Shown: positions 1 through 56,563 of the stretch, piece after piece
Numbering within the stretch: position 1 is the first letter of the stretch
Layout: every line of letters begins with the position of its first letter
DNA from: a virus
Reading direction: 5' to 3' (one strand)
Length of the DNA stretch: 56,563 nucleotides
Virus record (IMG/VR): IMGVR_UViG_3300044639_001130
Span: 1 to 56,563 of that record
Notes under the pieces: generated by a model
Seen by the model: only the letters and a program-made list of their open reading frames with translations
The model's database searches: none
Told to the model about the DNA's origin: nothing
Position numbers and translations under genes: made by a program

Positions 1-1
1 C

Positions 2-241
2 GCCGAATTAGACGCTATATGTGTATTGGCTTATGATGATGATGGAAATCGTTTGCCTTATTCAATAAGTGTTAGTATCTTTGGACAGGAATGGGATAGG
101 GATAATTACTTATTTGAGGATAAGCCTGCTACTTTTAGGAGATTTGACCAAAAGGTGGCTGTTCATGTAATAGTGTTTAATAGCGAGATAGATAAGAGAT
201 TGTATGATTGTAACGAAGAAGTAATAATAGAGAAACATTAA
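2..241 (+). CDS. hypothetical protein, truncated at left edge
   Basis: The reading frame is open from base 2, so the gene begins outside the window. The first in-window start-like codon is only a TTG at 26, which is not a convincing start. About 79 residues are visible. They are acidic and mixed alpha/beta in character and end in EEVIIEKH. No family is recognised. It lies 18 bases before the next gene on the same strand and probably belongs to the same transcript, which leads into the packaging genes. Confidence 0.6.
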   Translation, partial: AELDAICVLAYDDDGNRLPYSISVSIFGQEWDRDNYLFEDKPATFRRFDQKVAVHVIVFNSEIDKRLYDCNEEVIIEKH

Positions 242-259
242 TTAAAATAAATAAATAAA

Positions 260-943
260 ATGAAAGAAAAACAAATTAGAAAAGTAACCTTATCCTCAGA
301 AGGATTAAAAGGTTTAATTATTGAAGGTACTGTAGAGACGGTAAAAGAGAATCGTATTGCTATTAATGGGTTTAAGGACACTGTTCGTCATCCTATACAT
401 CTTGATTTAGAAGATAAGATTAAGGATTTAAGATTCCATGCTTTGAATATTGCGGGATTAATTACAGATTCTACACCTAAAAGTGAGAAGTCTAGTTTAA
501 TAGCTAGTTGTAATGTATTATCTTTTGAGGTAAACGATGATTACTTCGTATTAAAAGTGGAGAGTCGCGTATTCGATACTAAGTTCATTAAGTTTAGTAC
601 TCCTAAAGTAGATAGTTCGGATGGGTATGAGTTCTTTGATATTGTTAAACAACTATTAGGAGAGATTCTTATTGAAGTTCATGCTTACACAAAAGGATTA
701 AAGAAGATTACTAACGAGGAGATTACGGTTCGTTATATCCAACAAGGCAAAGACTCTAATATAGATATGGAGGCATTTAAAGAGATGTCTAACGAAGATA
801 AGAGAGATTATATGACTTCTGTATTAGAGAAGCTAGGATGTATCGTTATAACTAATGAGGATATGGATATTAGTAGTATTGATATTACGGAAGAAGTATT
901 GATATTGGAGGAGATTGCTGAACCAATTAAATTAAAAGCGTAA
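260..943 (+). CDS. conserved phage hypothetical protein
   Basis: This 227-residue soluble protein has no signal peptide or membrane segment. It is rich in Glu, Lys and Ile, and its acidic C-terminal third (about residues 195-225) carries several Asp/Glu-Ile repeats. The ATG follows an A-rich leader with no clear ribosome binding site, as is usual in Bacteroidota. Its stop overlaps the start of the PD-(D/E)XK nuclease gene by one base (TAATG), so the two are translationally coupled and may act together. I do not recognise a family. A partner role with the nuclease in DNA end processing is an inference from position only. Confidence 0.8.
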   Translation: MKEKQIRKVTLSSEGLKGLIIEGTVETVKENRIAINGFKDTVRHPIHLDLEDKIKDLRFHALNIAGLITDSTPKSEKSSLIASCNVLSFEVNDDYFVLKVESRVFDTKFIKFSTPKVDSSDGYEFFDIVKQLLGEILIEVHAYTKGLKKITNEEITVRYIQQGKDSNIDMEAFKEMSNEDKRDYMTSVLEKLGCIVITNEDMDISSIDITEEVLILEEIAEPIKLKA

Positions 944-1743
944 TGGCTATCCACACATTATTTCCAAATAAGGTTTACTTAGACCCTATCGCCCATAAAT
1001 ACTTTGATAACGAAGGATTAGAGTATATGGGTTTTAGTAAACTTTATGGGTACTTAGTACCTAAGTTTGATTCTGATGGTATATCCAGAATTATGGCAAG
1101 GAATAGCGGAGTATCTCAAGAAGAAATTCAGGCTGGGTGGAATAAATCTACGGAAAACGGAACTAGAATAGATAAGGCGCTGGAGTTATATGCTCAAACT
1201 GCTACTTTTTTACCTGAAGATGCTGATTTAAAAGAGTTAGTGGTTAGTGTACTTGAGAAGTATAAAGGCTATAACAGGACTTATGAGCAAGGAATACCTT
1301 ATGATTTAGAAAGAAGACTTGCCGGCAGTTGGGATAAGCTAAGTTTAGTATCTAACAGAAAGGATAGTAAGTTTCATTTATCTGATTTTAAATGTTTTGC
1401 TAAAGGATACGATAGTTTATTCAAAATTAGCGGTCAATCATTCTTAAATGCTCCATTTAGTCACCTTCCTAATAACAAATACACTAAAATTTGTTTCCAA
1501 TTAAGTTATTATTCACATTTATTTGAGGAATTAACCGGAAGAAAGTGCGAGAAGTTATTTATTGACTTAATCACTCCTATTTGGAATGAAGATGATACAT
1601 TAAAAAGCTATAAGAATGAAGCTGTACCTGCTATGTACATGAAGAATGATGTTAAGTTACTATTAGAGTATTTTAAAGACAAAATAGTAAGTGATATGAC
1701 TCCTAGAGCTACTTATTCTAACTTAGATATAGAAGAATTTTAA
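943..1743 (+). CDS. PD-(D/E)XK (RecB/Cas4-like) nuclease
   Basis: This 266-residue protein matches the layout of phage RecB-family exonucleases. An N-terminal strand pair (YLDPIAHKYF, residues 12-21) comes first, then a GT-containing helix (GTRIDKALELY, 73-83). The catalytic core follows: AGSWDK with D131, SDFKCF with D148 and K150, and a QLSYY helix (186-190). In the family these Asp and Lys residues bind metal and cleave DNA ends. The usual His after GT (GTxxH) is replaced here by Asp, so the metal site may differ. It probably acts in DNA processing or recombination next to packaging. The family call rests on motif order, and the substrate is unknown. Confidence 0.7.
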   Translation: MAIHTLFPNKVYLDPIAHKYFDNEGLEYMGFSKLYGYLVPKFDSDGISRIMARNSGVSQEEIQAGWNKSTENGTRIDKALELYAQTATFLPEDADLKELVVSVLEKYKGYNRTYEQGIPYDLERRLAGSWDKLSLVSNRKDSKFHLSDFKCFAKGYDSLFKISGQSFLNAPFSHLPNNKYTKICFQLSYYSHLFEELTGRKCEKLFIDLITPIWNEDDTLKSYKNEAVPAMYMKNDVKLLLEYFKDKIVSDMTPRATYSNLDIEEF

Positions 1744-1762
1744 TAATTAAAAATAAACAAAT

Positions 1763-2023
1763 ATGAAAACAAAAAAAGAAGAAATAGTATGGTATTTAAA
1801 AGATAAAGAAGTCGGTAGGTGCGAATTACCAGAATGTACTTTGGGAGGTTTTAGAGATTGGCTAGCTTTTAATAATGGCGTATCAGAATACGATAATGTT
1901 AATTTTTTATCAAATGGAGAAATTAGAATGAATGGTAAGGAGCATCTGTTTGACGGAAAACCTTATGGTGAATTTGCGGGTAAACAATATTCTGAACGGA
2001 TTAAAAATAAATATTTTATATAA
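1763..2023 (+). CDS. hypothetical protein (86 aa)
   Basis: This small soluble protein has a leading basic segment (MKTKKEEIVWYLKDKEVGR) and several aromatic residues. It has no membrane segment or recognised domain. It starts 19 bases after the nuclease gene behind an A-rich leader and is followed directly by a strong hairpin terminator, so it is the last gene of the leading operon. Function unknown. Confidence 0.7.
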   Translation: MKTKKEEIVWYLKDKEVGRCELPECTLGGFRDWLAFNNGVSEYDNVNFLSNGEIRMNGKEHLFDGKPYGEFAGKQYSERIKNKYFI

Positions 2024-2050
2024 ATATTAACTAAAAATTACATAAATTAG

Positions 2051-2085
2051 TAGCGGAAACGAGATGTTGTCCGCTATTTTTTTTT
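2051..2085 (+). terminator. Rho-independent terminator
   Basis: A 7-bp stem TAGCGGA/TCCGCTA with a 12-base loop is followed by nine T. It separates the nuclease operon from the packaging operon that starts 14 bases later. Confidence 0.8.
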
Positions 2086-2098
2086 ATAGAAACATATT

Positions 2099-2641
2099 AT
2101 GAGTTATTTATTTCACTTAGACCAAAAGAACAATTCTGTTCTTCATCCTGAAGCAGTTAAACTGTGTCCAGAACTAGGATTATTAAACGAGAAGGAGATT
2201 CTTTTTATTATACTAGCATTTGATTACAATTCAATTTACAAACAATACCCTGAAAGACAAAGATTATCTAAAGCTATATGGCACGTATTCGGAGATAACA
2301 ATCCTAAGTTTTTGGATGAAGATAAAAGGGAAAAGAGAATACAGGCTGCTATAAATGCTTACAAATCTTTACAGTATAATAGAAACGAGGAATTGATTTC
2401 TATTTACCAACAAAAAATAGAACAATCTCAACAAGAAATATTAATGGAGGATAGTTCTACTAGATTAAAGAATCTAAGAGATATTATATCCGGTTTCCGT
2501 AAAGATATTAGAGAGTTAGAATCCGAAATTATAGAAAAGAATATACTAGAAGCAGAACTTAAAGGAGACAGAGAGTTAAGCCTTATGGAATCTTGGCAAA
2601 CTAACATGAAGCACTATAACTCAATTAGATTTAAGAAATAA
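2099..2641 (+). CDS. hypothetical protein upstream of TerL, small-terminase candidate
   Basis: This 180-residue protein has a long predicted coiled coil in its C-terminal half, about residues 95-165, rich in Glu, Lys, Gln and Leu heptads. Its stop overlaps the terminase ATG by one base (TAATG), so it is translationally coupled to TerL. Position and length fit a small terminase subunit, but no helix-turn-helix is evident, and other phages of this type carry an unrelated protein here. Treat the TerS idea as a position-based guess. Confidence 0.75.
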   Translation: MSYLFHLDQKNNSVLHPEAVKLCPELGLLNEKEILFIILAFDYNSIYKQYPERQRLSKAIWHVFGDNNPKFLDEDKREKRIQAAINAYKSLQYNRNEELISIYQQKIEQSQQEILMEDSSTRLKNLRDIISGFRKDIRELESEIIEKNILEAELKGDRELSLMESWQTNMKHYNSIRFKK

Positions 2642-4635
2642 TGGACATAAAAGATATACCTATTCTAAAATCCCCAATGTATAAGGGAAAAAATTTTTGT
2701 GCAAATCCTGTAGTTAAATACGGAATACCAGGCTATGCAGATAGTTTACTAAATCCTAAAGTCGTAGGAACTCCTGATTACTTAAAGTATTGGGAAGAAC
2801 AATTATATTATATTCACAATGGTATTCAAACAGGAGGTATTCATATTCCCGGCAGATACTATTACTTTTTGAACTTTAGTACGTTCTCTACTGTTGGCGG
2901 TGTTGTAACTCCCGATATGTGCGACTTGCACCTAGAGTTAGCTTACTTAATAGATTATGCTAAGGCTAATGGTAAGAATATCATGGCAGCTAAAGGTAGA
3001 CGTAAAGGTATATCCGAGTTTACCCAAAAAGCAGTTGTAGATTATGGATATAGATTTAACTATGCCTATCAAGCAGGTGTAGCGGCAGGATTAAAGGATT
3101 ACGCTGAGGATTTTATGAAGAAGTGGAGTTTAGCAGATTCATTAATAGTTCCTGAGTTTAGGATGGGTACATTATTGAATAATGATGACGAGGTTATTGC
3201 AGGATATAAGATAAAAGACAAAGGTCAATACATAGACAAAGGAACTAATAGCAAAATACTAGTTCGCACCATGCACACTAACCCTAATATGTTTAAGGGA
3301 TTGTATTTAAACGATGTAATCGCAGAGGAGTGCGGAGAGTTTGAGAAATTAAAAGAGTTTTATTCAGCTACAAGAGCTTGTTTAACTAAAGGTAATAAGC
3401 AAATAGGAACTATGTTCTTTTATGGTACAGGAGGAAACATTAACAAAGGTTCAAAAGACTTTATGGAAATGTGGAATGAACCTGATTCTTTTAATTTTAT
3501 TAAATTCCTAATACCTGCAACTAGATTCTATTTTCCTCACTATGGCGGAGCAACTGACAATACTCAGGATGTTGGAGAAGTTCCATCTTTATTAACAGGA
3601 GATAAAAAACCATATCAATTAATAGGAGTAGAAGATGAATTTACTGCTAAAGAATCAATACTAAGAGATAGAGCTATTAAGAAGAAAGGTCCATTAAAAG
3701 ATTACTTAGAGGAGTTACAAAACTTTCCATTAGATGAGACTGAGATATTTAAAAAGATGTTTAGTAACAACTTTGATATTGAAAAGATAAATAATCAACA
3801 AGATGCTATAAGTGCTACTCAAAATAAATATTCTAAGTACAGATTAGAGTGGATATTAAATGATAAAGGAGAGCGCGGAGACAATCCTAGAGTAAGAGCT
3901 GTCCCGGCAAAAGATACAGATGACGAAAGAGATTGTGTGTTAATAATGGATGCTTACCACCCTAATCCTAAATTTCAATCTTTATATGTTGGCGGAATAG
4001 ATGCTTATGACCAAGATAAAGGTGTATCTAAATCTTTAGGAGCTATGTGTGTATTGATGAGAAGAAATACAATACATCCTGATTTTCAATTAGGTCCTGT
4101 TGCAATAATTTGTACTAGACCTAAAAGAAAAGAAATGTTTTTTGATATGTGTTGTAAATTATCTGTTTATTATAATTTAGTTGGAGCGACATTAGGAGAT
4201 AAGGCTAGTAGCTCAGGTATCATTACTTGGTATAGAGATAATGGTTGTCAAAAGTATTTAGCGGTACGTCCCACTAAATTTGAGAGCACTAACTCGGAAC
4301 AATCACATGAGTATTGGGTATCTTTAAACACTTACAGTAGACCTTTAATGGTAGGATTAATGCAATCTGCAATTTATGATTATGTCCAAAATATTTGGTT
4401 CCCAGAACTTATTAATCAATTAGGTAATTTCGATGAGGTTACAGTAGGAAGTGATAATGACTTAGCGGATGCTTATGGTATAGCTTTAATGCAAGATATA
4501 AGCACAGTCATTTCTCCAAGGGATTTGAATTATAGTTTAAAAGATGACCCTTTTGTATTAAATTCATTTGAAGATGATGATGAAAAAGAAAAAAGAATCA
4601 GTCTTGAACAAGATTGGAAAGGTTTTGGTAGATAA
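2641..4635 (+). CDS. terL: terminase large subunit
   Basis: This is the ATP-driven motor and nuclease that packages DNA into the prohead. It has 664 residues, a normal TerL length. The ATPase domain shows a deviant Walker A, GRRKGIS (residues 119-125), typical of TerL, and a Walker B, LYLNDVIAEE (221-230), ending in two Glu. The RNase H-like nuclease domain shows GGIDAYD with D454 and the distal acidic residue D610 in DNDLADAYG. It is coupled to the upstream small gene and followed by the portal after 41 bases, the classic packaging order. Confidence 0.92.
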   Translation: MDIKDIPILKSPMYKGKNFCANPVVKYGIPGYADSLLNPKVVGTPDYLKYWEEQLYYIHNGIQTGGIHIPGRYYYFLNFSTFSTVGGVVTPDMCDLHLELAYLIDYAKANGKNIMAAKGRRKGISEFTQKAVVDYGYRFNYAYQAGVAAGLKDYAEDFMKKWSLADSLIVPEFRMGTLLNNDDEVIAGYKIKDKGQYIDKGTNSKILVRTMHTNPNMFKGLYLNDVIAEECGEFEKLKEFYSATRACLTKGNKQIGTMFFYGTGGNINKGSKDFMEMWNEPDSFNFIKFLIPATRFYFPHYGGATDNTQDVGEVPSLLTGDKKPYQLIGVEDEFTAKESILRDRAIKKKGPLKDYLEELQNFPLDETEIFKKMFSNNFDIEKINNQQDAISATQNKYSKYRLEWILNDKGERGDNPRVRAVPAKDTDDERDCVLIMDAYHPNPKFQSLYVGGIDAYDQDKGVSKSLGAMCVLMRRNTIHPDFQLGPVAIICTRPKRKEMFFDMCCKLSVYYNLVGATLGDKASSSGIITWYRDNGCQKYLAVRPTKFESTNSEQSHEYWVSLNTYSRPLMVGLMQSAIYDYVQNIWFPELINQLGNFDEVTVGSDNDLADAYGIALMQDISTVISPRDLNYSLKDDPFVLNSFEDDDEKEKRISLEQDWKGFGR

Positions 4636-4676
4636 TACACAATTATTTACTATTTTTGATAAAAATATAATCAACT

Positions 4677-6908
4677 ATGCAATTTCCATCGCAAACCGTT
4701 CCCCAATATAAAAAAGATAAAGCTTGGTGTCAATTACACTTAGATTACGGTCAAAGAATACTGAGAAACAGTAACTTAGCCAAGCAAGAAATGGATAACC
4801 ATTACAAGCAATTTAATGGGGTTAAGCGAGCGGGAAGTTATAAGTATTTAATTAACACACATGGTAAAGAAAATCGTGCTCAATTTATATCTTATAGAGC
4901 TTGTACTACAAAAATTCAACTAATGGTTGGAGAGTTTTTAGTAAGACCATTAAGTGCAACTGTTTATACAAACAATAGAGATGCTAAATTCCAAAAGATG
5001 TCTCAGTTTGAATTTATGACAGGGGCAATGGTTGCTAAAAAAGAGATACAAGAATTAAAGGATAAAGCAGGTGTAGACATAATGGAAGGCGCTCCGATTC
5101 CTGAAGATGAGAATGACCCAATTTGGGAGAACTTATCCACAAAGGATAAGGAAGAATTAATTATGCAATCTATTCTTAATGAGCAAATACCTGCATTAGA
5201 TTTAAAACAAAAGTTTGCGGATAACTTATTAGACTGCGCTATTACTTCTGTTATGTTTGGTAAAATAGAACGTAACGAAAAAGGAGATACAGATTATATA
5301 AACATTGACCCTAGAGATGCTATCTACGAAGAAATTAAAGGAGACCCGCATTTAGAGAAAAGTCCTATTAAAGGATGTCGTCAATGGTTGCCTTTGCATG
5401 AAATATTAAGACGTTACCAATTAGATAGAAAACAAATTGAAACAGTTGAATCTATTGGTAAAAACCCAACAACTTATTACTCAGATAGCATTAAAGATGG
5501 TCCAAGTGGAACAGGATTAATCGCAGAGGTTATTCATGTTGAATGGATTTCTGTTATACCTGAGTATTACCAAAAGATTAAAAAGACTATAACTCAATTA
5601 GCCTTAGACCCAACTGACGAGTATATCTATATTGCTTTAGATACAGACAGATATGAGATGAATAAAGAGCATTGGGATAATAAGCCAGGGATAGAGATAA
5701 TTGCTAAATACAGAGAAGATTTATGGGAAGCGACTCGTATCGGCGGATTAAAAGAACTAGATGTTAATTGCAGACGAGTTCAATTCCAAATGAGAAAGGT
5801 AGATAATCCTGCTTATATCTTAAGTAGCTCTTACGTTGGATATTTATTCAACACTGTAGATGGTAGACGTATTTCTTTATTCCAACAAATGGAGAATTGG
5901 AGTAATATATTTGACATTACTATGTATCAGATATTAAAAGATATTAATAAGTTCAAAGGAAAGATATTAGGATTTAACTTAGCCGGCTTACCTGCAAAAT
6001 CATCTGTTAAAGCATTGCAGTACGATATGGTTAATGATGGATTTGTAACTTATGACACATCAGCAAGTGGTAACTTTCATGGTAGAGACGTATCTTTAAA
6101 TAACATATTACAAGTAGAAGATTTAGGGTTAAGTAGCTCATTTGGTCCATTGATTCAGTTCAAAGACCATATCTTGCAAATGATGGACAGAATGACTGGA
6201 ATCTCTGAAAATAGAGAAGGTCAAATTGCGGCATCTGCAACAGCTACAAACACCAATTCTGCTATACAAGCATCAAGAACTATTACAGAGCCATTCTTCT
6301 ACGGAGTTTACTCTTTTATAGACAAGACTTTAATGAGAATTATAGAGTCAACTAAAATCACTTGGGCATTCTATAAGATAGAGGAAGGAGAGCAAATATT
6401 AGGTATTGATAAATCTAAATTCATGCGTGTAACTCAAGAATTAGGATATAAAGATTACGGTGTACATTTACAAGATTCTGGTAAGTATTCAGAAGTTAAG
6501 CGTTACATGGAAAACTTAATGGCTAACTCTTTAAATGCAAAAGAAATACGTCCGGAAGATGCTTTAGCATTTGCTTGGTCTGAAACTGCTATTGAACAAA
6601 AACAAATATTAAAAGAAGGCTGGAATAAGGTTAAAGAAATGCAATCTCAATCTCAACAAATGCAACAACAGTCTCAAATGCAAATGCAAGAGCAACAAAT
6701 TCAAATGCAGCAACAACAACTTCAACAGCAATTAGAAATATCTAATGCGGATAGAGAAGATAGGCAAGCTGCTAGAATAGAGGAGATTATTGCACAAGGA
6801 GAAGTTGATATTAAAGTGAATGCAGCAAAGGCAGGAAATGATGTTACTAAAATGAATTTCCAAGCTCAAACAGAAAATCTTAATAATCAAAATCAAATGT
6901 TAGAATAA
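4677..6908 (+). CDS. portal protein
   Basis: The portal forms the dodecameric ring at the capsid vertex through which DNA enters and leaves. This 743-residue protein follows TerL directly and precedes a scaffold-like and a capsid gene. It has a long alpha-rich body with a C-terminal Gln/Met-rich coiled coil, about residues 655-690. Such a barrel-like extension is common in large portals of podoviruses, including crAss-like phages, where portals are of similar size. The identification rests on order, length and the C-terminal coil, not on a diagnostic motif. Confidence 0.8.
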   Translation: MQFPSQTVPQYKKDKAWCQLHLDYGQRILRNSNLAKQEMDNHYKQFNGVKRAGSYKYLINTHGKENRAQFISYRACTTKIQLMVGEFLVRPLSATVYTNNRDAKFQKMSQFEFMTGAMVAKKEIQELKDKAGVDIMEGAPIPEDENDPIWENLSTKDKEELIMQSILNEQIPALDLKQKFADNLLDCAITSVMFGKIERNEKGDTDYINIDPRDAIYEEIKGDPHLEKSPIKGCRQWLPLHEILRRYQLDRKQIETVESIGKNPTTYYSDSIKDGPSGTGLIAEVIHVEWISVIPEYYQKIKKTITQLALDPTDEYIYIALDTDRYEMNKEHWDNKPGIEIIAKYREDLWEATRIGGLKELDVNCRRVQFQMRKVDNPAYILSSSYVGYLFNTVDGRRISLFQQMENWSNIFDITMYQILKDINKFKGKILGFNLAGLPAKSSVKALQYDMVNDGFVTYDTSASGNFHGRDVSLNNILQVEDLGLSSSFGPLIQFKDHILQMMDRMTGISENREGQIAASATATNTNSAIQASRTITEPFFYGVYSFIDKTLMRIIESTKITWAFYKIEEGEQILGIDKSKFMRVTQELGYKDYGVHLQDSGKYSEVKRYMENLMANSLNAKEIRPEDALAFAWSETAIEQKQILKEGWNKVKEMQSQSQQMQQQSQMQMQEQQIQMQQQQLQQQLEISNADREDRQAARIEEIIAQGEVDIKVNAAKAGNDVTKMNFQAQTENLNNQNQMLE

Positions 6909-6914
6909 TAATTC

Positions 6915-6922
6915 TATATTTG
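6915..6922 (+). promoter_or_regulatory. Bacteroidota -7 box before scaffold gene
   Basis: TATATTTG fits TAnnTTTG and lies about 20 bases before the scaffold ATG. No clear TTG -33 element is seen at the expected spacing, so promoter activity is uncertain. Confidence 0.4.
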
Positions 6923-6942
6923 TGTAATTAAAATTATAAACC

Positions 6943-8097
6943 ATGACAGAAGAAACAACAGCGGTGCAAAATAATATGATTCGAGAGGAATCATCTGCTC
7001 CGGCTCGCGCAAACTTCGAGTTACTATCGGATGATACGTTTTTAAATTCAAACTACAACGAAGCAACAGAAGAAGCCAAGCCTACGGAAACAGTTAAAGA
7101 AGATGCTTCAAAAGATGAAGTTAAAGATTTAGGACTAGAGCCTGAAGTTAAAGTAGAAGAAGCTGCAAAGCCTACCGAAGCTAAAGAAGAATCTACGACT
7201 GAAACTGAAACTTTAGATTTAGAACCTTTATCTTTAGAGGATACTAACTCAAATGAGCCTGAAGATGGTAGTTGGGCTTATATAGCTAAACTAGATGGTT
7301 TAGAGTTAAAAGAAGATACTTTAGAAGCTTACAAAGAAGCTATAACAGCTCCTTATGAAGAAAAGCTAAGAGAGGTTGAATCTTTAACTACAGAGAAGTT
7401 AATATCTAAGTTTGAGGACCCTAATGTAAAGATGGTTTTTCAATTAGCAGAAGCAGGATTAACATTTGATGAGATTGTAGCTCCTTTCACTAAGATAAAT
7501 GAATTTAAGGCTATGCCGGCATTAGACTTAGTAAGAAAGAACTTAGAATTAACTCATACTGATTGGACTCCTGACATGATAGATACAGAGATGGAAATCT
7601 TAACTGCTGTAGACGGAAGATTAGAACACGAACACAAGAAGATAATTGTTGAGTTGGATAACATCCAAAGAGAAGAACAACATCGTAGAGAAGATATAGT
7701 AAATAATTATAAAGTAAATTCTGAAAAATATGCCATACAAGAGCGCACTCAGAAGTTAGAATCCACATCAAAAGCTTTGAATAATATGTCAGAGTTTATG
7801 GGTTCTCCTTTAACAAGTGAGGTTAAGAATGGATTAACGGAGAGAATGAACAATGGAAAGTACGACCAAATGTTTGATGACCCGACAAAAAGAGCAGAAT
7901 TTATTGCATATATAGAGTTAGGTCAAAAAGCTCAGAAAAATTTAGAAGCTAAAAGCTATGCTAAAGGGAGACTTGAAATAACTAAAAAACTGCATAACAC
8001 ACCGCCACTAACAAGTGGAGGAGCAGGTAAATCAGTAACAACAAACGCGGAAGGTAATTTTGAAAGATTGAAAGGAGACACGTATCTTAATGGTTAA
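6943..8097 (+). CDS. putative scaffolding protein
   Basis: This 384-residue protein lies between portal and capsid genes, the usual place for a scaffold. It has a disordered acidic Glu/Pro/Thr-rich stretch (about residues 40-115) and then a mostly helical charged body. The two termini carry the same short motif: NFELLSDDTFLN at 24-35 and NFERLKGDTYLN at 372-383. Repeated terminal motifs of this kind could be capsid- or portal-binding tails, which is an inference. No protease motif is visible. Scaffolds co-assemble with the coat and leave or are degraded before DNA filling. Confidence 0.65.
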   Translation: MTEETTAVQNNMIREESSAPARANFELLSDDTFLNSNYNEATEEAKPTETVKEDASKDEVKDLGLEPEVKVEEAAKPTEAKEESTTETETLDLEPLSLEDTNSNEPEDGSWAYIAKLDGLELKEDTLEAYKEAITAPYEEKLREVESLTTEKLISKFEDPNVKMVFQLAEAGLTFDEIVAPFTKINEFKAMPALDLVRKNLELTHTDWTPDMIDTEMEILTAVDGRLEHEHKKIIVELDNIQREEQHRREDIVNNYKVNSEKYAIQERTQKLESTSKALNNMSEFMGSPLTSEVKNGLTERMNNGKYDQMFDDPTKRAEFIAYIELGQKAQKNLEAKSYAKGRLEITKKLHNTPPLTSGGAGKSVTTNAEGNFERLKGDTYLNG

Positions 8098-8135
8098 AAA
8101 ATAATAATAATAATTAACCAAAAAAAAAATAAATT

Positions 8136-9623
8136 ATGTCATTAAATCCAGGACAAACTCAAATCGTAAAAGGTTCATGGTCAGCAGACTGTACAACCGA
8201 GTTCGACTTAGTAAGAAACATGCAAAAAATGCCCGAAATACGTAAAGTATTAGAGCGAGTTGACAGACGTCAATTAACAACATTATTAACTTCAGGAGCT
8301 GTAGGACCTTATGGTATCGACGTTAAAGCTGAAACTAAATTTGGAAAAGTAAAAGACAGCCAATTAATTGGTGATTCTTCTTACCGTTTCAACATTATGG
8401 GTCGTATCCAAAAAGCTGCTACTATCCTATCTCAAGTAGGTTCTAGCGGAACTGATGGTTCTTTCCAATTAGTTATCGCTGACGAAGGTGGTCGTGGATG
8501 TTATATCTACAAAGGACAAATCGTATTGTTTGCTAACGCAGGTCGTTACCAAGCTGTAGTTATGTCTACTCCTACTCGTGTAGCTGCTGGATGGTTAGTA
8601 TCTTTCCAAAATCAACAAAAATCAGTATTCTCTTTTGCTACTGTAGTTGCTTCTCAAACAGGTGGTACTTATACTTGTTTCCCTTCTACTACTGCTTACT
8701 CTGAAAAATCTTTAAAAGGATATGGTCGTGACCAATTCCCTGACACTTTCATTGTAGACATGACTACTCAGCGTAAGACTGTATCTATCTCTGGTGGAGC
8801 TGCTACAGACATCTTATGGTATGAATACATGAGTTCTAACGGACCTGTAAAAGGATGGAAATTTGAAAAAGTTCGTCAAGCTGAAGCTCAATGGGCTGTA
8901 GAGAACGAATTTGCTAAAATCTTTGGTGTATCTTCTATGAAGAATGCTGATGGTTCTCGCGCAACAGTTTCTAACTTAATTGATGAAGAAACGGGATTAC
9001 CTATTACTATCGGTGATGGTATCGAAGAGCAAATTGGTGGTGGTAACGAAATTTTCGGTTCTGGTACTAATGGTGAAGCTACTGAAGACGACTTTATTGA
9101 TGCAATGAATATCTTAACTAAATCTAGTAATGATACTGTAGGTGTAAACTTAGTATTTATGACTGGATTAGATGGTTATTATAACGCTCAACGCAAGATG
9201 GCTCGTTTTATTGCTACTCAAAATGCTACTTTGCGTCAAGATGTTAAAGGTGGAGCTTCTATCGAAGTAGGTTACGAAATTATGAAAATGCACTTCGCAG
9301 GAAGTTCAGTTTGTTTCGTACAACATCCTTTATTTGATGATGATTTACGTTTCCCTGCTAAAGGTTCTGATGGAAAATCTATCATGTCATCTACTTATAT
9401 CGGTGGTGATTTAGGAGCTATTAATGATTCAAATATCGAAATCATCGCTAAAGGTGCTTACGGTGTTAATCGTTCTAACGTAGTTGCTACTATCAACGGT
9501 TTAACAGGTATGGCTGGAGAAGCTATCTCTGAAGAAGATGCTTGGAAAATGTCTATGTTACGTGAAGATATGATTGTTATCTACAATACTCGTAGATGGT
9601 GTATCATCCGTAAATCATTCTAA
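8136..9623 (+). CDS. major capsid protein
   Basis: This 495-residue protein follows the scaffold gene. Its codon use differs from its neighbours: Arg is mostly CGT or CGC rather than AGA, and Gly and Ala use T-ending codons, as expected for the most abundant virion protein. It is followed at once by a strong terminator. Length and position match the HK97-fold capsid protein of crAss-like podoviruses. The start follows a run of A (AAAAATAAATT ATG). No catalytic motif is expected. Confidence 0.85.
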   Translation: MSLNPGQTQIVKGSWSADCTTEFDLVRNMQKMPEIRKVLERVDRRQLTTLLTSGAVGPYGIDVKAETKFGKVKDSQLIGDSSYRFNIMGRIQKAATILSQVGSSGTDGSFQLVIADEGGRGCYIYKGQIVLFANAGRYQAVVMSTPTRVAAGWLVSFQNQQKSVFSFATVVASQTGGTYTCFPSTTAYSEKSLKGYGRDQFPDTFIVDMTTQRKTVSISGGAATDILWYEYMSSNGPVKGWKFEKVRQAEAQWAVENEFAKIFGVSSMKNADGSRATVSNLIDEETGLPITIGDGIEEQIGGGNEIFGSGTNGEATEDDFIDAMNILTKSSNDTVGVNLVFMTGLDGYYNAQRKMARFIATQNATLRQDVKGGASIEVGYEIMKMHFAGSSVCFVQHPLFDDDLRFPAKGSDGKSIMSSTYIGGDLGAINDSNIEIIAKGAYGVNRSNVVATINGLTGMAGEAISEEDAWKMSMLREDMIVIYNTRRWCIIRKSF

Positions 9624-9647
9624 TCTAAGAATAGATATACAATTAAG

Positions 9648-9675
9648 AACCCTTGTAGAAATACAGGGGTTTTTT
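9648..9675 (+). terminator. Rho-independent terminator after the capsid gene
   Basis: A 10-bp stem, AACCCTTGTA/TACAGGGGTT with one G-T pair, and a GAAA tetraloop are followed by a T run. It ends the packaging and capsid transcript. Confidence 0.85.
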
Positions 9676-9676
9676 A

Positions 9677-9693
9677 TTACAAGTTTGTCATAT
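9677..9693 (-). promoter_or_regulatory. copy of the ATATGACAA/TTGT dyad
   Basis: Read on the minus strand this is ATATGACAA-AC-TTGTAA, the same dyad found at 19515, 26091, 44139 and 51234. Here it follows the capsid terminator and precedes the next gene. It may be an operator for a phage regulator or part of a promoter. Confidence 0.5.
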
Positions 9694-9722
9694 TTTTATA
9701 TCAAAATATTTTATTACATTTG
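9691..9722 (+). promoter_or_regulatory. promoter region with TAnnTTTA and TACATTTG boxes
   Basis: TATTTTTATATCA (9691-9703) recurs after other terminators in this window, and TACATTTG (9715-9722) is a full Bacteroidota -7 box. They sit between the capsid terminator and the next ATG, which would restart transcription for the following gene. The nearest TTG is 27 bases upstream of TACATTTG, longer than usual. Confidence 0.5.
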
Positions 9723-9748
9723 CCTAAACAATTTAAAAAATAAACAAA

Positions 9749-10876
9749 ATGAATGTATTTAATCTTGACTTGAGACAGTCTACGGCGAGAGGCTTAAAAA
9801 AAGATGTAGATTACAAAGAGATTTTGGACGGAAACGGTTTCGCTCATAAATTTGTAAATCTTGAAAACCCTAAGTATTGCCAAATGGAAGGCGTTATTGA
9901 AGTAGAAGCTTTAAAGGTAACTAACAAGCATCTGAATCAAAAAATTATCCGTAAAACTAAAGACAGAAACACAGGTCTTTATTGGGGATTACCAATTAGT
10001 ATTAATCCGGACACAAAGGAATTGATGTGTAAATCTTTTACATTAGAAGATAGAAACATATTCGATTTATCTGTTCCTGACCAAGCTATTGCATGGGCTA
10101 TTTTAAAGAATAGTACTTGTATGGAAGGAAGCCCTAATCTTTATGGAAAACCTTACTACAAGGTAATAGACAAGGAAAAGAAAGCTGCTGAGAATATTAG
10201 CAAGAGAACTATCCGCCAAAGAGCAGAAGTTATCATTTCTAAATTACAAGGTTCTTCTTTACAAGAGATGGCTATTAACTTAGGAGTAAATGTAGATGCT
10301 AATAGAAACATATCTATGCTTACGGATGAAGTTTACCGCAAGATGGAAGAGAATCCAAAAGCATTTATTGAAATGTATGAGAATCCACAAAGACAATACA
10401 TCTCTATCTTTAATAAAGGATTAGCTTTAGGTGTATTAGATTACAATCTTACAGAAGGAACTTATAAGTATAATGGATTACAAATGGGTCATACAAAAGA
10501 AATGGCTATTAAGTACTTGGTAGATAACAACAACTTAGCTACCTCTATTGATACTAGATGCACCTCTTTAGAGAATGAGTCAAGAGAAGCTATGAAACTT
10601 CGCCATGAAGAGCAAAACGAATCAGATGTTTATGATGAAGTTACTGAATTAAGAAAAAGATTAATGGAGGCGGAAGCTTTGTTAAAAGAGAATAAAATAG
10701 AAAAAGAAGTAGAATTTGTTTCTCCTTTTAATTTACCTGAAAAAGCTAAAGATAATGAATCTGAAATGGCAGAATTAAGAGAGAGAGCAAAAGCTCTAAA
10801 GATACCTGGTGCGCACTTGCCGTCAGTTAAAAAAGAGACCCTGCTAGCTAAGATAGCCGAAGCTGAGGGTAAATAG
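9749..10876 (+). CDS. structural or accessory protein with C-terminal HeH/LEM-like domain
   Basis: This 375-residue protein has a mixed N-terminal domain (residues 1-140), a helical middle, and a coiled coil around 295-315. Its C-terminal 35 residues (ELRERAKALKIPGAHL followed by SVKKETLLAKIAEAE) have the helix-extended loop-helix pattern of HeH/LEM or SAP-like modules, which bind DNA or protein. It stands alone between two terminators just after the capsid gene, which suggests separately controlled expression. It may be a virion protein or a DNA-contacting assembly factor; the exact role is unknown. Confidence 0.7.
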   Translation: MNVFNLDLRQSTARGLKKDVDYKEILDGNGFAHKFVNLENPKYCQMEGVIEVEALKVTNKHLNQKIIRKTKDRNTGLYWGLPISINPDTKELMCKSFTLEDRNIFDLSVPDQAIAWAILKNSTCMEGSPNLYGKPYYKVIDKEKKAAENISKRTIRQRAEVIISKLQGSSLQEMAINLGVNVDANRNISMLTDEVYRKMEENPKAFIEMYENPQRQYISIFNKGLALGVLDYNLTEGTYKYNGLQMGHTKEMAIKYLVDNNNLATSIDTRCTSLENESREAMKLRHEEQNESDVYDEVTELRKRLMEAEALLKENKIEKEVEFVSPFNLPEKAKDNESEMAELRERAKALKIPGAHLPSVKKETLLAKIAEAEGK

Positions 10877-10897
10877 TTTATACTATATAAAAAAAAG

Positions 10898-10926
10898 AGC
10901 CTTATGAGAAATTGTAAGGCTTTTTT
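10898..10926 (+). terminator. Rho-independent terminator
   Basis: A 7-bp stem AGCCTTA/TAAGGCT with a 10-base loop is followed by six T. It ends the single-gene unit starting at 9749. Confidence 0.8.
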
Positions 10927-10930
10927 AATT

Positions 10931-10943
10931 TATCTTTATATCA
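10931..10943 (+). promoter_or_regulatory. TAnnTTTATATCA box after terminator
   Basis: TATCTTTATATCA lies directly after the terminator and 13 bases before the next ATG. It matches the boxes at 9691 and 13493. It could be a promoter -7 region that restarts transcription, but the very short distance to the ATG would give a nearly leaderless message. Confidence 0.4.
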
Positions 10944-10956
10944 AAATTATTTAAAA

Positions 10957-11772
10957 ATGAACGCGATAGAAGTATATAATTCAGTACAACTTTATGTAGA
11001 TAGAAGTAAAGGAGCTAGGTATTATTTTCAAGAAATTAACAAAGCTGTAAATGATGCTATTAAAATGAAAATAGATGACATTACAGATACTGCTAATCAA
11101 AACAAGCTTAGTGGGTTAGATAGATTTCAAGTGTTTAGAGATGAGCTTTATACGCTAATGAAAAGCAATACATTTGTTCCTACTGTTGTTGGACTGTATA
11201 ATACAGACGTATTAGTTAATCATATAAACTTTCCTGCTGATTACAGAGCGTTTGCGGCATTAAGTTTAACAATAGATGGAGCTACTACTTATGGTAGACA
11301 AACTACCTATAACGAAAGAGGACCTTTATTAGAATGTAGTTTTAGAAAGCCTACCAATTCTAAGATTTACTTTTTAGAAGATTCTACGGGATTAAAAGTA
11401 TATAGAGGAACTACAGGGACGGCAAGTTCTTCTGTTTTGGATTACGTTAAACAACCTGTTGAATTTAACATGGGCAATGAGCTTAATTTAATAGATGCGG
11501 GAGTAGGTGTTTTAACTATCTCTACTTCTTATACTGCCTTTGAAGATTCTGAATACAATGGAATTATTTATCCATCCGGAACAGTATTCTCTACAAACGG
11601 TGTATTAACAGATTTAACAAGTGGTCAAGTAATATTAACAAGCTTGTTAGTAACTATTGAATTACCAAACAAAGTTCATCCTGATATTGCTAAAAGAGCT
11701 GCCTCTATATTAGCAGGTGTTGTGGAAGATTTTCAATCAAGTGCGTTTGCGGAAAAAGAATCTAAAAATTAA
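10957..11772 (+). CDS. putative head-tail connector or adaptor protein
   Basis: This 271-residue protein has a helical N-terminus (MNAIEVYNSVQLYVDRSK and onward, including NKAVNDAIKMKID), a central beta-rich part and a C-terminal helix (HPDIAKRAASILAGVVEDF). Helical ends around a beta core are typical of connector or adaptor proteins that sit under the portal. The gene lies between capsid-region genes and an abundant structural gene. No diagnostic motif is seen, so the role is inferred from layout. Confidence 0.65.
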   Translation: MNAIEVYNSVQLYVDRSKGARYYFQEINKAVNDAIKMKIDDITDTANQNKLSGLDRFQVFRDELYTLMKSNTFVPTVVGLYNTDVLVNHINFPADYRAFAALSLTIDGATTYGRQTTYNERGPLLECSFRKPTNSKIYFLEDSTGLKVYRGTTGTASSSVLDYVKQPVEFNMGNELNLIDAGVGVLTISTSYTAFEDSEYNGIIYPSGTVFSTNGVLTDLTSGQVILTSLLVTIELPNKVHPDIAKRAASILAGVVEDFQSSAFAEKESKN

Positions 11773-11791
11773 TTTGTATTAAAATAATACT

Positions 11792-11799
11792 TAAATTTG
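11792..11799 (+). promoter_or_regulatory. Bacteroidota -7 box (TAAATTTG)
   Basis: TAAATTTG lies 32 bases before the next ATG. A TTG occurs 15 bases upstream, slightly closer than the usual spacing. It probably drives the abundant structural protein that follows. Confidence 0.45.
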
Positions 11800-11831
11800 A
11801 ACATTATTAACAATTAAAAAATAAAAAAACC

Positions 11832-13436
11832 ATGTCACAGAATGTAAACAGGTCGGTATTGTTTAATACGTCAGCTTCAACTGATGTACAATACAGTGGT
11901 GGTAACGCAATAATCCCAGGATTATCTGCTATCCCCACAAACAGAATCATCAACTTTTCGCAAATTAACTACCGCGCGGAAGTTGTTCAAGTAATTACGG
12001 TAGGTGGGTCTCTTTATACTCCAACAGCTTCTACAGCTTATTCAGTATTAATCGGAGATTCTAACCGTAGAAGTCAAGGTTACACAGAGCCGTTTAAGAA
12101 GTATTCTTACACAACTCCTCCTGTAATCACAACTTTAGGTGCAACTGCTGCTTTACAGCGTGAAGCTATAACTGCTGCTTTAGTTGCTAAAATCAATGCT
12201 GCTTCAACTTACAATTATGTAACTGCTGCTTCTTTAACAGGAGGTGCTGGTTTCACAATTACTGATGCTGCTGGTTATTTCCCTTACCCTCACCAAGGTA
12301 TGAACACTCGTCAAGGCGCAACAAGAGTTGTATTAGCTGCTAACGCAGATGCTACAGGTTTTTCTGCAACTGACTTTGTTGTAACTGTTGCTGCTGTTTA
12401 TTCAGTAGGTGTAGGTTTAGATTTAGCTAACAACGCTCCAATCATGGATTTTATGACAGGAAACGTTATCTCTGGAACTGTTGATGCTCCAAAAACATTA
12501 GCTGGCGCTGCTGCTATTGCAGGTCAAAAATACAACTGTTTTTCTATTACTTATTTAGAAAATGCTCAAATTGCAGGTGTAACAGGAACTACAGGTTTAT
12601 TAGTTAAACAACGTTTAGTATGGGTTGATAACGGAGCTGGTGCTGCTGTTACTAACTTAGCAGGTTACTTAGCATTTGAAAAAGAATTACACCGTTTAAT
12701 CGGAGTTGTTTATTCTGAATCAAGTGCAATCGCTGAATACTTTGATAAGAATTTCTTAATTCAAGGCTCTTTAGGTGCTGTTCCTGTTGCTACAACTTCT
12801 CTTAAGAATAAGTTTATGACTCCTTATAACACAATGTTAAATCATTATAACATTGGTGCTCAAACTATTGTTGCTCCAACTCAAGGTGCTAACGGTTTAT
12901 TAATTGAACAAGATGCTACCGCTACCGAAGGTGCTCATTACTGTGCTGAAGTTGTTGCCGCTTGTCCTAACCAATTTGTAGTAGGTAAAACTCCTATGAC
13001 TTTAGTAAACAAGTTTTCTGCAACTACTGTAGCTAATGCAGTTTACATGGTTGGTTTCCGTGTTAAAGAAGCATTTACTGTTGACTTTAATGACTACAAT
13101 AACTTAGCTGCTGTTGGAACTGGTGCTGCCGGAACTGCTGTTGCAACTTATGGTATTTTAGGTGGAGCTGCTACCGTAACTACTACTTCTGCTACTAACT
13201 TAGTAAATAGCGCTGTTAATACTGCTGTTGTTGAAGTTGCTGCTAATGGTACTGTTGGAATTTGGATGAATGATGTTAAATACCCAGTTTACTCTGCGGG
13301 TACTACTCCTTTAGTATTTGCTGCTGGAACTGTATTAATTCCATTCTTCCAATACACTAACTTAAACACTGCTGCTGCGGTTATTAACGAAGTTGAATTT
13401 GAAGCGGTTGCTACTGATACTTTGTATAACTACTAA
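11832..13436 (+). CDS. Ala/Thr-rich abundant virion protein (decoration or head-fibre candidate)
   Basis: This 534-residue protein is very rich in Ala, Thr, Val and Gly with many short beta-strand patterns. It uses GCT and other T-ending codons heavily, unlike its neighbours but like the capsid gene, which points to high expression. It has its own upstream -7 box and a perfect terminator downstream. Such features suit an auxiliary capsid, decoration or head-fibre protein. It has no signal peptide or enzymatic motif, and it could also be a tail-tube-like major protein. Confidence 0.7.
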   Translation: MSQNVNRSVLFNTSASTDVQYSGGNAIIPGLSAIPTNRIINFSQINYRAEVVQVITVGGSLYTPTASTAYSVLIGDSNRRSQGYTEPFKKYSYTTPPVITTLGATAALQREAITAALVAKINAASTYNYVTAASLTGGAGFTITDAAGYFPYPHQGMNTRQGATRVVLAANADATGFSATDFVVTVAAVYSVGVGLDLANNAPIMDFMTGNVISGTVDAPKTLAGAAAIAGQKYNCFSITYLENAQIAGVTGTTGLLVKQRLVWVDNGAGAAVTNLAGYLAFEKELHRLIGVVYSESSAIAEYFDKNFLIQGSLGAVPVATTSLKNKFMTPYNTMLNHYNIGAQTIVAPTQGANGLLIEQDATATEGAHYCAEVVAACPNQFVVGKTPMTLVNKFSATTVANAVYMVGFRVKEAFTVDFNDYNNLAAVGTGAAGTAVATYGILGGAATVTTTSATNLVNSAVNTAVVEVAANGTVGIWMNDVKYPVYSAGTTPLVFAAGTVLIPFFQYTNLNTAAAVINEVEFEAVATDTLYNY

Positions 13437-13459
13437 GATTTAATTCTTAACTAAAATTA

Positions 13460-13489
13460 AAAGGTTACTGTAAAAAGTAACCTTTTTTT
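13460..13489 (+). terminator. Rho-independent terminator
   Basis: A perfect 10-bp stem AAAGGTTACT/AGTAACCTTT with a 6-base loop is followed by T residues. It ends the abundant structural gene. Confidence 0.88.
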
Positions 13490-13492
13490 ATT

Positions 13493-13505
13493 TACTTTTA
13501 TATCA
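13493..13505 (+). promoter_or_regulatory. TAnnTTTATATCA box after terminator
   Basis: TACTTTTATATCA begins four bases after the terminator T run and lies 17 bases before the next ATG. It is the third copy of this box placed directly after a terminator. Confidence 0.4.
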
Positions 13506-13522
13506 CAAAAATATAATAAATA

Positions 13523-13864
13523 ATGGAAAATCAATCAACAACAGAGATAGTAAGAGCCATAAGATACTCACCTAATTTAGTAGCACTTGGTTATCAAAAA
13601 TTAACCGTAACTGGTGGGACTGCTCAAGCTTTAACCGTACCTACAGGTGCTTTATATGCTGAAATTAGAGTAGAATCAGCTACAACTACAGGTGTAATTA
13701 TGAGATATTTAATGTTGGGAGCTACTACATTGCCTACAACTACAGATGGAATGGCGTTATCTAATTTAGATTTATTTGATATTAGTAACGGAGATAACGT
13801 AGCTAATTTTAGAGTTATTGCAGTTAGCGGTAGTCATACATTACATATTCAGTATTATAAATAA
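13523..13864 (+). CDS. small beta-rich virion-associated protein
   Basis: This 113-residue protein is predicted mostly beta (GYQKLTVTGGTAQALTVP and later strands ending HTLHIQYYK). Small beta-sandwich proteins of this kind are common beside fibre genes in Bacteroidota phages. It is five bases upstream of a larger fibre-like gene, so the two are co-expressed. It could be a fibre tip or head-decoration protein; no precise family is recognised. Confidence 0.7.
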   Translation: MENQSTTEIVRAIRYSPNLVALGYQKLTVTGGTAQALTVPTGALYAEIRVESATTTGVIMRYLMLGATTLPTTTDGMALSNLDLFDISNGDNVANFRVIAVSGSHTLHIQYYK

Positions 13865-13869
13865 TAAAC

Positions 13870-14961
13870 ATGGGACAGTCAGCAGTAAAAAATCCTAGAA
13901 GGATATTTAGTCAAGCATCATCGGGAGGTGGGGCTGACCCTGCATTAGCTGGTCGCGTAACAACTTTAGAAAACAATGAATACAAAGTTACATATTATGA
14001 GATTGTGTCAGGAACAAGCGGAAGCCTCACAATCCCAACAAACTCAACCATTAACTCAGATGAGTTTGGTTTATCGGGTAATGCAATACTTTCAAAAATT
14101 GATGGTTCAAATAAGCCAACATTTGAAAGTCCTAAAACGGTAGGTAATGTTGTAGTAACAGCATCACTTAATACTACTACAGGAGCATGGACATCATCAG
14201 GAACTTATACAGATGCAACGGTAGCTTTAATCTATTCAATTAAAATTAAAGCAATATATTATTCTTCTTTAAATTATGATAGAATAATTGAAACTGTAGA
14301 TTTAGCTGTAACAAAAACTTCTGATTTAATTAACGATGGTGACGATGGAGTATCTCACTTTATTACTTTAAATGATTTGCCATCTAACTTAACACTTTAT
14401 GCTACAGATGCAGCAAGTGATATTAGTGGTTACTTTAAATTAGTAAGTAGCATAACAGACCCTAGTTATAACACAACGGCTGTTAATATACCAACTGGTG
14501 CAATTACAACCACCAATGAATTTATTGCAAGTTTGGCAACAAGTGCAAATATTATAGTTGGAAATCCTGGTGTATTTAATATTACTACAATTGGGCAAAT
14601 TCAAAAATTAACAGGTACAGGAAACTCTGAATTTTATTTTGAGGTTTGGAAAAGAGTAGCAGCTGGTACTGAAACTTTAATAACGACCTCGGCATTTACA
14701 TTGCCAGTATTAAATAGTGGTTATGCTGAATTTTCTGCTAGTGCTTTATGGAACGATGGAACATTTTTATCAACCGATAGAATTGTTTTAAAGTTTTACG
14801 GAAGTAGAGTAGCCGGTGGCTCTAATCCAACTTATCAATTTCAATTTGGTGGTTTATCTCCAGTACGCTCATTAGTACCAATACCATTAAATGTTGTTCC
14901 TGCATTACCAGCAACGGTAAATGCTGCAACTAATTTATTTAATTTTTATAATAACATATAA
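13870..14961 (+). CDS. tail-fibre-like protein with N-terminal virion anchor
   Basis: This 363-residue protein starts with MGQSAVKNPRRIFSQASSGG. A basic stretch plus R-I-F-S-Q also occurs as R-L-F-S-Q in the fibre-like protein at 17895, and probably attaches both to the same virion part. A short coiled segment (residues 27-37) leads into beta-rich Ser/Thr/Asn repeats, as in receptor-binding fibres. It likely contacts the host surface. Specificity cannot be read from the sequence. Confidence 0.7.
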   Translation: MGQSAVKNPRRIFSQASSGGGADPALAGRVTTLENNEYKVTYYEIVSGTSGSLTIPTNSTINSDEFGLSGNAILSKIDGSNKPTFESPKTVGNVVVTASLNTTTGAWTSSGTYTDATVALIYSIKIKAIYYSSLNYDRIIETVDLAVTKTSDLINDGDDGVSHFITLNDLPSNLTLYATDAASDISGYFKLVSSITDPSYNTTAVNIPTGAITTTNEFIASLATSANIIVGNPGVFNITTIGQIQKLTGTGNSEFYFEVWKRVAAGTETLITTSAFTLPVLNSGYAEFSASALWNDGTFLSTDRIVLKFYGSRVAGGSNPTYQFQFGGLSPVRSLVPIPLNVVPALPATVNAATNLFNFYNNI

Positions 14962-14962
14962 T

Positions 14963-15220
14963 ATGATGACTTACACAGCACCAGATGGACACGTAATTGA
15001 ATCTTTACCTTATCCACAAATAGTAACTTATAAGTGCCCTTGTTCAGAAATAGTAGATGGTATTTACTATTCTATTGAAACTACTGGGGCAGCAACTAAT
15101 ATTGGTATTCAACAAATTAAAATTAAAAGAATTGTTGATAATAACAATATGACTATTGAAATAGTTATGAGTTCAGATGAAGAATTAATTGAATATCAAA
15201 ATAATAATAAACTAATATAA
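14963..15220 (+). CDS. small hypothetical protein in fibre cluster
   Basis: The frame is open from an ATG at 14921, but that lies inside the preceding gene. The ATG at 14963, or the next one at 14966, starts right after its stop and gives about 85 residues beginning MMTYTAPDGHVIESL. Two close Cys (KCPC) lie near residue 27. The protein is beta-rich and soluble. It may be a fibre chaperone or a minor fibre component; no family is recognised. Confidence 0.6.
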   Translation: MMTYTAPDGHVIESLPYPQIVTYKCPCSEIVDGIYYSIETTGAATNIGIQQIKIKRIVDNNNMTIEIVMSSDEELIEYQNNNKLI

Positions 15221-15221
15221 A

Positions 15222-15647
15222 ATGTCAGCAAATTCAGCAAATCCAACTCCAATATTTATTAATAAAGGAAATTTAACTCCTGCTAGAATTGCAGCAGCAA
15301 ATACTGATAATAGTGGTGGAGGCACATTAGTCGATGTTGTAACTGCTACAATTGATGGCACAAGAGTAGATGGTATCAGATTTAATAACTCTGGCGCTTC
15401 AACTACTGCATCAGCAGCAACAAGAATTAACATATTTCATACAGTAGGTGCAACTATAAGAATTATAGCACAAGTTTTAATGCCTGCTGGCGGAGTAAAA
15501 TCTGGAACTGTATTAGGGGCAACTGCAATTTACACATTTGACCAAGCCATTATATTAAAAACGGGAGAAAAAATTTCAGTCACTTCTACTAATTGGGCTT
15601 CTATTGTAGATAATATTGATGCTACTGCTTATGCTGGAGATTATTAA
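15222..15647 (+). CDS. small structural-type protein in fibre cluster
   Basis: This 141-residue protein starts one base after the preceding stop. It is Ala/Thr/Ile-rich and beta-predicted, with a repetitive look similar to the head decoration proteins of this region. It has no signal peptide or catalytic motif. Placement between fibre genes suggests a minor virion protein. Confidence 0.65.
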   Translation: MSANSANPTPIFINKGNLTPARIAAANTDNSGGGTLVDVVTATIDGTRVDGIRFNNSGASTTASAATRINIFHTVGATIRIIAQVLMPAGGVKSGTVLGATAIYTFDQAIILKTGEKISVTSTNWASIVDNIDATAYAGDY

Positions 15648-15649
15648 TT

Positions 15650-17044
15650 ATGGCATTAAGAACAGTTAGTATATTAGGTGGAAATTGGAATGCAGTAACA
15701 ACTTGGGTTGGTGGTGTTGTTCCGCTTGCAAATGATACTGTTGACTTTACTGCATTGTCGGGAAATCTTACCGTTAATGTTACAACGGCAGCACTAGCAG
15801 GTATAAATTTTACAAACTATGTTGGTATTATTACTTTTAATTCTAATATAGTACTTAATACATCTGTTAATTTAGGAAGTGGTGGATATACTCAAGCAGG
15901 TACTTTTGGACTGTCAATTAATAACATTACAACAATTACATCAAACGGTGTCGCTTTGAAAAATCTAACAACAACACCAGCAATAACTATTACACTAACA
16001 GATATATTAGTAGTTTATGGGACATTGTCAATAGCTGGTTCGTCTTTTGCAACTTCTGCTTGTCACGTAAAAGGAAATTTAACAATAACTGGTAATACTG
16101 GAACGGGTGGCACAATAATAATTAATGGAACGGGTAATCAAATTTGGTCAGGAGTAAATAGATTGCGAACAGATTTACAAATAAATAAACCTAGCGGAAC
16201 ATTAACAGTGAGTGGTTCGGTAGCTTTTACAAATAGTATTTTAACTTATATAGCAGGAAATGTTGACACAACTGGAAGTACATTAACAATTGATGTAGTT
16301 TCTACACTTGATACAAATGATTTGGTTTGGAATAATATATCATTAATTGGTGGAATTCAAACACTACTTAGTGATTTAAATTGTCAAAATTTAACATCAG
16401 GTGGTAATACAATAAATGGTTTATTTAATGTAAATGTAAGTGGTAATTTAACGGCAAGTGGAATTACACTAATTGGCACGGCTACTATTGTATTAACAGG
16501 AACAGGGCTTTGGACTGCAACAAATGCTGCAAATACTTTTAGAGCACCTATAATTATTAATACTAATGGAATTATAACACTAGCAAATTCTTTAACACAC
16601 GATGGAGATTTAACATATATTAAAGGAATTGTAAAATCTAATAATACTACAATTAATTTTGGGTCTAGTCTAAAAACCTTAATAAATTTACATAAATTAA
16701 TTTTTAAAAATGTTATATTAGGCTCATCAGTTAATTTTACTATGAATGAGTTTTTTAGTGGCAGCCCTTCACTTGTAACTAATATAAGTTCATCAACCAC
16801 CACAAATTACACAATAGCTTTTCAAGATGGATTTGAAAAAATATCTAAATTTGTTAATATAAATAATTGCACATTATCAAAACCACTACAATTATTGGTT
16901 ATTACTAATAGTTCTAAAAGCTCAAATAATAGAGGTATAAGATATATTAATCAAAGTCCTAATGGAATAGCAAAGAATAAACCTAGTGTTAATGTGCCTA
17001 TGGCTTATGGAGTAGGTGGATTAATAAATGACCCAAATATGTAA
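15650..17044 (+). CDS. beta-helix-like fibre or spike protein
   Basis: This 464-residue protein has many short repeats of hydrophobic residues with Thr, Asn and Gly (for example ANTFRAPIIINTNGIITL and INNITTITSNGVALKNL). These turns are typical of right-handed beta-helix spikes and adhesin-like phage proteins. The start TTATTAATTATGG follows the preceding stop closely. It likely forms part of the host-binding apparatus. No enzymatic residues could be assigned. Confidence 0.65.
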   Translation: MALRTVSILGGNWNAVTTWVGGVVPLANDTVDFTALSGNLTVNVTTAALAGINFTNYVGIITFNSNIVLNTSVNLGSGGYTQAGTFGLSINNITTITSNGVALKNLTTTPAITITLTDILVVYGTLSIAGSSFATSACHVKGNLTITGNTGTGGTIIINGTGNQIWSGVNRLRTDLQINKPSGTLTVSGSVAFTNSILTYIAGNVDTTGSTLTIDVVSTLDTNDLVWNNISLIGGIQTLLSDLNCQNLTSGGNTINGLFNVNVSGNLTASGITLIGTATIVLTGTGLWTATNAANTFRAPIIINTNGIITLANSLTHDGDLTYIKGIVKSNNTTINFGSSLKTLINLHKLIFKNVILGSSVNFTMNEFFSGSPSLVTNISSSTTTNYTIAFQDGFEKISKFVNINNCTLSKPLQLLVITNSSKSSNNRGIRYINQSPNGIAKNKPSVNVPMAYGVGGLINDPNM

Positions 17045-17068
17045 TTATAACAATACTTAAATATACTA

Positions 17069-17266
17069 ATGAAACACTTTTTAGAAATACTTCATCATAA
17101 ATTAATTAAATTATTAGATTTAACAGACGTCCCACTTATGTTTTTAGGCAGTTACACTTTAGCACAATACAAAGATTTATTAGGTGTACTTGGTATCATT
17201 ATAACCGTAAGTTATACTCTATGGAAATGGAGAAAAGAATGGTTAGAATCAAGACTTAGAAATTAA
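17069..17266 (+). CDS. holin-like small membrane protein
   Basis: This 65-residue protein has one strong membrane segment (LLGVLGIIITVSYTLWKW, about residues 37-54) and a positively charged C-terminus (RKEWLESRLRN). Such proteins commonly precede lysis enzymes in Bacteroidota phages. Here it lies five bases before the DUF5675 gene. It could form the holin or a pinholin. The call rests on topology and neighbours. Confidence 0.55.
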   Translation: MKHFLEILHHKLIKLLDLTDVPLMFLGSYTLAQYKDLLGVLGIIITVSYTLWKWRKEWLESRLRN

Positions 17267-17270
17267 TAAT

Positions 17271-17711
17271 ATGAAAGCAATATTAAAAAGTTACAGAGAT
17301 ACTTATTCTAAGAAATCAATTATAAGTAAGTTACATGTAAATGATACATTTATATGTGATATATTAGAAGATGTATCTAGAGATTTAAATAGAGATGGTG
17401 ATTTAAATGATTTAGGTGAAACTAAAATTCATGGAGAAACAGCAATACCTGCTGGAACTTATAAAATGATTATTAATATATCACCTAGGTTTAAAAAGTT
17501 ATTACCTAGATTAATCAATGTTCCTGGTTTTGATGGAGTTTTAATACACACCGGAAACCAAATTCAAGATACACATGGATGTCTTTTAGTAGGAACTAGA
17601 GGAATAGATTGTATTAAAGGTGGTACTAGTACTCCTGCAATGACTAAGTTAATGAAAGAGTTAGCTAAGTATGATGAATATGAAATTCAAATTATAGATA
17701 AGAAATTATGA
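17271..17711 (+). CDS. DUF5675 family protein, probable lysis enzyme
   Basis: This 146-residue protein matches the DUF5675 pattern: IHGETAIPAGTYKMII (about 53-68), PRLINVPGFDGVLIHTGN (79-96) and DTHGCLLVG (100-108). The His, Asp and Cys residues in the last two motifs are the conserved ones of this family and resemble an L,D-transpeptidase-like site. The family is often found in phage lysis cassettes of Bacteroidota. Membrane proteins on both sides support a cell-wall role. Enzymatic activity is inferred. Confidence 0.72.
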   Translation: MKAILKSYRDTYSKKSIISKLHVNDTFICDILEDVSRDLNRDGDLNDLGETKIHGETAIPAGTYKMIINISPRFKKLLPRLINVPGFDGVLIHTGNQIQDTHGCLLVGTRGIDCIKGGTSTPAMTKLMKELAKYDEYEIQIIDKKL

Positions 17712-17893
17712 TGACAAAAAAAAGATGGTTAGCTAACCACATATCAACTTTAATGGGTATCTTAGTAGCGGTATCTACAGCATGGATGACTATTGATTGG
17801 ACTACATTTGATATAAACAAAGAATACCCTAAATTAATATTATCTGCAATTATTGCAATAGGTGGATATGTAACAACAATTAAAACTAAATAA
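17708..17893 (+). CDS. holin-like protein with two membrane segments
   Basis: This 61-residue protein has two hydrophobic segments (STLMGILVAVSTAWMTI near 13-29 and LILSAIIAIGGYVTTI near 43-58) separated by a short polar loop, with basic residues at both ends. The gene overlaps the DUF5675 stop by four bases (ATGA), so it is translationally coupled to it. Size and topology fit a class II holin. Having it and the 17069 protein suggests a holin and antiholin pair. Confidence 0.6.
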   Translation: MMTKKRWLANHISTLMGILVAVSTAWMTIDWTTFDINKEYPKLILSAIIAIGGYVTTIKTK

Positions 17894-17894
17894 A

Positions 17895-18644
17895 ATGAGT
17901 GTTTTTTTAAAAAGACTTAGACTGTTTTCACAATCTACAGCATCAAGTATTATTAATGCAATAACAGGCACAGGCACTACTAACAAACTATCTAAATTTA
18001 CAGCAGCAGGTACAATTGGAGATAGTCAATTATTTGATAATGGAACTAATGTGGGGATAGGGACGGCTACACCAAGTGCTAAATTAGAAATATTTAATTC
18101 TGGTCCTGCTTCAGATTTATTAATACAATCAATAGCAACAATTCCTTTTGTTGTAGGAAATTTTAATGCATTTTCAGTAAGCAATGCAGGTAGAATAGTT
18201 TCTGGATATTTAGATAGTAATTTAGCTTCTACTGTAGGTCATAGTTTTTATGCTTCACAAGGTGCTACAAATATTTTATCTTTAAAGACTCAAAATGGTT
18301 CGCAAAATATATTTGAAGTAAATACAGATGGTTCATTTCAAATTGGACATTTAGCTTCAACAGTAACTTCATTTGCTCATAATGGTTTAAATAAATTTAC
18401 ATTCACTGGAGATATTTCGCAATCAGTAGGGATTAATCAAATAAACCCTACTGCAACCTTTCACGCTAAAGGCATTGATGCAACATCTTCAAACTATGCT
18501 TTAAAGGTTGATAATTCAGCTGGAACTCCTTTGTTATATGTTAGGAATGATGGTGTGGTAATTGCTAATAATTTACCTACATCTGCTACTGGATTACCTG
18601 TTGGTGCTATTTGGAGAAATGGGAATGTACTTAATATAATTTAA
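17895..18644 (+). CDS. tail-fibre-like protein with GIGT repeat
   Basis: This 249-residue protein has a short anchor-like N-terminus (MSVFLKRLRLFSQST) followed by a motif widespread in Bacteroidota phage fibres and secreted adhesins (NKLSKFTAAGTIGDSQLF, then NVGIGTATPSAKLEI, about residues 36-69). The C-terminal half is beta-rich, and it ends in LPVGAIWRNGNVLNII. The R-L-F-S-Q segment matches the anchor of the protein at 13870. It is probably an alternative or accessory fibre. It lies one base after the holin-like gene. Confidence 0.7.
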   Translation: MSVFLKRLRLFSQSTASSIINAITGTGTTNKLSKFTAAGTIGDSQLFDNGTNVGIGTATPSAKLEIFNSGPASDLLIQSIATIPFVVGNFNAFSVSNAGRIVSGYLDSNLASTVGHSFYASQGATNILSLKTQNGSQNIFEVNTDGSFQIGHLASTVTSFAHNGLNKFTFTGDISQSVGINQINPTATFHAKGIDATSSNYALKVDNSAGTPLLYVRNDGVVIANNLPTSATGLPVGAIWRNGNVLNII

Positions 18645-18662
18645 TAATTAAAATAATAATAA

Positions 18663-18905
18663 ATGAAAATCATATCAAAAAACACAGTAGTATTAAAATC
18701 ATCTATGAATTTTAATGAAGATAAAACGGAAGTTACTTTTCAAGCTAACACAGAATTATTAGTAGAAGGTAATCCTTATGCAGATTTATTTACTCCAAAA
18801 ACAATATTTGATTTAACTTGCCCAACAGCAAATATTGCAAATATTGAAGAAGTTGCACAATTACAAATTGATGCTTATATTTTAGATAATTATCCAGAAG
18901 TTTAA
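18663..18905 (+). CDS. hypothetical protein (80 aa)
   Basis: This small acidic soluble protein has no membrane segment. It ends two bases before the spanin-like gene and lies 18 bases after the fibre gene, so it is part of the same operon. It could be a fibre assembly chaperone or a capping protein. No family is recognised. Confidence 0.65.
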   Translation: MKIISKNTVVLKSSMNFNEDKTEVTFQANTELLVEGNPYADLFTPKTIFDLTCPTANIANIEEVAQLQIDAYILDNYPEV

Positions 18906-18907
18906 AT

Positions 18908-19492
18908 ATGTGGGAAAAAATAAAAGATAATTTTAATCCGGAAACTAAATCTCAAATACTAAGTAAATTAGCATTATTTTTTATCGGTTTTATAATAGCT
19001 GCCGTACTTTTACTTAAATGCGAAGGAAATACTCCTATTGATAATACAAGCGTCTTAAATTCAAGATATGACAGTCTAAGCAAAGAGGTTGTTAAAAAAG
19101 ATGCTGTAACTGATAGTTTAAACAAAGTTGTATTAGGATTAGATACGGTTAGAGAAAAGATATTGGATGTTTATCATGTAAAGAAAAAGAAAAAAAATAT
19201 ACACGATACCGTATGGGTAACTAGCTTTATACAAGTATGTGATAGCGTTATAACTTTAGACAGTACGGAAATAAGCTCACTTAAAGCTCTTAATAAGAAT
19301 TTAGTTGATATAAATAAAGATAAATCAGATATGCTTTATAATAGAGATAATGTAATAACGAGAAAAGATGTTACAATAGACTCTTTAATTAAAAGCAAAA
19401 AGAAGTATTGGAAAGGATTTAAACACGGTTTTGTTGCAGGGTCAATAGTAATAGAATCTTTAAATATAGGCGTTGGAGTTATATTAAAATAG
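18908..19492 (+). CDS. spanin-like (Rz-like) membrane-anchored coiled-coil protein
   Basis: This 194-residue protein has an N-terminal membrane segment (LALFFIGFIIAAVLLL, about 21-36) directly followed by a Cys, then a long periplasmic coiled coil (45-170). A second weakly hydrophobic segment lies at the end (FVAGSIVIESLNIGVGVIL). This is the usual architecture of an inner-membrane spanin. It closes the lysis cassette. The C-terminal hydrophobic tail could instead be an outer-membrane anchor, making it a single-protein spanin. Confidence 0.5.
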   Translation: MWEKIKDNFNPETKSQILSKLALFFIGFIIAAVLLLKCEGNTPIDNTSVLNSRYDSLSKEVVKKDAVTDSLNKVVLGLDTVREKILDVYHVKKKKKNIHDTVWVTSFIQVCDSVITLDSTEISSLKALNKNLVDINKDKSDMLYNRDNVITRKDVTIDSLIKSKKKYWKGFKHGFVAGSIVIESLNIGVGVILK

Positions 19493-19514
19493 TCTAGTGT
19501 AAAATACTATAAAA

Positions 19515-19534
19515 ATATGACAACCTTGTCATAT
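19515..19534. promoter_or_regulatory. perfect 20-bp palindrome ATATGACAA-CC-TTGTCATAT
   Basis: This is the best copy of a dyad that occurs five times in the window. It lies just after the spanin-like stop and about 70 bases before the next start. A perfect inverted repeat with 9-base arms is typical of a dimeric repressor or activator site. Confidence 0.6.
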
Positions 19535-19575
19535 AATTAATTGAATATTGTATTTATAGATAGCTCTTTTTTTAT

Positions 19576-19583
19576 TACATTTG
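19576..19583 (+). promoter_or_regulatory. Bacteroidota -7 box TACATTTG
   Basis: TACATTTG lies 20 bases before the ATG at 19604 and downstream of the 19515 palindrome. A TTG is 25 bases upstream. It probably drives the connector and stabilisation operon. Confidence 0.5.
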
Positions 19584-19603
19584 TTAAGATATAACAACAT
19601 GCC

Positions 19604-20440
19604 ATGCCCACTAAAAGACAAATCATAGATGATATTTTTATATTAGCAACACGCTTTGGAAGAACAGATGATTCAAGGCTAGATGAAACCTATATAGGAT
19701 TTAAAATAGAGCAAATAAGAGTTGCTAAGATAATTGAAGAATATAACTACACCGGTGTTATTGACCAAAATTGGTTAGTTGACTTTGGAACATTGCCATT
19801 ATATCAAGTTAATTTTGCGGATGACCCTAATATAACTCACTGTTCTTGTAATGTTATGAAGTTTAAGTTACCTGTTCCTGTTATGAATTTAACAGCTTTA
19901 GGAGAAGGAAATTTAGATTTAGGATTAAGAATTATATCTGCTTGCGGTTCAAAACAATATACATATTATCCATTAGAAAGATGGAGAATGATACCAAGCG
20001 GACATGTAAGGTCTTTGTTTGATTATTATTCAAGATTTGGCAAATATGGATACGTTAATAGCAATGTTAAGTTCTTAAGGTTTATAGGTATTCCAGAAAC
20101 TACAGAAGGCTTAACTGTTAAAAATACATTACCGGTATATTCCGGAAGTATTAAAGCAGGAGTATCTTATACTGTAAATGGAGCATCTATAACTTATAAC
20201 GGAAGCACTTATATTAATGGACAAACATTTACAGGCGCATTAGGGGTAACAACTTTTACCGGAACAGCAGAAGTTAATTACACTAACTTCCAAGCTCCAA
20301 TGACGGAAGATGATAATTATCCCGTATCCGCTCACATGGCTAGATTAATAGTATTAGAATTTATGACAAAAGAGTTAGCTGTAGAAGAAAAACAAATAGC
20401 TGATATACAAAACGATTCTGCTGATGATGCTAAAAAATAA
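19604..20440 (+). CDS. putative connector/ring-like structural protein
   Basis: This 278-residue protein begins with a helical segment (KRQIIDDIFILATRFGR) and a helix rich in charged residues (ETYIGFKIEQIRVAKIIEEY). A beta-rich centre with repeated Tyr/Gly turns follows, and then a C-terminal helix. This pattern and position, three genes before the large stabilisation protein, match ring or connector proteins of crAss-like phages. It has its own promoter-like box. Confidence 0.6.
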   Translation: MPTKRQIIDDIFILATRFGRTDDSRLDETYIGFKIEQIRVAKIIEEYNYTGVIDQNWLVDFGTLPLYQVNFADDPNITHCSCNVMKFKLPVPVMNLTALGEGNLDLGLRIISACGSKQYTYYPLERWRMIPSGHVRSLFDYYSRFGKYGYVNSNVKFLRFIGIPETTEGLTVKNTLPVYSGSIKAGVSYTVNGASITYNGSTYINGQTFTGALGVTTFTGTAEVNYTNFQAPMTEDDNYPVSAHMARLIVLEFMTKELAVEEKQIADIQNDSADDAKK

Positions 20441-20445
20441 AATCA

Positions 20446-20877
20446 ATGAAGGCGGTATTTAATAAAAAAAGTGTTGATGATAGCATAAAAAGAAAGTTTA
20501 AAAAGATATACAAAAAGAAAATAAGCACGAGTGAAATAAATAAGATTTGGAAAGACTGGATAGATGAATGTATAGTGAAACCATTGAATGTAGGAACGAT
20601 AGCTAAATTAGATAAAGAAAGCAAAATATGGGTAAAAGCTATCCCTACACATACGCACAAAAGAGCCGTGTCTTTAAGAAGTAAAGGTTTAGCTTATGTA
20701 AGCGGAAAGATAAGAGAAGCTAATATAAATTTTGATACATCTAAATATATTTATAAAGTAGTTTTTGAAACAGAGAGATTTAATGAGAAAATAAAATTAT
20801 TTTATAAGCCTCATATAAACATTAAGAAGTCTGTAAGTGAAGGAATAGTAAATGGTAAATTAATAACAAGATTATAA
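20446..20877 (+). CDS. basic small protein, possibly IHF/HU-like
   Basis: This 143-residue protein is strongly basic at its N-terminus (KRKFKKIYKKK, about 16-26). The segment SEINKIWKDWIDECIVKPLNVGTIAKLD and the C-terminal FYKPHINIKKSV resemble the spacing of HU/IHF proteins, which end in F-x-P-x3-LK-x2-V. The canonical arm is not obvious. crAss-like phages carry an IHF-type gene between ring-protein genes, which supports the idea. The call is tentative. Confidence 0.35.
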   Translation: MKAVFNKKSVDDSIKRKFKKIYKKKISTSEINKIWKDWIDECIVKPLNVGTIAKLDKESKIWVKAIPTHTHKRAVSLRSKGLAYVSGKIREANINFDTSKYIYKVVFETERFNEKIKLFYKPHINIKKSVSEGIVNGKLITRL

Positions 20878-20878
20878 A

Positions 20879-21643
20879 ATGGCAATAAATAGATTGGTAT
20901 CAATTAGAAACCCCGTAATTAACGCAATGGACATGGCTGCATTAGACCATGATAATCATTTGCCTTTATTTACACAATGGGCTACAGAAGCTGAAATGGA
21001 GATTGGTAGCTACTATCAATTCACTCGTCAATGGGCTTTATTGGATGTTTGCGGGTGTACTGCTGCTCCAATACCTTGTAATGCAGTAAAGATAGAAGCG
21101 TCTGTTGTAGGCAACCACATGGATAATTGTTGTGGAGTGTTTGGAAACATATTAGGAACGGATGGACCTTTCCTTAATACAATAATTCAAAACACTACAG
21201 GTATGCTAGTTATTGATGCGGGTAGCGGAGATAATAGTAATACTTACGGGCAAGTTCAGTTTCATGTTCAAAACAATAAGTTGATATTTGATGCTAAATA
21301 CGGCATTAAACAAATAACTATTCAATTTATTGGCTACGAATTAGATTGTGATGGATTTATGCAAGTTGGAGAAAATCATATTCAAGCCATTACTGAATAC
21401 ATACTTTATAAGTGGTGTTCTAGAAAAAGAAAAAAAAGCGGTGCTGATTTACAAGAAATGCAATGGCATTATACTCAATGGGATAGATTATGCGCTCACT
21501 CAAGAGCCTTAGATGCAGAATTAACACCAACAGATAGAGAAGAAATAGCGCAAATTTACAATAACCCGTTAGCAGGCAGAGGATTATTCCTTGGTATGAC
21601 TAACCCTAACAGTTATGGATATGGAAGAACAGGCAATTATTAA
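20879..21643 (+). CDS. putative tail/ring structural protein (P22 gp4-like position)
   Basis: This 254-residue protein starts one base after the IHF-like gene. It contains a Cys cluster (VCGCTAAPIPC, about 59-69, and NCCGVFG) and a helical C-terminal region rich in Arg and Lys (WCSRKRKKSGADLQEMQWHY). The gene overlaps the next by 29 bases. In crAss-like phages the gene before the stabilisation protein encodes a ring or tail-tubular protein. No decisive motif is seen. Confidence 0.6.
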   Translation: MAINRLVSIRNPVINAMDMAALDHDNHLPLFTQWATEAEMEIGSYYQFTRQWALLDVCGCTAAPIPCNAVKIEASVVGNHMDNCCGVFGNILGTDGPFLNTIIQNTTGMLVIDAGSGDNSNTYGQVQFHVQNNKLIFDAKYGIKQITIQFIGYELDCDGFMQVGENHIQAITEYILYKWCSRKRKKSGADLQEMQWHYTQWDRLCAHSRALDAELTPTDREEIAQIYNNPLAGRGLFLGMTNPNSYGYGRTGNY

Positions 21644-24600
21644 TACATTCAATAAGGGTATAAATCAAGATGTAGATTTTATTTTACAACCAGATGGAAC
21701 CTATAGGAATATGAAAAATGGAATGCTTATCTCCATGGATGGGCATCATTTTACAATAGAAATATCTAAAGGAAATAAGTCAATTAAGACATTAAATCCT
21801 AGATATACTGAAGATGAAACCCTATTTGATTCCCCCCCAATGCCTATTGGATTCGTTTCTTTTGTAGATAAGTTAGTTGTATTTAGCACTAATGATGTCG
21901 GCACAGGAGGATATGGAGAAATAGGGGTAATGACATTTAAAAAGATACAAGATGATTTTGTGTCTACATATACTCCTTATTACCACCATCCCGATTTAAA
22001 CTTTTCTAAGTATCATAAAATAGAAGGATTTTCCTTTAGAGAAAATGAATCTGTGGAAAGAGTTTATTTTACAGACAATAATAACGAGCCTAGAGTATTT
22101 GATATAGCTAATCCTATATTTACCAATTACATAGGAACTTCAGGAATAGACATAACTCCAGGAATACTAAAACAATATATGGTCTTGGAAGGAGTTATAT
22201 ATTACGCAGGAAACATGTATGGACCAACTGATGGAAGTGGAGCTATAGTTTCAAATATATTTTATTCAAACGGAATAGATAGTACATATATTTTAATTAC
22301 TCCTGCCGCAAAAGTAATAGAGTGTTACCCTCTTTCTTTATTAGATTGGACTCCATCTAGAAATTTAGGTAATATTAAGTTTAAAGAGTATGCGGCAGGA
22401 GCTAAGAATTGTGGTTCTAGCGTATATTTTTATAGACTTTATTCTAGCGAAGGAAAAGTTTCTACAACTTGGAGCTATCCAAGTACCCCTATTCATGTTG
22501 GAATGAATAATATAGGTTCTGCATTAACAGGAAATAAATATAGAGATTTTGTAGGTAACGGCAGCACAACAACACTAGCCTTAAGTCCTTATTCTGTAGT
22601 AGTTACAATATCAGGAATAGATACAGATTTTGATACAATAGAATTATGTTGCGCGGAGTACACCCAAGTTAATGACGTTCCATATATTATAAAAATAGTT
22701 AATAGGGTTGCTGTTACAGGGACGGAGATGGATATAGAAGATAACGGAGGAAGTAATTTCGGAGACGTATCCATAAGTGATTTAACGCTGTTTCCTGCAA
22801 GTATATTGAAAGTAAAAACTTTAACCACGGACAAGAACTATAACTTAATAGGAAACATAACAGAAAGAGAAGAATTTGATTTAGATTTAACAGGAGTTAC
22901 ATTAAGCCAATTTCAATACCCTATGCCATCTCATGGAGATATTACTAATTGTTCAAATGGAAATGTTTTTTTAGATGTAAGTCCCAGCGTTGTAGCAAAT
23001 CCTGGGGTTGGAGGTGTATTACCTCATAGTAGATGGATTGTTAAATTAGGAAATAATACTACCGATACGGTTGAATATCCTAGCGGTAGTGGTACTTTTT
23101 ATGTAACGGGGCAAATTATAACAGGAATAGAATATTCAGCATCAGTAGGAGATGAATCCGCCATAGCTTTTACAGGCTCTGCGTCTGTAAGACCTTGTAC
23201 GACAAGAAATAGATATACATCTATTGCAACTGGAGATAGAGTTGAGGATTATATTGAATTTACTAATCAAGACACTTCATTTTGGGATTATAAGAACCCT
23301 GCGGTGGCGTCTCACAATAAAGGATATTGGAGTAGCGAAAAATATAGATTTGGAATATTATTTTTTGATAAAAAAGGTAATCCGTATTATGTAAAATATA
23401 TTAATGATTTTGATTTTTCTACACCTTACGCTAAAGGAGGGTTAATGGTAGAGGATAACATAAGCAGTTCATTAAAATCGTATGCTTTAAACCCATCTGC
23501 AATTAAATTATCAGATTTGAATATACCTGAATCTATAATGAATGAGGTTAGCGGATTTAGTATAGTTAGAGCAGAAAGAGATAAGCGTATTTTGACTCAA
23601 GGTTTATTAATGCAAACGGTTATAGACCCTACAATAGGCGCTAATAGATTAATGCCTTTAGGAATTAGTAAGACTAACTTGAGTTATTACGACACTTTTT
23701 ATACACCTAAAGGAGATTTATCTACATGTATTTGCCCGGATTGGCTAGTTGGCTATGTTCCTAACAATACTCAATCTGGAATAGGGTATATAGGAGAAAA
23801 AATAGAAGAAGCTTTTTGGTTAGACGGAGGCGATATTAGAGCGCATAGTGATTTTCATGTATTAACAACAAAAATGTTTAATACTATGCCTCCGGACACA
23901 CTCTCTCCAAGAGTAAGGACTTTACAAAGCATGAATGGAAGTGGAGGTAAAGGATTTGATGAGTATCATGGAGATGTTGATTTAATAGATGATAGAGACT
24001 TTTATAATAGGGAGAGTGATTTAAGTGCCTATTCAGTTAATAACGATTATGGATTTGCAGTTAATTATAGTTGTGTTGCTTCTCAAAATTGGGATTTAAA
24101 CTACCAAGTTATTCCTTTGATTAAGTCTGTAGGCTGTAGAAAATTAATGATTATGCCAAGTGCTTTTAACCATTACGGTCCTGCTCCAGACAGTTATAAC
24201 TGGTGGGGGCAAAGATATAATTATAAGAAAATTGTAATTAATTTTTTATCTAATAAAGAAAAATCAGCTCAGTATGGAGGTCAGTCAGAATCTGCAATAG
24301 CTAATACTTTGTATATATCTACGGGTCATTTTCAACCTATTAACGATGCCGTTAAAGCGGATACTTTAAATGGAAGTTTTCCTAACGGAGAAAATAAATA
24401 CACTTTTAATGATATAGAGATATTTGGAGGAGACTGCTTTACTAATCTTTTTGATATAAATTATGGATTATGGAGCCAAGAATATCAAACAACAGATAAT
24501 TCTATGTCTTATAGTTTATTTTTTCCATGCGAAGGAACCGTAAATTATAATTTAAGAAGAGGGAATAAGGCATCAAACATAAGTACGTATCCTGCCGCTC

Positions 24601-26075
24601 CTAATAGCATAAATTGGGATAGTCCAAGTGGAACAATATTAGAAGGATATTCTTACAATAAAGGATATAGTACAGATGGAACCGCCATTAAATACCCTGG
24701 ACTTCCTTTTAACTTTCAGTTTAGCTCTAAGTTTGAATACAGAACAAGATTTGCAGGAATTAAATACCCCGGCGAGGCTGTAGATTCTTTTAGAAAGTTT
24801 TTAACAGCAGATTATAAAGACTTAGATGGTCAATTAGGAGAAATCAATAATATTCGTTCTAAGGATGGTAGAGTTCTTGTTTGGCAAAACCATGCAGTAA
24901 GTTCTGTTCCCGTGTTAGAAAGGCAGTTATTAGCATCTACAAGCGGAGCAGCAACCACTATCGGTACGGGCGGAGTAATAGACCGTTTTGACCCTATTAA
25001 TTCTTATTTTGGTAATCAACATCAACACGGATTAACTTCTACGGAGTTTGGTTACGTTTGGTTTGATATGAGAAATAGAGCCTTATGTATAATGAGTGTT
25101 GCGGGGAATGTTCAAGAAATATCATTAGTAAAAGGATTACAGTCTTACTTTAATAATCAATTTAATGAAGGGGATGATAATACGCTAACTCCTTCTAACA
25201 TCTACAACACAAATAATTATTCTATGCCCGAAATTCCTTTATTAGGTTATGGCATAGTTGGAGTTTATGACCCAAGATATAAAATGTCTTATGTTACTTT
25301 TAAATATGCTTATGACGAGTCTTTATTAGGTAAAAAAATTAGGATAACTGCAAAAGACTTTACTATTGGATATTCTCATGTATTAGATGCTATTGTAGGT
25401 TTTTATGATTTTACTCCCGGAATATGGCATAATCATAATGATTTAGTATTAAGTGTAAATAACTCTAAAAACTACGTTTATTATGGTGCCAATATGCCTG
25501 AGACTACATTTAATATTGGAGATGTTGTTAAGGTTGATAATGATGATTTTGAGAATAGTCTTTGGGGAGAGTATGTTTGTATTAAGCCAGTAACCATATA
25601 CTCTTATCTTGTTGACGCTAGTTTAGAGCCTGCTTATCCGGGAAGTGTATATTGGGTTAAGATAAACTCAGAAAATGAGATTTACTTACAAACATTCAAT
25701 ACTGATTATTGTAAGTTTTATGGTAAAGTTTATGACCACGAAGTAGAGGTTATTGTTAATCCAAAAGCAGACCAAGCATTTTCCGTATTAAGAATACAAC
25801 AAAAGTCTAATGACACTAATTATTCTTCTGTTTACTTCTCTACTGATGACCAATCTGCTCAAGATACTAACATAGTTAATAATAGTAAAACTTATAGATA
25901 TATAGATAAGAGTTATTATAGTTCTGCTCCATTACCAAGAACAGGCGGCAGATTGACAGACCACTACGTTAAGATTAAATTTGTATTAAAGAATTATTTA
26001 ACTAATCCTACTATAGCTAAGAATAAGAATAAGATATTTCAATTCTTAAAAACTTGGTTTATATCTAGAGATTAA
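21615..26075 (+). CDS. large tail stabilisation (muzzle-like) protein
   Basis: This 1486-residue protein starts with INTFNKGINQDVDFIL followed by PDGTYRNMKNG. The F-x-KG-x-N-x-D start with a following N-x-NG element is the hallmark of the large stabilisation or muzzle proteins of crAss-like podovirus tails. The remainder is beta-rich, with many Tyr/Gly turns, consistent with a tail tip or muzzle. The start lies inside the preceding gene; the ATG at 21621 is equally possible. It likely forms the distal tail and contacts the cell during infection. Confidence 0.7.
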   Translation: MDMEEQAIINTFNKGINQDVDFILQPDGTYRNMKNGMLISMDGHHFTIEISKGNKSIKTLNPRYTEDETLFDSPPMPIGFVSFVDKLVVFSTNDVGTGGYGEIGVMTFKKIQDDFVSTYTPYYHHPDLNFSKYHKIEGFSFRENESVERVYFTDNNNEPRVFDIANPIFTNYIGTSGIDITPGILKQYMVLEGVIYYAGNMYGPTDGSGAIVSNIFYSNGIDSTYILITPAAKVIECYPLSLLDWTPSRNLGNIKFKEYAAGAKNCGSSVYFYRLYSSEGKVSTTWSYPSTPIHVGMNNIGSALTGNKYRDFVGNGSTTTLALSPYSVVVTISGIDTDFDTIELCCAEYTQVNDVPYIIKIVNRVAVTGTEMDIEDNGGSNFGDVSISDLTLFPASILKVKTLTTDKNYNLIGNITEREEFDLDLTGVTLSQFQYPMPSHGDITNCSNGNVFLDVSPSVVANPGVGGVLPHSRWIVKLGNNTTDTVEYPSGSGTFYVTGQIITGIEYSASVGDESAIAFTGSASVRPCTTRNRYTSIATGDRVEDYIEFTNQDTSFWDYKNPAVASHNKGYWSSEKYRFGILFFDKKGNPYYVKYINDFDFSTPYAKGGLMVEDNISSSLKSYALNPSAIKLSDLNIPESIMNEVSGFSIVRAERDKRILTQGLLMQTVIDPTIGANRLMPLGISKTNLSYYDTFYTPKGDLSTCICPDWLVGYVPNNTQSGIGYIGEKIEEAFWLDGGDIRAHSDFHVLTTKMFNTMPPDTLSPRVRTLQSMNGSGGKGFDEYHGDVDLIDDRDFYNRESDLSAYSVNNDYGFAVNYSCVASQNWDLNYQVIPLIKSVGCRKLMIMPSAFNHYGPAPDSYNWWGQRYNYKKIVINFLSNKEKSAQYGGQSESAIANTLYISTGHFQPINDAVKADTLNGSFPNGENKYTFNDIEIFGGDCFTNLFDINYGLWSQEYQTTDNSMSYSLFFPCEGTVNYNLRRGNKASNISTYPAAPNSINWDSPSGTILEGYSYNKGYSTDGTAIKYPGLPFNFQFSSKFEYRTRFAGIKYPGEAVDSFRKFLTADYKDLDGQLGEINNIRSKDGRVLVWQNHAVSSVPVLERQLLASTSGAATTIGTGGVIDRFDPINSYFGNQHQHGLTSTEFGYVWFDMRNRALCIMSVAGNVQEISLVKGLQSYFNNQFNEGDDNTLTPSNIYNTNNYSMPEIPLLGYGIVGVYDPRYKMSYVTFKYAYDESLLGKKIRITAKDFTIGYSHVLDAIVGFYDFTPGIWHNHNDLVLSVNNSKNYVYYGANMPETTFNIGDVVKVDNDDFENSLWGEYVCIKPVTIYSYLVDASLEPAYPGSVYWVKINSENEIYLQTFNTDYCKFYGKVYDHEVEVIVNPKADQAFSVLRIQQKSNDTNYSSVYFSTDDQSAQDTNIVNNSKTYRYIDKSYYSSAPLPRTGGRLTDHYVKIKFVLKNYLTNPTIAKNKNKIFQFLKTWFISRD

Positions 26076-26090
26076 AAATATTTTAAAAAA

Positions 26091-26109
26091 ATATGACAAA
26101 TTTGTAACC
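26091..26109 (+). promoter_or_regulatory. ATATGACAA-AT-TTGTAACC promoter/operator element
   Basis: The element shares its first 22 bases, apart from one change, with the one before 51186 on the other strand. In both, CGTTAAAC follows at exactly the same distance. It lies about 50 bases before the secreted-protein gene at 26162 and gives this gene its own promoter inside the late region. Confidence 0.55.
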
Positions 26110-26161
26110 TTTCATAATTTCTTTCGTTAAACAAGTATAAACCCTTTAAAACTTAGAAATT

Positions 26162-26632
26162 ATGAAAGCAATCACATTATCAATCTTATTAGCAACTTTA
26201 ACTGTTAGCTCATTATCTTCTCAAATTAAAAGAACTTCTGTTTATAATGAAAAATTAAAAAGAGATGTTTTTATCAGATATAATGAATACGCTTTAGTTT
26301 TTGACTCTCCATTACTATCTAACGAAAAGATATTTGTAAATGTAAAATCAGATAGCTTAGATAATGGATATATTAATTTCTTTATTTATATCTATTTTCC
26401 AAAAAACATTAATCCAAATGGATTAAATATTGTAATAGGATATGAGGATGGAACTACTGAAATCTTTCAACAAACTCAATTTGATGGCGAAGATAATTAC
26501 GCTGAATATTCTGCTATTGATAATATTAACAATATCTCATCTAAGAAAGTGCAATATATTACACTTAGAGGTATTAAAAAGTTTAATATTAACGATAAAA
26601 CATACTTTATAGACTTCTTTAAGGCTTTATAG
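26162..26632 (+). CDS. secreted or periplasmic protein, moron candidate
   Basis: This 156-residue protein has a clear N-terminal signal peptide (MKAITLSILLATLTVSSLSS, about 1-20). There is no Cys after it, so it is probably not a lipoprotein. The mature part is beta-rich, with many Asn, Tyr and Phe. It sits alone between the stabilisation protein and internal virion proteins. It has its own promoter-like element, shared with early genes, and is followed by another -7 box. This layout fits a moron expressed separately, for example to alter the host envelope or block superinfection. Function unknown. Confidence 0.7.
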   Translation: MKAITLSILLATLTVSSLSSQIKRTSVYNEKLKRDVFIRYNEYALVFDSPLLSNEKIFVNVKSDSLDNGYINFFIYIYFPKNINPNGLNIVIGYEDGTTEIFQQTQFDGEDNYAEYSAIDNINNISSKKVQYITLRGIKKFNINDKTYFIDFFKAL

Positions 26633-26648
26633 TTATTTGTTTTTTTAC

Positions 26649-26656
26649 TACATTTG
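26649..26656 (+). promoter_or_regulatory. Bacteroidota -7 box TACATTTG
   Basis: TACATTTG lies about 22 bases before the next ATG. No well-spaced TTG is seen upstream. It probably starts the internal-protein operon. Confidence 0.45.
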
Positions 26657-26678
26657 TTTATAATAAAAAAATGTAGTT

Positions 26679-29600
26679 ATGCCAGAAAAAGATAAAGACA
26701 AAAATCCTAAAAATGTTTCCGATACAGACACTTTAATACAAAAAGCAAAGTTTGTTAAAGAGGCTCCAAAAGGAGAAGAATGGAAAAAAGTCACTTCTGA
26801 CGGCAAAGAAGTTTACGTAAGAAGAACAAAAAAAGAAACTCCTCCTACAGAAACTCCTGCTACACCACTTCCTCCTACTAAAACTAAAACTAAATATAAA
26901 GGACCTCCTCCAAGTAATAAGTCAAGACCAAAGCCAAAGCCTAAAGAGACTCCAAAAGAAGAAGATTTTACGGAAGAAGTGGTTATGATTGAAGGGAAAG
27001 CCCCTCCTGCTGAAAAAACAGGAATATTTGGCGGCACTCAAACTTACGAAAACATAGACCCCGCAAAACAATGGGGAGCTGATTACGGAATAACAACTGT
27101 TGAAACTCCTGATGCTGAAGGAAGATTTAGTAATACATCAAGGAAATATAATCTTGATAAAGAGGGTAGAGAGGTTGTTTATGATAAAGCTAATCCATTA
27201 AAAAATTTTAAAGATGGTAAATTTGTCCCAACATATACAGGAAGAACTATTGAGGATATACGAAAAGAATATGAAACTCAACAAATAGAAACTCCTGCAA
27301 TAAGCGGAGTAAATAAAGCTAATCCTAATTATAAAGGAAGTTTAATGATGCCGGGAACTAAAGCTACAAGAATAGCTGGTGGCGGTGGTGGAGAGTTTAA
27401 TCAAATGAACGTAGGTGAAATCCCAGGGGCTTTATCTACTGCTCCTGTTGGATACATTGAACAAAAATACGATACTCAAGGAAATCCTATCACTACTCCA
27501 AATGTAGGAGTTCAAATGAATACAAAAAATATAAATCCTTTAATAGAAAAAGAAATGAAAGTTGGAAAAATGTACGATATTCCTAGTGAAGAACCTGTAT
27601 TAATACCAGGTAAATTTGCTAAAGGAGGTTCTGTAAAGGCTCCTAAAATGAAAAAGTATGCTAATGGAACTAATCCTGACGGAACTCCTTCTAGCCCTGC
27701 AAACCAAAATAATACTCAAGGAAGCATACAACCTGGAACTGTTCAAATAGGTGGTGGTCAAGGGCAATATGGCGTCGCAGGAAATGCAACTACTGCTACA
27801 GGAGATACATCTGCTCAAACAGGAGATACTAAGACTCAAGAAGATATAAGTAAACAAGCAAAACAAGATAAGGCATCCAAAGCATCAAAACAAATTGGGG
27901 GTTATTTAATGACTGCCGGAAATCAGATGTACAATAAGCCTAGAGATTTTTCTGCTAGTGAAAAAGAAAGTCAAAACGCACAATCTTTAAATACAACAGT
28001 TGATACTGTGGCAAATGCTATTCCTGTTGTTGGAGCATGGTACGGAGCAGCTATGGGAGCTTCTAAAATGGGAAGGTCTATGCTTAAAACGGATAAATAT
28101 GGACAACCTATATCCGGAACAGATGCAGCGCTTAATGAATTAATGACGCCTACGCATGAACACGCTTTAGATGCCGCAGCAAAAGGAGATGCCGCTGGTA
28201 CAGTTAGAGAAATAACTGGGGTTGGTAAAATAGGTAGAGCTATTACTCAATTTGCAGGAGAAGGAGATACTAGAACTGGATTTTGGGGAGATGTTAATAA
28301 AGCACTTGGAACTAACGAAAAATCAGATGCTGCAAAAAAATTCATGGATGAGCAGTTAGCTAAAGCTAAATCAGAAGATGCCGCTTATAAGCAGCAACAA
28401 CTTATTGCAAATAGAAATGCTGGAAATTTAGAAGGCGCTCAGCCTCAAGGTTTATACGATTTGTCTAATCCTGAATATGATGAGAATAGACAATTAATAC
28501 TAAAGCCAGGATATGCTAAAGGAGGCGTTATTGGCGCTGCTAAAATGATGTATGCTAAAGGAGGTACGATAAAAGGTAAAGGTGGTCCAAAAGAAGATGC
28601 TATATTAACTAAAGCTAATGATAAGGGTATTGCACCTGGTAGTTTTATAGTTCCTGCTGAGAATAACGATAAGGCTAAAGGAATAAGAGCTGCTTTATTT
28701 GGAAACGGTAATAAGAAAGCTGAATTTAAAAAAGAAGGCGGAGAAACTAAAGCAGATGTTGCCGTAAGTAACGGAGAGCATTTATTTACTCCTAAAGAAA
28801 GAAAAAAGATTATTAACTACTTAGGAGAAGAGATTTTAGAAGAGTTAGCTCCTGATGCAGAAGAAAATAACGAAGAAAAAGAAATGAATATGGGTGGTAT
28901 GTTAGGAAATATGACTGACAGAACAAATATGAGAGAATATGTAAAAGGAGGATTAACTAAATCTAAAGCTAAGATTATGCTACATGAAGGTATGGCTAAT
29001 GGTAAACCTATTACAGAACAACAACGTAAATATTTTGGTTGGGTAGCAGGCGGAAGTAAAGAATCTAAAATGGATGGCGGCGATATTCATGGTTATGCTA
29101 TGGGTACGGATGTAGAAGGGGTAGAAGATGTGCCTGTATCTAATAAAACTTATGCAGAATTGATTACACCTCCTTATAGCTGGAAAGGCTCTAAAGAAGC
29201 ATATAAAGCCGCTGCTGATAAAGCAATTAAAGAAGGTAAAGTTGTTCCTAAAGAAGGAGTAACAGCCGTTGCAACTACTAAATCTGTTAAAGCTCCTTCT
29301 GCTAAAGGTGGTAAAAAAGTTCCTGAATCAGCGAGGTTTGTTCCTAAAATGGCAGACGAATCCGGAGGAGAAGATGTTATTGTTCCGGGTTCACCTAAAT
29401 ACGAATCTGATGAAAGTATCATTGGACCAGACCCGTTTTCTGAAGAAGAAAAAAGAAAAAGAGAAAAAGCATCTTTAGCTAGAGTATCAGACTCTACTGC
29501 TCCAACATCTCCATCTGCTCCAAGAAAAGGATTAGGAGATTATGTAGGAAATATTGACCCTACATCTATAGCTGCAATGATGCAGATAGCTGGAGGTAAG

Positions 29601-30119
29601 AAATTATTAGCTAAAGGCAGTAGACCTACAGATGTATCTAAAATAGACCCTACTTGGAATGCTGCTGTGGAAAGAGCACAAAGAGAAGCTGCTTTTGGTT
29701 ATACTCCCGAACAAGCTGTTTTATTAGAGCAACAAAGAATTAATGCTCTTAATGATGCTAGATTTGCGGGTAGAAACTTAGCTGGCGGAAGCGCAAGTAC
29801 TGCTTTTCAACAAGAGCGTCAAGCTATTAATCAAGGGTGGTCTAATGCTTTACAATTAAAATCTTCCGACCAACAATTAAGAATGGAAAAACAACAATAT
29901 GCTGACCAAGCGGTTAGAGATAGAGCTGCATTCTTAGATTCTCAACGTAGAAGAGCATTTGGTGACGCTATGGACACTTATAACGTTAATCAAGAAAGTG
30001 GTTCCGCTTTAGTAGGGGCAGGCGTTAGAAACGCTATAGGAGCTTATAGATACCAAAAAGAATTAGATGCTCAGGAAAAAGCAGCTAAGGTAGCAGGCGC
30101 TCCTGTATATAAAGTATAA
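26679..30119 (+). CDS. internal/ejection-type virion protein with AKGG motifs
   Basis: This 1146-residue protein has a disordered N-terminal region rich in Lys, Pro and Glu (about 10-130). It carries repeated AKGG motifs (near 312, 612 and 626), then PKEDAILTKANDKGIAPGSF and a following VPAENN segment (around 635-660). The middle is helical and the C-terminal part is rich in Gln and Arg. K-GG motifs with a following 'SPGEFV'-like segment are typical of internal virion proteins of podoviruses and may bind DNA or be ejected. The AKGG copies may match the cleavage or binding sites of a partner. A terminator follows. Confidence 0.65.
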   Translation: MPEKDKDKNPKNVSDTDTLIQKAKFVKEAPKGEEWKKVTSDGKEVYVRRTKKETPPTETPATPLPPTKTKTKYKGPPPSNKSRPKPKPKETPKEEDFTEEVVMIEGKAPPAEKTGIFGGTQTYENIDPAKQWGADYGITTVETPDAEGRFSNTSRKYNLDKEGREVVYDKANPLKNFKDGKFVPTYTGRTIEDIRKEYETQQIETPAISGVNKANPNYKGSLMMPGTKATRIAGGGGGEFNQMNVGEIPGALSTAPVGYIEQKYDTQGNPITTPNVGVQMNTKNINPLIEKEMKVGKMYDIPSEEPVLIPGKFAKGGSVKAPKMKKYANGTNPDGTPSSPANQNNTQGSIQPGTVQIGGGQGQYGVAGNATTATGDTSAQTGDTKTQEDISKQAKQDKASKASKQIGGYLMTAGNQMYNKPRDFSASEKESQNAQSLNTTVDTVANAIPVVGAWYGAAMGASKMGRSMLKTDKYGQPISGTDAALNELMTPTHEHALDAAAKGDAAGTVREITGVGKIGRAITQFAGEGDTRTGFWGDVNKALGTNEKSDAAKKFMDEQLAKAKSEDAAYKQQQLIANRNAGNLEGAQPQGLYDLSNPEYDENRQLILKPGYAKGGVIGAAKMMYAKGGTIKGKGGPKEDAILTKANDKGIAPGSFIVPAENNDKAKGIRAALFGNGNKKAEFKKEGGETKADVAVSNGEHLFTPKERKKIINYLGEEILEELAPDAEENNEEKEMNMGGMLGNMTDRTNMREYVKGGLTKSKAKIMLHEGMANGKPITEQQRKYFGWVAGGSKESKMDGGDIHGYAMGTDVEGVEDVPVSNKTYAELITPPYSWKGSKEAYKAAADKAIKEGKVVPKEGVTAVATTKSVKAPSAKGGKKVPESARFVPKMADESGGEDVIVPGSPKYESDESIIGPDPFSEEEKRKREKASLARVSDSTAPTSPSAPRKGLGDYVGNIDPTSIAAMMQIAGGKKLLAKGSRPTDVSKIDPTWNAAVERAQREAAFGYTPEQAVLLEQQRINALNDARFAGRNLAGGSASTAFQQERQAINQGWSNALQLKSSDQQLRMEKQQYADQAVRDRAAFLDSQRRRAFGDAMDTYNVNQESGSALVGAGVRNAIGAYRYQKELDAQEKAAKVAGAPVYKV

Positions 30120-30139
30120 ATAAAATACAACAAAAGTTC

Positions 30140-30170
30140 AAAAAAGGAAATGTAAAAAGTTTCCTTTTTT
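30140..30170 (+). terminator. Rho-independent terminator
   Basis: An 11-bp stem AAAAAAGGAAA/TTTCCTTTTTT with a 9-base loop ends in a T run. Confidence 0.8.
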
Positions 30171-30195
30171 GCATTATATGAATATTAAAAATTAG

Positions 30196-30208
30196 TATCT
30201 TTAAACAA
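30196..30208 (+). promoter_or_regulatory. TATCTTTAAAC box after terminator
   Basis: TATCTTTAAACAA resembles the boxes at 9691, 10931 and 13493 and lies 9 bases before the next ATG. It may restart transcription after the terminator. Confidence 0.35.
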
Positions 30209-30217
30209 AAATTACTT

Positions 30218-31648
30218 ATGGCAATAGAAGCAGGTTTAGCTCGTGGTTTAGCTCAAGATTTTCAATACGACCAACGTATTCAAGACTTACGCTACCAAAA
30301 ACAAGAAATGGACAGGGCACAGTCTCTTAACGCTGCAAAAGTTAAGATGTTTGTAGATGATACGGACTATATGAATGCCGTTAACTCATTTGATAATCCT
30401 AGAATAAAGCAGTATAGTGAAGATGTAATAAAGGGTTTGGGTAAATATATTAATGAGAATCCTGATTATATGTACGATGCTCAGAAAATGATGGAAGTAA
30501 AAAGGATGAAAAGACAATTAAAAGATAATCCTTATTTACATCAAGGTATGGCTTCTGATGACAATATAAAAAAGTATAATGATGATTTAGCAGAAGTTGC
30601 TAAAAACCCTGAAAGACATAGTAAGGGCGCTTATGAAAAAATTGCTTTACAATTAGAGAATTATAAAAAATTTGGTAATCAAGATGGGGAAGATGCGGCA
30701 AGAGCATTAGGCACAAAAGCATTCTCGTATACTAAGCCTAGAGACTATAGAGATTTGAATGAAGATTGGAAAGTTTTAGGAAATGGATGGAAAGATGTTA
30801 AACAGACATCTATGGCAGGTAAAGGAAGAAATGCTTTTTCTGAATACGCTAACCCTGAAACTTTAAAAATAACCGCTAACCAATACTATTCTCAAAACAA
30901 AGAGCAAATAGATGAAGAAGCTACCAAAGAAGGATTAGACCCTATTTCTTATGTAATGAAAGGAATAGATGCTCATATACCTAAAAAAGTTGATTATGGA
31001 GATTATGGATTAATGGATGCCATGACCATGAGGTCTTTAGCTAAAAGAGATGCAGCGGGTAGCACTAAACCTGAAACCAGTTCTACTTGGGATTATGAAA
31101 TTAGACAAAAGGAAGAAGGAAAAGATAGTGGAGAAAAGTTTGATAGAGTATTTGGTATTCCTAAAAATGTTACTATAAAAGATAATAAAGGTAATCCTTA
31201 CGATTTAACAGGAATAGAGTTTAAGCATACAGGAAGCCATAAAGTGTTTGAAGAAACCGTAATGGGTAAAGATGGAAAACCAAAAAAAGTAAAAGTTAAA
31301 AAAGCTTTAGTATTTGCTGATTTACCTACAGACCAATCTGATGAAATTGGAATTACAAAAAACCCTATGTTTTTTGGAAATTCAGAAATAAGTTCAAGCT
31401 TTGTTGGAAATTCGGCAATATCATTAGTGGACAGAGTTAATAAAGATGGGAAATCAATCAAAGCTGCTCAAATTAAAACATGGGTTCCTATTGATGTAGA
31501 TAACCAATCACAAAGAGGTGAGTACGATAAAATAGGATTAGCTAGTAGATACCAAGAAGGGGTAGACCAAGGTAATACAAATGAAGTAGAACAAAATGGT
31601 TACATATACGACAAAACAACAGGTCAGGCTTTAAGAAAAGCACAATAA
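30218..31648 (+). CDS. internal virion protein-like
   Basis: This 476-residue protein is strongly helical, rich in Lys, Asp and Gln, with a basic N-terminus (about 20-50). The ATG follows the post-terminator box. It has no enzymatic motif. Position between two large internal-type proteins suggests a component of the ejection apparatus or a minor capsid protein. Confidence 0.6.
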   Translation: MAIEAGLARGLAQDFQYDQRIQDLRYQKQEMDRAQSLNAAKVKMFVDDTDYMNAVNSFDNPRIKQYSEDVIKGLGKYINENPDYMYDAQKMMEVKRMKRQLKDNPYLHQGMASDDNIKKYNDDLAEVAKNPERHSKGAYEKIALQLENYKKFGNQDGEDAARALGTKAFSYTKPRDYRDLNEDWKVLGNGWKDVKQTSMAGKGRNAFSEYANPETLKITANQYYSQNKEQIDEEATKEGLDPISYVMKGIDAHIPKKVDYGDYGLMDAMTMRSLAKRDAAGSTKPETSSTWDYEIRQKEEGKDSGEKFDRVFGIPKNVTIKDNKGNPYDLTGIEFKHTGSHKVFEETVMGKDGKPKKVKVKKALVFADLPTDQSDEIGITKNPMFFGNSEISSSFVGNSAISLVDRVNKDGKSIKAAQIKTWVPIDVDNQSQRGEYDKIGLASRYQEGVDQGNTNEVEQNGYIYDKTTGQALRKAQ

Positions 31649-31659
31649 AAATAAAAGAT

Positions 31660-34600
31660 ATGCCAGAAGAAATACCAAAATTCGACCCAAATAAGCCTTA
31701 TAATGATGTTTCTAATGGAACATATAGAGAAGCTAGTTCTTCTTCTACTCCCCCTCCATTTGACCCTAATAAGCCATATAGGAGTTCGGCTAAACAAGAT
31801 TTTCAAGAAGAAGGATTTTCTCCTGATAAGTATATTTCTGATACAAGTGGGGATAATATAGAATCTACTTTAGATTTTATTCAAAACAAAATGCCGGGAC
31901 TTAGGGATATGAGGGATGATGAAAAAGATATTCTTAGAAGTATTTTAAAGAATCCTAATGCTACCAAAGAAGATAAGTCTAGTGCTATAAGAACATTCAA
32001 GGGAGTTCATGCGGAGCAAGTTTATAATCAAAAGGGTATTATTAGAGGTGCTGATTATTATATGGATATGGACGAAAAAGGAGTTTATAAGCCTATTCCT
32101 TTAGCTGAAAATAAACCGATTCCGGCAGGTAAGAATGTGGCTAGCGTTTGGGGAACAGGGACAGAGGCTCAGGATGATTCTTGGTATACTGATTTGGCTA
32201 AAAAAGCCTTTAATATTATACCTTCTGCTATGGAGGGAGTTACTGATTTATTTACCGCTAGCAGTTCTGATTTAAGAAAGATTGGAACTAAAATAGAAGG
32301 AAAAGAATACGAAAAAAGTAGCGCTACTGGGGCAGGAGAAGAAGCTAAAAAGTTTTTTGAACAATTTAAGTTTCCTACATCCGAAGAATATAATCAACAA
32401 ATATATGATGCAGAAGGTGTAAAAAACTTTGAAGATTTAATATCTAAGGATAGATTCAATATAAGCCCTAAAACAATATACGGAACTGTTTCTAATTTAG
32501 CGGGTAGTGTAGGAGAGATGTTATTAACAGGTGGAGCTGCCGCTGAAGGAATGTTAGCTAAAAAATCCCTTACGGGCTTGTCTAGCGTAAAAGGAATTGC
32601 TCCAACTTTATCTAAAGCTGAAAAATACGCTAGTGTTTATACAGGAAGCTTTATAACAAATTTAGGAGAAGCTATGGATGCCGCTAAAAAAGCAGGTATT
32701 AGTGACGAGGATGCTGGTTCATTTGCGTTAGCATTAACGGTGCCAATAGCGTCTTTAGATGCTGGATTAGGCATTGGGGGAAAGATATTGAGTAATAAAT
32801 TAGCTAACCAAGGAAAAAAAGAATTATTAGAAAATATAGCTAGTAGAGTTGCTAAAGATGAATTTGGAAATATAACAGAGGAGTCTTTAAAAAAAGCGTC
32901 CTCTGAAGCTGTTATGGCATATACGCCTGTAGCTAAAAGCTTATCTAAATTAATGACTAAGGATGTTTTAGAACAAGGTAGCGAAGAATCTTTACAATCT
33001 TTTATATCTAGTGCTGGAGAGCAATTATATGATAAATTAAGTGATGCGGATAAAGCTAAGTTTGGAACAGATGCTTTTAGTGCACAATCTTTTGGTAAAT
33101 ATATATCTGAAGGAGTAGCGGGATTAATAGGCTCGGGTCCACTAGCGGTTAAGACAGCTAAAGCTAAACAACAAGAACTTTACAAGGCTCAATCTAATAG
33201 TGCTTACGAAACTGTAATGCAAGGAGAGGATGCTGTAAAAGCTTTTAGAGCAAATGTTACAAACTCTTTTGAAAAAGGAGAAATAAGTAAAGAAGATTAC
33301 GATAACGCTATACTTAAAGTAGACGCTTACGATAGTTACGAAAAAACTACTAAAGATTTAACTTTAGATAACGATAATAAAAAGAAACTATTTGAACTTT
33401 CTCTACAAAAAGAAAACTTAAAGGCGGCTATAAAAGATGCTGAAGCTAAAGATACGGAAGGTCATTCTCGTTTAGATAAAATGAATCCTGCGGAATTAGG
33501 ATTACACAACTCTAAAATGAAACAAGCTAAGGCTTTACAAGATGAGATTGATTTAATAGTTTCTAAATCAGAAGTATTACAACAACCCGAAGTTGCGGAA
33601 AAAGTAGTAGAAAAAGTAGTTAAAGCAGAAGAAAAAGCGGCAGAAGGTACAAAGGTAAAGGAAGGCGTTAGTTCTGAGATTGGAGCTATATTAGGCAGAC
33701 AATACAAAGTTAAAACTCCTGTTGGTGGTGAAGTTGCTGTTCCTGGTAAAGCGGCTTATGAAGTACCTAAAAAGGTACTTGAAGAAACAAGAAAGATGAA
33801 GGATATTCCCGTTGAAGAATTTAATGACCCTAATTTTGATGTAACAGTTAAGCAAGCTAAACTTGCAGAAGCTTTAGATGAAACTCCCGAAAAGACAACT
33901 ACAGGTACTTTACAAATAGACAACGAATTTACTGATGACAAAGGTCGTCAAGTTCAAACATTTAACATAACCCTACCTAATGGAAAGTCTGCTCGTTTTG
34001 CATCTTCTATGGTAAGATTTCCAGAAGAAAACGCTGCGGGTGGATTTAGAGGTAATACATACGAAGAAAACCTAACTAATAAAGAAAATCCTGTTGGTCA
34101 GAAATTAGGAATTACTGTTAGAACTTTAAAAGATTCGGGTAGAAAAGTAATATTCGTTTGGAATGCAGAACAAGGTCCTAAGTTTGGTAAACATATAGGA
34201 ATGGTTAAAGAGAGATTAAGAGGTAAATCCGAATATGGTGCGGCTGATTTAGATGAAATGGCAGATTTAAGGATGATTAATATGGGACAAAACCCTAATG
34301 CTCCTGCTCCTGGTATTTTTACTCCTAAAGAACCAACAAAAGGTGGACCCAAAGTATCTATACCCCTTACTATAACTACAGATATGAGAAGGCAACTAGC
34401 TAATTTAGGATATAAAAAAGCAGATGTTCAATCCATGAAGCCAGAGGAGGCTAATGATATAATTAATACTCAAAGAACTAAATCTAAAACTAAAAAACAG
34501 CCATTAGAAGAAGTAGAGGTTAAAGATAAAAAAGCTGCTGCTAAAGTAGAAAAAAAGATTGCAGATTTAAGAGCGCAAGAACAAGAGGAATTAAAAAAAG

Positions 34601-35793
34601 AAATACCTAACATAGATAAATATAAGGTAGATGGTAAGGTAGATGAGAGTTTAATTAAAGATGCTGAAGATTTAAAAAAGTATAAAGAGATTTACGATAA
34701 ATACGATAAAAAAATAAGTCCTTTATTGGAAAAAGATTCTGCTGAAGAAAAAGGTAAGGTAAAAGTTAAAAAAGCTCCTAAAGAATTATCCGTAGAGAAA
34801 AAAGAATCAATAGCTAAAAGAGAAGCTCTTATGGAATCTATAAGAGGTGTTAGTAAATTAGTTGCTGCTTATAACGGATTAACTAAAGCTCAAAAAAAGT
34901 CTAAAATTGGAGTTGATTTGTATAAGAAAATTCAAGATAGAGCTAAAGAAATTAATTACACTACTAAAATAAGCAGAGGTGGCACTTTGCAATTAGTAGG
35001 AGAGAAAGGTAAGCGAGTTTATAAAACTCCAGTTAGACGTTCTGAGGACCAAAAAGCTATGGAGAAAGAGAAGAAACAAGCTTTAGGCGCAGAACCTACT
35101 TCTATCGCTCACTCTATTATATTAGATATTGCTACTGGAGCTCAGTTCGATGTAGATAGTTTAAAGAAATATTTTTCTGAAGTTATATTGAAAGAAATGC
35201 CGTCTCTTTTAAAGAATAGTAAAGGTAAAGGGATAAGCTTAGAGTTTTATAAACAGCGTTATGATGAATCTTTAGGATTAAAAGAACCCTCTAATTTAGA
35301 TGAGGACTCTGTTGCTCAAGAGGCTGCGGATGTTTTAAGTAATTATTTCATAAAAGACTTTAGACAAGCGGCTACGGAAGATGCTATGGATATTGATTTT
35401 AAGACTAGAAACCAAAATATGTCTAGAAGTCAAATTGAGGACCTTAATGAGATGCAAAAAGAGCAAGATAAAGAACAAAAAGAATTAGAAGATATTTTAG
35501 CTCAAGAGGAGTTAGAAAAAGAAGAATATCGTAGACAAGCAGAACAAGAAGAAGGTTACTTACAAAAAGCAAAAGTTAAACCTGCTACTCTTAATAAATT
35601 TGAGGAATCTGTTGATTTATTCTACCAAACTAAAGATGCGGATGGAGCTAGTAAAAAGAGAGGTTTAGCTGCTAAAAGAAGGGAATTTTTAGAAAAAAAC
35701 CCTACAATTAAGTATATTGACGATAATATGAAGTATATTTACAAACAGTTAGAAGAACAAAATATCATAGAGAGAAAAGGAGAATGTCCATAA
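31660..35793 (+). CDS. large internal/ejection-type virion protein
   Basis: This 1377-residue protein has an N-terminal repeat of FDPNKPY (about residues 8-14 and 34-40). A hydrophobic, Gly/Ala-rich middle (about 275-505) contains segments such as LAGSVGEMLLTGGAAAEG and FALALTVPIASLDAGLGIGG, which could be membrane-inserting. A beta-containing domain lies around 750-870, and a long Lys/Glu coiled-coil C-terminus follows. This organisation is like ejection proteins that form a channel through the envelope. No nuclease or polymerase motif is visible. Confidence 0.6.
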   Translation: MPEEIPKFDPNKPYNDVSNGTYREASSSSTPPPFDPNKPYRSSAKQDFQEEGFSPDKYISDTSGDNIESTLDFIQNKMPGLRDMRDDEKDILRSILKNPNATKEDKSSAIRTFKGVHAEQVYNQKGIIRGADYYMDMDEKGVYKPIPLAENKPIPAGKNVASVWGTGTEAQDDSWYTDLAKKAFNIIPSAMEGVTDLFTASSSDLRKIGTKIEGKEYEKSSATGAGEEAKKFFEQFKFPTSEEYNQQIYDAEGVKNFEDLISKDRFNISPKTIYGTVSNLAGSVGEMLLTGGAAAEGMLAKKSLTGLSSVKGIAPTLSKAEKYASVYTGSFITNLGEAMDAAKKAGISDEDAGSFALALTVPIASLDAGLGIGGKILSNKLANQGKKELLENIASRVAKDEFGNITEESLKKASSEAVMAYTPVAKSLSKLMTKDVLEQGSEESLQSFISSAGEQLYDKLSDADKAKFGTDAFSAQSFGKYISEGVAGLIGSGPLAVKTAKAKQQELYKAQSNSAYETVMQGEDAVKAFRANVTNSFEKGEISKEDYDNAILKVDAYDSYEKTTKDLTLDNDNKKKLFELSLQKENLKAAIKDAEAKDTEGHSRLDKMNPAELGLHNSKMKQAKALQDEIDLIVSKSEVLQQPEVAEKVVEKVVKAEEKAAEGTKVKEGVSSEIGAILGRQYKVKTPVGGEVAVPGKAAYEVPKKVLEETRKMKDIPVEEFNDPNFDVTVKQAKLAEALDETPEKTTTGTLQIDNEFTDDKGRQVQTFNITLPNGKSARFASSMVRFPEENAAGGFRGNTYEENLTNKENPVGQKLGITVRTLKDSGRKVIFVWNAEQGPKFGKHIGMVKERLRGKSEYGAADLDEMADLRMINMGQNPNAPAPGIFTPKEPTKGGPKVSIPLTITTDMRRQLANLGYKKADVQSMKPEEANDIINTQRTKSKTKKQPLEEVEVKDKKAAAKVEKKIADLRAQEQEELKKEIPNIDKYKVDGKVDESLIKDAEDLKKYKEIYDKYDKKISPLLEKDSAEEKGKVKVKKAPKELSVEKKESIAKREALMESIRGVSKLVAAYNGLTKAQKKSKIGVDLYKKIQDRAKEINYTTKISRGGTLQLVGEKGKRVYKTPVRRSEDQKAMEKEKKQALGAEPTSIAHSIILDIATGAQFDVDSLKKYFSEVILKEMPSLLKNSKGKGISLEFYKQRYDESLGLKEPSNLDEDSVAQEAADVLSNYFIKDFRQAATEDAMDIDFKTRNQNMSRSQIEDLNEMQKEQDKEQKELEDILAQEELEKEEYRRQAEQEEGYLQKAKVKPATLNKFEESVDLFYQTKDADGASKKRGLAAKRREFLEKNPTIKYIDDNMKYIYKQLEEQNIIERKGECP

Positions 35794-35817
35794 AAATAAA
35801 CTTATAAATAAATAAAA

Positions 35818-36318
35818 ATGAGAAAACCAGAAAAATTATCTAAAGAGGTTGTAGACCTTCTTTTATTAAGAATTAAAGATGAATACACTGCATTTTATAT
35901 GTATCGTGCTGCTTCTAATTGGTGTCAAGAAGTAGGCTTTTTTAAAGCTGCTGCATTCTTTGCTGCTGAAAGTACAGATGAGTTAGAGCATGCAAAAGGT
36001 ATTGAGAAATACATTACAGATTGGAATGTTATCCCTGAATTGCCGGCAGTAGATAAACCTATGTTAAAGTTTAATAGCGTAGCTGATTTAGTTGAGAAGG
36101 CTTATAATTTAGAATATGAATTATACGAGAACTACGAAGAAACTAGCGCTAAGGTATTTAAAATGGGAGAGCTTTGTACATTTGACTTTTTACAAACTTA
36201 TAGAAACATTCAAAACAAATCTGTTGCTGAATATAGCGACAAGCTTAATGTACTAGAAGGAGTTAATCTTGATAGTAAATTTGAAATGTTAATGATTGAA
36301 TCTAATCTTTTTGGATAA
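35818..36318 (+). CDS. ferritin-like four-helix protein
   Basis: This 166-residue protein aligns with bacterial non-haem ferritin (FtnA). Helix A has E22 and Y29, helix B reads AAAFFAAESTDELEHAKG with E55 and H58 as the ferroxidase Glu and His, and helix C has E99. In helix D, FDFLQTYRNIQNKS matches FNFLQWYVSEQHEE of FtnA, with the Gln kept, but the acidic ligands become I131, K134 and S135. The diiron site is therefore only partly preserved. Ferritins store or oxidise iron. Here it sits in the virion operon, between two large proteins, and could be a virion component or an infection-time iron or oxidant buffer. It is 24 bases after the preceding stop. Confidence 0.8.
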   Translation: MRKPEKLSKEVVDLLLLRIKDEYTAFYMYRAASNWCQEVGFFKAAAFFAAESTDELEHAKGIEKYITDWNVIPELPAVDKPMLKFNSVADLVEKAYNLEYELYENYEETSAKVFKMGELCTFDFLQTYRNIQNKSVAEYSDKLNVLEGVNLDSKFEMLMIESNLFG

Positions 36319-36324
36319 TAAAAT

Positions 36325-39300
36325 ATGGCAAGTCCTTGCATAATAAAATATAACGGTAAAGAGTATTCTTACGAGCAGTTTGCTTCAATGATGCACGATG
36401 GATTATTGAGAGACCTTGTTAACAGAGATGTAATAGACAACTCTGACTTTGTTGGAACTATGGAGGTTTTTGAACCTGAAGTAGACAAGGCTGATAAGAT
36501 GAATAGAATCGTGGAATCTATAAAGAAAGCGTTTCCTAATGTAGAAGTTATTATAGATAATACTTTAACGGGCATTGCAGGTAAAGTAGATAAGCAAGGA
36601 AGAATAGTTATTAATCCAAATTATGCAGGATTTGACACTCCTATACACGAAGCAGGTCACATATTAATTGATGCTATTGGATACGAGAATAAAGTTATTC
36701 AACAAGCGGTAAAACAATTAAGAGGCACTCCTTTATACAAAGAAACTAAAGAACGCTATAAGGAATTATCTGAAGAAGAATTAGATAAAGAGGTTTTAGC
36801 AGAAGCTATAGGTAGAGAGGGCGCTGATGTTTTTGATACAGAGGTAGAGAAATCTAAGTTCAAAAAGTATTTAGATTATATATTTGATTGGTTAAAGACT
36901 AAGTTGGGTATGAATAAAAATATCGCAAAGTCTTTAGCTAAACAAGTTATAGGAGGCATTGGAACTAAAGGAATTAAACAAGTCGCTACAGGCAAAGATA
37001 CCTTACAAAAAGAAAAAGAAGAAGATAAGCCTAAGAAACCTAAGAAGCCTAAGAAACCACAAATATTAGGGATGGATTTGTATAGAAAAGTTGTATTAAA
37101 AAGAGAAGTAGACCAAGAAGAAAAAGATTTAGCAAAAATAGAAGAATTATTAGAGAGAGAGGATTTAGATGCAGGCACTATAGATGCTTTAAAACAAACT
37201 AAAAAGAATATAGAATACGTTAGAAAGTTAGATTCTAAAAAATATAGAAGTTATAGAGCAAGCGATAAAAGAATTAGTGACATAAGGGCTTCTGAGAATC
37301 TTAACGATTATAATGAAGATGAGTTGATACAAATCCTTAACGATATTCAAGGATTAGATAATGATGCTAAAGAATCTTTTGGCAATGAGGTTAAAGTTAA
37401 AATAGCTTTATATTTAGATAGAAAAGGTAAAGATAGGTTATCGGCGGAACACAAAGACTACATAGAAGAAGTTGCTAATAAAAAAGATATTAGTTCATTA
37501 TCTATTAAAATGATGGTTTTATCTCAAGCTGACCAAAATCAGCCTGCATTACAAGAATTAAGTAAAGTTTATGATGAATCTTATTTAGATAAAGTTATAG
37601 AGACGAATGATAAGCAATCTGAAAACGAGCAATTAGCTAGAGAAGTAATAAAAGAAAAGAATAAACAATTAGGTATAGCAGAAAAAGCAGTTGGAGCCTT
37701 GTTTGCTAACGATAGCGCTAAGTATTTTGAGTATATGGTAAATCCTAAAGCTATTGAATTAGAAGATGGAAGATATGTGCCAGGATATTGGACGATTGAG
37801 CAGGGTAGAGCTAAAGGCTTTTCTAAAGCTCAATTAAACTACTTACAATTCCATAGAGACCTTGTCGCGGAAAGAAGTAAACAAATATTAGGAGACCAAT
37901 ATTATGAAACGGCTAGTCCTGATATGGAGATTATTCAAACGGATAAAGGATTCCAAGAAGCTTATAAATCTGAAGGTTTAATAAATGCTTTTTCTTATTA
38001 CTTAGGTGGGGGTAAAAATAATTTGAGTAGAGTAAGGATTGAATATACTGACCCTGTTACTAAAAAAGAAAGCATAGATTACTTTGCTAATATAGAAAGA
38101 AAGATTGCTAATTACGGAAAAAAAGGATTATTAGAGAAAGGAAAAGCTTTAGCTCTAGTTTTAAGATACAACTTTAAAGCAAGGAGACAATTAAAGTCTG
38201 GAATGAATGCAGATGAAAAAGTTAATCCATTAGAAGTAAAAGGTTCAGGAGAATACTCTATGAATGGACAAGGTCAATTAGTTAGTAAGTTTGATAAACC
38301 TCGTTCTTCGGGAAGAGGATATTCAACAGACTTCTTCCGTGCTGCTAATGAGTTTATTGCAGAGACTGCTCATGTTAAAAATATGAGTAAGGTGTTGACT
38401 ATATCTAGGGCAGTTCAGCATTTAGCTAAAGATGGGTATGATAAAGCGGGTGTAATGCAGAAACCTAATGTAGCAGAGTATTTAGAATTATGGATGAATA
38501 TGCACTTATTTAAACAATCTAAAGAAAATGACCCTTTATTAGATGCTTCTTTAAAGAAATTAAGGGCTTTAACAAGCATGACTACAATGTTATTTAATAC
38601 TACTGCCCAAGGCATAAACATCTTTATGGGTAATTACAATAACTGGAGGTCTGAAAATGGAGAAACTTTAAGAAAAGGTAACGCTCGTTTATTTGCAGGA
38701 AAAAGAGAATTTAATAAAAAAAGTGGATATGGTGTATTTAATAAATATGCTATGGATATTGTAAGAAAATATAATATTGCTAGTATAGATACAGAATCAA
38801 ATCCAAGATTAGAAATAGGTTCTTTTTTCGAGAAATTAGGTAGCTTAGGAACAAGATGGGGAGAGATTCAAATTCAATCTTCTTTAGCTTTAGGCTTGAT
38901 GTCAGAAGCTGATTACAATAGTTTTCAATACGTTACTAAGCCTAATGGAGTTAAAGTATTAGAAGTTAAGCCTGGGGTAGACGAACAGGCTTTGAAACAA
39001 AGAATTATATCTCACTCTAATCGTGTAAGTGACATTCAAGGTAAATACGGAGAGAAAGACCGCAGAAATATAATGAATGGAGAAATAGGTAAAGCTGTAT
39101 TTCAATTTAAAGTATGGATACCGGATTGGTGGAAAGAAAGATACGGAGCAGAATATATAGATAGAAATAACGTAGTTCGTAAAGGTAGCTGGACTGTTGT
39201 ATCATCTAAAGGAATTAAGGCTCTTAAAAAGCAAATTAAAGACAAAGGAGTGTATAAAGGATTGTTTGATGGAAAAACTCCTGAATCAAAAGCATTTTTA

Positions 39301-39621
39301 TCTAACCTTAAAGGGGTTATGGTAACAGCTTTATTCTTAACTCTTAAATATTCAGATGATGAAGATGAGCGTAAAAGAAAAGCAGCTTCTTTAGCAGATA
39401 AAATGGTAGGTAATATGTTATTTATATTTGACCCTGACCAATTAAAATTCACTATAACTAGCCCTGCTGCATCTTTAGGAACGGCAGGTAAGTTAATAGA
39501 CGCCACAGGAAAGTTATTAAAGTTTGATGCAGAAGAAGCTGAAAAGGCAGGTAAAGAACTTGGAAGTATAGCTCCGGGTAAAAAACTTTATAATTACTAT
39601 GATGAATTATCAGAGGAATAA
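36325..39621 (+). CDS. large virion-type protein with N-terminal HEAGH zincin motif
   Basis: This 1098-residue protein contains DTPIHEAGHILIDAIG (about 104-119), a classical HEXXH metallopeptidase site with H108, E109 and H112, followed by EVLAEAIG (156-163), a candidate third zinc ligand. The region after it is rich in Lys, Pro and Glu (residues 225-260), and then long helical domains. The C-terminus has a hydrophobic segment (FLSNLKGVMVTALFLTL). It is likely an internal or ejected protein with a peptidase domain, perhaps acting on virion proteins or the host envelope. Activity is inferred from the motif. Confidence 0.65.
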   Translation: MASPCIIKYNGKEYSYEQFASMMHDGLLRDLVNRDVIDNSDFVGTMEVFEPEVDKADKMNRIVESIKKAFPNVEVIIDNTLTGIAGKVDKQGRIVINPNYAGFDTPIHEAGHILIDAIGYENKVIQQAVKQLRGTPLYKETKERYKELSEEELDKEVLAEAIGREGADVFDTEVEKSKFKKYLDYIFDWLKTKLGMNKNIAKSLAKQVIGGIGTKGIKQVATGKDTLQKEKEEDKPKKPKKPKKPQILGMDLYRKVVLKREVDQEEKDLAKIEELLEREDLDAGTIDALKQTKKNIEYVRKLDSKKYRSYRASDKRISDIRASENLNDYNEDELIQILNDIQGLDNDAKESFGNEVKVKIALYLDRKGKDRLSAEHKDYIEEVANKKDISSLSIKMMVLSQADQNQPALQELSKVYDESYLDKVIETNDKQSENEQLAREVIKEKNKQLGIAEKAVGALFANDSAKYFEYMVNPKAIELEDGRYVPGYWTIEQGRAKGFSKAQLNYLQFHRDLVAERSKQILGDQYYETASPDMEIIQTDKGFQEAYKSEGLINAFSYYLGGGKNNLSRVRIEYTDPVTKKESIDYFANIERKIANYGKKGLLEKGKALALVLRYNFKARRQLKSGMNADEKVNPLEVKGSGEYSMNGQGQLVSKFDKPRSSGRGYSTDFFRAANEFIAETAHVKNMSKVLTISRAVQHLAKDGYDKAGVMQKPNVAEYLELWMNMHLFKQSKENDPLLDASLKKLRALTSMTTMLFNTTAQGINIFMGNYNNWRSENGETLRKGNARLFAGKREFNKKSGYGVFNKYAMDIVRKYNIASIDTESNPRLEIGSFFEKLGSLGTRWGEIQIQSSLALGLMSEADYNSFQYVTKPNGVKVLEVKPGVDEQALKQRIISHSNRVSDIQGKYGEKDRRNIMNGEIGKAVFQFKVWIPDWWKERYGAEYIDRNNVVRKGSWTVVSSKGIKALKKQIKDKGVYKGLFDGKTPESKAFLSNLKGVMVTALFLTLKYSDDEDERKRKAASLADKMVGNMLFIFDPDQLKFTITSPAASLGTAGKLIDATGKLLKFDAEEAEKAGKELGSIAPGKKLYNYYDELSEE

Positions 39622-39631
39622 GAAAATAACG

Positions 39632-39639
39632 TAAATTTG
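39632..39639 (+). promoter_or_regulatory. Bacteroidota -7 box TAAATTTG
   Basis: TAAATTTG lies 19 bases before the ATG at 39659. No -33 TTG is obvious. It may start the Cys-rich gene group. Confidence 0.4.
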
Positions 39640-39658
39640 ATTAAAATAAATTAAAGAA

Positions 39659-40324
39659 ATGGCATTAGAAAGATTAGATTTATCAGCACAGATTTGTGTA
39701 GAGGATAGTTGTACTAAATTATTATTTAATGATACTACGGGAAGCGTAGATGCTGTTTGCGCTACCGATGTAAACGAACTTGGTTATGGTTTAGTTGACG
39801 GCATAACATCTGCGGATGTTGCAGGTGCTGTAATTAACGTTTATTATCCATTACTTACCTCTCCGGTTAAGTTTACATTTGTAATAGAAGCTAATGAAAT
39901 TACGGATGCTACAATAACAGATTTGACTAATGTAACAACTAATATATTTTCTTTATTAACCTCTACTGTATTTCCTTTTGTTGATTTTGATATATCAGCA
40001 GATTATGGAGTTACGGTTCCTGAAGTTACAGACGGATTATATACTTGGGATTATACTATTACAGGTACTATCCCTGAACCTTTTTCTTATACTACATCGG
40101 GAGGATTTACATCTGATTGTACTACGGATTGTTGTATAGAGAAATCTTATTTAGAAATAGATTCTGATTGTGGATGTTTTGAAGATAATATAAAAACTAT
40201 TATACGCTCAGAAGTATTCTTATGGGCTTCTCGCTACGCTATGAATGTTGGACAGGATAGTAAGGCAGATGATTTTTTAACAAAGGCTAAAGAGAATTGT
40301 GAAACTAATTGTAAAGACTGTTAA
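39659..40324 (+). CDS. Cys-rich hypothetical virion-type protein
   Basis: This 221-residue protein is beta-rich in its first 150 residues. A Cys-rich segment follows (DCTTDCCIEKSYLEIDSDCGC, split around residues 155-175), then a helix, and the protein ends in NCETNCKDC. The clustered Cys could bind metal or form disulphides. It is three bases before the next gene. No signal peptide is present. Function unknown; it may help assemble the collagen-like proteins that follow. Confidence 0.65.
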   Translation: MALERLDLSAQICVEDSCTKLLFNDTTGSVDAVCATDVNELGYGLVDGITSADVAGAVINVYYPLLTSPVKFTFVIEANEITDATITDLTNVTTNIFSLLTSTVFPFVDFDISADYGVTVPEVTDGLYTWDYTITGTIPEPFSYTTSGGFTSDCTTDCCIEKSYLEIDSDCGCFEDNIKTIIRSEVFLWASRYAMNVGQDSKADDFLTKAKENCETNCKDC

Positions 40325-40326
40325 CT

Positions 40327-40749
40327 ATGTGTGGATGTAAAGGAAAATGTGGTTGTAATATAAACCAAACAACTAAAGGGGAAAAGGGTGATAATGGCGC
40401 CGGTTTAATATATAAAAACTATGTTGTTCTTTTACAACAAGGACCTCTTGACGTTCCTCAAGTTATTTTGTTATATAATGATTTAGGGTTTACGCCTATT
40501 TGGGAAAGACTCGGTGCTGGAACATATGTGTCTAATAATGTTGAGTGGGCAAGTTATAGTGATAAAACATATTGTTCTGTAACGCAAGCTCCTGTATATA
40601 ATTCTGGTTATACGCATTGTAGTTTTGATGCCGAAGAAAATCGAATACTTATATTTACATATAATAATTTAGGAGTTTTAGCTGATGATTTGCTAAGTGA
40701 TGATGATTTGTATTATAAAACTAATTTAGAAATAAAAGTATATAATTAA
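40327..40749 (+). CDS. CGC-tagged collagen-like protein, short form
   Basis: This 140-residue protein begins MCGCKGKCGCNINQTTKGEKGDNG: four Cys in a CGC-x3-CGC arrangement, then a short collagen-like GEKGDNG. The rest is a beta-rich domain. Its N-terminus matches that of the next gene, so the two are paralogues at this end. It is probably a fibre or surface-decoration protein anchored by the Cys tag, which may bind metal or cross-link. Confidence 0.7.
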   Translation: MCGCKGKCGCNINQTTKGEKGDNGAGLIYKNYVVLLQQGPLDVPQVILLYNDLGFTPIWERLGAGTYVSNNVEWASYSDKTYCSVTQAPVYNSGYTHCSFDAEENRILIFTYNNLGVLADDLLSDDDLYYKTNLEIKVYN

Positions 40750-40761
40750 AAAATAATAAAG

Positions 40762-41712
40762 ATGTGTGGATGTAAAGAAAATTGTGGTTGCAACATAACC
40801 TCCTTAACAAGAGGAGAAAAGGGAGAAATAGGCTATCAAGGTATTCAGGGTATTCAAGGTATTCAAGGTGTTGCTGGGGTTGGAATTGCATGGAAAGGAA
40901 GTTTATCTACAGCTCCTTTAAGCCCTTCAATAAATTGGGGATATTATGACACTACTTTAGATAAGAGTTTTATTTGGGACGGAGATTCTTGGGAAATTAT
41001 TGCTCAAGACGGAGCTACTGGCAATATAGGACTTACGGGACCAGTTGGTCCAGTAGGGCATAATGGCGATGATTCTACTGTTATTAGAACTAGCACTACG
41101 CTTAACACTATTAGCCTTACCTCTAAATTATTTTACTTCGCTTCAGCTCCTGCGTTAGGTTGGTTAGTAGGTACTAGATTAAGAGCATATTACAATGGTT
41201 CAAATTATATGGAAGGTGTAATTAGCACCGTAAGTTCAACTAGCGTAACCATATTGGTAGATTATATAGTAGGCTCTGGTAGTTATTCTTCATGGAATAT
41301 TGCTATTGCAGGAGATGTCGGAACAGGAATGGCTGGCGCTATATCATTTCAAACAATGACTTTTAATGGAACGGATACTCCATTTTTTAGAAAAGTAGGT
41401 GTTGGAGGTAGATTAGCTTTAAGCTTTATATACCCAGGTTCATTAGTAAGCGCAATACCGCGTTACATAAAAATTATAGCTTATTGTAGTGATATTGTAG
41501 GGAAAGGTAGAATAACAATAACAGATGATACAACAGGATTAGAATGGATTTCTTCTACTTTATTTACACCTGGTTCTACCATGGCAGTAATAGTTAATAT
41601 TGGAGTTCCTTCAAATATATCTACAACAGAATCATTGATTAGTGTAATTCTAGAAGGAGACACTGCCTTAAATACTTTAGACGTAGAATCTTTATTTATA
41701 AGTTACTTATAG
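40762..41712 (+). CDS. CGC-tagged collagen-like fibre protein
   Basis: This 316-residue protein begins MCGCKENCGCNITSL, then two Gly-x-y runs: GEKGEIGYQGIQGIQGIQG (about 18-36), and GATGNIGLTGPVGPVGHNG (about 89-107). A C-terminal globular beta domain follows. Collagen-like segments often trimerise and are common in phage fibres. The shared Cys tag with the gene 12 bases upstream suggests attachment to one common virion site. Host receptor unknown. Confidence 0.72.
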   Translation: MCGCKENCGCNITSLTRGEKGEIGYQGIQGIQGIQGVAGVGIAWKGSLSTAPLSPSINWGYYDTTLDKSFIWDGDSWEIIAQDGATGNIGLTGPVGPVGHNGDDSTVIRTSTTLNTISLTSKLFYFASAPALGWLVGTRLRAYYNGSNYMEGVISTVSSTSVTILVDYIVGSGSYSSWNIAIAGDVGTGMAGAISFQTMTFNGTDTPFFRKVGVGGRLALSFIYPGSLVSAIPRYIKIIAYCSDIVGKGRITITDDTTGLEWISSTLFTPGSTMAVIVNIGVPSNISTTESLISVILEGDTALNTLDVESLFISYL

Positions 41713-41770
41713 CGACAATAATTATTTTACTACTTAATACGAATAAATTAAAAAATAATTAAAATGGAAA

Positions 41771-42370
41771 ATGGAAATACAAACTAAACATAGGCTAAAA
41801 ATATTAAACTCTAAGTGTGAATATGTTTGCGCTGTAGAAAACCTATCTAAGAAATTAGATTACGGAGATGATATTGAATGTTGCTTAAATAAGTTATTCT
41901 TAGCATCTAAGTTAATTAATAGATTAGAGTGTTATAACTTTCCTACAGAAACAACTACACTAAGTACTAATAGTGAGTTTTATACAGAGTTAGGTGAATC
42001 TCAAGCAGATAGATTATATAGAACTTTTCTGTTAGATATTAATTTAAATATTAATGGAACAATATATAATATAGTTTCAGATGGTGTAAATATCGGAATA
42101 ACATTAATAATAAATAAATTAACACAATTAGGGGTTTTTGTTTTTTGTATTACTTCAAAAGAAAGTTTAGAACTTACGTTTGGATTAACATGTGATATTT
42201 TAGACATAAGTTTTAATATTAAATATGGAGAAACAGAGTGGGTTCCATATACATTTGCTAATACAGTTCCTGGAGTATGTGGTAATCCGATAGTTATTAT
42301 GCCTAAAATCTGCATAGAACAATCTGATTTAAGAGAAATGTATGCCGTACTAGACAATCTACTATCTTAA
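41771..42370 (+). CDS. hypothetical protein at end of virion module
   Basis: This 199-residue protein has several Cys (positions 16, 20, 37, 38 and 54) in a helical N-terminus and a beta-rich C-terminal part. It is the last plus-strand gene and faces the minus-strand module across a bidirectional terminator. ATG 41771 is preferred, since the ATG at 41764 is out of frame. Its Cys content fits with the three preceding Cys-rich proteins. No family is recognised. Confidence 0.65.
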   Translation: MEIQTKHRLKILNSKCEYVCAVENLSKKLDYGDDIECCLNKLFLASKLINRLECYNFPTETTTLSTNSEFYTELGESQADRLYRTFLLDINLNINGTIYNIVSDGVNIGITLIINKLTQLGVFVFCITSKESLELTFGLTCDILDISFNIKYGETEWVPYTFANTVPGVCGNPIVIMPKICIEQSDLREMYAVLDNLLS

Positions 42371-42391
42371 TACAATAACTTATATAAAACT

Positions 42392-42420
42392 AAAAAGAGA
42401 CTAATACTAGCCTCTTTTTT
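42392..42420. terminator. bidirectional terminator between convergent modules
   Basis: A stem AAAAAGAG/CTCTTTTT, extended by CTA/TAG with an A-C mismatch between, has A residues on the left and T residues on the right. It would therefore act on transcripts from both strands. It separates the virion and replication modules. Confidence 0.75.
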
Positions 42421-42804
42421 TTATTTCTTTAAATCTTTTAAACAGAATACTATTCCTTCACACCACTTTTTTTTATTCTTATTTATAGTGAATTTAGAAT
42501 GAGGTATTGTGGTTAAAAACTTCCACACACATAATCCTTTATCTTCCCAAAATACATTTATTTTAAGTCTACCTTCTTTTGGTCTTGTAAATATACCTTC
42601 TTCGGTAACATATATATCTCCACCTCTGAATAAATCTATCTCATCGCGGAAATAGCCGTCAAATTGAATAGTATCATCTCCTATCGCAGAAACAATTACA
42701 AGATTATTTGCTCTTGCCATCTTCATAACATACTTAGTGAAACTATCATCGTAATTATGACCGTTTATAAGTTTAGCTAATTCTTCGTAGGTTGATATTG
42801 GCAT
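42421..42804 (-). CDS. hypothetical protein (127 aa)
   Basis: This soluble mixed alpha/beta protein has a helical N-terminus (MPISTYEELAKLINGHNYDD), central strands with a GGDIYVTEEGIF turn, and a basic C-terminus. It is the final gene of the minus-strand module and starts four bases after the GroES-like gene. No family is recognised. Confidence 0.7.
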   Translation of the reverse strand: MPISTYEELAKLINGHNYDDSFTKYVMKMARANNLVIVSAIGDDTIQFDGYFRDEIDLFRGGDIYVTEEGIFTRPKEGRLKINVFWEDKGLCVWKFLTTIPHSKFTINKNKKKWCEGIVFCLKDLKK

Positions 42805-42808
42805 AATG

Positions 42809-43324
42809 TTATTTTAAACGAAGTGTTTTTTTAATGCTTTTCTTAACTGTCTCCTCGTACTTATCGTTATCCTCTTGGTTCTTCTTAGCTACTCTTTTGA
42901 AGATTTGCTTTTGCTCTTCTTGTTTAGCTCGTCTTTTAATAAACTTCTCCGGTTCTGCTGCCATATTAACCTGAACATCATCTGCTAGTATAGCATAAAT
43001 ATCAGTCTCGTGCATAGTCAAGTATGGGTCTCCTGCTATAACTAATTCTAAGTTAGCATGCACATTATACATTACTTTTAAGCCTACTCTAAGGTAAGGA
43101 ACTACTTCGGGACCAACAGCAATAATATATCCTACTGTGCCTTGAGATAGCTTAGAAGTAGATATAATAATACCTCCCTTAGACTTTCTTTCTCCATTAA
43201 TAGTTTCTTGGATGATTACGGACTTGCCTAATGGTATAGCATCAAATGTAATATTCTTTAAATCTGATGGTACGGATAGTGAATTAATTCTTTTAATTAA
43301 ATCTTCGTTAAACTTTTCTTGCAT
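42809..43324 (-). CDS. GroES-like co-chaperonin
   Basis: The 171-residue protein holds a GroES (Cpn10) fold over about residues 25-115. The pieces are: DAIPLGKSVIIQE, the mobile-loop region with SKGGIIIST (49-57), the strand QGTVGYIIAVGPEV, LRVGLKVMYN and MHETDIYAIL (104-113). These line up with RVIVKR, SAGGIVL, RGEVLAVG, VKVGDIVIFND and MSESDILAIV of GroES. A charged helical tail follows (about 125-171). Phage GroES analogues such as T4 gp31 help host GroEL fold capsid proteins. The tail is an extension beyond the usual length. Confidence 0.8.
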   Translation of the reverse strand: MQEKFNEDLIKRINSLSVPSDLKNITFDAIPLGKSVIIQETINGERKSKGGIIISTSKLSQGTVGYIIAVGPEVVPYLRVGLKVMYNVHANLELVIAGDPYLTMHETDIYAILADDVQVNMAAEPEKFIKRRAKQEEQKQIFKRVAKKNQEDNDKYEETVKKSIKKTLRLK

Positions 43325-43386
43325 TGTTTTGTTTTTTTTTGGTTAAAATTAATTATTATTATTTACATATCTTAATATTTTGAACT

Positions 43387-43761
43387 TTAATTGAAACTTT
43401 CTTCACTTAGCTCAACTTGTTTATCTTTATAGTAATTGATTAATAGGGTTCTTTGCTTGTCTGTCAACAGTTTATAGTCAACACTATTAATAAGTCCTAT
43501 GATGCCAGCAAGATGTGGTTGAACCTCAAATGAATCAAATGCTATGTATTCCTTAATGGTATTTGGACTACCGTAATCATGGTGGCTTACAAATTTTAAT
43601 AATTTATTGTAAACGTCTATGCTTATAGATTTACGATTAGTTAAATAGCAAGGATTAGCGAATCCCATATACGCCACACATTCTCTTTTTTTGAATGCCG
43701 GAATACGATTATAGATTGCTAAATACTCAGATTTGTTGATTTGTTTTACTTCTTGTCTCAT
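43387..43761 (-). CDS. hypothetical protein (124 aa)
   Basis: This basic, helical, soluble protein has no membrane segment. An A/T-rich gap of 62 bases separates it from the GroES-like gene. The start codon follows a leader with AAACCCTAAAAC ATG. No recognised motif is seen. It probably belongs to the NinG-HTH transcript group. Confidence 0.65.
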   Translation of the reverse strand: MRQEVKQINKSEYLAIYNRIPAFKKRECVAYMGFANPCYLTNRKSISIDVYNKLLKFVSHHDYGSPNTIKEYIAFDSFEVQPHLAGIIGLINSVDYKLLTDKQRTLLINYYKDKQVELSEESFN

Positions 43762-43777
43762 GTTTTAGGGTTTAGTA

Positions 43778-44107
43778 TTAAAAATTTATTGATGTTCCTT
43801 CTATTGTAAAGAATGCAGGCTTAAACTCATGTTTTCTAAATCCGATTATGCTATCTGATTCTGCTATTATCCAATTAGGAGTTATGCACTTGTCTGTAAC
43901 TTTAAAAGTTATTCCGTTATTAAGCTTTATAACATCACCGTAAAACATTCTTTCAAATGAATCTAAATCAAATCTAACCTCAACCTTGTACTCGTAAGCA
44001 GGAGTTATTTTAAACTTCTTACATATCCATAATTGAAGTTTTGAATAGTTAGTTTTACTGTAATTTAAAACTTTAAAAGATTTTATTTTGTGTGTTTGTT
44101 TTTGCAT
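43778..44107 (-). CDS. hypothetical protein (109 aa)
   Basis: This protein has a basic N-terminal stretch and a beta-rich C-terminal half (EYKVEVRFDLDSFERMFYGD and following strands). It is the first gene after the promoter/operator element at 44139, so it is probably under that element's control together with the genes downstream. No family is recognised. Confidence 0.65.
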   Translation of the reverse strand: MQKQTHKIKSFKVLNYSKTNYSKLQLWICKKFKITPAYEYKVEVRFDLDSFERMFYGDVIKLNNGITFKVTDKCITPNWIIAESDSIIGFRKHEFKPAFFTIEGTSINF

Positions 44108-44138
44108 ATACTGTTTATACTTGAAATTAATTAAAAAG

Positions 44139-44155
44139 GTTACAAACTTGCCATA
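44139..44155 (-). promoter_or_regulatory. ATATGGCAA-GT-TTGTAACC promoter/operator element
   Basis: On the minus strand ATATGGCAA-GT-TTGTAACCTTT matches the elements at 26091 and 51234 with one change in the first arm. AAGTATAAAC follows, as it also does downstream at 26091. It stands directly after the NinG stop and before the next gene. Confidence 0.55.
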
Positions 44156-44779
44156 TTATTTATATAATCCTATCATTTTATTATAAATTATCCTTAAACT
44201 AATTCTTTCTTCTATCTCGTAATACGTATCCATTTTTATAAGACTTTCTTTAATTCTTTTTGCTATTTCCGTAGCTTCTTTTATTTCAGGAATACTAGCC
44301 TGTAATTTTGGATATTTAATTTTCAAGTTTTCTATTTCGTCAGAAGCTGCTTTTCCAAAAATTTCCACTATCCTTTCTTTGTAAATAGCTCCATTGCCAT
44401 GCAGATGTAAGTTATCATGCTCGGACTGTCCATAAATATTCAATAGATTAAACCTAATGGATGGAAATGCCCCTACTGAATACAAGTGTCCGGCGTGCAT
44501 AACATAGTTGTCAAACCCTCCGCTAATACATTCATGACCTTTGTCAATTAACCTAACTATTGCATTTATTTCTTTTTCCAATCCTGATTTATAGTCGCTT
44601 AAAGTTTTCAACTTCTCAACCATCTCTTTCTTCTTTACTTTCCACTCATCCTTTTCTTTTCTCTCTACAGCCTTCTTATTATACTCCATGGCGCATCTAG
44701 GACTACAAAGGAATTGTAATGGATTGTATTCAGGAGTAAACTTTTCTTTGCAGTTTTTACAAGATTTAGGTTTAGCCAT
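44156..44779 (-). CDS. ninG: NinG (Rap)-like recombination nuclease
   Basis: This 207-residue protein matches lambda NinG. An N-terminal zinc ribbon (C7-x2-C10, C25-x3-C29) is followed by a helical linker. The nuclease core then reads MHAGHLYSVGAFPSIRFN (about 94-111) with NIYGQSEHDN, and a C-terminal helical region. NinG/Rap is a structure-specific nuclease acting on recombination intermediates in phage recombination. Here the core loses second-site cysteines: lambda has CISCG and QCVVCN, and this protein has CISGG (84-88) and QSEHDN (118-123). The second zinc site therefore appears absent or altered. It overlaps the HTH-like gene by eight bases. Confidence 0.75.
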   Translation of the reverse strand: MAKPKSCKNCKEKFTPEYNPLQFLCSPRCAMEYNKKAVERKEKDEWKVKKKEMVEKLKTLSDYKSGLEKEINAIVRLIDKGHECISGGFDNYVMHAGHLYSVGAFPSIRFNLLNIYGQSEHDNLHLHGNGAIYKERIVEIFGKAASDEIENLKIKYPKLQASIPEIKEATEIAKRIKESLIKMDTYYEIEERISLRIIYNKMIGLYK

Positions 44780-45122
44780 TGAATATTTGTTTAAGAAGTT
44801 TAAGGCTTTCGGATTCGTTATATCTAGGTATCTCTATACCTATCTTATTATCGTTGATTACTACTCTTCCAACTATTAATTGTACAGGTAAGCCATATCT
44901 TACACAAAGCCAAATTATTTGTTCTTCTGATAGAATACTTTTATTTGTCTTACCTGCAAAGTATCTAGATAAACAACCTGCCGTTATTTTAAAGTTTCTT
45001 TCAGAAGCATCTTGTATTACTTTCGCTCCTATATACCCTTGACCCTTATCGGAAGGATACACTTCTTGGAGCCTTTTAAGAAGCGCTTGCTTTATTTTAG
45101 ACGAGTCTTTAACTATTGACAT
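44772..45122 (-). CDS. HTH-like DNA-binding protein, possible regulator
   Basis: This 116-residue protein has a central region (GAKVIQDASERNFKITAG then CLSRYFAGKTN, about 32-60) and SEEQIIWLCVRYGLPVQLIVG (65-85). The pattern resembles XRE-type helix-turn-helix proteins of Bacteroidota prophages. The next gene, ninG, overlaps it by eight bases. It is the most evident regulator candidate in the window and could bind the repeated ATATGACAA dyads; that link is inference. Confidence 0.45.
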   Translation of the reverse strand: MSIVKDSSKIKQALLKRLQEVYPSDKGQGYIGAKVIQDASERNFKITAGCLSRYFAGKTNKSILSEEQIIWLCVRYGLPVQLIVGRVVINDNKIGIEIPRYNESESLKLLKQIFNG

Positions 45123-45125
45123 AAT

Positions 45126-45362
45126 TTACGAGTTACATTGTTCTACGTAAGCATAAACATTTTCAGCCACATGATTAATTTCTTTTTCTAAATCCTTATT
45201 TGATTTCTTATCACTAAAGTAAACCATACCTTTATCTTCTCCTAATTCATTCTTAATAACTATACGAGTTAATAAAGGCTCTAAGGATGTAGTAATAAAA
45301 GATGAATCATTACATTCACCTATAACTGTAAATTCGCCTGATTTTCCTGCTCTTTTTTCCAT
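45126..45362 (-). CDS. hypothetical protein (78 aa)
   Basis: This small soluble protein has a beta-rich first half and a helical C-terminus (KSNKDLEKEINHVAENVYAYVEQC). It starts four bases after the NinB-like gene and is followed three bases later by the HTH-like gene. No family is recognised. Confidence 0.65.
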   Translation of the reverse strand: MEKRAGKSGEFTVIGECNDSSFITTSLEPLLTRIVIKNELGEDKGMVYFSDKKSNKDLEKEINHVAENVYAYVEQCNS

Positions 45363-45366
45363 TTTG

Positions 45367-45834
45367 TTATTTTTTTAATGTTACTTCTTTATAATATTTT
45401 TCTACATATTGTTCTGCCGGTAATATAAGTATTTCGTTTTGCTCACACCACATTAGAACTTTCTCTACAAACTCAGCAGTTTCTTTTTTACTAAGTTCAG
45501 CTAAGCTTCTAACATGGGTTCTCATAATAGACATTTTACCAATAGTTACCTTATTTTGGTAGGATAAAAACTCTGGAGCAAACACTTCTTTATGTATTTG
45601 TTCTACTGTATTGAAATGACTAAACATCTCACAAGTTAAACAAGTTCCTAATATTCCTCCGAAGTAGTAAGAGAATTGATTTACAGATGGTCTGCGTATC
45701 TTTTCTTTTATAACTAATTCAAATTCTCTGCCGGCTAAAGATTCTCTCTGATTAGCCCACATATTAGTATCATAAAATAGTATGTCTCCATTAGGTTTTA
45801 CCCTACCGAAATGTCTTATAATAAGATTAGCCAT
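45367..45834 (-). CDS. NinB/Orf-like recombination protein (tentative)
   Basis: The 155-residue protein shows RRPSVNQFSYYFGGILG (about 48-64), a long helix ending in FAPEFLSY, and SLAELSKKETAEFVEKVLMW with a following EQNEILI. These echo the S-x-x-QN-x-x-Y, STS-x-M and EF-x-x-x-L-x-x-I order of lambda NinB (Orf), a recombination mediator that works with SSB. It lies three bases after the SSB-like gene, and NinG follows nearby, which supports a NinB/NinG pair. Similarity is weak. Confidence 0.45.
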   Translation of the reverse strand: MANLIIRHFGRVKPNGDILFYDTNMWANQRESLAGREFELVIKEKIRRPSVNQFSYYFGGILGTCLTCEMFSHFNTVEQIHKEVFAPEFLSYQNKVTIGKMSIMRTHVRSLAELSKKETAEFVEKVLMWCEQNEILILPAEQYVEKYYKEVTLKK

Positions 45835-45837
45835 AGA

Positions 45838-46590
45838 CTAGAAAGGCATATCATTTGAGTCGTCTAAATCCGAAACAATATCAGGGCTTTCACAAACTTC
45901 TTGTTTAAAAACAGGCTGTTTAGCGTTTAATCCGTTATCTTGATTCTCATCTACAACATCAGTATAATCAGGTTTAGACGCCCCTGCTTTAGCAAAGTAA
46001 GCAGTTAAATACTCTTGTAATTCAGCATCTAATTCAGACGCTACTCCATTTGTAGCTTCAGATACAGGCATTACTTCATACACAGGCTCAAAGTATTTAG
46101 TTACGCCTTTCTTCATAGGATTAGCAGATTTAACCACAACTCCAATCTCTGTAACTTTTTTACCATCACAAAATTCAATGAATGGACCTAATGCAGAACC
46201 CGTTAATTGTAAGTTAGCAATAACTAATCCCTTACCTTCTTCTTTAATAGCTACATATACAGATTGAACATACTTTAAGCCTTTAGGAGCTAACTTCTCT
46301 TTTACTTGCTCATATAAGCCAGTCATTACAATACCATTCTTTGTTCTAACCGTAAACGGTTCTTTCTTTGTGCTACGAACTTCATTTGAGTAATAACCTA
46401 CTTTCTCTTGGTCGTTATAACCTTTGCAAGTAGATAATATATCTAATGGGATAAAGATAAATGGTAGCTCGATAAAGATATTCTTTGCACTTTCTTTATC
46501 ATAATACTTGAATTTTCCTTCTGAACCTGACCAATCAATATATTTGGTACAAGGACTTACTAACCTTTCTGTTGGGTTGCTTCTGCTCAT
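45838..46590 (-). CDS. single-stranded DNA-binding protein, SSB-like
   Basis: This 250-residue protein resembles SSBs of Bacteroidota phages. It opens with SRSNPTERLVSPCTKYIDWSG and has beta-rich domains that could form an OB fold (about 30-175). The C-terminal part is disordered and ends with the acidic tip DLDDSNDMPF, similar to the bacterial SSB tip DDDIPF that recruits partner proteins. Downstream genes are NinB-like and NinG. It likely coats ssDNA during replication and recombination. The upstream promoter at 46638 is well formed. Confidence 0.7.
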   Translation of the reverse strand: MSRSNPTERLVSPCTKYIDWSGSEGKFKYYDKESAKNIFIELPFIFIPLDILSTCKGYNDQEKVGYYSNEVRSTKKEPFTVRTKNGIVMTGLYEQVKEKLAPKGLKYVQSVYVAIKEEGKGLVIANLQLTGSALGPFIEFCDGKKVTEIGVVVKSANPMKKGVTKYFEPVYEVMPVSEATNGVASELDAELQEYLTAYFAKAGASKPDYTDVVDENQDNGLNAKQPVFKQEVCESPDIVSDLDDSNDMPF

Positions 46591-46637
46591 TTTGTTTGTT
46601 TTTTTGGGTTTATATTTATTTAATTTTTACTCTTCTG

Positions 46638-46668
46638 CAAATCTATATAACTTTTATTACATATACAA
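46638..46668 (-). promoter_or_regulatory. Bacteroidota promoter for the SSB operon
   Basis: On the minus strand TTG (46668-46666), 20 bases, then TAGATTTG (46645-46638). This fits the -33 TTG / -7 TAnnTTTG consensus with ideal spacing, 48 bases before the SSB start. Confidence 0.7.
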
Positions 46669-46675
46669 CTTTTAT

Positions 46676-46939
46676 TCAAAATAATAATTCTTTGTCTGTA
46701 AATTTATTTTTTTTGTTTGTCCATTTAGCGATACTTTTAAGCTTACCTGCCTCAACAGTATCTTTCTTATTGCCGTGTGTGTGGATTCTACCGAGCTTTG
46801 GTATGTTTAAATCTATTACACATACTTTAGACAACTTCATGTTTATATGGAGCATATAGCATCCTATTATAGTTTGTATTTGTTCTCTTGTAAATCCTGG
46901 ATTACTTTTTAGAACTAAATCTATTTTCTTTAAATTCAT
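46676..46939 (-). CDS. hypothetical protein (87 aa)
   Basis: This basic protein has the segment VCVIDLNIPKLGRIHTHG, a strand-turn-strand that resembles the start of HU-like or early phage DNA-associated proteins. No clear HU arm is seen. It starts one base downstream of the preceding gene on the minus strand. Function unknown. Confidence 0.6.
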   Translation of the reverse strand: MNLKKIDLVLKSNPGFTREQIQTIIGCYMLHINMKLSKVCVIDLNIPKLGRIHTHGNKKDTVEAGKLKSIAKWTNKKNKFTDKELLF

Positions 46940-46940
46940 A

Positions 46941-47156
46941 TTACTCTATTAATTCATCTATAACTATATTATGCTTTTCCATCAAGTCGTATATCTCATA
47001 AAATACCTTGTCTATATCGGAATCATTTTCTAGTTTGTGTCTGAGGTTATGTGTTATTTCCAATAATACAAGTGTCATATCTAAAGATTTATTTGCTCTT
47101 TTGTAAGCCATCTTATCTTCTTGGTTGTTTAAATCAAATTCTATTGTTGCTTTCAT
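46941..47156 (-). CDS. conserved small phage protein (71 aa)
   Basis: This protein starts with the pattern ATIEFDLNNQEDKMAYKRA, a small conserved phage family of unknown function with a beta-strand start, an acidic stretch and a helical body. Such proteins are frequent beside replication genes. The stop of the preceding gene lies seven bases upstream. Confidence 0.65.
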   Translation of the reverse strand: MKATIEFDLNNQEDKMAYKRANKSLDMTLVLLEITHNLRHKLENDSDIDKVFYEIYDLMEKHNIVIDELIE

Positions 47157-47163
47157 ATTGTTT

Positions 47164-47442
47164 TTATTTTAAATTAAATACTTTGTCTAAATTAATCTGA
47201 ATATTCCATTGTAAATCTGAAACATCAACTTTTTTAGGTTCCTTTATTAATAACTCCTTTGCTTTTGATTTACTTAAATGTTTCCTATTAATTAACCATG
47301 CTTTAGCAGTTTCATTAAAACCAATATGAACTGGCAAATTAGTAATATTAAATAACTCCTTTTGTCTAAATGCTAAAGTTTGATTTTCAAATACAAAGTA
47401 ATTTGAGTATGTTATAAAATATTCATTGTTTGGCTTTTCCAT
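47164..47442 (-). CDS. hypothetical protein (92 aa)
   Basis: This soluble protein has beta strands with several aromatic residues in the first half and then a Lys-rich helix (KHLSKSKAKELLIKEPKK). It lies directly downstream of the cassette-like array on the minus strand, whose last site is degenerate. It might be the last, now fixed, cassette, but no clear second terminal repeat is visible after it. Confidence 0.6.
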   Translation of the reverse strand: MEKPNNEYFITYSNYFVFENQTLAFRQKELFNITNLPVHIGFNETAKAWLINRKHLSKSKAKELLIKEPKKVDVSDLQWNIQINLDKVFNLK

Positions 47443-47498
47443 ATTGATTTTATTGGTGATTTAAAGGTTAGTTGGTTTTAGCAAGTAGTTACCAGCAA

Positions 47499-47711
47499 TT
47501 AGACATCGAACCCTTCCAACATTAATTTGTTGTGTAATATCTCGAGCCTTTCTCTCGGACTAAATAGGATATTGAAATCTTCCCACTTAATTCCACAAAT
47601 TAATGCTGATACTTCTTTAAGTCCCATTTTCTGATTAAGCGATAACGATTTATACCAACTAACTGCTGGTAACAGTACCTTTAAGCCATTTTTTATTTCT
47701 TTGTTATTCAT
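47499..47711 (-). CDS. cassette gene, hypothetical (70 aa)
   Basis: This small helical protein has a conserved look (LLPAVSWYKSLSLNQKMGLKEVSA and onward) but no family is recognised. Its cassette starts with GTTTACCA, and the complement GTTACCA lies right after its stop, with a one-base difference. The downstream palindrome is degenerate, so this is the distal cassette of the array. Confidence 0.65.
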   Translation of the reverse strand: MNNKEIKNGLKVLLPAVSWYKSLSLNQKMGLKEVSALICGIKWEDFNILFSPRERLEILHNKLMLEGFDV

Positions 47712-47742
47712 ATTCGTTAATTATTGTTTTAAATTAATATTT

Positions 47743-47775
47743 GGTAAACGGCTCAAAGCTGCAAAGCGTTAGTTT
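47743..47775 (-). repeat. short attC-like site
   Basis: On the minus strand it reads AAACTAAC, then an 18-base centre with two GCTTTG repeats, then GTTTACC. It follows the YopX gene and precedes the 47711 gene. It is much shorter than the other sites and lacks a long stem. Confidence 0.5.
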
Positions 47776-47797
47776 CAATAAAATAAACCATTGATGT

Positions 47798-48187
47798 TTA
47801 CTTTTCTAATGTTAATATAGGTTGATAAATATTACCTTTTACCTCACAATTTCCATTAATATATGAAGATGTTTGCATATCAAAAGATGTGTAAAATGGA
47901 GTTTTTCTATTAAAGTCATTTTGATGCGTATTTATTGCAAAACCTCCTGCAACCCTAAATACATTATACATAAAGTTTTTATTTTTATCTTCTAAAATAT
48001 CACCTTCATAAATTTCAACTCCATTTTTGTCCTTTAACCCTATAAGTTGCATAGGCTCTGAGTTATGAATATCATTTGATTCATTAAACCATTGATAGCC
48101 TTTCCTTACAGGTTTGCCATCATTTATATTAACATCGCATCGCATTTCCTTACCATTCCATGCCCTAAACTTAATTTCTCTGTTCAT
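47798..48187 (-). CDS. YopX family protein, cassette gene
   Basis: This 129-residue protein matches the YopX family of phages (REIKFRAWNGKEM at 3-15, MQLIGLKDKNGVEIYEGDIL at 46-65, then a beta-rich part and a GNCEVKGNIYQP ending). YopX proteins are common small phage and prophage proteins of unknown role. Its cassette starts GTTAGTTT-ACAGTAAAATAAACC and ends with the complement of almost the same 22 bases 11 bases after its stop, the longest terminal repeat in the array. Confidence 0.85.
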   Translation of the reverse strand: MNREIKFRAWNGKEMRCDVNINDGKPVRKGYQWFNESNDIHNSEPMQLIGLKDKNGVEIYEGDILEDKNKNFMYNVFRVAGGFAINTHQNDFNRKTPFYTSFDMQTSSYINGNCEVKGNIYQPILTLEK

Positions 48188-48224
48188 ATTTTTTTATTTT
48201 AATTTATTTGGTTTATTTTACTGT

Positions 48225-48306
48225 AAACTAACAAAATATTCAATCAATTTGGCTATTACATAATTGCTCAGACAGCCAAACAGATTAAATATCCAGCCGT
48301 TATGGG
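48225..48306 (-). repeat. attC-like site (82 bp)
   Basis: On the minus strand: CCCATAAC, 6 bases, ATATTTAATC, TG, TTTGGCT, a 19-base centre, AGCCAAA, TT, GATTGAATAT, 3 bases, GTTAGTTT. The arms pair as 10 and 7 bp with one G-T. The spacers are asymmetric (6 versus 3). It starts four bases after the stop of the 48538 gene. Confidence 0.7.
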
Positions 48307-48310
48307 AAAT

Positions 48311-48538
48311 TCAATTTTTTACCCACCGCACCAGTGAATACCACAAACGCTTGAAGTTGTCTGTAATATCAGTTCTACGTTCTTTTTTACAATAGGCATT
48401 TAAGCCATCTTCAATTCCACTAAATTTGCCTGTATGTTCAAGCGATTTGTTAAATGTGATTTCATAGGTTGCTGAACCTGTTTCGCTGTAACCAATAAAT
48501 TTGTGCATTACAACTCTGTACTCTTTATCTTTTTTCAT
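48311..48538 (-). CDS. cassette gene, hypothetical (75 aa)
   Basis: This basic small protein has a beta-strand pair (YRVVMHKFIGYSETGSATYEI) and a helix. It has no signal peptide. It lies between attC-like sites, with a leader of about 43 bases after GTTATGGG. Its first nine bases GTTATGGGA are complementary to the sequence right after its stop. Function unknown. Confidence 0.65.
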   Translation of the reverse strand: MKKDKEYRVVMHKFIGYSETGSATYEITFNKSLEHTGKFSGIEDGLNAYCKKERRTDITDNFKRLWYSLVRWVKN

Positions 48539-48580
48539 TTTGAAATTTGTTTACGCCAACCCACAAAAAAAATGAACTAT

Positions 48581-48676
48581 CCCATAACACGGGTTTGGCA
48601 AAATGCCGCAGGACAGTTAGTGCTAAAAATTAAGTTTCGAGTAGCGGCACTTCGCCAAGCCCGAAACCGTTATAGG
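48581..48676 (-). repeat. attC-like site (96 bp)
   Basis: On the minus strand: CCTATAAC, GGTTT, CGGGCTTGGC, GAAG, TGCCGC, a 35-base centre, GCGGCA, TTTT, GCCAAACCCG, T, GTTATGGG. The arms pair over 9 and 6 bp with one unpaired position each, and spacers differ (5 versus 1). This is close to a textbook attC architecture. Confidence 0.75.
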
Positions 48677-48687
48677 TAAGTTGTGTA

Positions 48688-48912
48688 TCATTTAGAAACA
48701 TTTTTGATAAGCGTATAATAGTGTTTTGTTATTCCGCTAAAATCAGTTTTCAATTCTAAATTATTTGCGAATCTTTCTTTAGCTGAATTATATTGTTTTT
48801 CAGTAATTCTAATATTACCAACATTATAACCAAAGTGCTTTATGAAAAAAGTAATTATTAAACTTTCGCCATTATTTATTCTTTCATCTATTTCTTTTTG
48901 TGTAATTCTCAT
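48688..48912 (-). CDS. cassette gene, hypothetical (74 aa)
   Basis: This basic small protein (MRITQKEIDERINNGESLIITFF and onward, with KHFGYNVGNIRITEKQYNSAK) is soluble and of unknown family. The cassette starts GTTATAGGTAGGTTGT, and the complement GTTATAGGTAAGTTGT follows its stop after three bases: 15 of 16 bases match. Confidence 0.65.
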   Translation of the reverse strand: MRITQKEIDERINNGESLIITFFIKHFGYNVGNIRITEKQYNSAKERFANNLELKTDFSGITKHYYTLIKNVSK

Positions 48913-48960
48913 AATTAGTTTTTTTATATTGTGTATTAATTAAAAATTCGTTACAACCTA

Positions 48961-49026
48961 CCTATAACCCAACCCTTACCCAACTCGGTCGACACCTTCG
49001 CTGGGTAAGGCTTCATCCGTTATGTG
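48961..49026 (-). repeat. attC-like site (66 bp)
   Basis: On the minus strand: CACATAAC, GGATGAAG, CCTTACCCA, a 19-base centre, TGGGTAAGG, GTTGG, GTTATAGG. The 9-bp arms pair perfectly, with spacers of 8 and 5. It begins two bases after the stop of the 49236 gene. Confidence 0.75.
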
Positions 49027-49029
49027 CCA

Positions 49030-49236
49030 TTATAAGTGACCACCCTCCACAAACTTGACTAAATGGTCGGCACACCATTGAGCCTTATTTAGTGGGTCTA
49101 ATGATAGATAGTTTTTCATCCAAGCATCTTTAGTCATTCCATGCTTCATAACGGCTTTCACTTGCTCAAATCTATCATCTGTAAATAAGTCAAGTTTGCC
49201 TTGTTCCTTTAATATCTTCTTTGTTTCTACTTTCAT
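49030..49236 (-). CDS. cassette gene, hypothetical (68 aa)
   Basis: The open frame extends further upstream to 49287, but that part is the attC-like site itself. The ATG at 49236 gives MKVETKKILKEQGKLDLFTD and onward, and is preferred. Soluble, helical, no family. The first ten cassette bases GTTATGTGCC are complementary to the ten just after its stop, and matching continues weakly into the stop region. Confidence 0.6.
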   Translation of the reverse strand: MKVETKKILKEQGKLDLFTDDRFEQVKAVMKHGMTKDAWMKNYLSLDPLNKAQWCADHLVKFVEGGHL

Positions 49237-49253
49237 CTTGTGAATAATAACGG

Positions 49254-49350
49254 CACATAACAAGGGTTTTGCGTAATAGCCCTTCAAATGTCGTGGTTAA
49301 TTTTAAGTTTCTACTAAGGGCTACTACGCAAAGCCCCGATACGTTATAAG
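49254..49350 (-). repeat. attC-like site with long stem (97 bp)
   Basis: On the minus strand: CTTATAAC, GTATC, then GGGG-C-TTTGCGTAgTAGCCCTT, a 32-base centre, AGGGCTAtTACGCAAAaCCC, TT, GTTATGTG. About 20 base pairs with two mismatched positions make it the strongest palindrome of the array. Confidence 0.75.
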
Positions 49351-49383
49351 CAAGTGGGCGAAAATGCCCACCAGACTTATAAC
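49343..49383 (-). repeat. gene-less mini-cassette
   Basis: GTTATAAG-4-GTGGGC-6-GCCCAC-3-CTTATAAC read on the minus strand is a 41-base near-perfect palindrome between two attC-like sites, with no room for a gene. It behaves as a cassette reduced to its terminal repeats. Confidence 0.6.
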
Positions 49384-49429
49384 ACGGGCTAAGAAGAAAG
49401 TTTTTAAAAAGCCCACGCACGGTTTATGC
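49376..49429 (-). repeat. attC-like site overlapping a stop codon
   Basis: On the minus strand: GCATAAAC overlapping the stop of the 49657 gene, then CCGTGCGT, GGGCT, a spacer containing TTTTTAAAAAC, AGCCC, GTG, GTTATAAG. The stem is short (5-8 bp). Its central sequence is repeated in inverted orientation at 49686. Confidence 0.5.
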
Positions 49430-49657
49430 TTCTGAATCAAATTCAAGTGCAATAAAGTTTTGTGTTTCTGGAAATACTTCCTGCAACTCTTTTAATTCTT
49501 CTTCTGTATGCACTTGGAACACTCCAATTGATTTATATACGCCTGATGAACTTGGTTCGTCAGAGGCATCTTCCTCATTCTTTTTTGTGTCAAAAATGCA
49601 AACCTCCACATCCAATGGAAATTTTTGTAACTGCTTAATCAATTGTTCGTTTTTCAT
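49424..49657 (-). CDS. cassette gene, acidic hypothetical (77 aa)
   Basis: This acidic soluble protein starts MKNEQLIKQLQKFPLDVEV, a pattern seen in small phage and plasmid proteins. It is followed by an Asp/Glu/Ser-rich linker and a helix. It is flanked by inverted copies of CGGGCTAAGA-n-GTTTTTAAAAA. Its stop lies inside the downstream attC-like site. Function unknown. Confidence 0.65.
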   Translation of the reverse strand: MKNEQLIKQLQKFPLDVEVCIFDTKKNEEDASDEPSSSGVYKSIGVFQVHTEEELKELQEVFPETQNFIALEFDSEA

Positions 49658-49685
49658 TTTGTATTTATTTAGTTGTTAATAATTC

Positions 49686-49732
49686 CTACGCTATTTTTTA
49701 AAAACCTTCTCTTAGCCCGAAAACGTTACCAC
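49686..49732 (-). repeat. truncated attC-like site with inverted copy
   Basis: On the minus strand: GTGGTAAC, GTTTT, CGGGCTAAGAGAAGG, TTTTTAAAAAATAGC. The first arm of the next cassette follows directly, so this site looks partly deleted. It repeats, in inverted orientation, the centre of the site at 49376. Confidence 0.45.
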
Positions 49733-49751
49733 TCATTTTGCTTTAAATATT

Positions 49752-49979
49752 CTAAAGAAGTTCAAGTTTTTGTTTAACTGATTTCCAATAATTTATAGAT
49801 AATTCAATATCTTCTCCAAAAGTCCCACCATCTCCCAAAATTGGTAATGATGGACTTGAATTAATTATTTCATTTACTGTTATTATCGAATGAATTATAG
49901 CGTTTCGGTAACCATCACATTCTACACATCTCATTTGATAACTTTCAATCAAGTCATTTGCTTTCTCTTTTGGTGTCAT
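49752..49979 (-). CDS. cassette gene, hypothetical (75 aa)
   Basis: This acidic small protein (KEKANDLIESYQMRCVECDG near the start, with C-x2-C) has no recognised domain. The cassette begins GTTACCAC-ACGTTTTG, and the complement GTTACCAC-TCATTTTG lies 19 bases after the stop: 13 of 16 bases match. Its ATG lies about 50 bases into the cassette. Confidence 0.65.
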   Translation of the reverse strand: MTPKEKANDLIESYQMRCVECDGYRNAIIHSIITVNEIINSSPSLPILGDGGTFGEDIELSINYWKSVKQKLELL

Positions 49980-50031
49980 ATTTTTTTTGTTTTAATTTTC
50001 TATTAATGTTTAATTTAAGTACTCAAAACGT

Positions 50032-50108
50032 GTGGTAACATCACCTAATAAACAGGCGGACATCTACTATATTTCCACCACGCGTCTATTAGCTGCAAAA
50101 CGTTAATC
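50032..50108 (-). repeat. attC-like site (77 bp), first of the array
   Basis: On the minus strand: GATTAAC, GTTTTGCAG, CTAATAGACGCGTGG, a 21-base centre, CCGCCTGTTTATTAG, GTGAT, GTTACCAC. The 15-base arms pair with three G-T pairs and one mismatch, and the spacers are 9 versus 5. Confidence 0.65.
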
Positions 50109-50109
50109 A

Positions 50110-50388
50110 TTAATATTCTTTAATTTCTCCTGTTTTATTATTAGTTAATTTAACTGATTTTAAATCATTTTTACCATCATCAACCCAAATAAATGTACTT
50201 TGCATAATTTCCCAATTCTCTTTCCCTTTGGTTTGTTCAGGATGCGCTGCTTTAACTTTATCTAACATATCAACCGAATAATGTAACCATTGCAATAAGT
50301 CAATTGAAAATCTTTCAAAGTTTTCTTTATTCACTACATTTATTAATTTCTCAAATGTATTAATCTCGTATTTTTTAGCTTTTTTCAT
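50110..50388 (-). CDS. hypothetical protein (92 aa), array border
   Basis: This helical soluble protein (KKAKKYEINTFEKLINVVNK and onward) ends just before the first attC-like site. No matching start repeat is found upstream, so whether it forms a cassette or belongs to the fixed operon is unclear. It shares a 24-base gap with the 62-residue gene before it. No family is recognised. Confidence 0.6.
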   Translation of the reverse strand: MKKAKKYEINTFEKLINVVNKENFERFSIDLLQWLHYSVDMLDKVKAAHPEQTKGKENWEIMQSTFIWVDDGKNDLKSVKLTNNKTGEIKEY

Positions 50389-50412
50389 AATTATATGTTT
50401 TTGTTTTTAAGT

Positions 50413-50601
50413 TTACAATGCGTTATAATAACATTCAGCTTCTTCTTTCGTTTTAAATTGCGCAATTGTTATTACCGTTCCCCTTTTTAAAACTCTTACA
50501 ATCCATTTATCTGCCAATTCAGCATAACTAACTCCAACTTTTTTGTTTTTACACATACCTTTTTTTTTGGAATAAGAGTTTCCGTAATTTATCCCTGCCA
50601 T
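50413..50601 (-). CDS. small basic protein (62 aa)
   Basis: This basic small protein has a conserved-looking C-terminus (DKWIVRVLKRGTVITIAQF then KTKEEAECYYNAL), a beta-hairpin plus helix pattern seen in small AP2-like or phage DNA-binding modules. The preceding stop is three bases upstream. Role unknown. Confidence 0.6.
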   Translation of the reverse strand: MAGINYGNSYSKKKGMCKNKKVGVSYAELADKWIVRVLKRGTVITIAQFKTKEEAECYYNAL

Positions 50602-50604
50602 CAG

Positions 50605-51186
50605 TTAAGCCGTTACTATTATATCTTTAAAGAACCTAACTCCATTAACTGTTCCTTCTTTTAAGAACTCTTTATTAGTAGACATATATTCTTTTACTTT
50701 AGCTTCATCTATACATAACCATTCTCTAGGTATTTGAGATATATCAGCAACTTCAAATTTCCATGTATGCCTTAATCTTGTAGTCTTGTTAGCTTCCGCC
50801 TCTAACTCTATCTGAGCAGCATCTTCTTCTGTTTTAGCCAACATTAATTTTTTAGCTATTTCTTCTTGCTTTTTAATCTCAAAGCTTTTAATCTGATTTT
50901 TAGCATGAACTAAAGCTGTATTTAAAGCTCCTGTTAGATTCTTGGCAGTAGAGTCTATTAATCTACCTTCGTCAATAGATGGTTGCTTTAATTCAACTCT
51001 TTTAGCCTCTACAGCCTTTACTAATCCATTTGCTTTAGATAAGTTCTGCTGAGCAATAGATAGGCTAGTTTCGCAAATAACTTTAATCTGTAAGCAGTTG
51101 TTAGCTATTGTGTCTAATTCATCTTTTAAAGCAGATAATCCTACTAAGGATGCTGCTAATTTCGGGTTTACTAATTGATTTTCCAT
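50605..51186 (-). CDS. coiled-coil phage protein, recombination-associated type
   Basis: This 193-residue protein is a long helical coiled coil (about 1-135) followed by a small C-terminal domain (HTWKFEVADISQIPREWL and ...GVRFFKDI). This coil plus 'IPREWL...GVRFF' tail is a pattern of phage early proteins often found beside SSB, RecT or helicase genes. The exact role is unknown. It is first after the promoter/operator at 51234. Its downstream neighbours are the array genes, so it is the entry point to the array transcript. Confidence 0.65.
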   Translation of the reverse strand: MENQLVNPKLAASLVGLSALKDELDTIANNCLQIKVICETSLSIAQQNLSKANGLVKAVEAKRVELKQPSIDEGRLIDSTAKNLTGALNTALVHAKNQIKSFEIKKQEEIAKKLMLAKTEEDAAQIELEAEANKTTRLRHTWKFEVADISQIPREWLCIDEAKVKEYMSTNKEFLKEGTVNGVRFFKDIIVTA

Positions 51187-51233
51187 GTTGCTTATTGTTT
51201 GATTTATATAGTTTAACGTAAATAAAAATAAAA

Positions 51234-51252
51234 GGTTACAAGTTTGTCATAT
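51234..51252 (-). promoter_or_regulatory. ATATGACAA-AC-TTGTAACC promoter/operator element
   Basis: On the minus strand the element is followed by CTTT, 12 bases and CGTTAAAC. The same spacing to CGTTAAAC occurs at 26091. It lies about 50 bases before the 51186 start and probably drives the array operon. Confidence 0.6.
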
Positions 51253-51257
51253 TTTTT

Positions 51258-51584
51258 TTATAATTCGTAAACATTCCCTTCATTAGCCATTTTATTAAGA
51301 TGCCATTCTGCAATTTTAGTTTTAAGTATATCCTCTAATTGCTTCTTTTTATGTTCCTCCGCAACCTTGTAGACCTTAATTCTAAAGTCGGTTTTACACT
51401 CTTTCCACAATTCTTTTTTCTTATCTATATCTATATCTATTGGACCTATTTTACTTATCATATCGTAAATCTTAGCTCCCGCGATATAGTTTAATAAATA
51501 TCCTTCTCCATTATGCTTAATAAACATATCGTAGAACCCTTTAAAGGATTCTTTTACAAGCAATTGTTCTATTTTAGAAAGCAT
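51258..51584 (-). CDS. hypothetical protein (108 aa) overlapping dnaB-like gene
   Basis: The frame is open from 51650, but the ATG at 51584 (MLSKIEQLLVKESFKGFYDM) overlaps the helicase stop by 11 bases and is preferred. The protein is helical and strongly charged. Overlap implies translational coupling to the helicase, and a helicase partner is possible. No family is recognised. Confidence 0.6.
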   Translation of the reverse strand: MLSKIEQLLVKESFKGFYDMFIKHNGEGYLLNYIAGAKIYDMISKIGPIDIDIDKKKELWKECKTDFRIKVYKVAEEHKKKQLEDILKTKIAEWHLNKMANEGNVYEL

Positions 51585-52929
51585 CTTCTGTATTTGTTTC
51601 TCCTTTAGTATAATTTTCAAAAGCACTATATTTACCCATAAATCTTGCATATACAGCCTTTGTTTCTCCGTATCTATTCTTAGCTACATTAATCTCACAA
51701 AGTCCTCTTAAATCGGTTCCATCAACGTCCTTTGGGTCTTTCTCGTAGTAGTCAGGGCGATATAATAACCAAACTTGTACTGCATTAGCCTCAATGGCTC
51801 CAGAGTCTTTTAAATCAGACATTTTAGGACGCCTACCTTCTTTACTAGCCTCCCTAGATAATTGAGATAACTCTATTACACAAAGATTATATTTCTTATG
51901 AAGCTCTTGTAAACCTTTTACTCTTAAAGACATTTGCCTTTCTTCCGAAATTCCTTTATATTCCTCGTAAGTATTATTCATTAACTGTAAGTAGTCTATC
52001 ATTACAACTATTGTTTTACTCATAGGTATAGTTCTTCTCATTTTTCTAATCTTAGTTTCCATATACTGCCAAGTTATACCTGCCGTATCATCTATTACTA
52101 AGTTACTCTTGAGTTTACTTCTAAGCCTTTGTATCTTCACAACATCATCATCCATTACATTACCGCTTCTTATTTGCCAAGAGTTAATATTTAAGCAGTT
52201 AGCCCAAAGATTCTTCATTAATTGAGTTCCCGGCATCTCTAAAGAAAATACTACTAATGGAGCATCTGATTCTACGGCTACATTCTTCATAATGTTAACC
52301 ATTAAGCTAGACTTACCTGCGCCGGGAGGAGCGCCAACAACAATAATCTCTTGCTTTAAGCCACAAGTAATCTTATCTAACTCATCTAATCCTGTTTTGT
52401 AGCCGATAATCTCCTTCTTGTTATTCTGAGCATCTTCAAACTCTTTGTAGGTCTCATCGAATAAATCTGTTATACTTTTCTCTACAGATAGGTTATTCTT
52501 AATAGAATCTAAATCATTAAATATATCTTTCATTCTACCTACATTCTCATCTATATCTCCGTTGTGAGTAAACAGTTGATTGTAAGAGGAGTGAATAGTA
52601 GGTTTTAGCAATCTTCGGGAGTACATATCAAACACTACGCTCATGTGTTCGGATATGTTTTGTTTTATCTTATAATCTACCGCATGAAAACTACCGAGTA
52701 TTAACTTAATATCTTCTTTAGCGTAACCAAGTTTAAACAGCTTATCTCTAAGTAAGAATACATCTGTTTTAACCTTATTACTATGGTTATCTTTTATAAT
52801 CTTAAATAGAGTTCTGTTAGATGGTTCTTGCCATATATCCTCAAAAGCATAATTCTCGCAGGAATGGAATAAATCTGTATCTTCTGCATAAGAGGATAAT
52901 ATAGCTAATTCTAAATCTTTGTATTTCAT
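51574..52929 (-). CDS. dnaB: DnaB-type replicative helicase
   Basis: The 451-residue protein has an N-terminal helical domain (1-150), a linker, and a RecA-like C-terminal domain. Visible are Walker A, GAPPGAGKS (199-207), the strand VVFSLEMPG, Walker B with D in MIDYLQLM, the motif ELSQLSREA, and the DLKDSGAIEANAVQVWLLYR region. Late motifs such as NVAKNRYGETKAVYARF are also present. It unwinds DNA at the phage fork. It is followed by the 51584 gene and preceded by a PPLLEEV-type protein that may load it. Confidence 0.9.
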   Translation of the reverse strand: MKYKDLELAILSSYAEDTDLFHSCENYAFEDIWQEPSNRTLFKIIKDNHSNKVKTDVFLLRDKLFKLGYAKEDIKLILGSFHAVDYKIKQNISEHMSVVFDMYSRRLLKPTIHSSYNQLFTHNGDIDENVGRMKDIFNDLDSIKNNLSVEKSITDLFDETYKEFEDAQNNKKEIIGYKTGLDELDKITCGLKQEIIVVGAPPGAGKSSLMVNIMKNVAVESDAPLVVFSLEMPGTQLMKNLWANCLNINSWQIRSGNVMDDDVVKIQRLRSKLKSNLVIDDTAGITWQYMETKIRKMRRTIPMSKTIVVMIDYLQLMNNTYEEYKGISEERQMSLRVKGLQELHKKYNLCVIELSQLSREASKEGRRPKMSDLKDSGAIEANAVQVWLLYRPDYYEKDPKDVDGTDLRGLCEINVAKNRYGETKAVYARFMGKYSAFENYTKGETNTEDAF

Positions 52930-52939
52930 ATTTTACGTT

Positions 52940-53314
52940 TTATTGAAAAAAAGATGACTTTAGTTTTTCTTCTTCTTTAATCTTAAACTCTGGCTTCATC
53001 CAAACGCTTAACATCTTTCCTTTCCAATTAAGAACTTGTTTACCGCTACCATCTTTCCAATTCATAGTAGTATAATAATCAAATGCTCTCTCCGCCACCG
53101 CTTGTTGGTATCCCTTTTCCTTGAAGTAAGATTTAACTTCCTCTAATAAAGGAGGATTAAAGGATTTGCTTGCCGTTTTAGCCATTTTCTTTGGAGTAAA
53201 GTAATCTTTTAAGCAATTATATAAATCATCTCTTAAATCAAGCTTAATGACTTTATTATCATCTATAAACTTTAGAGTTTTTCCTTTATCAGAGTCAGTT
53301 ATTTCTAATTTCAT
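52940..53314 (-). CDS. putative helicase loader or replication accessory protein
   Basis: This 124-residue protein has FNPPLLEEVKSYFKEKGYQ (about 52-70) followed by WKDGSGKQVLNWKGKMLSVW. This PP-x3-EV and NWK-x-W pattern is common in the C-termini of phage and mobile-element replication initiators. It lies 10 bases upstream of the helicase gene, so the two are probably partners in helicase loading. This function is inferred, and the N-terminus is unassigned. Confidence 0.5.
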   Translation of the reverse strand: MKLEITDSDKGKTLKFIDDNKVIKLDLRDDLYNCLKDYFTPKKMAKTASKSFNPPLLEEVKSYFKEKGYQQAVAERAFDYYTTMNWKDGSGKQVLNWKGKMLSVWMKPEFKIKEEEKLKSSFFQ

Positions 53315-53317
53315 ATT

Positions 53318-53422
53318 CTATTTTTTAAATATTTCTATTGCGCCTACTATTAAAAGTAATACAGTTACAACTATTGATAATCCAACAGCTATTTCTAATA
53401 ACATTTCCTGGTTATTGTTCAT
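53318..53422 (-). CDS. 34-residue single-pass membrane protein
   Basis: This gene is too short for routine calling. The frame MNNNQEMLLEIAVGLSIVVT followed by VLLLIVGAIEIFKK is an acidic start, one 20-residue hydrophobic segment and a basic end. It overlaps the preceding gene by 11 bases (ATG inside the stop region) and ends four bases before the next start, so it fits exactly between two genes. It may be a small membrane effector, such as an early inhibitor; this is unproven. Confidence 0.6.
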   Translation of the reverse strand: MNNNQEMLLEIAVGLSIVVTVLLLIVGAIEIFKK

Positions 53423-53771
53423 CTTTATTTTCATCTTTAGTTTGTTTAGATTTCTTTTCTAATTCTCTAGCTTCTGCTTCTTTTCTAACAGATACCATTA
53501 CATATCTTATTACTTGTTCCGCCACTACTTGTAAACCATAGGCTGTTTGTACCATCTTAGTTAGTCTTTCTGCTATAAACTTAGGGTCGGAACCGGGCAT
53601 CTTCATTTTTTTAGCTTCTTTTAAATCTATTTGGAATCTCTCTATAATATTCTTAGAAATTAATAGACAAGCTAAATCGTCTGATACTCCAGGCTCTACA
53701 TTAATAGAGTAGCCTTCGTCTGTAATTTCAATTTCGTATTCAAACGATTTTTTGATTTTGATTGGTTTCAT
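53412..53771 (-). CDS. hypothetical protein (119 aa)
   Basis: This soluble helical protein has a beta-rich start (KIKKSFEYEIEITDEGYSI) and a long charged C-terminal helix (EAEARELEKKSKQTKDENKD). It lies 15 bases downstream of the SF2 helicase on the same transcript. No family is recognised; it could be a helicase cofactor. Confidence 0.65.
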   Translation of the reverse strand: MKPIKIKKSFEYEIEITDEGYSINVEPGVSDDLACLLISKNIIERFQIDLKEAKKMKMPGSDPKFIAERLTKMVQTAYGLQVVAEQVIRYVMVSVRKEAEARELEKKSKQTKDENKDEQ

Positions 53772-53786
53772 ATTTATATTTATTAG

Positions 53787-55325
53787 TTATTTTCTATTTT
53801 TCCATTCTATTGTAGAGTATTGACCTCTAGTAGCCCCTTCATTAATATCGTATCCTTTATTTTTAAGATAATCTACTTGTACCTTATTCGCAGGAAGTTC
53901 AGATATAATCTCGTTACACATAGCTTTAGTGTAAACTGTATTTTTAATATCGTACCCTAATCCCTCTATCCAAGTTAATTGTGCTTGTGTTGCAGGTTCT
54001 CTCATTCTAATAGAATCACTTAATACCGGCTTAGGTAGTTTTAATAAATTTACCTTTTCGTCTTTGCCCAATGTGTGTTCTATTTTTGCTAATCTAGCAT
54101 TTCTTTCGTCTAATAATAAATTCTTTTTCTCTTGAGTAGTAAAACATCTTTCTTCAATAGGCTTCTTTTTATCAAGTTCCCAAGCGTTAATTAAATTATG
54201 TCTATTAGTTACATCAACAACATCTAAAATAATAGCATTTTGACCAAACTTTTCTGCAAATGTAGGTGTTTTTAATCTAGCTGTTCTTCCAATGCTTTGT
54301 AAATATTTAGTTAGAGACTTAGTTGGACATGCCATAATCGCACAACCTGTATCAATGTGGTCAAATCCAGCTACTAAAATATTTACGTTAGTAATTACTT
54401 CTATCTTACCTTCTTTAAATTTAGATATATTCTCACTTCTTTCAGGCGTTAATTCTTCATTACTACTTACGGCTACTGCATTTATACCATTCGTTTGGAA
54501 TACTTCCGCTAAATCTACAGCGTGTTGTATGCTTACACAAAAGGCTATGGTTTGTCTACCTACCGCATATTCTTTCCACTTATCAACTATTAATTGATTT
54601 CTTGCTAATGTATTTACTTCGTTTGATAAATCTCCTTGGTTTAAATCGCCGGCAGTTGTTTTAACCTTATCTAAATCAACATTAGTTTTTATTCTAATAG
54701 CGTCTAATTCAGCGCACCAATTATCCTTAATACCTTCCCCTAGTCCGTAGTCAAATGATATAGAATCAAATATATCTCCTAGCATCATGCCATCTGCCCT
54801 TGTTGGAGTTGCTGTACATCCTAATAATAACTTAGGTTTAAAGTGCTCTATAACGCTATATGCCGATTTGCTCCCGAAAAGGTGTGCTTCGTCACATATA
54901 ATACAATCGTAATAATCGCTTGGCAACTTACTTAAACGTCTCACTACGGTCATAACGGAACCCATAACAACATTTGCATCAGGCTTAAATATATCTCCTT
55001 TTATGCAGCCCATACTAAAGCCTTTCATGGCAAATCTCGATGAATCATCCTTAACATAATCTAAAAAACCTACTTCTTTAACATGATTATAAAATTGTTC
55101 ATCAAACTTATCTGCTATAAAAGCCATAGCTGATTGCGATACGAGCTCCTCTTGAAAACTCAGCCATAATACGCGTTTGAACCCCATTTTTTCAAGTAGC
55201 TTTATTAGAATATATGTTTTTCCTGCGCCGGTAAAAAGGCAAATTAATTGAGATAACACTCCTTTATCATAATTACTCATTACGGCATCGTGGCATTTCT
55301 CTTGATATGGTCTAAGTTTTTTCAT
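53787..55325 (-). CDS. SF2 DEAH-type helicase
   Basis: This 512-residue protein has a complete set of SF2 motifs: Q-motif region LRPYQEKCHD, Walker A FTGAGKT (31-37), LWLSFQEEL, CDEAHLFG (motif II), GCTATPTRADG (motif III), GFDH in the second lobe, and QSIGRTARLKT (motif VI). The family unwinds or remodels branched DNA, like T4 UvsW or RecG, or restriction-type helicases. A C-terminal tail (about 400-512) is of unknown function. Its start overlaps the homing endonuclease stop by one base. Confidence 0.88.
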   Translation of the reverse strand: MKKLRPYQEKCHDAVMSNYDKGVLSQLICLFTGAGKTYILIKLLEKMGFKRVLWLSFQEELVSQSAMAFIADKFDEQFYNHVKEVGFLDYVKDDSSRFAMKGFSMGCIKGDIFKPDANVVMGSVMTVVRRLSKLPSDYYDCIICDEAHLFGSKSAYSVIEHFKPKLLLGCTATPTRADGMMLGDIFDSISFDYGLGEGIKDNWCAELDAIRIKTNVDLDKVKTTAGDLNQGDLSNEVNTLARNQLIVDKWKEYAVGRQTIAFCVSIQHAVDLAEVFQTNGINAVAVSSNEELTPERSENISKFKEGKIEVITNVNILVAGFDHIDTGCAIMACPTKSLTKYLQSIGRTARLKTPTFAEKFGQNAIILDVVDVTNRHNLINAWELDKKKPIEERCFTTQEKKNLLLDERNARLAKIEHTLGKDEKVNLLKLPKPVLSDSIRMREPATQAQLTWIEGLGYDIKNTVYTKAMCNEIISELPANKVQVDYLKNKGYDINEGATRGQYSTIEWKNRK

Positions 55326-56005
55326 TAAGCTGCTATAAATGATGTTTTATTCTTTTTATAATTGTTTAAGTATTTGTAAATAGTGCCTTCTTTATATTTG
55401 ACTTGAGAATCAGTTGCCAACTTAACGGTTTCGTAAAATATACCAGTCTCTACATTTAACACTAGTTTTGCCTTTGGGTTATTTCCGCCTAAATATTTCC
55501 CTTCTTTTTTTTGAGACATTATCAGTCTAGTTGCTAAATCGTGTTTCTTTTTATAAAATCCATTATCAACTCCTTTTAAACCTATTACCTTATATCCACT
55601 AGCGTATCTTTTATTCATTTGGATTCTGGCTTTTTCCTTTGTCTCATCTGAAACAACTCTATTTTTAGCAATTTCACTAATCTTCTTTTTTGATTCTTCG
55701 CTCCATTTATAACCTCTATTACTAGATGCGGTTGGAGATAAATTGCAACATTTTTTATTAGAAATATGAAAATTAATATATCCTTGTTCTATCTCATCTA
55801 GCTTATCGTATTCGCAAAGCTCTATTATTATAAATTCTGGCAATCCGTATTTATCAGAAATTCTTTGAATAACCTTATTGCAATGTTTTTGTTTTCTAAT
55901 CTTGGTAAAATGTTGAACTTTTCTTTCTTTTAAATTTACGGACTGACCATAATAATAATATCCAGAATCTTTCCATTCTAATTTATAAATACCTGATTGT
56001 TTCAT
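55325..56005 (-). CDS. GIY-YIG homing endonuclease
   Basis: This 226-residue protein starts with SGIYKLEWKDSGYYYYGQSV (GIY and YYG signature, about 4-23), the catalytic R28 in LKERKVQHF, and a Glu in LDEIEQGYI. It then has NUMOD3-type repeats (GYKWSEESKKKISEIAKNR) and a NUMOD1-like end (VLNVETGIFYETVKLATDS). This is the typical domain order of freestanding homing endonucleases. It overlaps the helicase start by one base, so it sits in the operon without disturbing it. It cuts an allele lacking the gene and promotes its own spread. Confidence 0.85.
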   Translation of the reverse strand: MKQSGIYKLEWKDSGYYYYGQSVNLKERKVQHFTKIRKQKHCNKVIQRISDKYGLPEFIIIELCEYDKLDEIEQGYINFHISNKKCCNLSPTASSNRGYKWSEESKKKISEIAKNRVVSDETKEKARIQMNKRYASGYKVIGLKGVDNGFYKKKHDLATRLIMSQKKEGKYLGGNNPKAKLVLNVETGIFYETVKLATDSQVKYKEGTIYKYLNNYKKNKTSFIAA

Positions 56006-56011
56006 TAGTTA

Positions 56012-56090
56012 AAAATACCCGCGCTAATACAAGGGCTCAACCGTTGCTTATTAGCTTCGGACAATGTAAAAGGCGGGATTATTTTAAATA
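56012..56090. other. nested-palindrome element beside the homing endonuclease
   Basis: AAAATA, CCCGC, GCTAATA, a 19-base centre, TATTAGC, 17 bases, GCGGG, AT, TATTTT are nested inverted repeats. They look like an attC-type palindrome or the base of a folded RNA. It begins seven bases upstream of the homing endonuclease start. A second, interleaved inverted repeat GCTCAACCGT/ACGGTTGAGC (56035-56044 and 56098-56107) would make a pseudoknot-like arrangement. Confidence 0.4.
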
Positions 56091-56147
56091 TTTTCATACG
56101 GTTGAGCAATACAAATTTAACTAATTATAATAATATATACAAATTTT

Positions 56148-56408
56148 TTAACCATTTTCACGAATCTTTTTAAGTTCTTTAATGAAGTTAGCGTAGGTTA
56201 TCATAAACGTACTAGATACTTTGTTATAAGCTTCTTCTATATCAGATACGCTATACTTTTCTTCATCTTTAATTTCTTCCCAATCTAAAGAATCTTCTAC
56301 TACCCACTTGACAATAGCTTCCCCTTCTTTATAAGCATAATAATAGTTTTTATTTTGAACCCCTTGTTCTACAATTATTCCCGTTCTTTTGTGTTTGTAC
56401 TTTTTCAT
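56148..56408 (-). CDS. hypothetical protein (86 aa)
   Basis: This small soluble protein has a lysine-rich start (MKKYKHKRTGIIVEQGVQNK), a beta-hairpin with many Tyr, and a helical acidic end. It may be the first gene of the minus-strand run seen here. The gap of 142 bases to the homing endonuclease holds the palindromic element. No family is recognised. Confidence 0.65.
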   Translation of the reverse strand: MKKYKHKRTGIIVEQGVQNKNYYYAYKEGEAIVKWVVEDSLDWEEIKDEEKYSVSDIEEAYNKVSSTFMITYANFIKELKKIRENG

Positions 56409-56436
56409 ATTGTATTTATTTAATTGTTAATAAATA

Positions 56437-56481
56437 AAGCCACCACCAATAAGACATGAACGAACTTAATGATGATGGCTT
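56437..56481 (-). terminator. hairpin before the 56408 gene
   Basis: On the minus strand AAGCCATCATCA pairs with TGGTGGTGGCTT over 12 bp with two G-T pairs, followed by TATTTATT. It lies 28 bases upstream of the ATG and could terminate an upstream transcript or attenuate this gene. The T run is imperfect, and the loop is 21 bases. Confidence 0.4.
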
Positions 56482-56563
56482 CGGCTAGTAAACCCCTTTA
56501 CTTAGACCAATGTGTTTTTTAGAATGTGGGTAATATGAATATGTTGATGTCATTTGTTTAGGG

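Follow-up and report, generated by a model that had tools for sequence, protein, structure and literature searches.

The stretch of viral DNA considered here, hereafter the window, is 56,563 nucleotides long (positions 1 to 56,563 of IMG/VR record IMGVR_UViG_3300044639_001130) and carries an array of small gene cassettes. The array is very probably a recombinase-less copy of an integron-like gene-cassette system that belongs to phages, presumably one moved in trans. To judge from its sites, gene direction and recombinase, this phage system is not a classical integron. The decisive signal in the window is an integron hallmark, the complementary ends found within each cassette.

Layout of the array

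On the minus strand, where all of the features below lie, positions 50104 to 47488 hold seven cassette units with seven attC-like hairpins between them. The preliminary description had placed small minus-strand genes, a YopX gene, and imperfect palindromes between 47743 and 50108, and all of these are present. The range fits most of the array, which continues to an attI-like end at 47491-47479. Site 1 (50037-50104), with R'' AAC at 50104-50102, R' GTT at 50039-50037, spacers of 6/2, and a core of 62 nt, is followed by cassette body 1 (49725-50039; GTTACCAC...GTGGTAAC; end boxes matching at 5 of 6 bases), the gene of which (49752-49979) belongs to phrog_21441, of unknown function. Site 2 (49381-49727; spacers 5/1) has the strongest stem. 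Its core of 341 nt holds a gene (49424-49657) in the loop, where the preliminary description had genes between palindromes. The next cassette (49343-49383; GTTATAAG...CTTATAAC; end boxes 5/6) is only 41 nt long and gene-less.

Beyond it lie site 3 (49259-49345; stem score 19.4; spacers 6/2), body 3 (49019-49261; GTTATGTGCC...GGCACATAAC; gene 49030-49236; end boxes 6/6), and site 4 (48966-49021; spacers 5/2), the core sequence of which is found again in related phage loci L005/L017 with other flanking genes. Body 4 (48669-48968; GTTATAGGTA...TACCTATAAC; gene 48688-48912; end boxes 6/6) leads to site 5 (48586-48671; stem score 18.2; spacers 5/1) and body 5 (48299-48588; GTTATGGGA...TCCCATAAC; gene 48311-48538), then to site 6 (48230-48301; spacers 6/3) and body 6 (47768-48232; GTTAGTTT...AAACTAAC; end boxes 5/6), which carries the YopX gene (47798-48187; Pfam PF09643, 4.6e-14). 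Site 7 (47671-47770; spacers 9/5) holds in its loop the start of the gene (47499-47711) of body 7 (47488-47673; GTTACCAGCA...TGCTGGTAAC).

The attI-like array end (47479-47491) reads TAACTACTTGCTA. The same form ends the arrays of L010 and L041 and, as TAACTACTTACTA, that of L001; in the window it departs from the recombinase-linked form after TAACTACT, and only the TAACTACT part is retained. A 92-aa gene (47164-47442) with no family match occupies the position that the recombinase has in related phages. At the left of the array is a phrog_26841 gene (50110-50388) in which no cassette boxes were found. Comparison with L001 identifies conserved phage genes flanking the array block at 50605-51186 and, on the opposite side, at 46941-47156; in L001 the former directly precedes the homolog of the latter. 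Across the whole window, an Rfam scan gave no match and a tRNA search found none, and a DNA search in phage records returned only YopX fragments and a 73-bp match to a Riemerella phage.

Cassette ends, hairpins, and gene direction

Which boxes belong together? The preliminary description had paired the outer boxes across one palindrome, and that pairing carries no signal, with only 19 of 42 bases matched in the window and 2.44 of 6 across the family. The partners are the two ends of one cassette. In the seven cassettes of the window, start box and own end box match at 39 of 42 bases, and an exact permutation reaches that number in 1 of 5040 orderings. Family-wide, the match is 4.90 of 6, versus 2.51 when permuted (maximum 2.91 in 2000) and the above 2.44 for boxes of the same site.

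The stems by themselves tell less in the window. AttC-like sites called by stem pairing alone number 143 in the family versus 5 in Markov shuffles; the strict stem threshold is passed by 3 window sites, and because shuffles of the whole window reach it 1.35 times on average (maximum 3), the stems of the window, taken alone, exceed chance only modestly. The asymmetric spacers quoted earlier are real, and in 7 of 7 window sites the longer one is on the left. Family sites have spacers of 5/2 with an asymmetry of 120:16 (137:1 in the chained set), which is that of classical attC sites read on the opposite strand. A GTTA or GTTG box is present in 97% of 148 cassettes, and GTTRRRY in only 6.8%. The distribution of own boxes taken from chained cassettes is biased by the chaining rule, so it has been superseded by the unbiased figures of the stem-only set. 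Some hairpin cores recur between loci.

How close are these sites to those used by IntI integrases? In IntI-type attC sites, one-arm bulges fall on the left arm in 112 of 120 and on the right in 13. The phage sites (n=138) have extrahelical bases on the left in 49, on the right in 38, and none in 66, with the same result in the chained set, which came from a finder of the same kind as the IntI set. One-sided extrahelical bases, to which I2 binds, are missing from them. Relative to attC the cassette genes, moreover, are inverted, and in 134 of 136 cases (134:2) they run toward the recombinase, while in the IntI arrays used for comparison they point away from intI by 86:15. Those arrays came from a sample drawn as the "phylum" of a Bacteroidota genome and served as a reference set only; they look gammaproteobacterial in attC type, and no claim about Bacteroidota is made from them. 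Because of the inverted genes the layout is not the classical one, with attC on the 3' side of its gene, that the preliminary description had proposed.

The recombinase and cassette exchange among relatives

The preliminary description saw no integrase, and this is true of the window record: a PF00589 search of the records of the window, L001, L010, and L041 found no tyrosine recombinase. A likely cognate enzyme is, however, present in related phages. A 277-aa tyrosine recombinase is encoded at 52 distinct loci, nearly all of them phage, and in 49 it adjoins an array and a conserved attI-like site. This site, TAAC-TAYTATATGTA, lies at the array end about 60 nt upstream of the recombinase and, as expected of an attI, is the exact boundary of cassette exchange.

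Is the enzyme an IntI? The I2 region is missing, with IntI4 residues 181-242 unmatched and the alignment in agreement, the IntI profile scores 160-178 bits against a cut-off of 265, and in the tree the phage recombinases form a separate clade outside the IntI clade. These three results rule out that identity. Scores below the curated cut-offs (XerD 175 bits, cut-off 329.6; XerC 162, cut-off 335) and the position of the clade apart from the XerC/D rows likewise speak against an XerC or XerD orthologue. The best profile matches are NF040815 at about 198 bits, XerD at 175, and IntI at 164, none of them reaching its cut-off. Foldseek on an AlphaFold model matched PDB entries 5hxy and 4a8e, a ranking that carries little weight since the model is only fair (pLDDT 81, pTM 0.59, poor C terminus). 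Tools requiring an IntI-type integrase, such as IntegronFinder, would miss this recombinase because of its domain content. Known attC recombination requires I2 (PMC7790495, PMC4792948). With I2 absent here, the recombinase would have to work differently, or another enzyme would act.

Comparing the relatives cassette by cassette, as the preliminary description had proposed, reveals breaks precisely at AAC, to which its predicted G|TT is complementary. The window unit 48671-48299 (site 5 with body 5) is also found in L270 and L271, with AAC breaks on both sides and different neighbors. Starting from the TAAC of attI, L018 and L014 agree over 6856 bp with 99.985% identity, yet the cassettes immediately to the left differ entirely; the same TAAC is joined to four different last cassettes in L014, L016, L017, and L018. 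L017 and L018 have in common four units that are 100% identical, each retaining the same left (5') hairpin, in a different order and among different neighbors. The breakpoints share one AAC plus one common base past it. Body 7 of the window recurs with different neighbors in L017, L018, L264, and L269. In old cassette pairs, namely body 7 in L017, L264, and L269, the body is common and the left hairpin different, so a hairpin and a body do not in every case make up the unit. At this place the whole block is absent from L001, a close relative (94-98% protein identity) that carries other cassettes elsewhere. Gain, loss, and reordering among related phages are thus cassette precise, and the fixed gene order that was to argue for ordinary hairpins is not what is seen. 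These differences bear out the initial reading of an integron-like cassette array without an integrase in a phage. As to the suggested exchange with host arrays, a search of 396 bacterial genomes with cassette 7, run without a positive control, gave no match.

What do the cassettes carry? Where cargo can be recognized, it is mostly anti-restriction genes, chiefly orphan DNA methyltransferases; besides DNA methyltransferases, it includes Dam, a Lar-like restriction alleviation protein, and a DNA glycosyltransferase family. Such cargo suggests that the phages shuffle counter-defense genes with the array.

Mechanism, rival explanations, and meaning

How might such a system work? The mobile unit would consist of a small gene with complementary ends, GTTAxxx...xxxTAAC, preceded by an attC-like hairpin. 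Once the cassette is circularized, its two ends would make up one complete attC-like site, presumably folded as a single strand, and the phage recombinase, as the putative agent, would link this circular form with attI at the AAC/GTT triplet. Recombination between sites within the array would excise or reorder units. As the cassette genes share the direction of the phage operon and run toward the recombinase, they should be readable from the phage's own transcription. The window copy appears to have lost its recombinase, the 92-aa gene standing in its place, and its array is probably acted on in trans by enzyme supplied, for example, by a coinfecting relative.

Could these be ordinary integron cassettes moved by a host IntI, the phage recombinase having another role, such as dimer resolution or lysogeny, and the window being a plain CALIN (a cluster of attC sites lacking integrase) from a host integron? 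Several virulent phages do carry attC sites that IntI1 recombines (PMC9892861), and in their unpaired spacers the phage sites have the asymmetry of classical attC on the opposite strand. We nevertheless consider this improbable: a conserved attI-like site that is the exact exchange boundary lies beside the phage recombinase, the one-sided bulges typical of 112 of 120 IntI-type sites are missing, the genes run 134:2 toward the recombinase rather than 86:15 away from intI, and R' fits GTTRRRY in just 7%. Less probable still is that the array diversity stems from homologous or illegitimate recombination between phages, in which the hairpins would be merely short homology or transcription terminators. 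Mosaicism is a feature of phage early regions, hairpins between genes are common, and certain hairpin cores do recur, yet the breaks lie at one and the same AAC, past which a single base is shared, the hairpins are unlike in sequence between sites and so offer little homology, and such exchange gives no reason for complementary cassette ends. That nothing is mobile, the array being a fixed operon of early genes with decorative hairpins, would suit an early module with all genes on one strand; it retains almost no probability, being refuted by the missing block in L001, by window units with other neighbors in other phages, and by the L018/L014 cassette swap at attI.

An integron-like system of the phages' own, the preferred reading, can be set beside several known ones. 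Like the IntI integrons of bacteria and archaea, it has tandem small cassettes, attC-like hairpins of equal spacer asymmetry, complementary cassette ends, attI at the recombinase, and cassette-precise exchange. It differs in a recombinase that falls outside the IntI clade and lacks I2, in sites without one-sided extrahelical bases, in an R' of GTTA plus a variable remainder, and in inverted genes pointing to the recombinase. Phage CALINs, e.g., that of Polaribacter phage P12002L, likewise have attC-like sites, cassettes without IntI, and DNA methyltransferase cargo; earlier work regarded them as parts of integrons that came from bacteria and assayed them with IntI1 (PMC9892861). In the present family, by contrast, close relatives own a linked recombinase and attI-like site, gene direction is uniform, and arrays reach 13 sites. 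The reverse integron of Treponema denticola also has integrase and cassette genes in one direction, but by description its integrase is reversed (PMC4909258), whereas in the phages it is the cassette genes that are reversed, the recombinase being oriented to attI in the classical way. Recombinases of the XerA/XerC/XerD type provide the best profile and structure matches, are of similar length, and lack I2; the phage enzyme differs in being linked to cassette arrays and an attI-like site instead of a dif site, and in its clade, separate from the XerC/D rows.

What would such a system be? The relatives' swapping enzyme lacks a part thought essential in known integrons, which makes the family look like a viral integron branch. 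I2 is regarded as the means by which integron integrases came to recombine folded single-stranded DNA, with intermediates reportedly missing (PMC7790495). It seems moderately likely that this is a virus-borne branch in which an I2-less recombinase acts on hairpins without one-sided extrahelical bases, either a relic of the integrase's step to folded single-stranded DNA or an independent alternative to it, and with which phages trade anti-restriction genes. The step attributed to I2 becomes testable in a family that has cassettes, attI, and attC-like hairpins yet is without I2 and without one-sided extrahelical bases. If this reading is true, phages would own a gene-capture platform, beyond carrying fragments of host integrons.

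Layout of the window array and matching of cassette ends

The window, a 56.6-kb phage sequence taken from IMG/VR, and its relatives were studied here purely by comparative sequence analysis. Its terminase and portal find distant matches in crAss-like and Flavobacterium phages. The minus strand carries a series of small genes and hairpins that lies between two conserved genes (50605-51186 and 46941-47156). Read in the gene direction, the hairpins start with TAAC-G and end with GTTA, and at all seven sites the spacer from AAC to the stem is longer than that from the stem to GTT (6/2, 5/1, 6/2, 5/2, 5/1, 6/3, 9/5). One 41-nt unit has no gene, and one hairpin, at 49381-49727, holds a complete small gene (49424-49657) in its 341-nt loop; gene starts within hairpin loops are also seen in other phages.

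An integron cassette enters as a circle, and both ends of its linear form are former neighbors in one attC. What would such a history leave behind? Cassette ends should be complementary to each other, because they were neighbors in one attC before insertion, rather than to the boxes that face them after it. In the seven window units, the start box matches the unit's own end at 5, 5, 6, 6, 6, 5, and 6 of 6 positions, or 39/42, compared to 19/42 for the control pairing of both boxes of the same palindrome. In an exact permutation of the ends, the observed order alone among 5040 reaches 39/42. A family-wide site search, which used only stem pairing between AAC and GTT and left the boxes unused, found 143 sites upstream of recombinases versus 5 when the same sequence was Markov-shuffled. 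For neighboring sites, start and own end again match (4.90/6 versus 2.51/6 permuted, the largest of 2000 permutations being 2.91); both boxes of one site match at 2.44/6.

The linked recombinase and its platform

A protein query from the array flank led to twelve viral loci. In one of them, L001, most flanking proteins are 94-98% identical to those of the window and the array block is absent at this place; its cassettes, one with a DNA methyltransferase, differ from the window's and sit at another place. The arrays of L005 and L002 have a tyrosine recombinase at their end, and queries with this protein yielded 30, later 73, viral loci, the examined set being 52 distinct sequences at ≥50% identity with a few MAG contigs included. 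In bacterial and archaeal genomes, close copies occur in four MAG contigs only, one of which shares an 832-aa terminase frame with a viral record, and the remainder are at most 41% identical, so the family is essentially viral. One contig binned as Candidatus Woesebacteria (LCET01000016.1) carries the recombinase and cassettes, and is either a misbinned phage contig or a sign of wider host range. In Bacteroidota, loci such as L050, L053, L055, and L061 encode chromosomal tyrosine recombinases (~380-390 aa, several near contig ends) that share 32-37% identity with the phage enzyme and are possibly its cellular counterpart; at L050, three attC-like sites whose cassette ends match lie ~3.7 kb away.

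Directly upstream of the phage recombinase, ~60 nt before its start, is TAAC-TAYTATATGTA, the attI-like site, with variable sequence to the left of TAAC and conserved sequence to the right. L018 and L014 share 99.985% identity over 6856 bp starting at this TAAC; identity stops one base further left, where the arrays differ. Four different cassettes are joined to the same point in L014, L016, L017, and L018. L017 and L018 have four 100% identical units in common, each keeping its own left hairpin, in different order and with different neighbors. Window unit 48671-48299, made up of a hairpin and gene 48311, is also present in L270 and L271; its edges fall at AAC on either side, and each of the three phages places it among different neighbors. 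The last window cassette body is found in several phages, flanked by GTTACCAGC and GCTGGTAAC. The same hairpin core lies between wholly different genes at window 49021-48966 and L005 4768-4820, so hairpins and gene bodies also separate. The linked recombinase would perform the exchange, with a folded single strand as its putative substrate.

Comparison with IntI integrons

How closely does this resemble an integron? The yardstick was 22 arrays beside IntI genes above the family cut-off, from reference genomes of unstated taxonomy, with bulges counted by simple alignment of the two site arms. On the gene-sense strand, IntI arrays have spacers of 3/6, whereas phage arrays have 5/2 (120:16), the pattern a classical attC shows on its opposite strand (6/2, 25:3). 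Gene direction is away from intI in IntI arrays (86:15) and toward the recombinase in phage arrays (134:2). IntI sites bulge in the left arm in 112/120 and in the right in 13, while phage sites (n=138) bulge left in 49, right in 38, and in neither arm in 66. A chained phage set gave spacers of 137:1 and bulges of 44, 33, and 75, respectively (n=142). Phage R' boxes read GTTA or GTTG in 97% and GTTRRRY in only 7%. By these comparative counts, attC and attI are placed as in an integron, but the gene's orientation within the cassette is reversed, and the sites lack the regular extrahelical base.

The recombinase carries both integrase domains (PF00589 and PF13495) and scores best as XerA-like (198 bits), then XerD (175) and IntI (164), all under curated cut-offs. 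The phage proteins group as a single clade (support 100) in a 72-row tree, separate from the IntI clade (99) and XerC/D. The I2 region (IntI4 residues 181-242), an insert confined to IntI in the multiple alignment, has no counterpart in the phage enzyme. I2 is linked to docking of extrahelical bases and folded single-strand recombination (PMC4792948; PMC7790495), and intermediates are said to be lacking (PMC7790495). In the phage system, I2 and one-sided extrahelical bases are absent together. No earlier description of a phage integron-like system was found in the open-access literature; the nearest work concerns phage CALINs tested with IntI1 (PMC9892861).

Arrays without a linked recombinase, and cassette cargo

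No PF00589 protein was found in the records, possibly incomplete, of the window, L001, L010, and L041, whose arrays end in TAACTACTYRCTA. Four different last cassettes adjoin this end, which suggests that it too has been used for cassette joining, presumably in trans; the window copy would be moved in trans. In three of the four, the next gene, after TAACTACTYGCTA and in the recombinase's place, encodes 92 aa with no family match (window 47164-47442, with homologs at L010 6150-6430 and L041 115-391) and may be part of a second platform type. At this spot L001 has an endonuclease-like gene that reads like GIY-YIG (6521-7013). The usual array place, between window 52940 and 51574, is empty: ACGTAA is followed by AATATG at 52929-52940, where relatives have their array (cf. 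L001 4785-7016), and the window array with gene 47164 sits ~2.4 kb away. The window also has a homing-endonuclease-like gene (phrog_314) at 55325-56005 and, at 50413-50601, a short remnant similar to a portion of an HNH endonuclease.

What do the cassettes carry? The majority of 141 cassette proteins have no family. Those that can be named are DNA methyltransferases (seven N6/N4, six C5, three Dam), four PAPS-reductase-like proteins, two members of a TET-associated glycosyltransferase family, two YopX proteins, and one Lar-type restriction alleviation protein. We infer that the named cargo fits a role in counter-defense.
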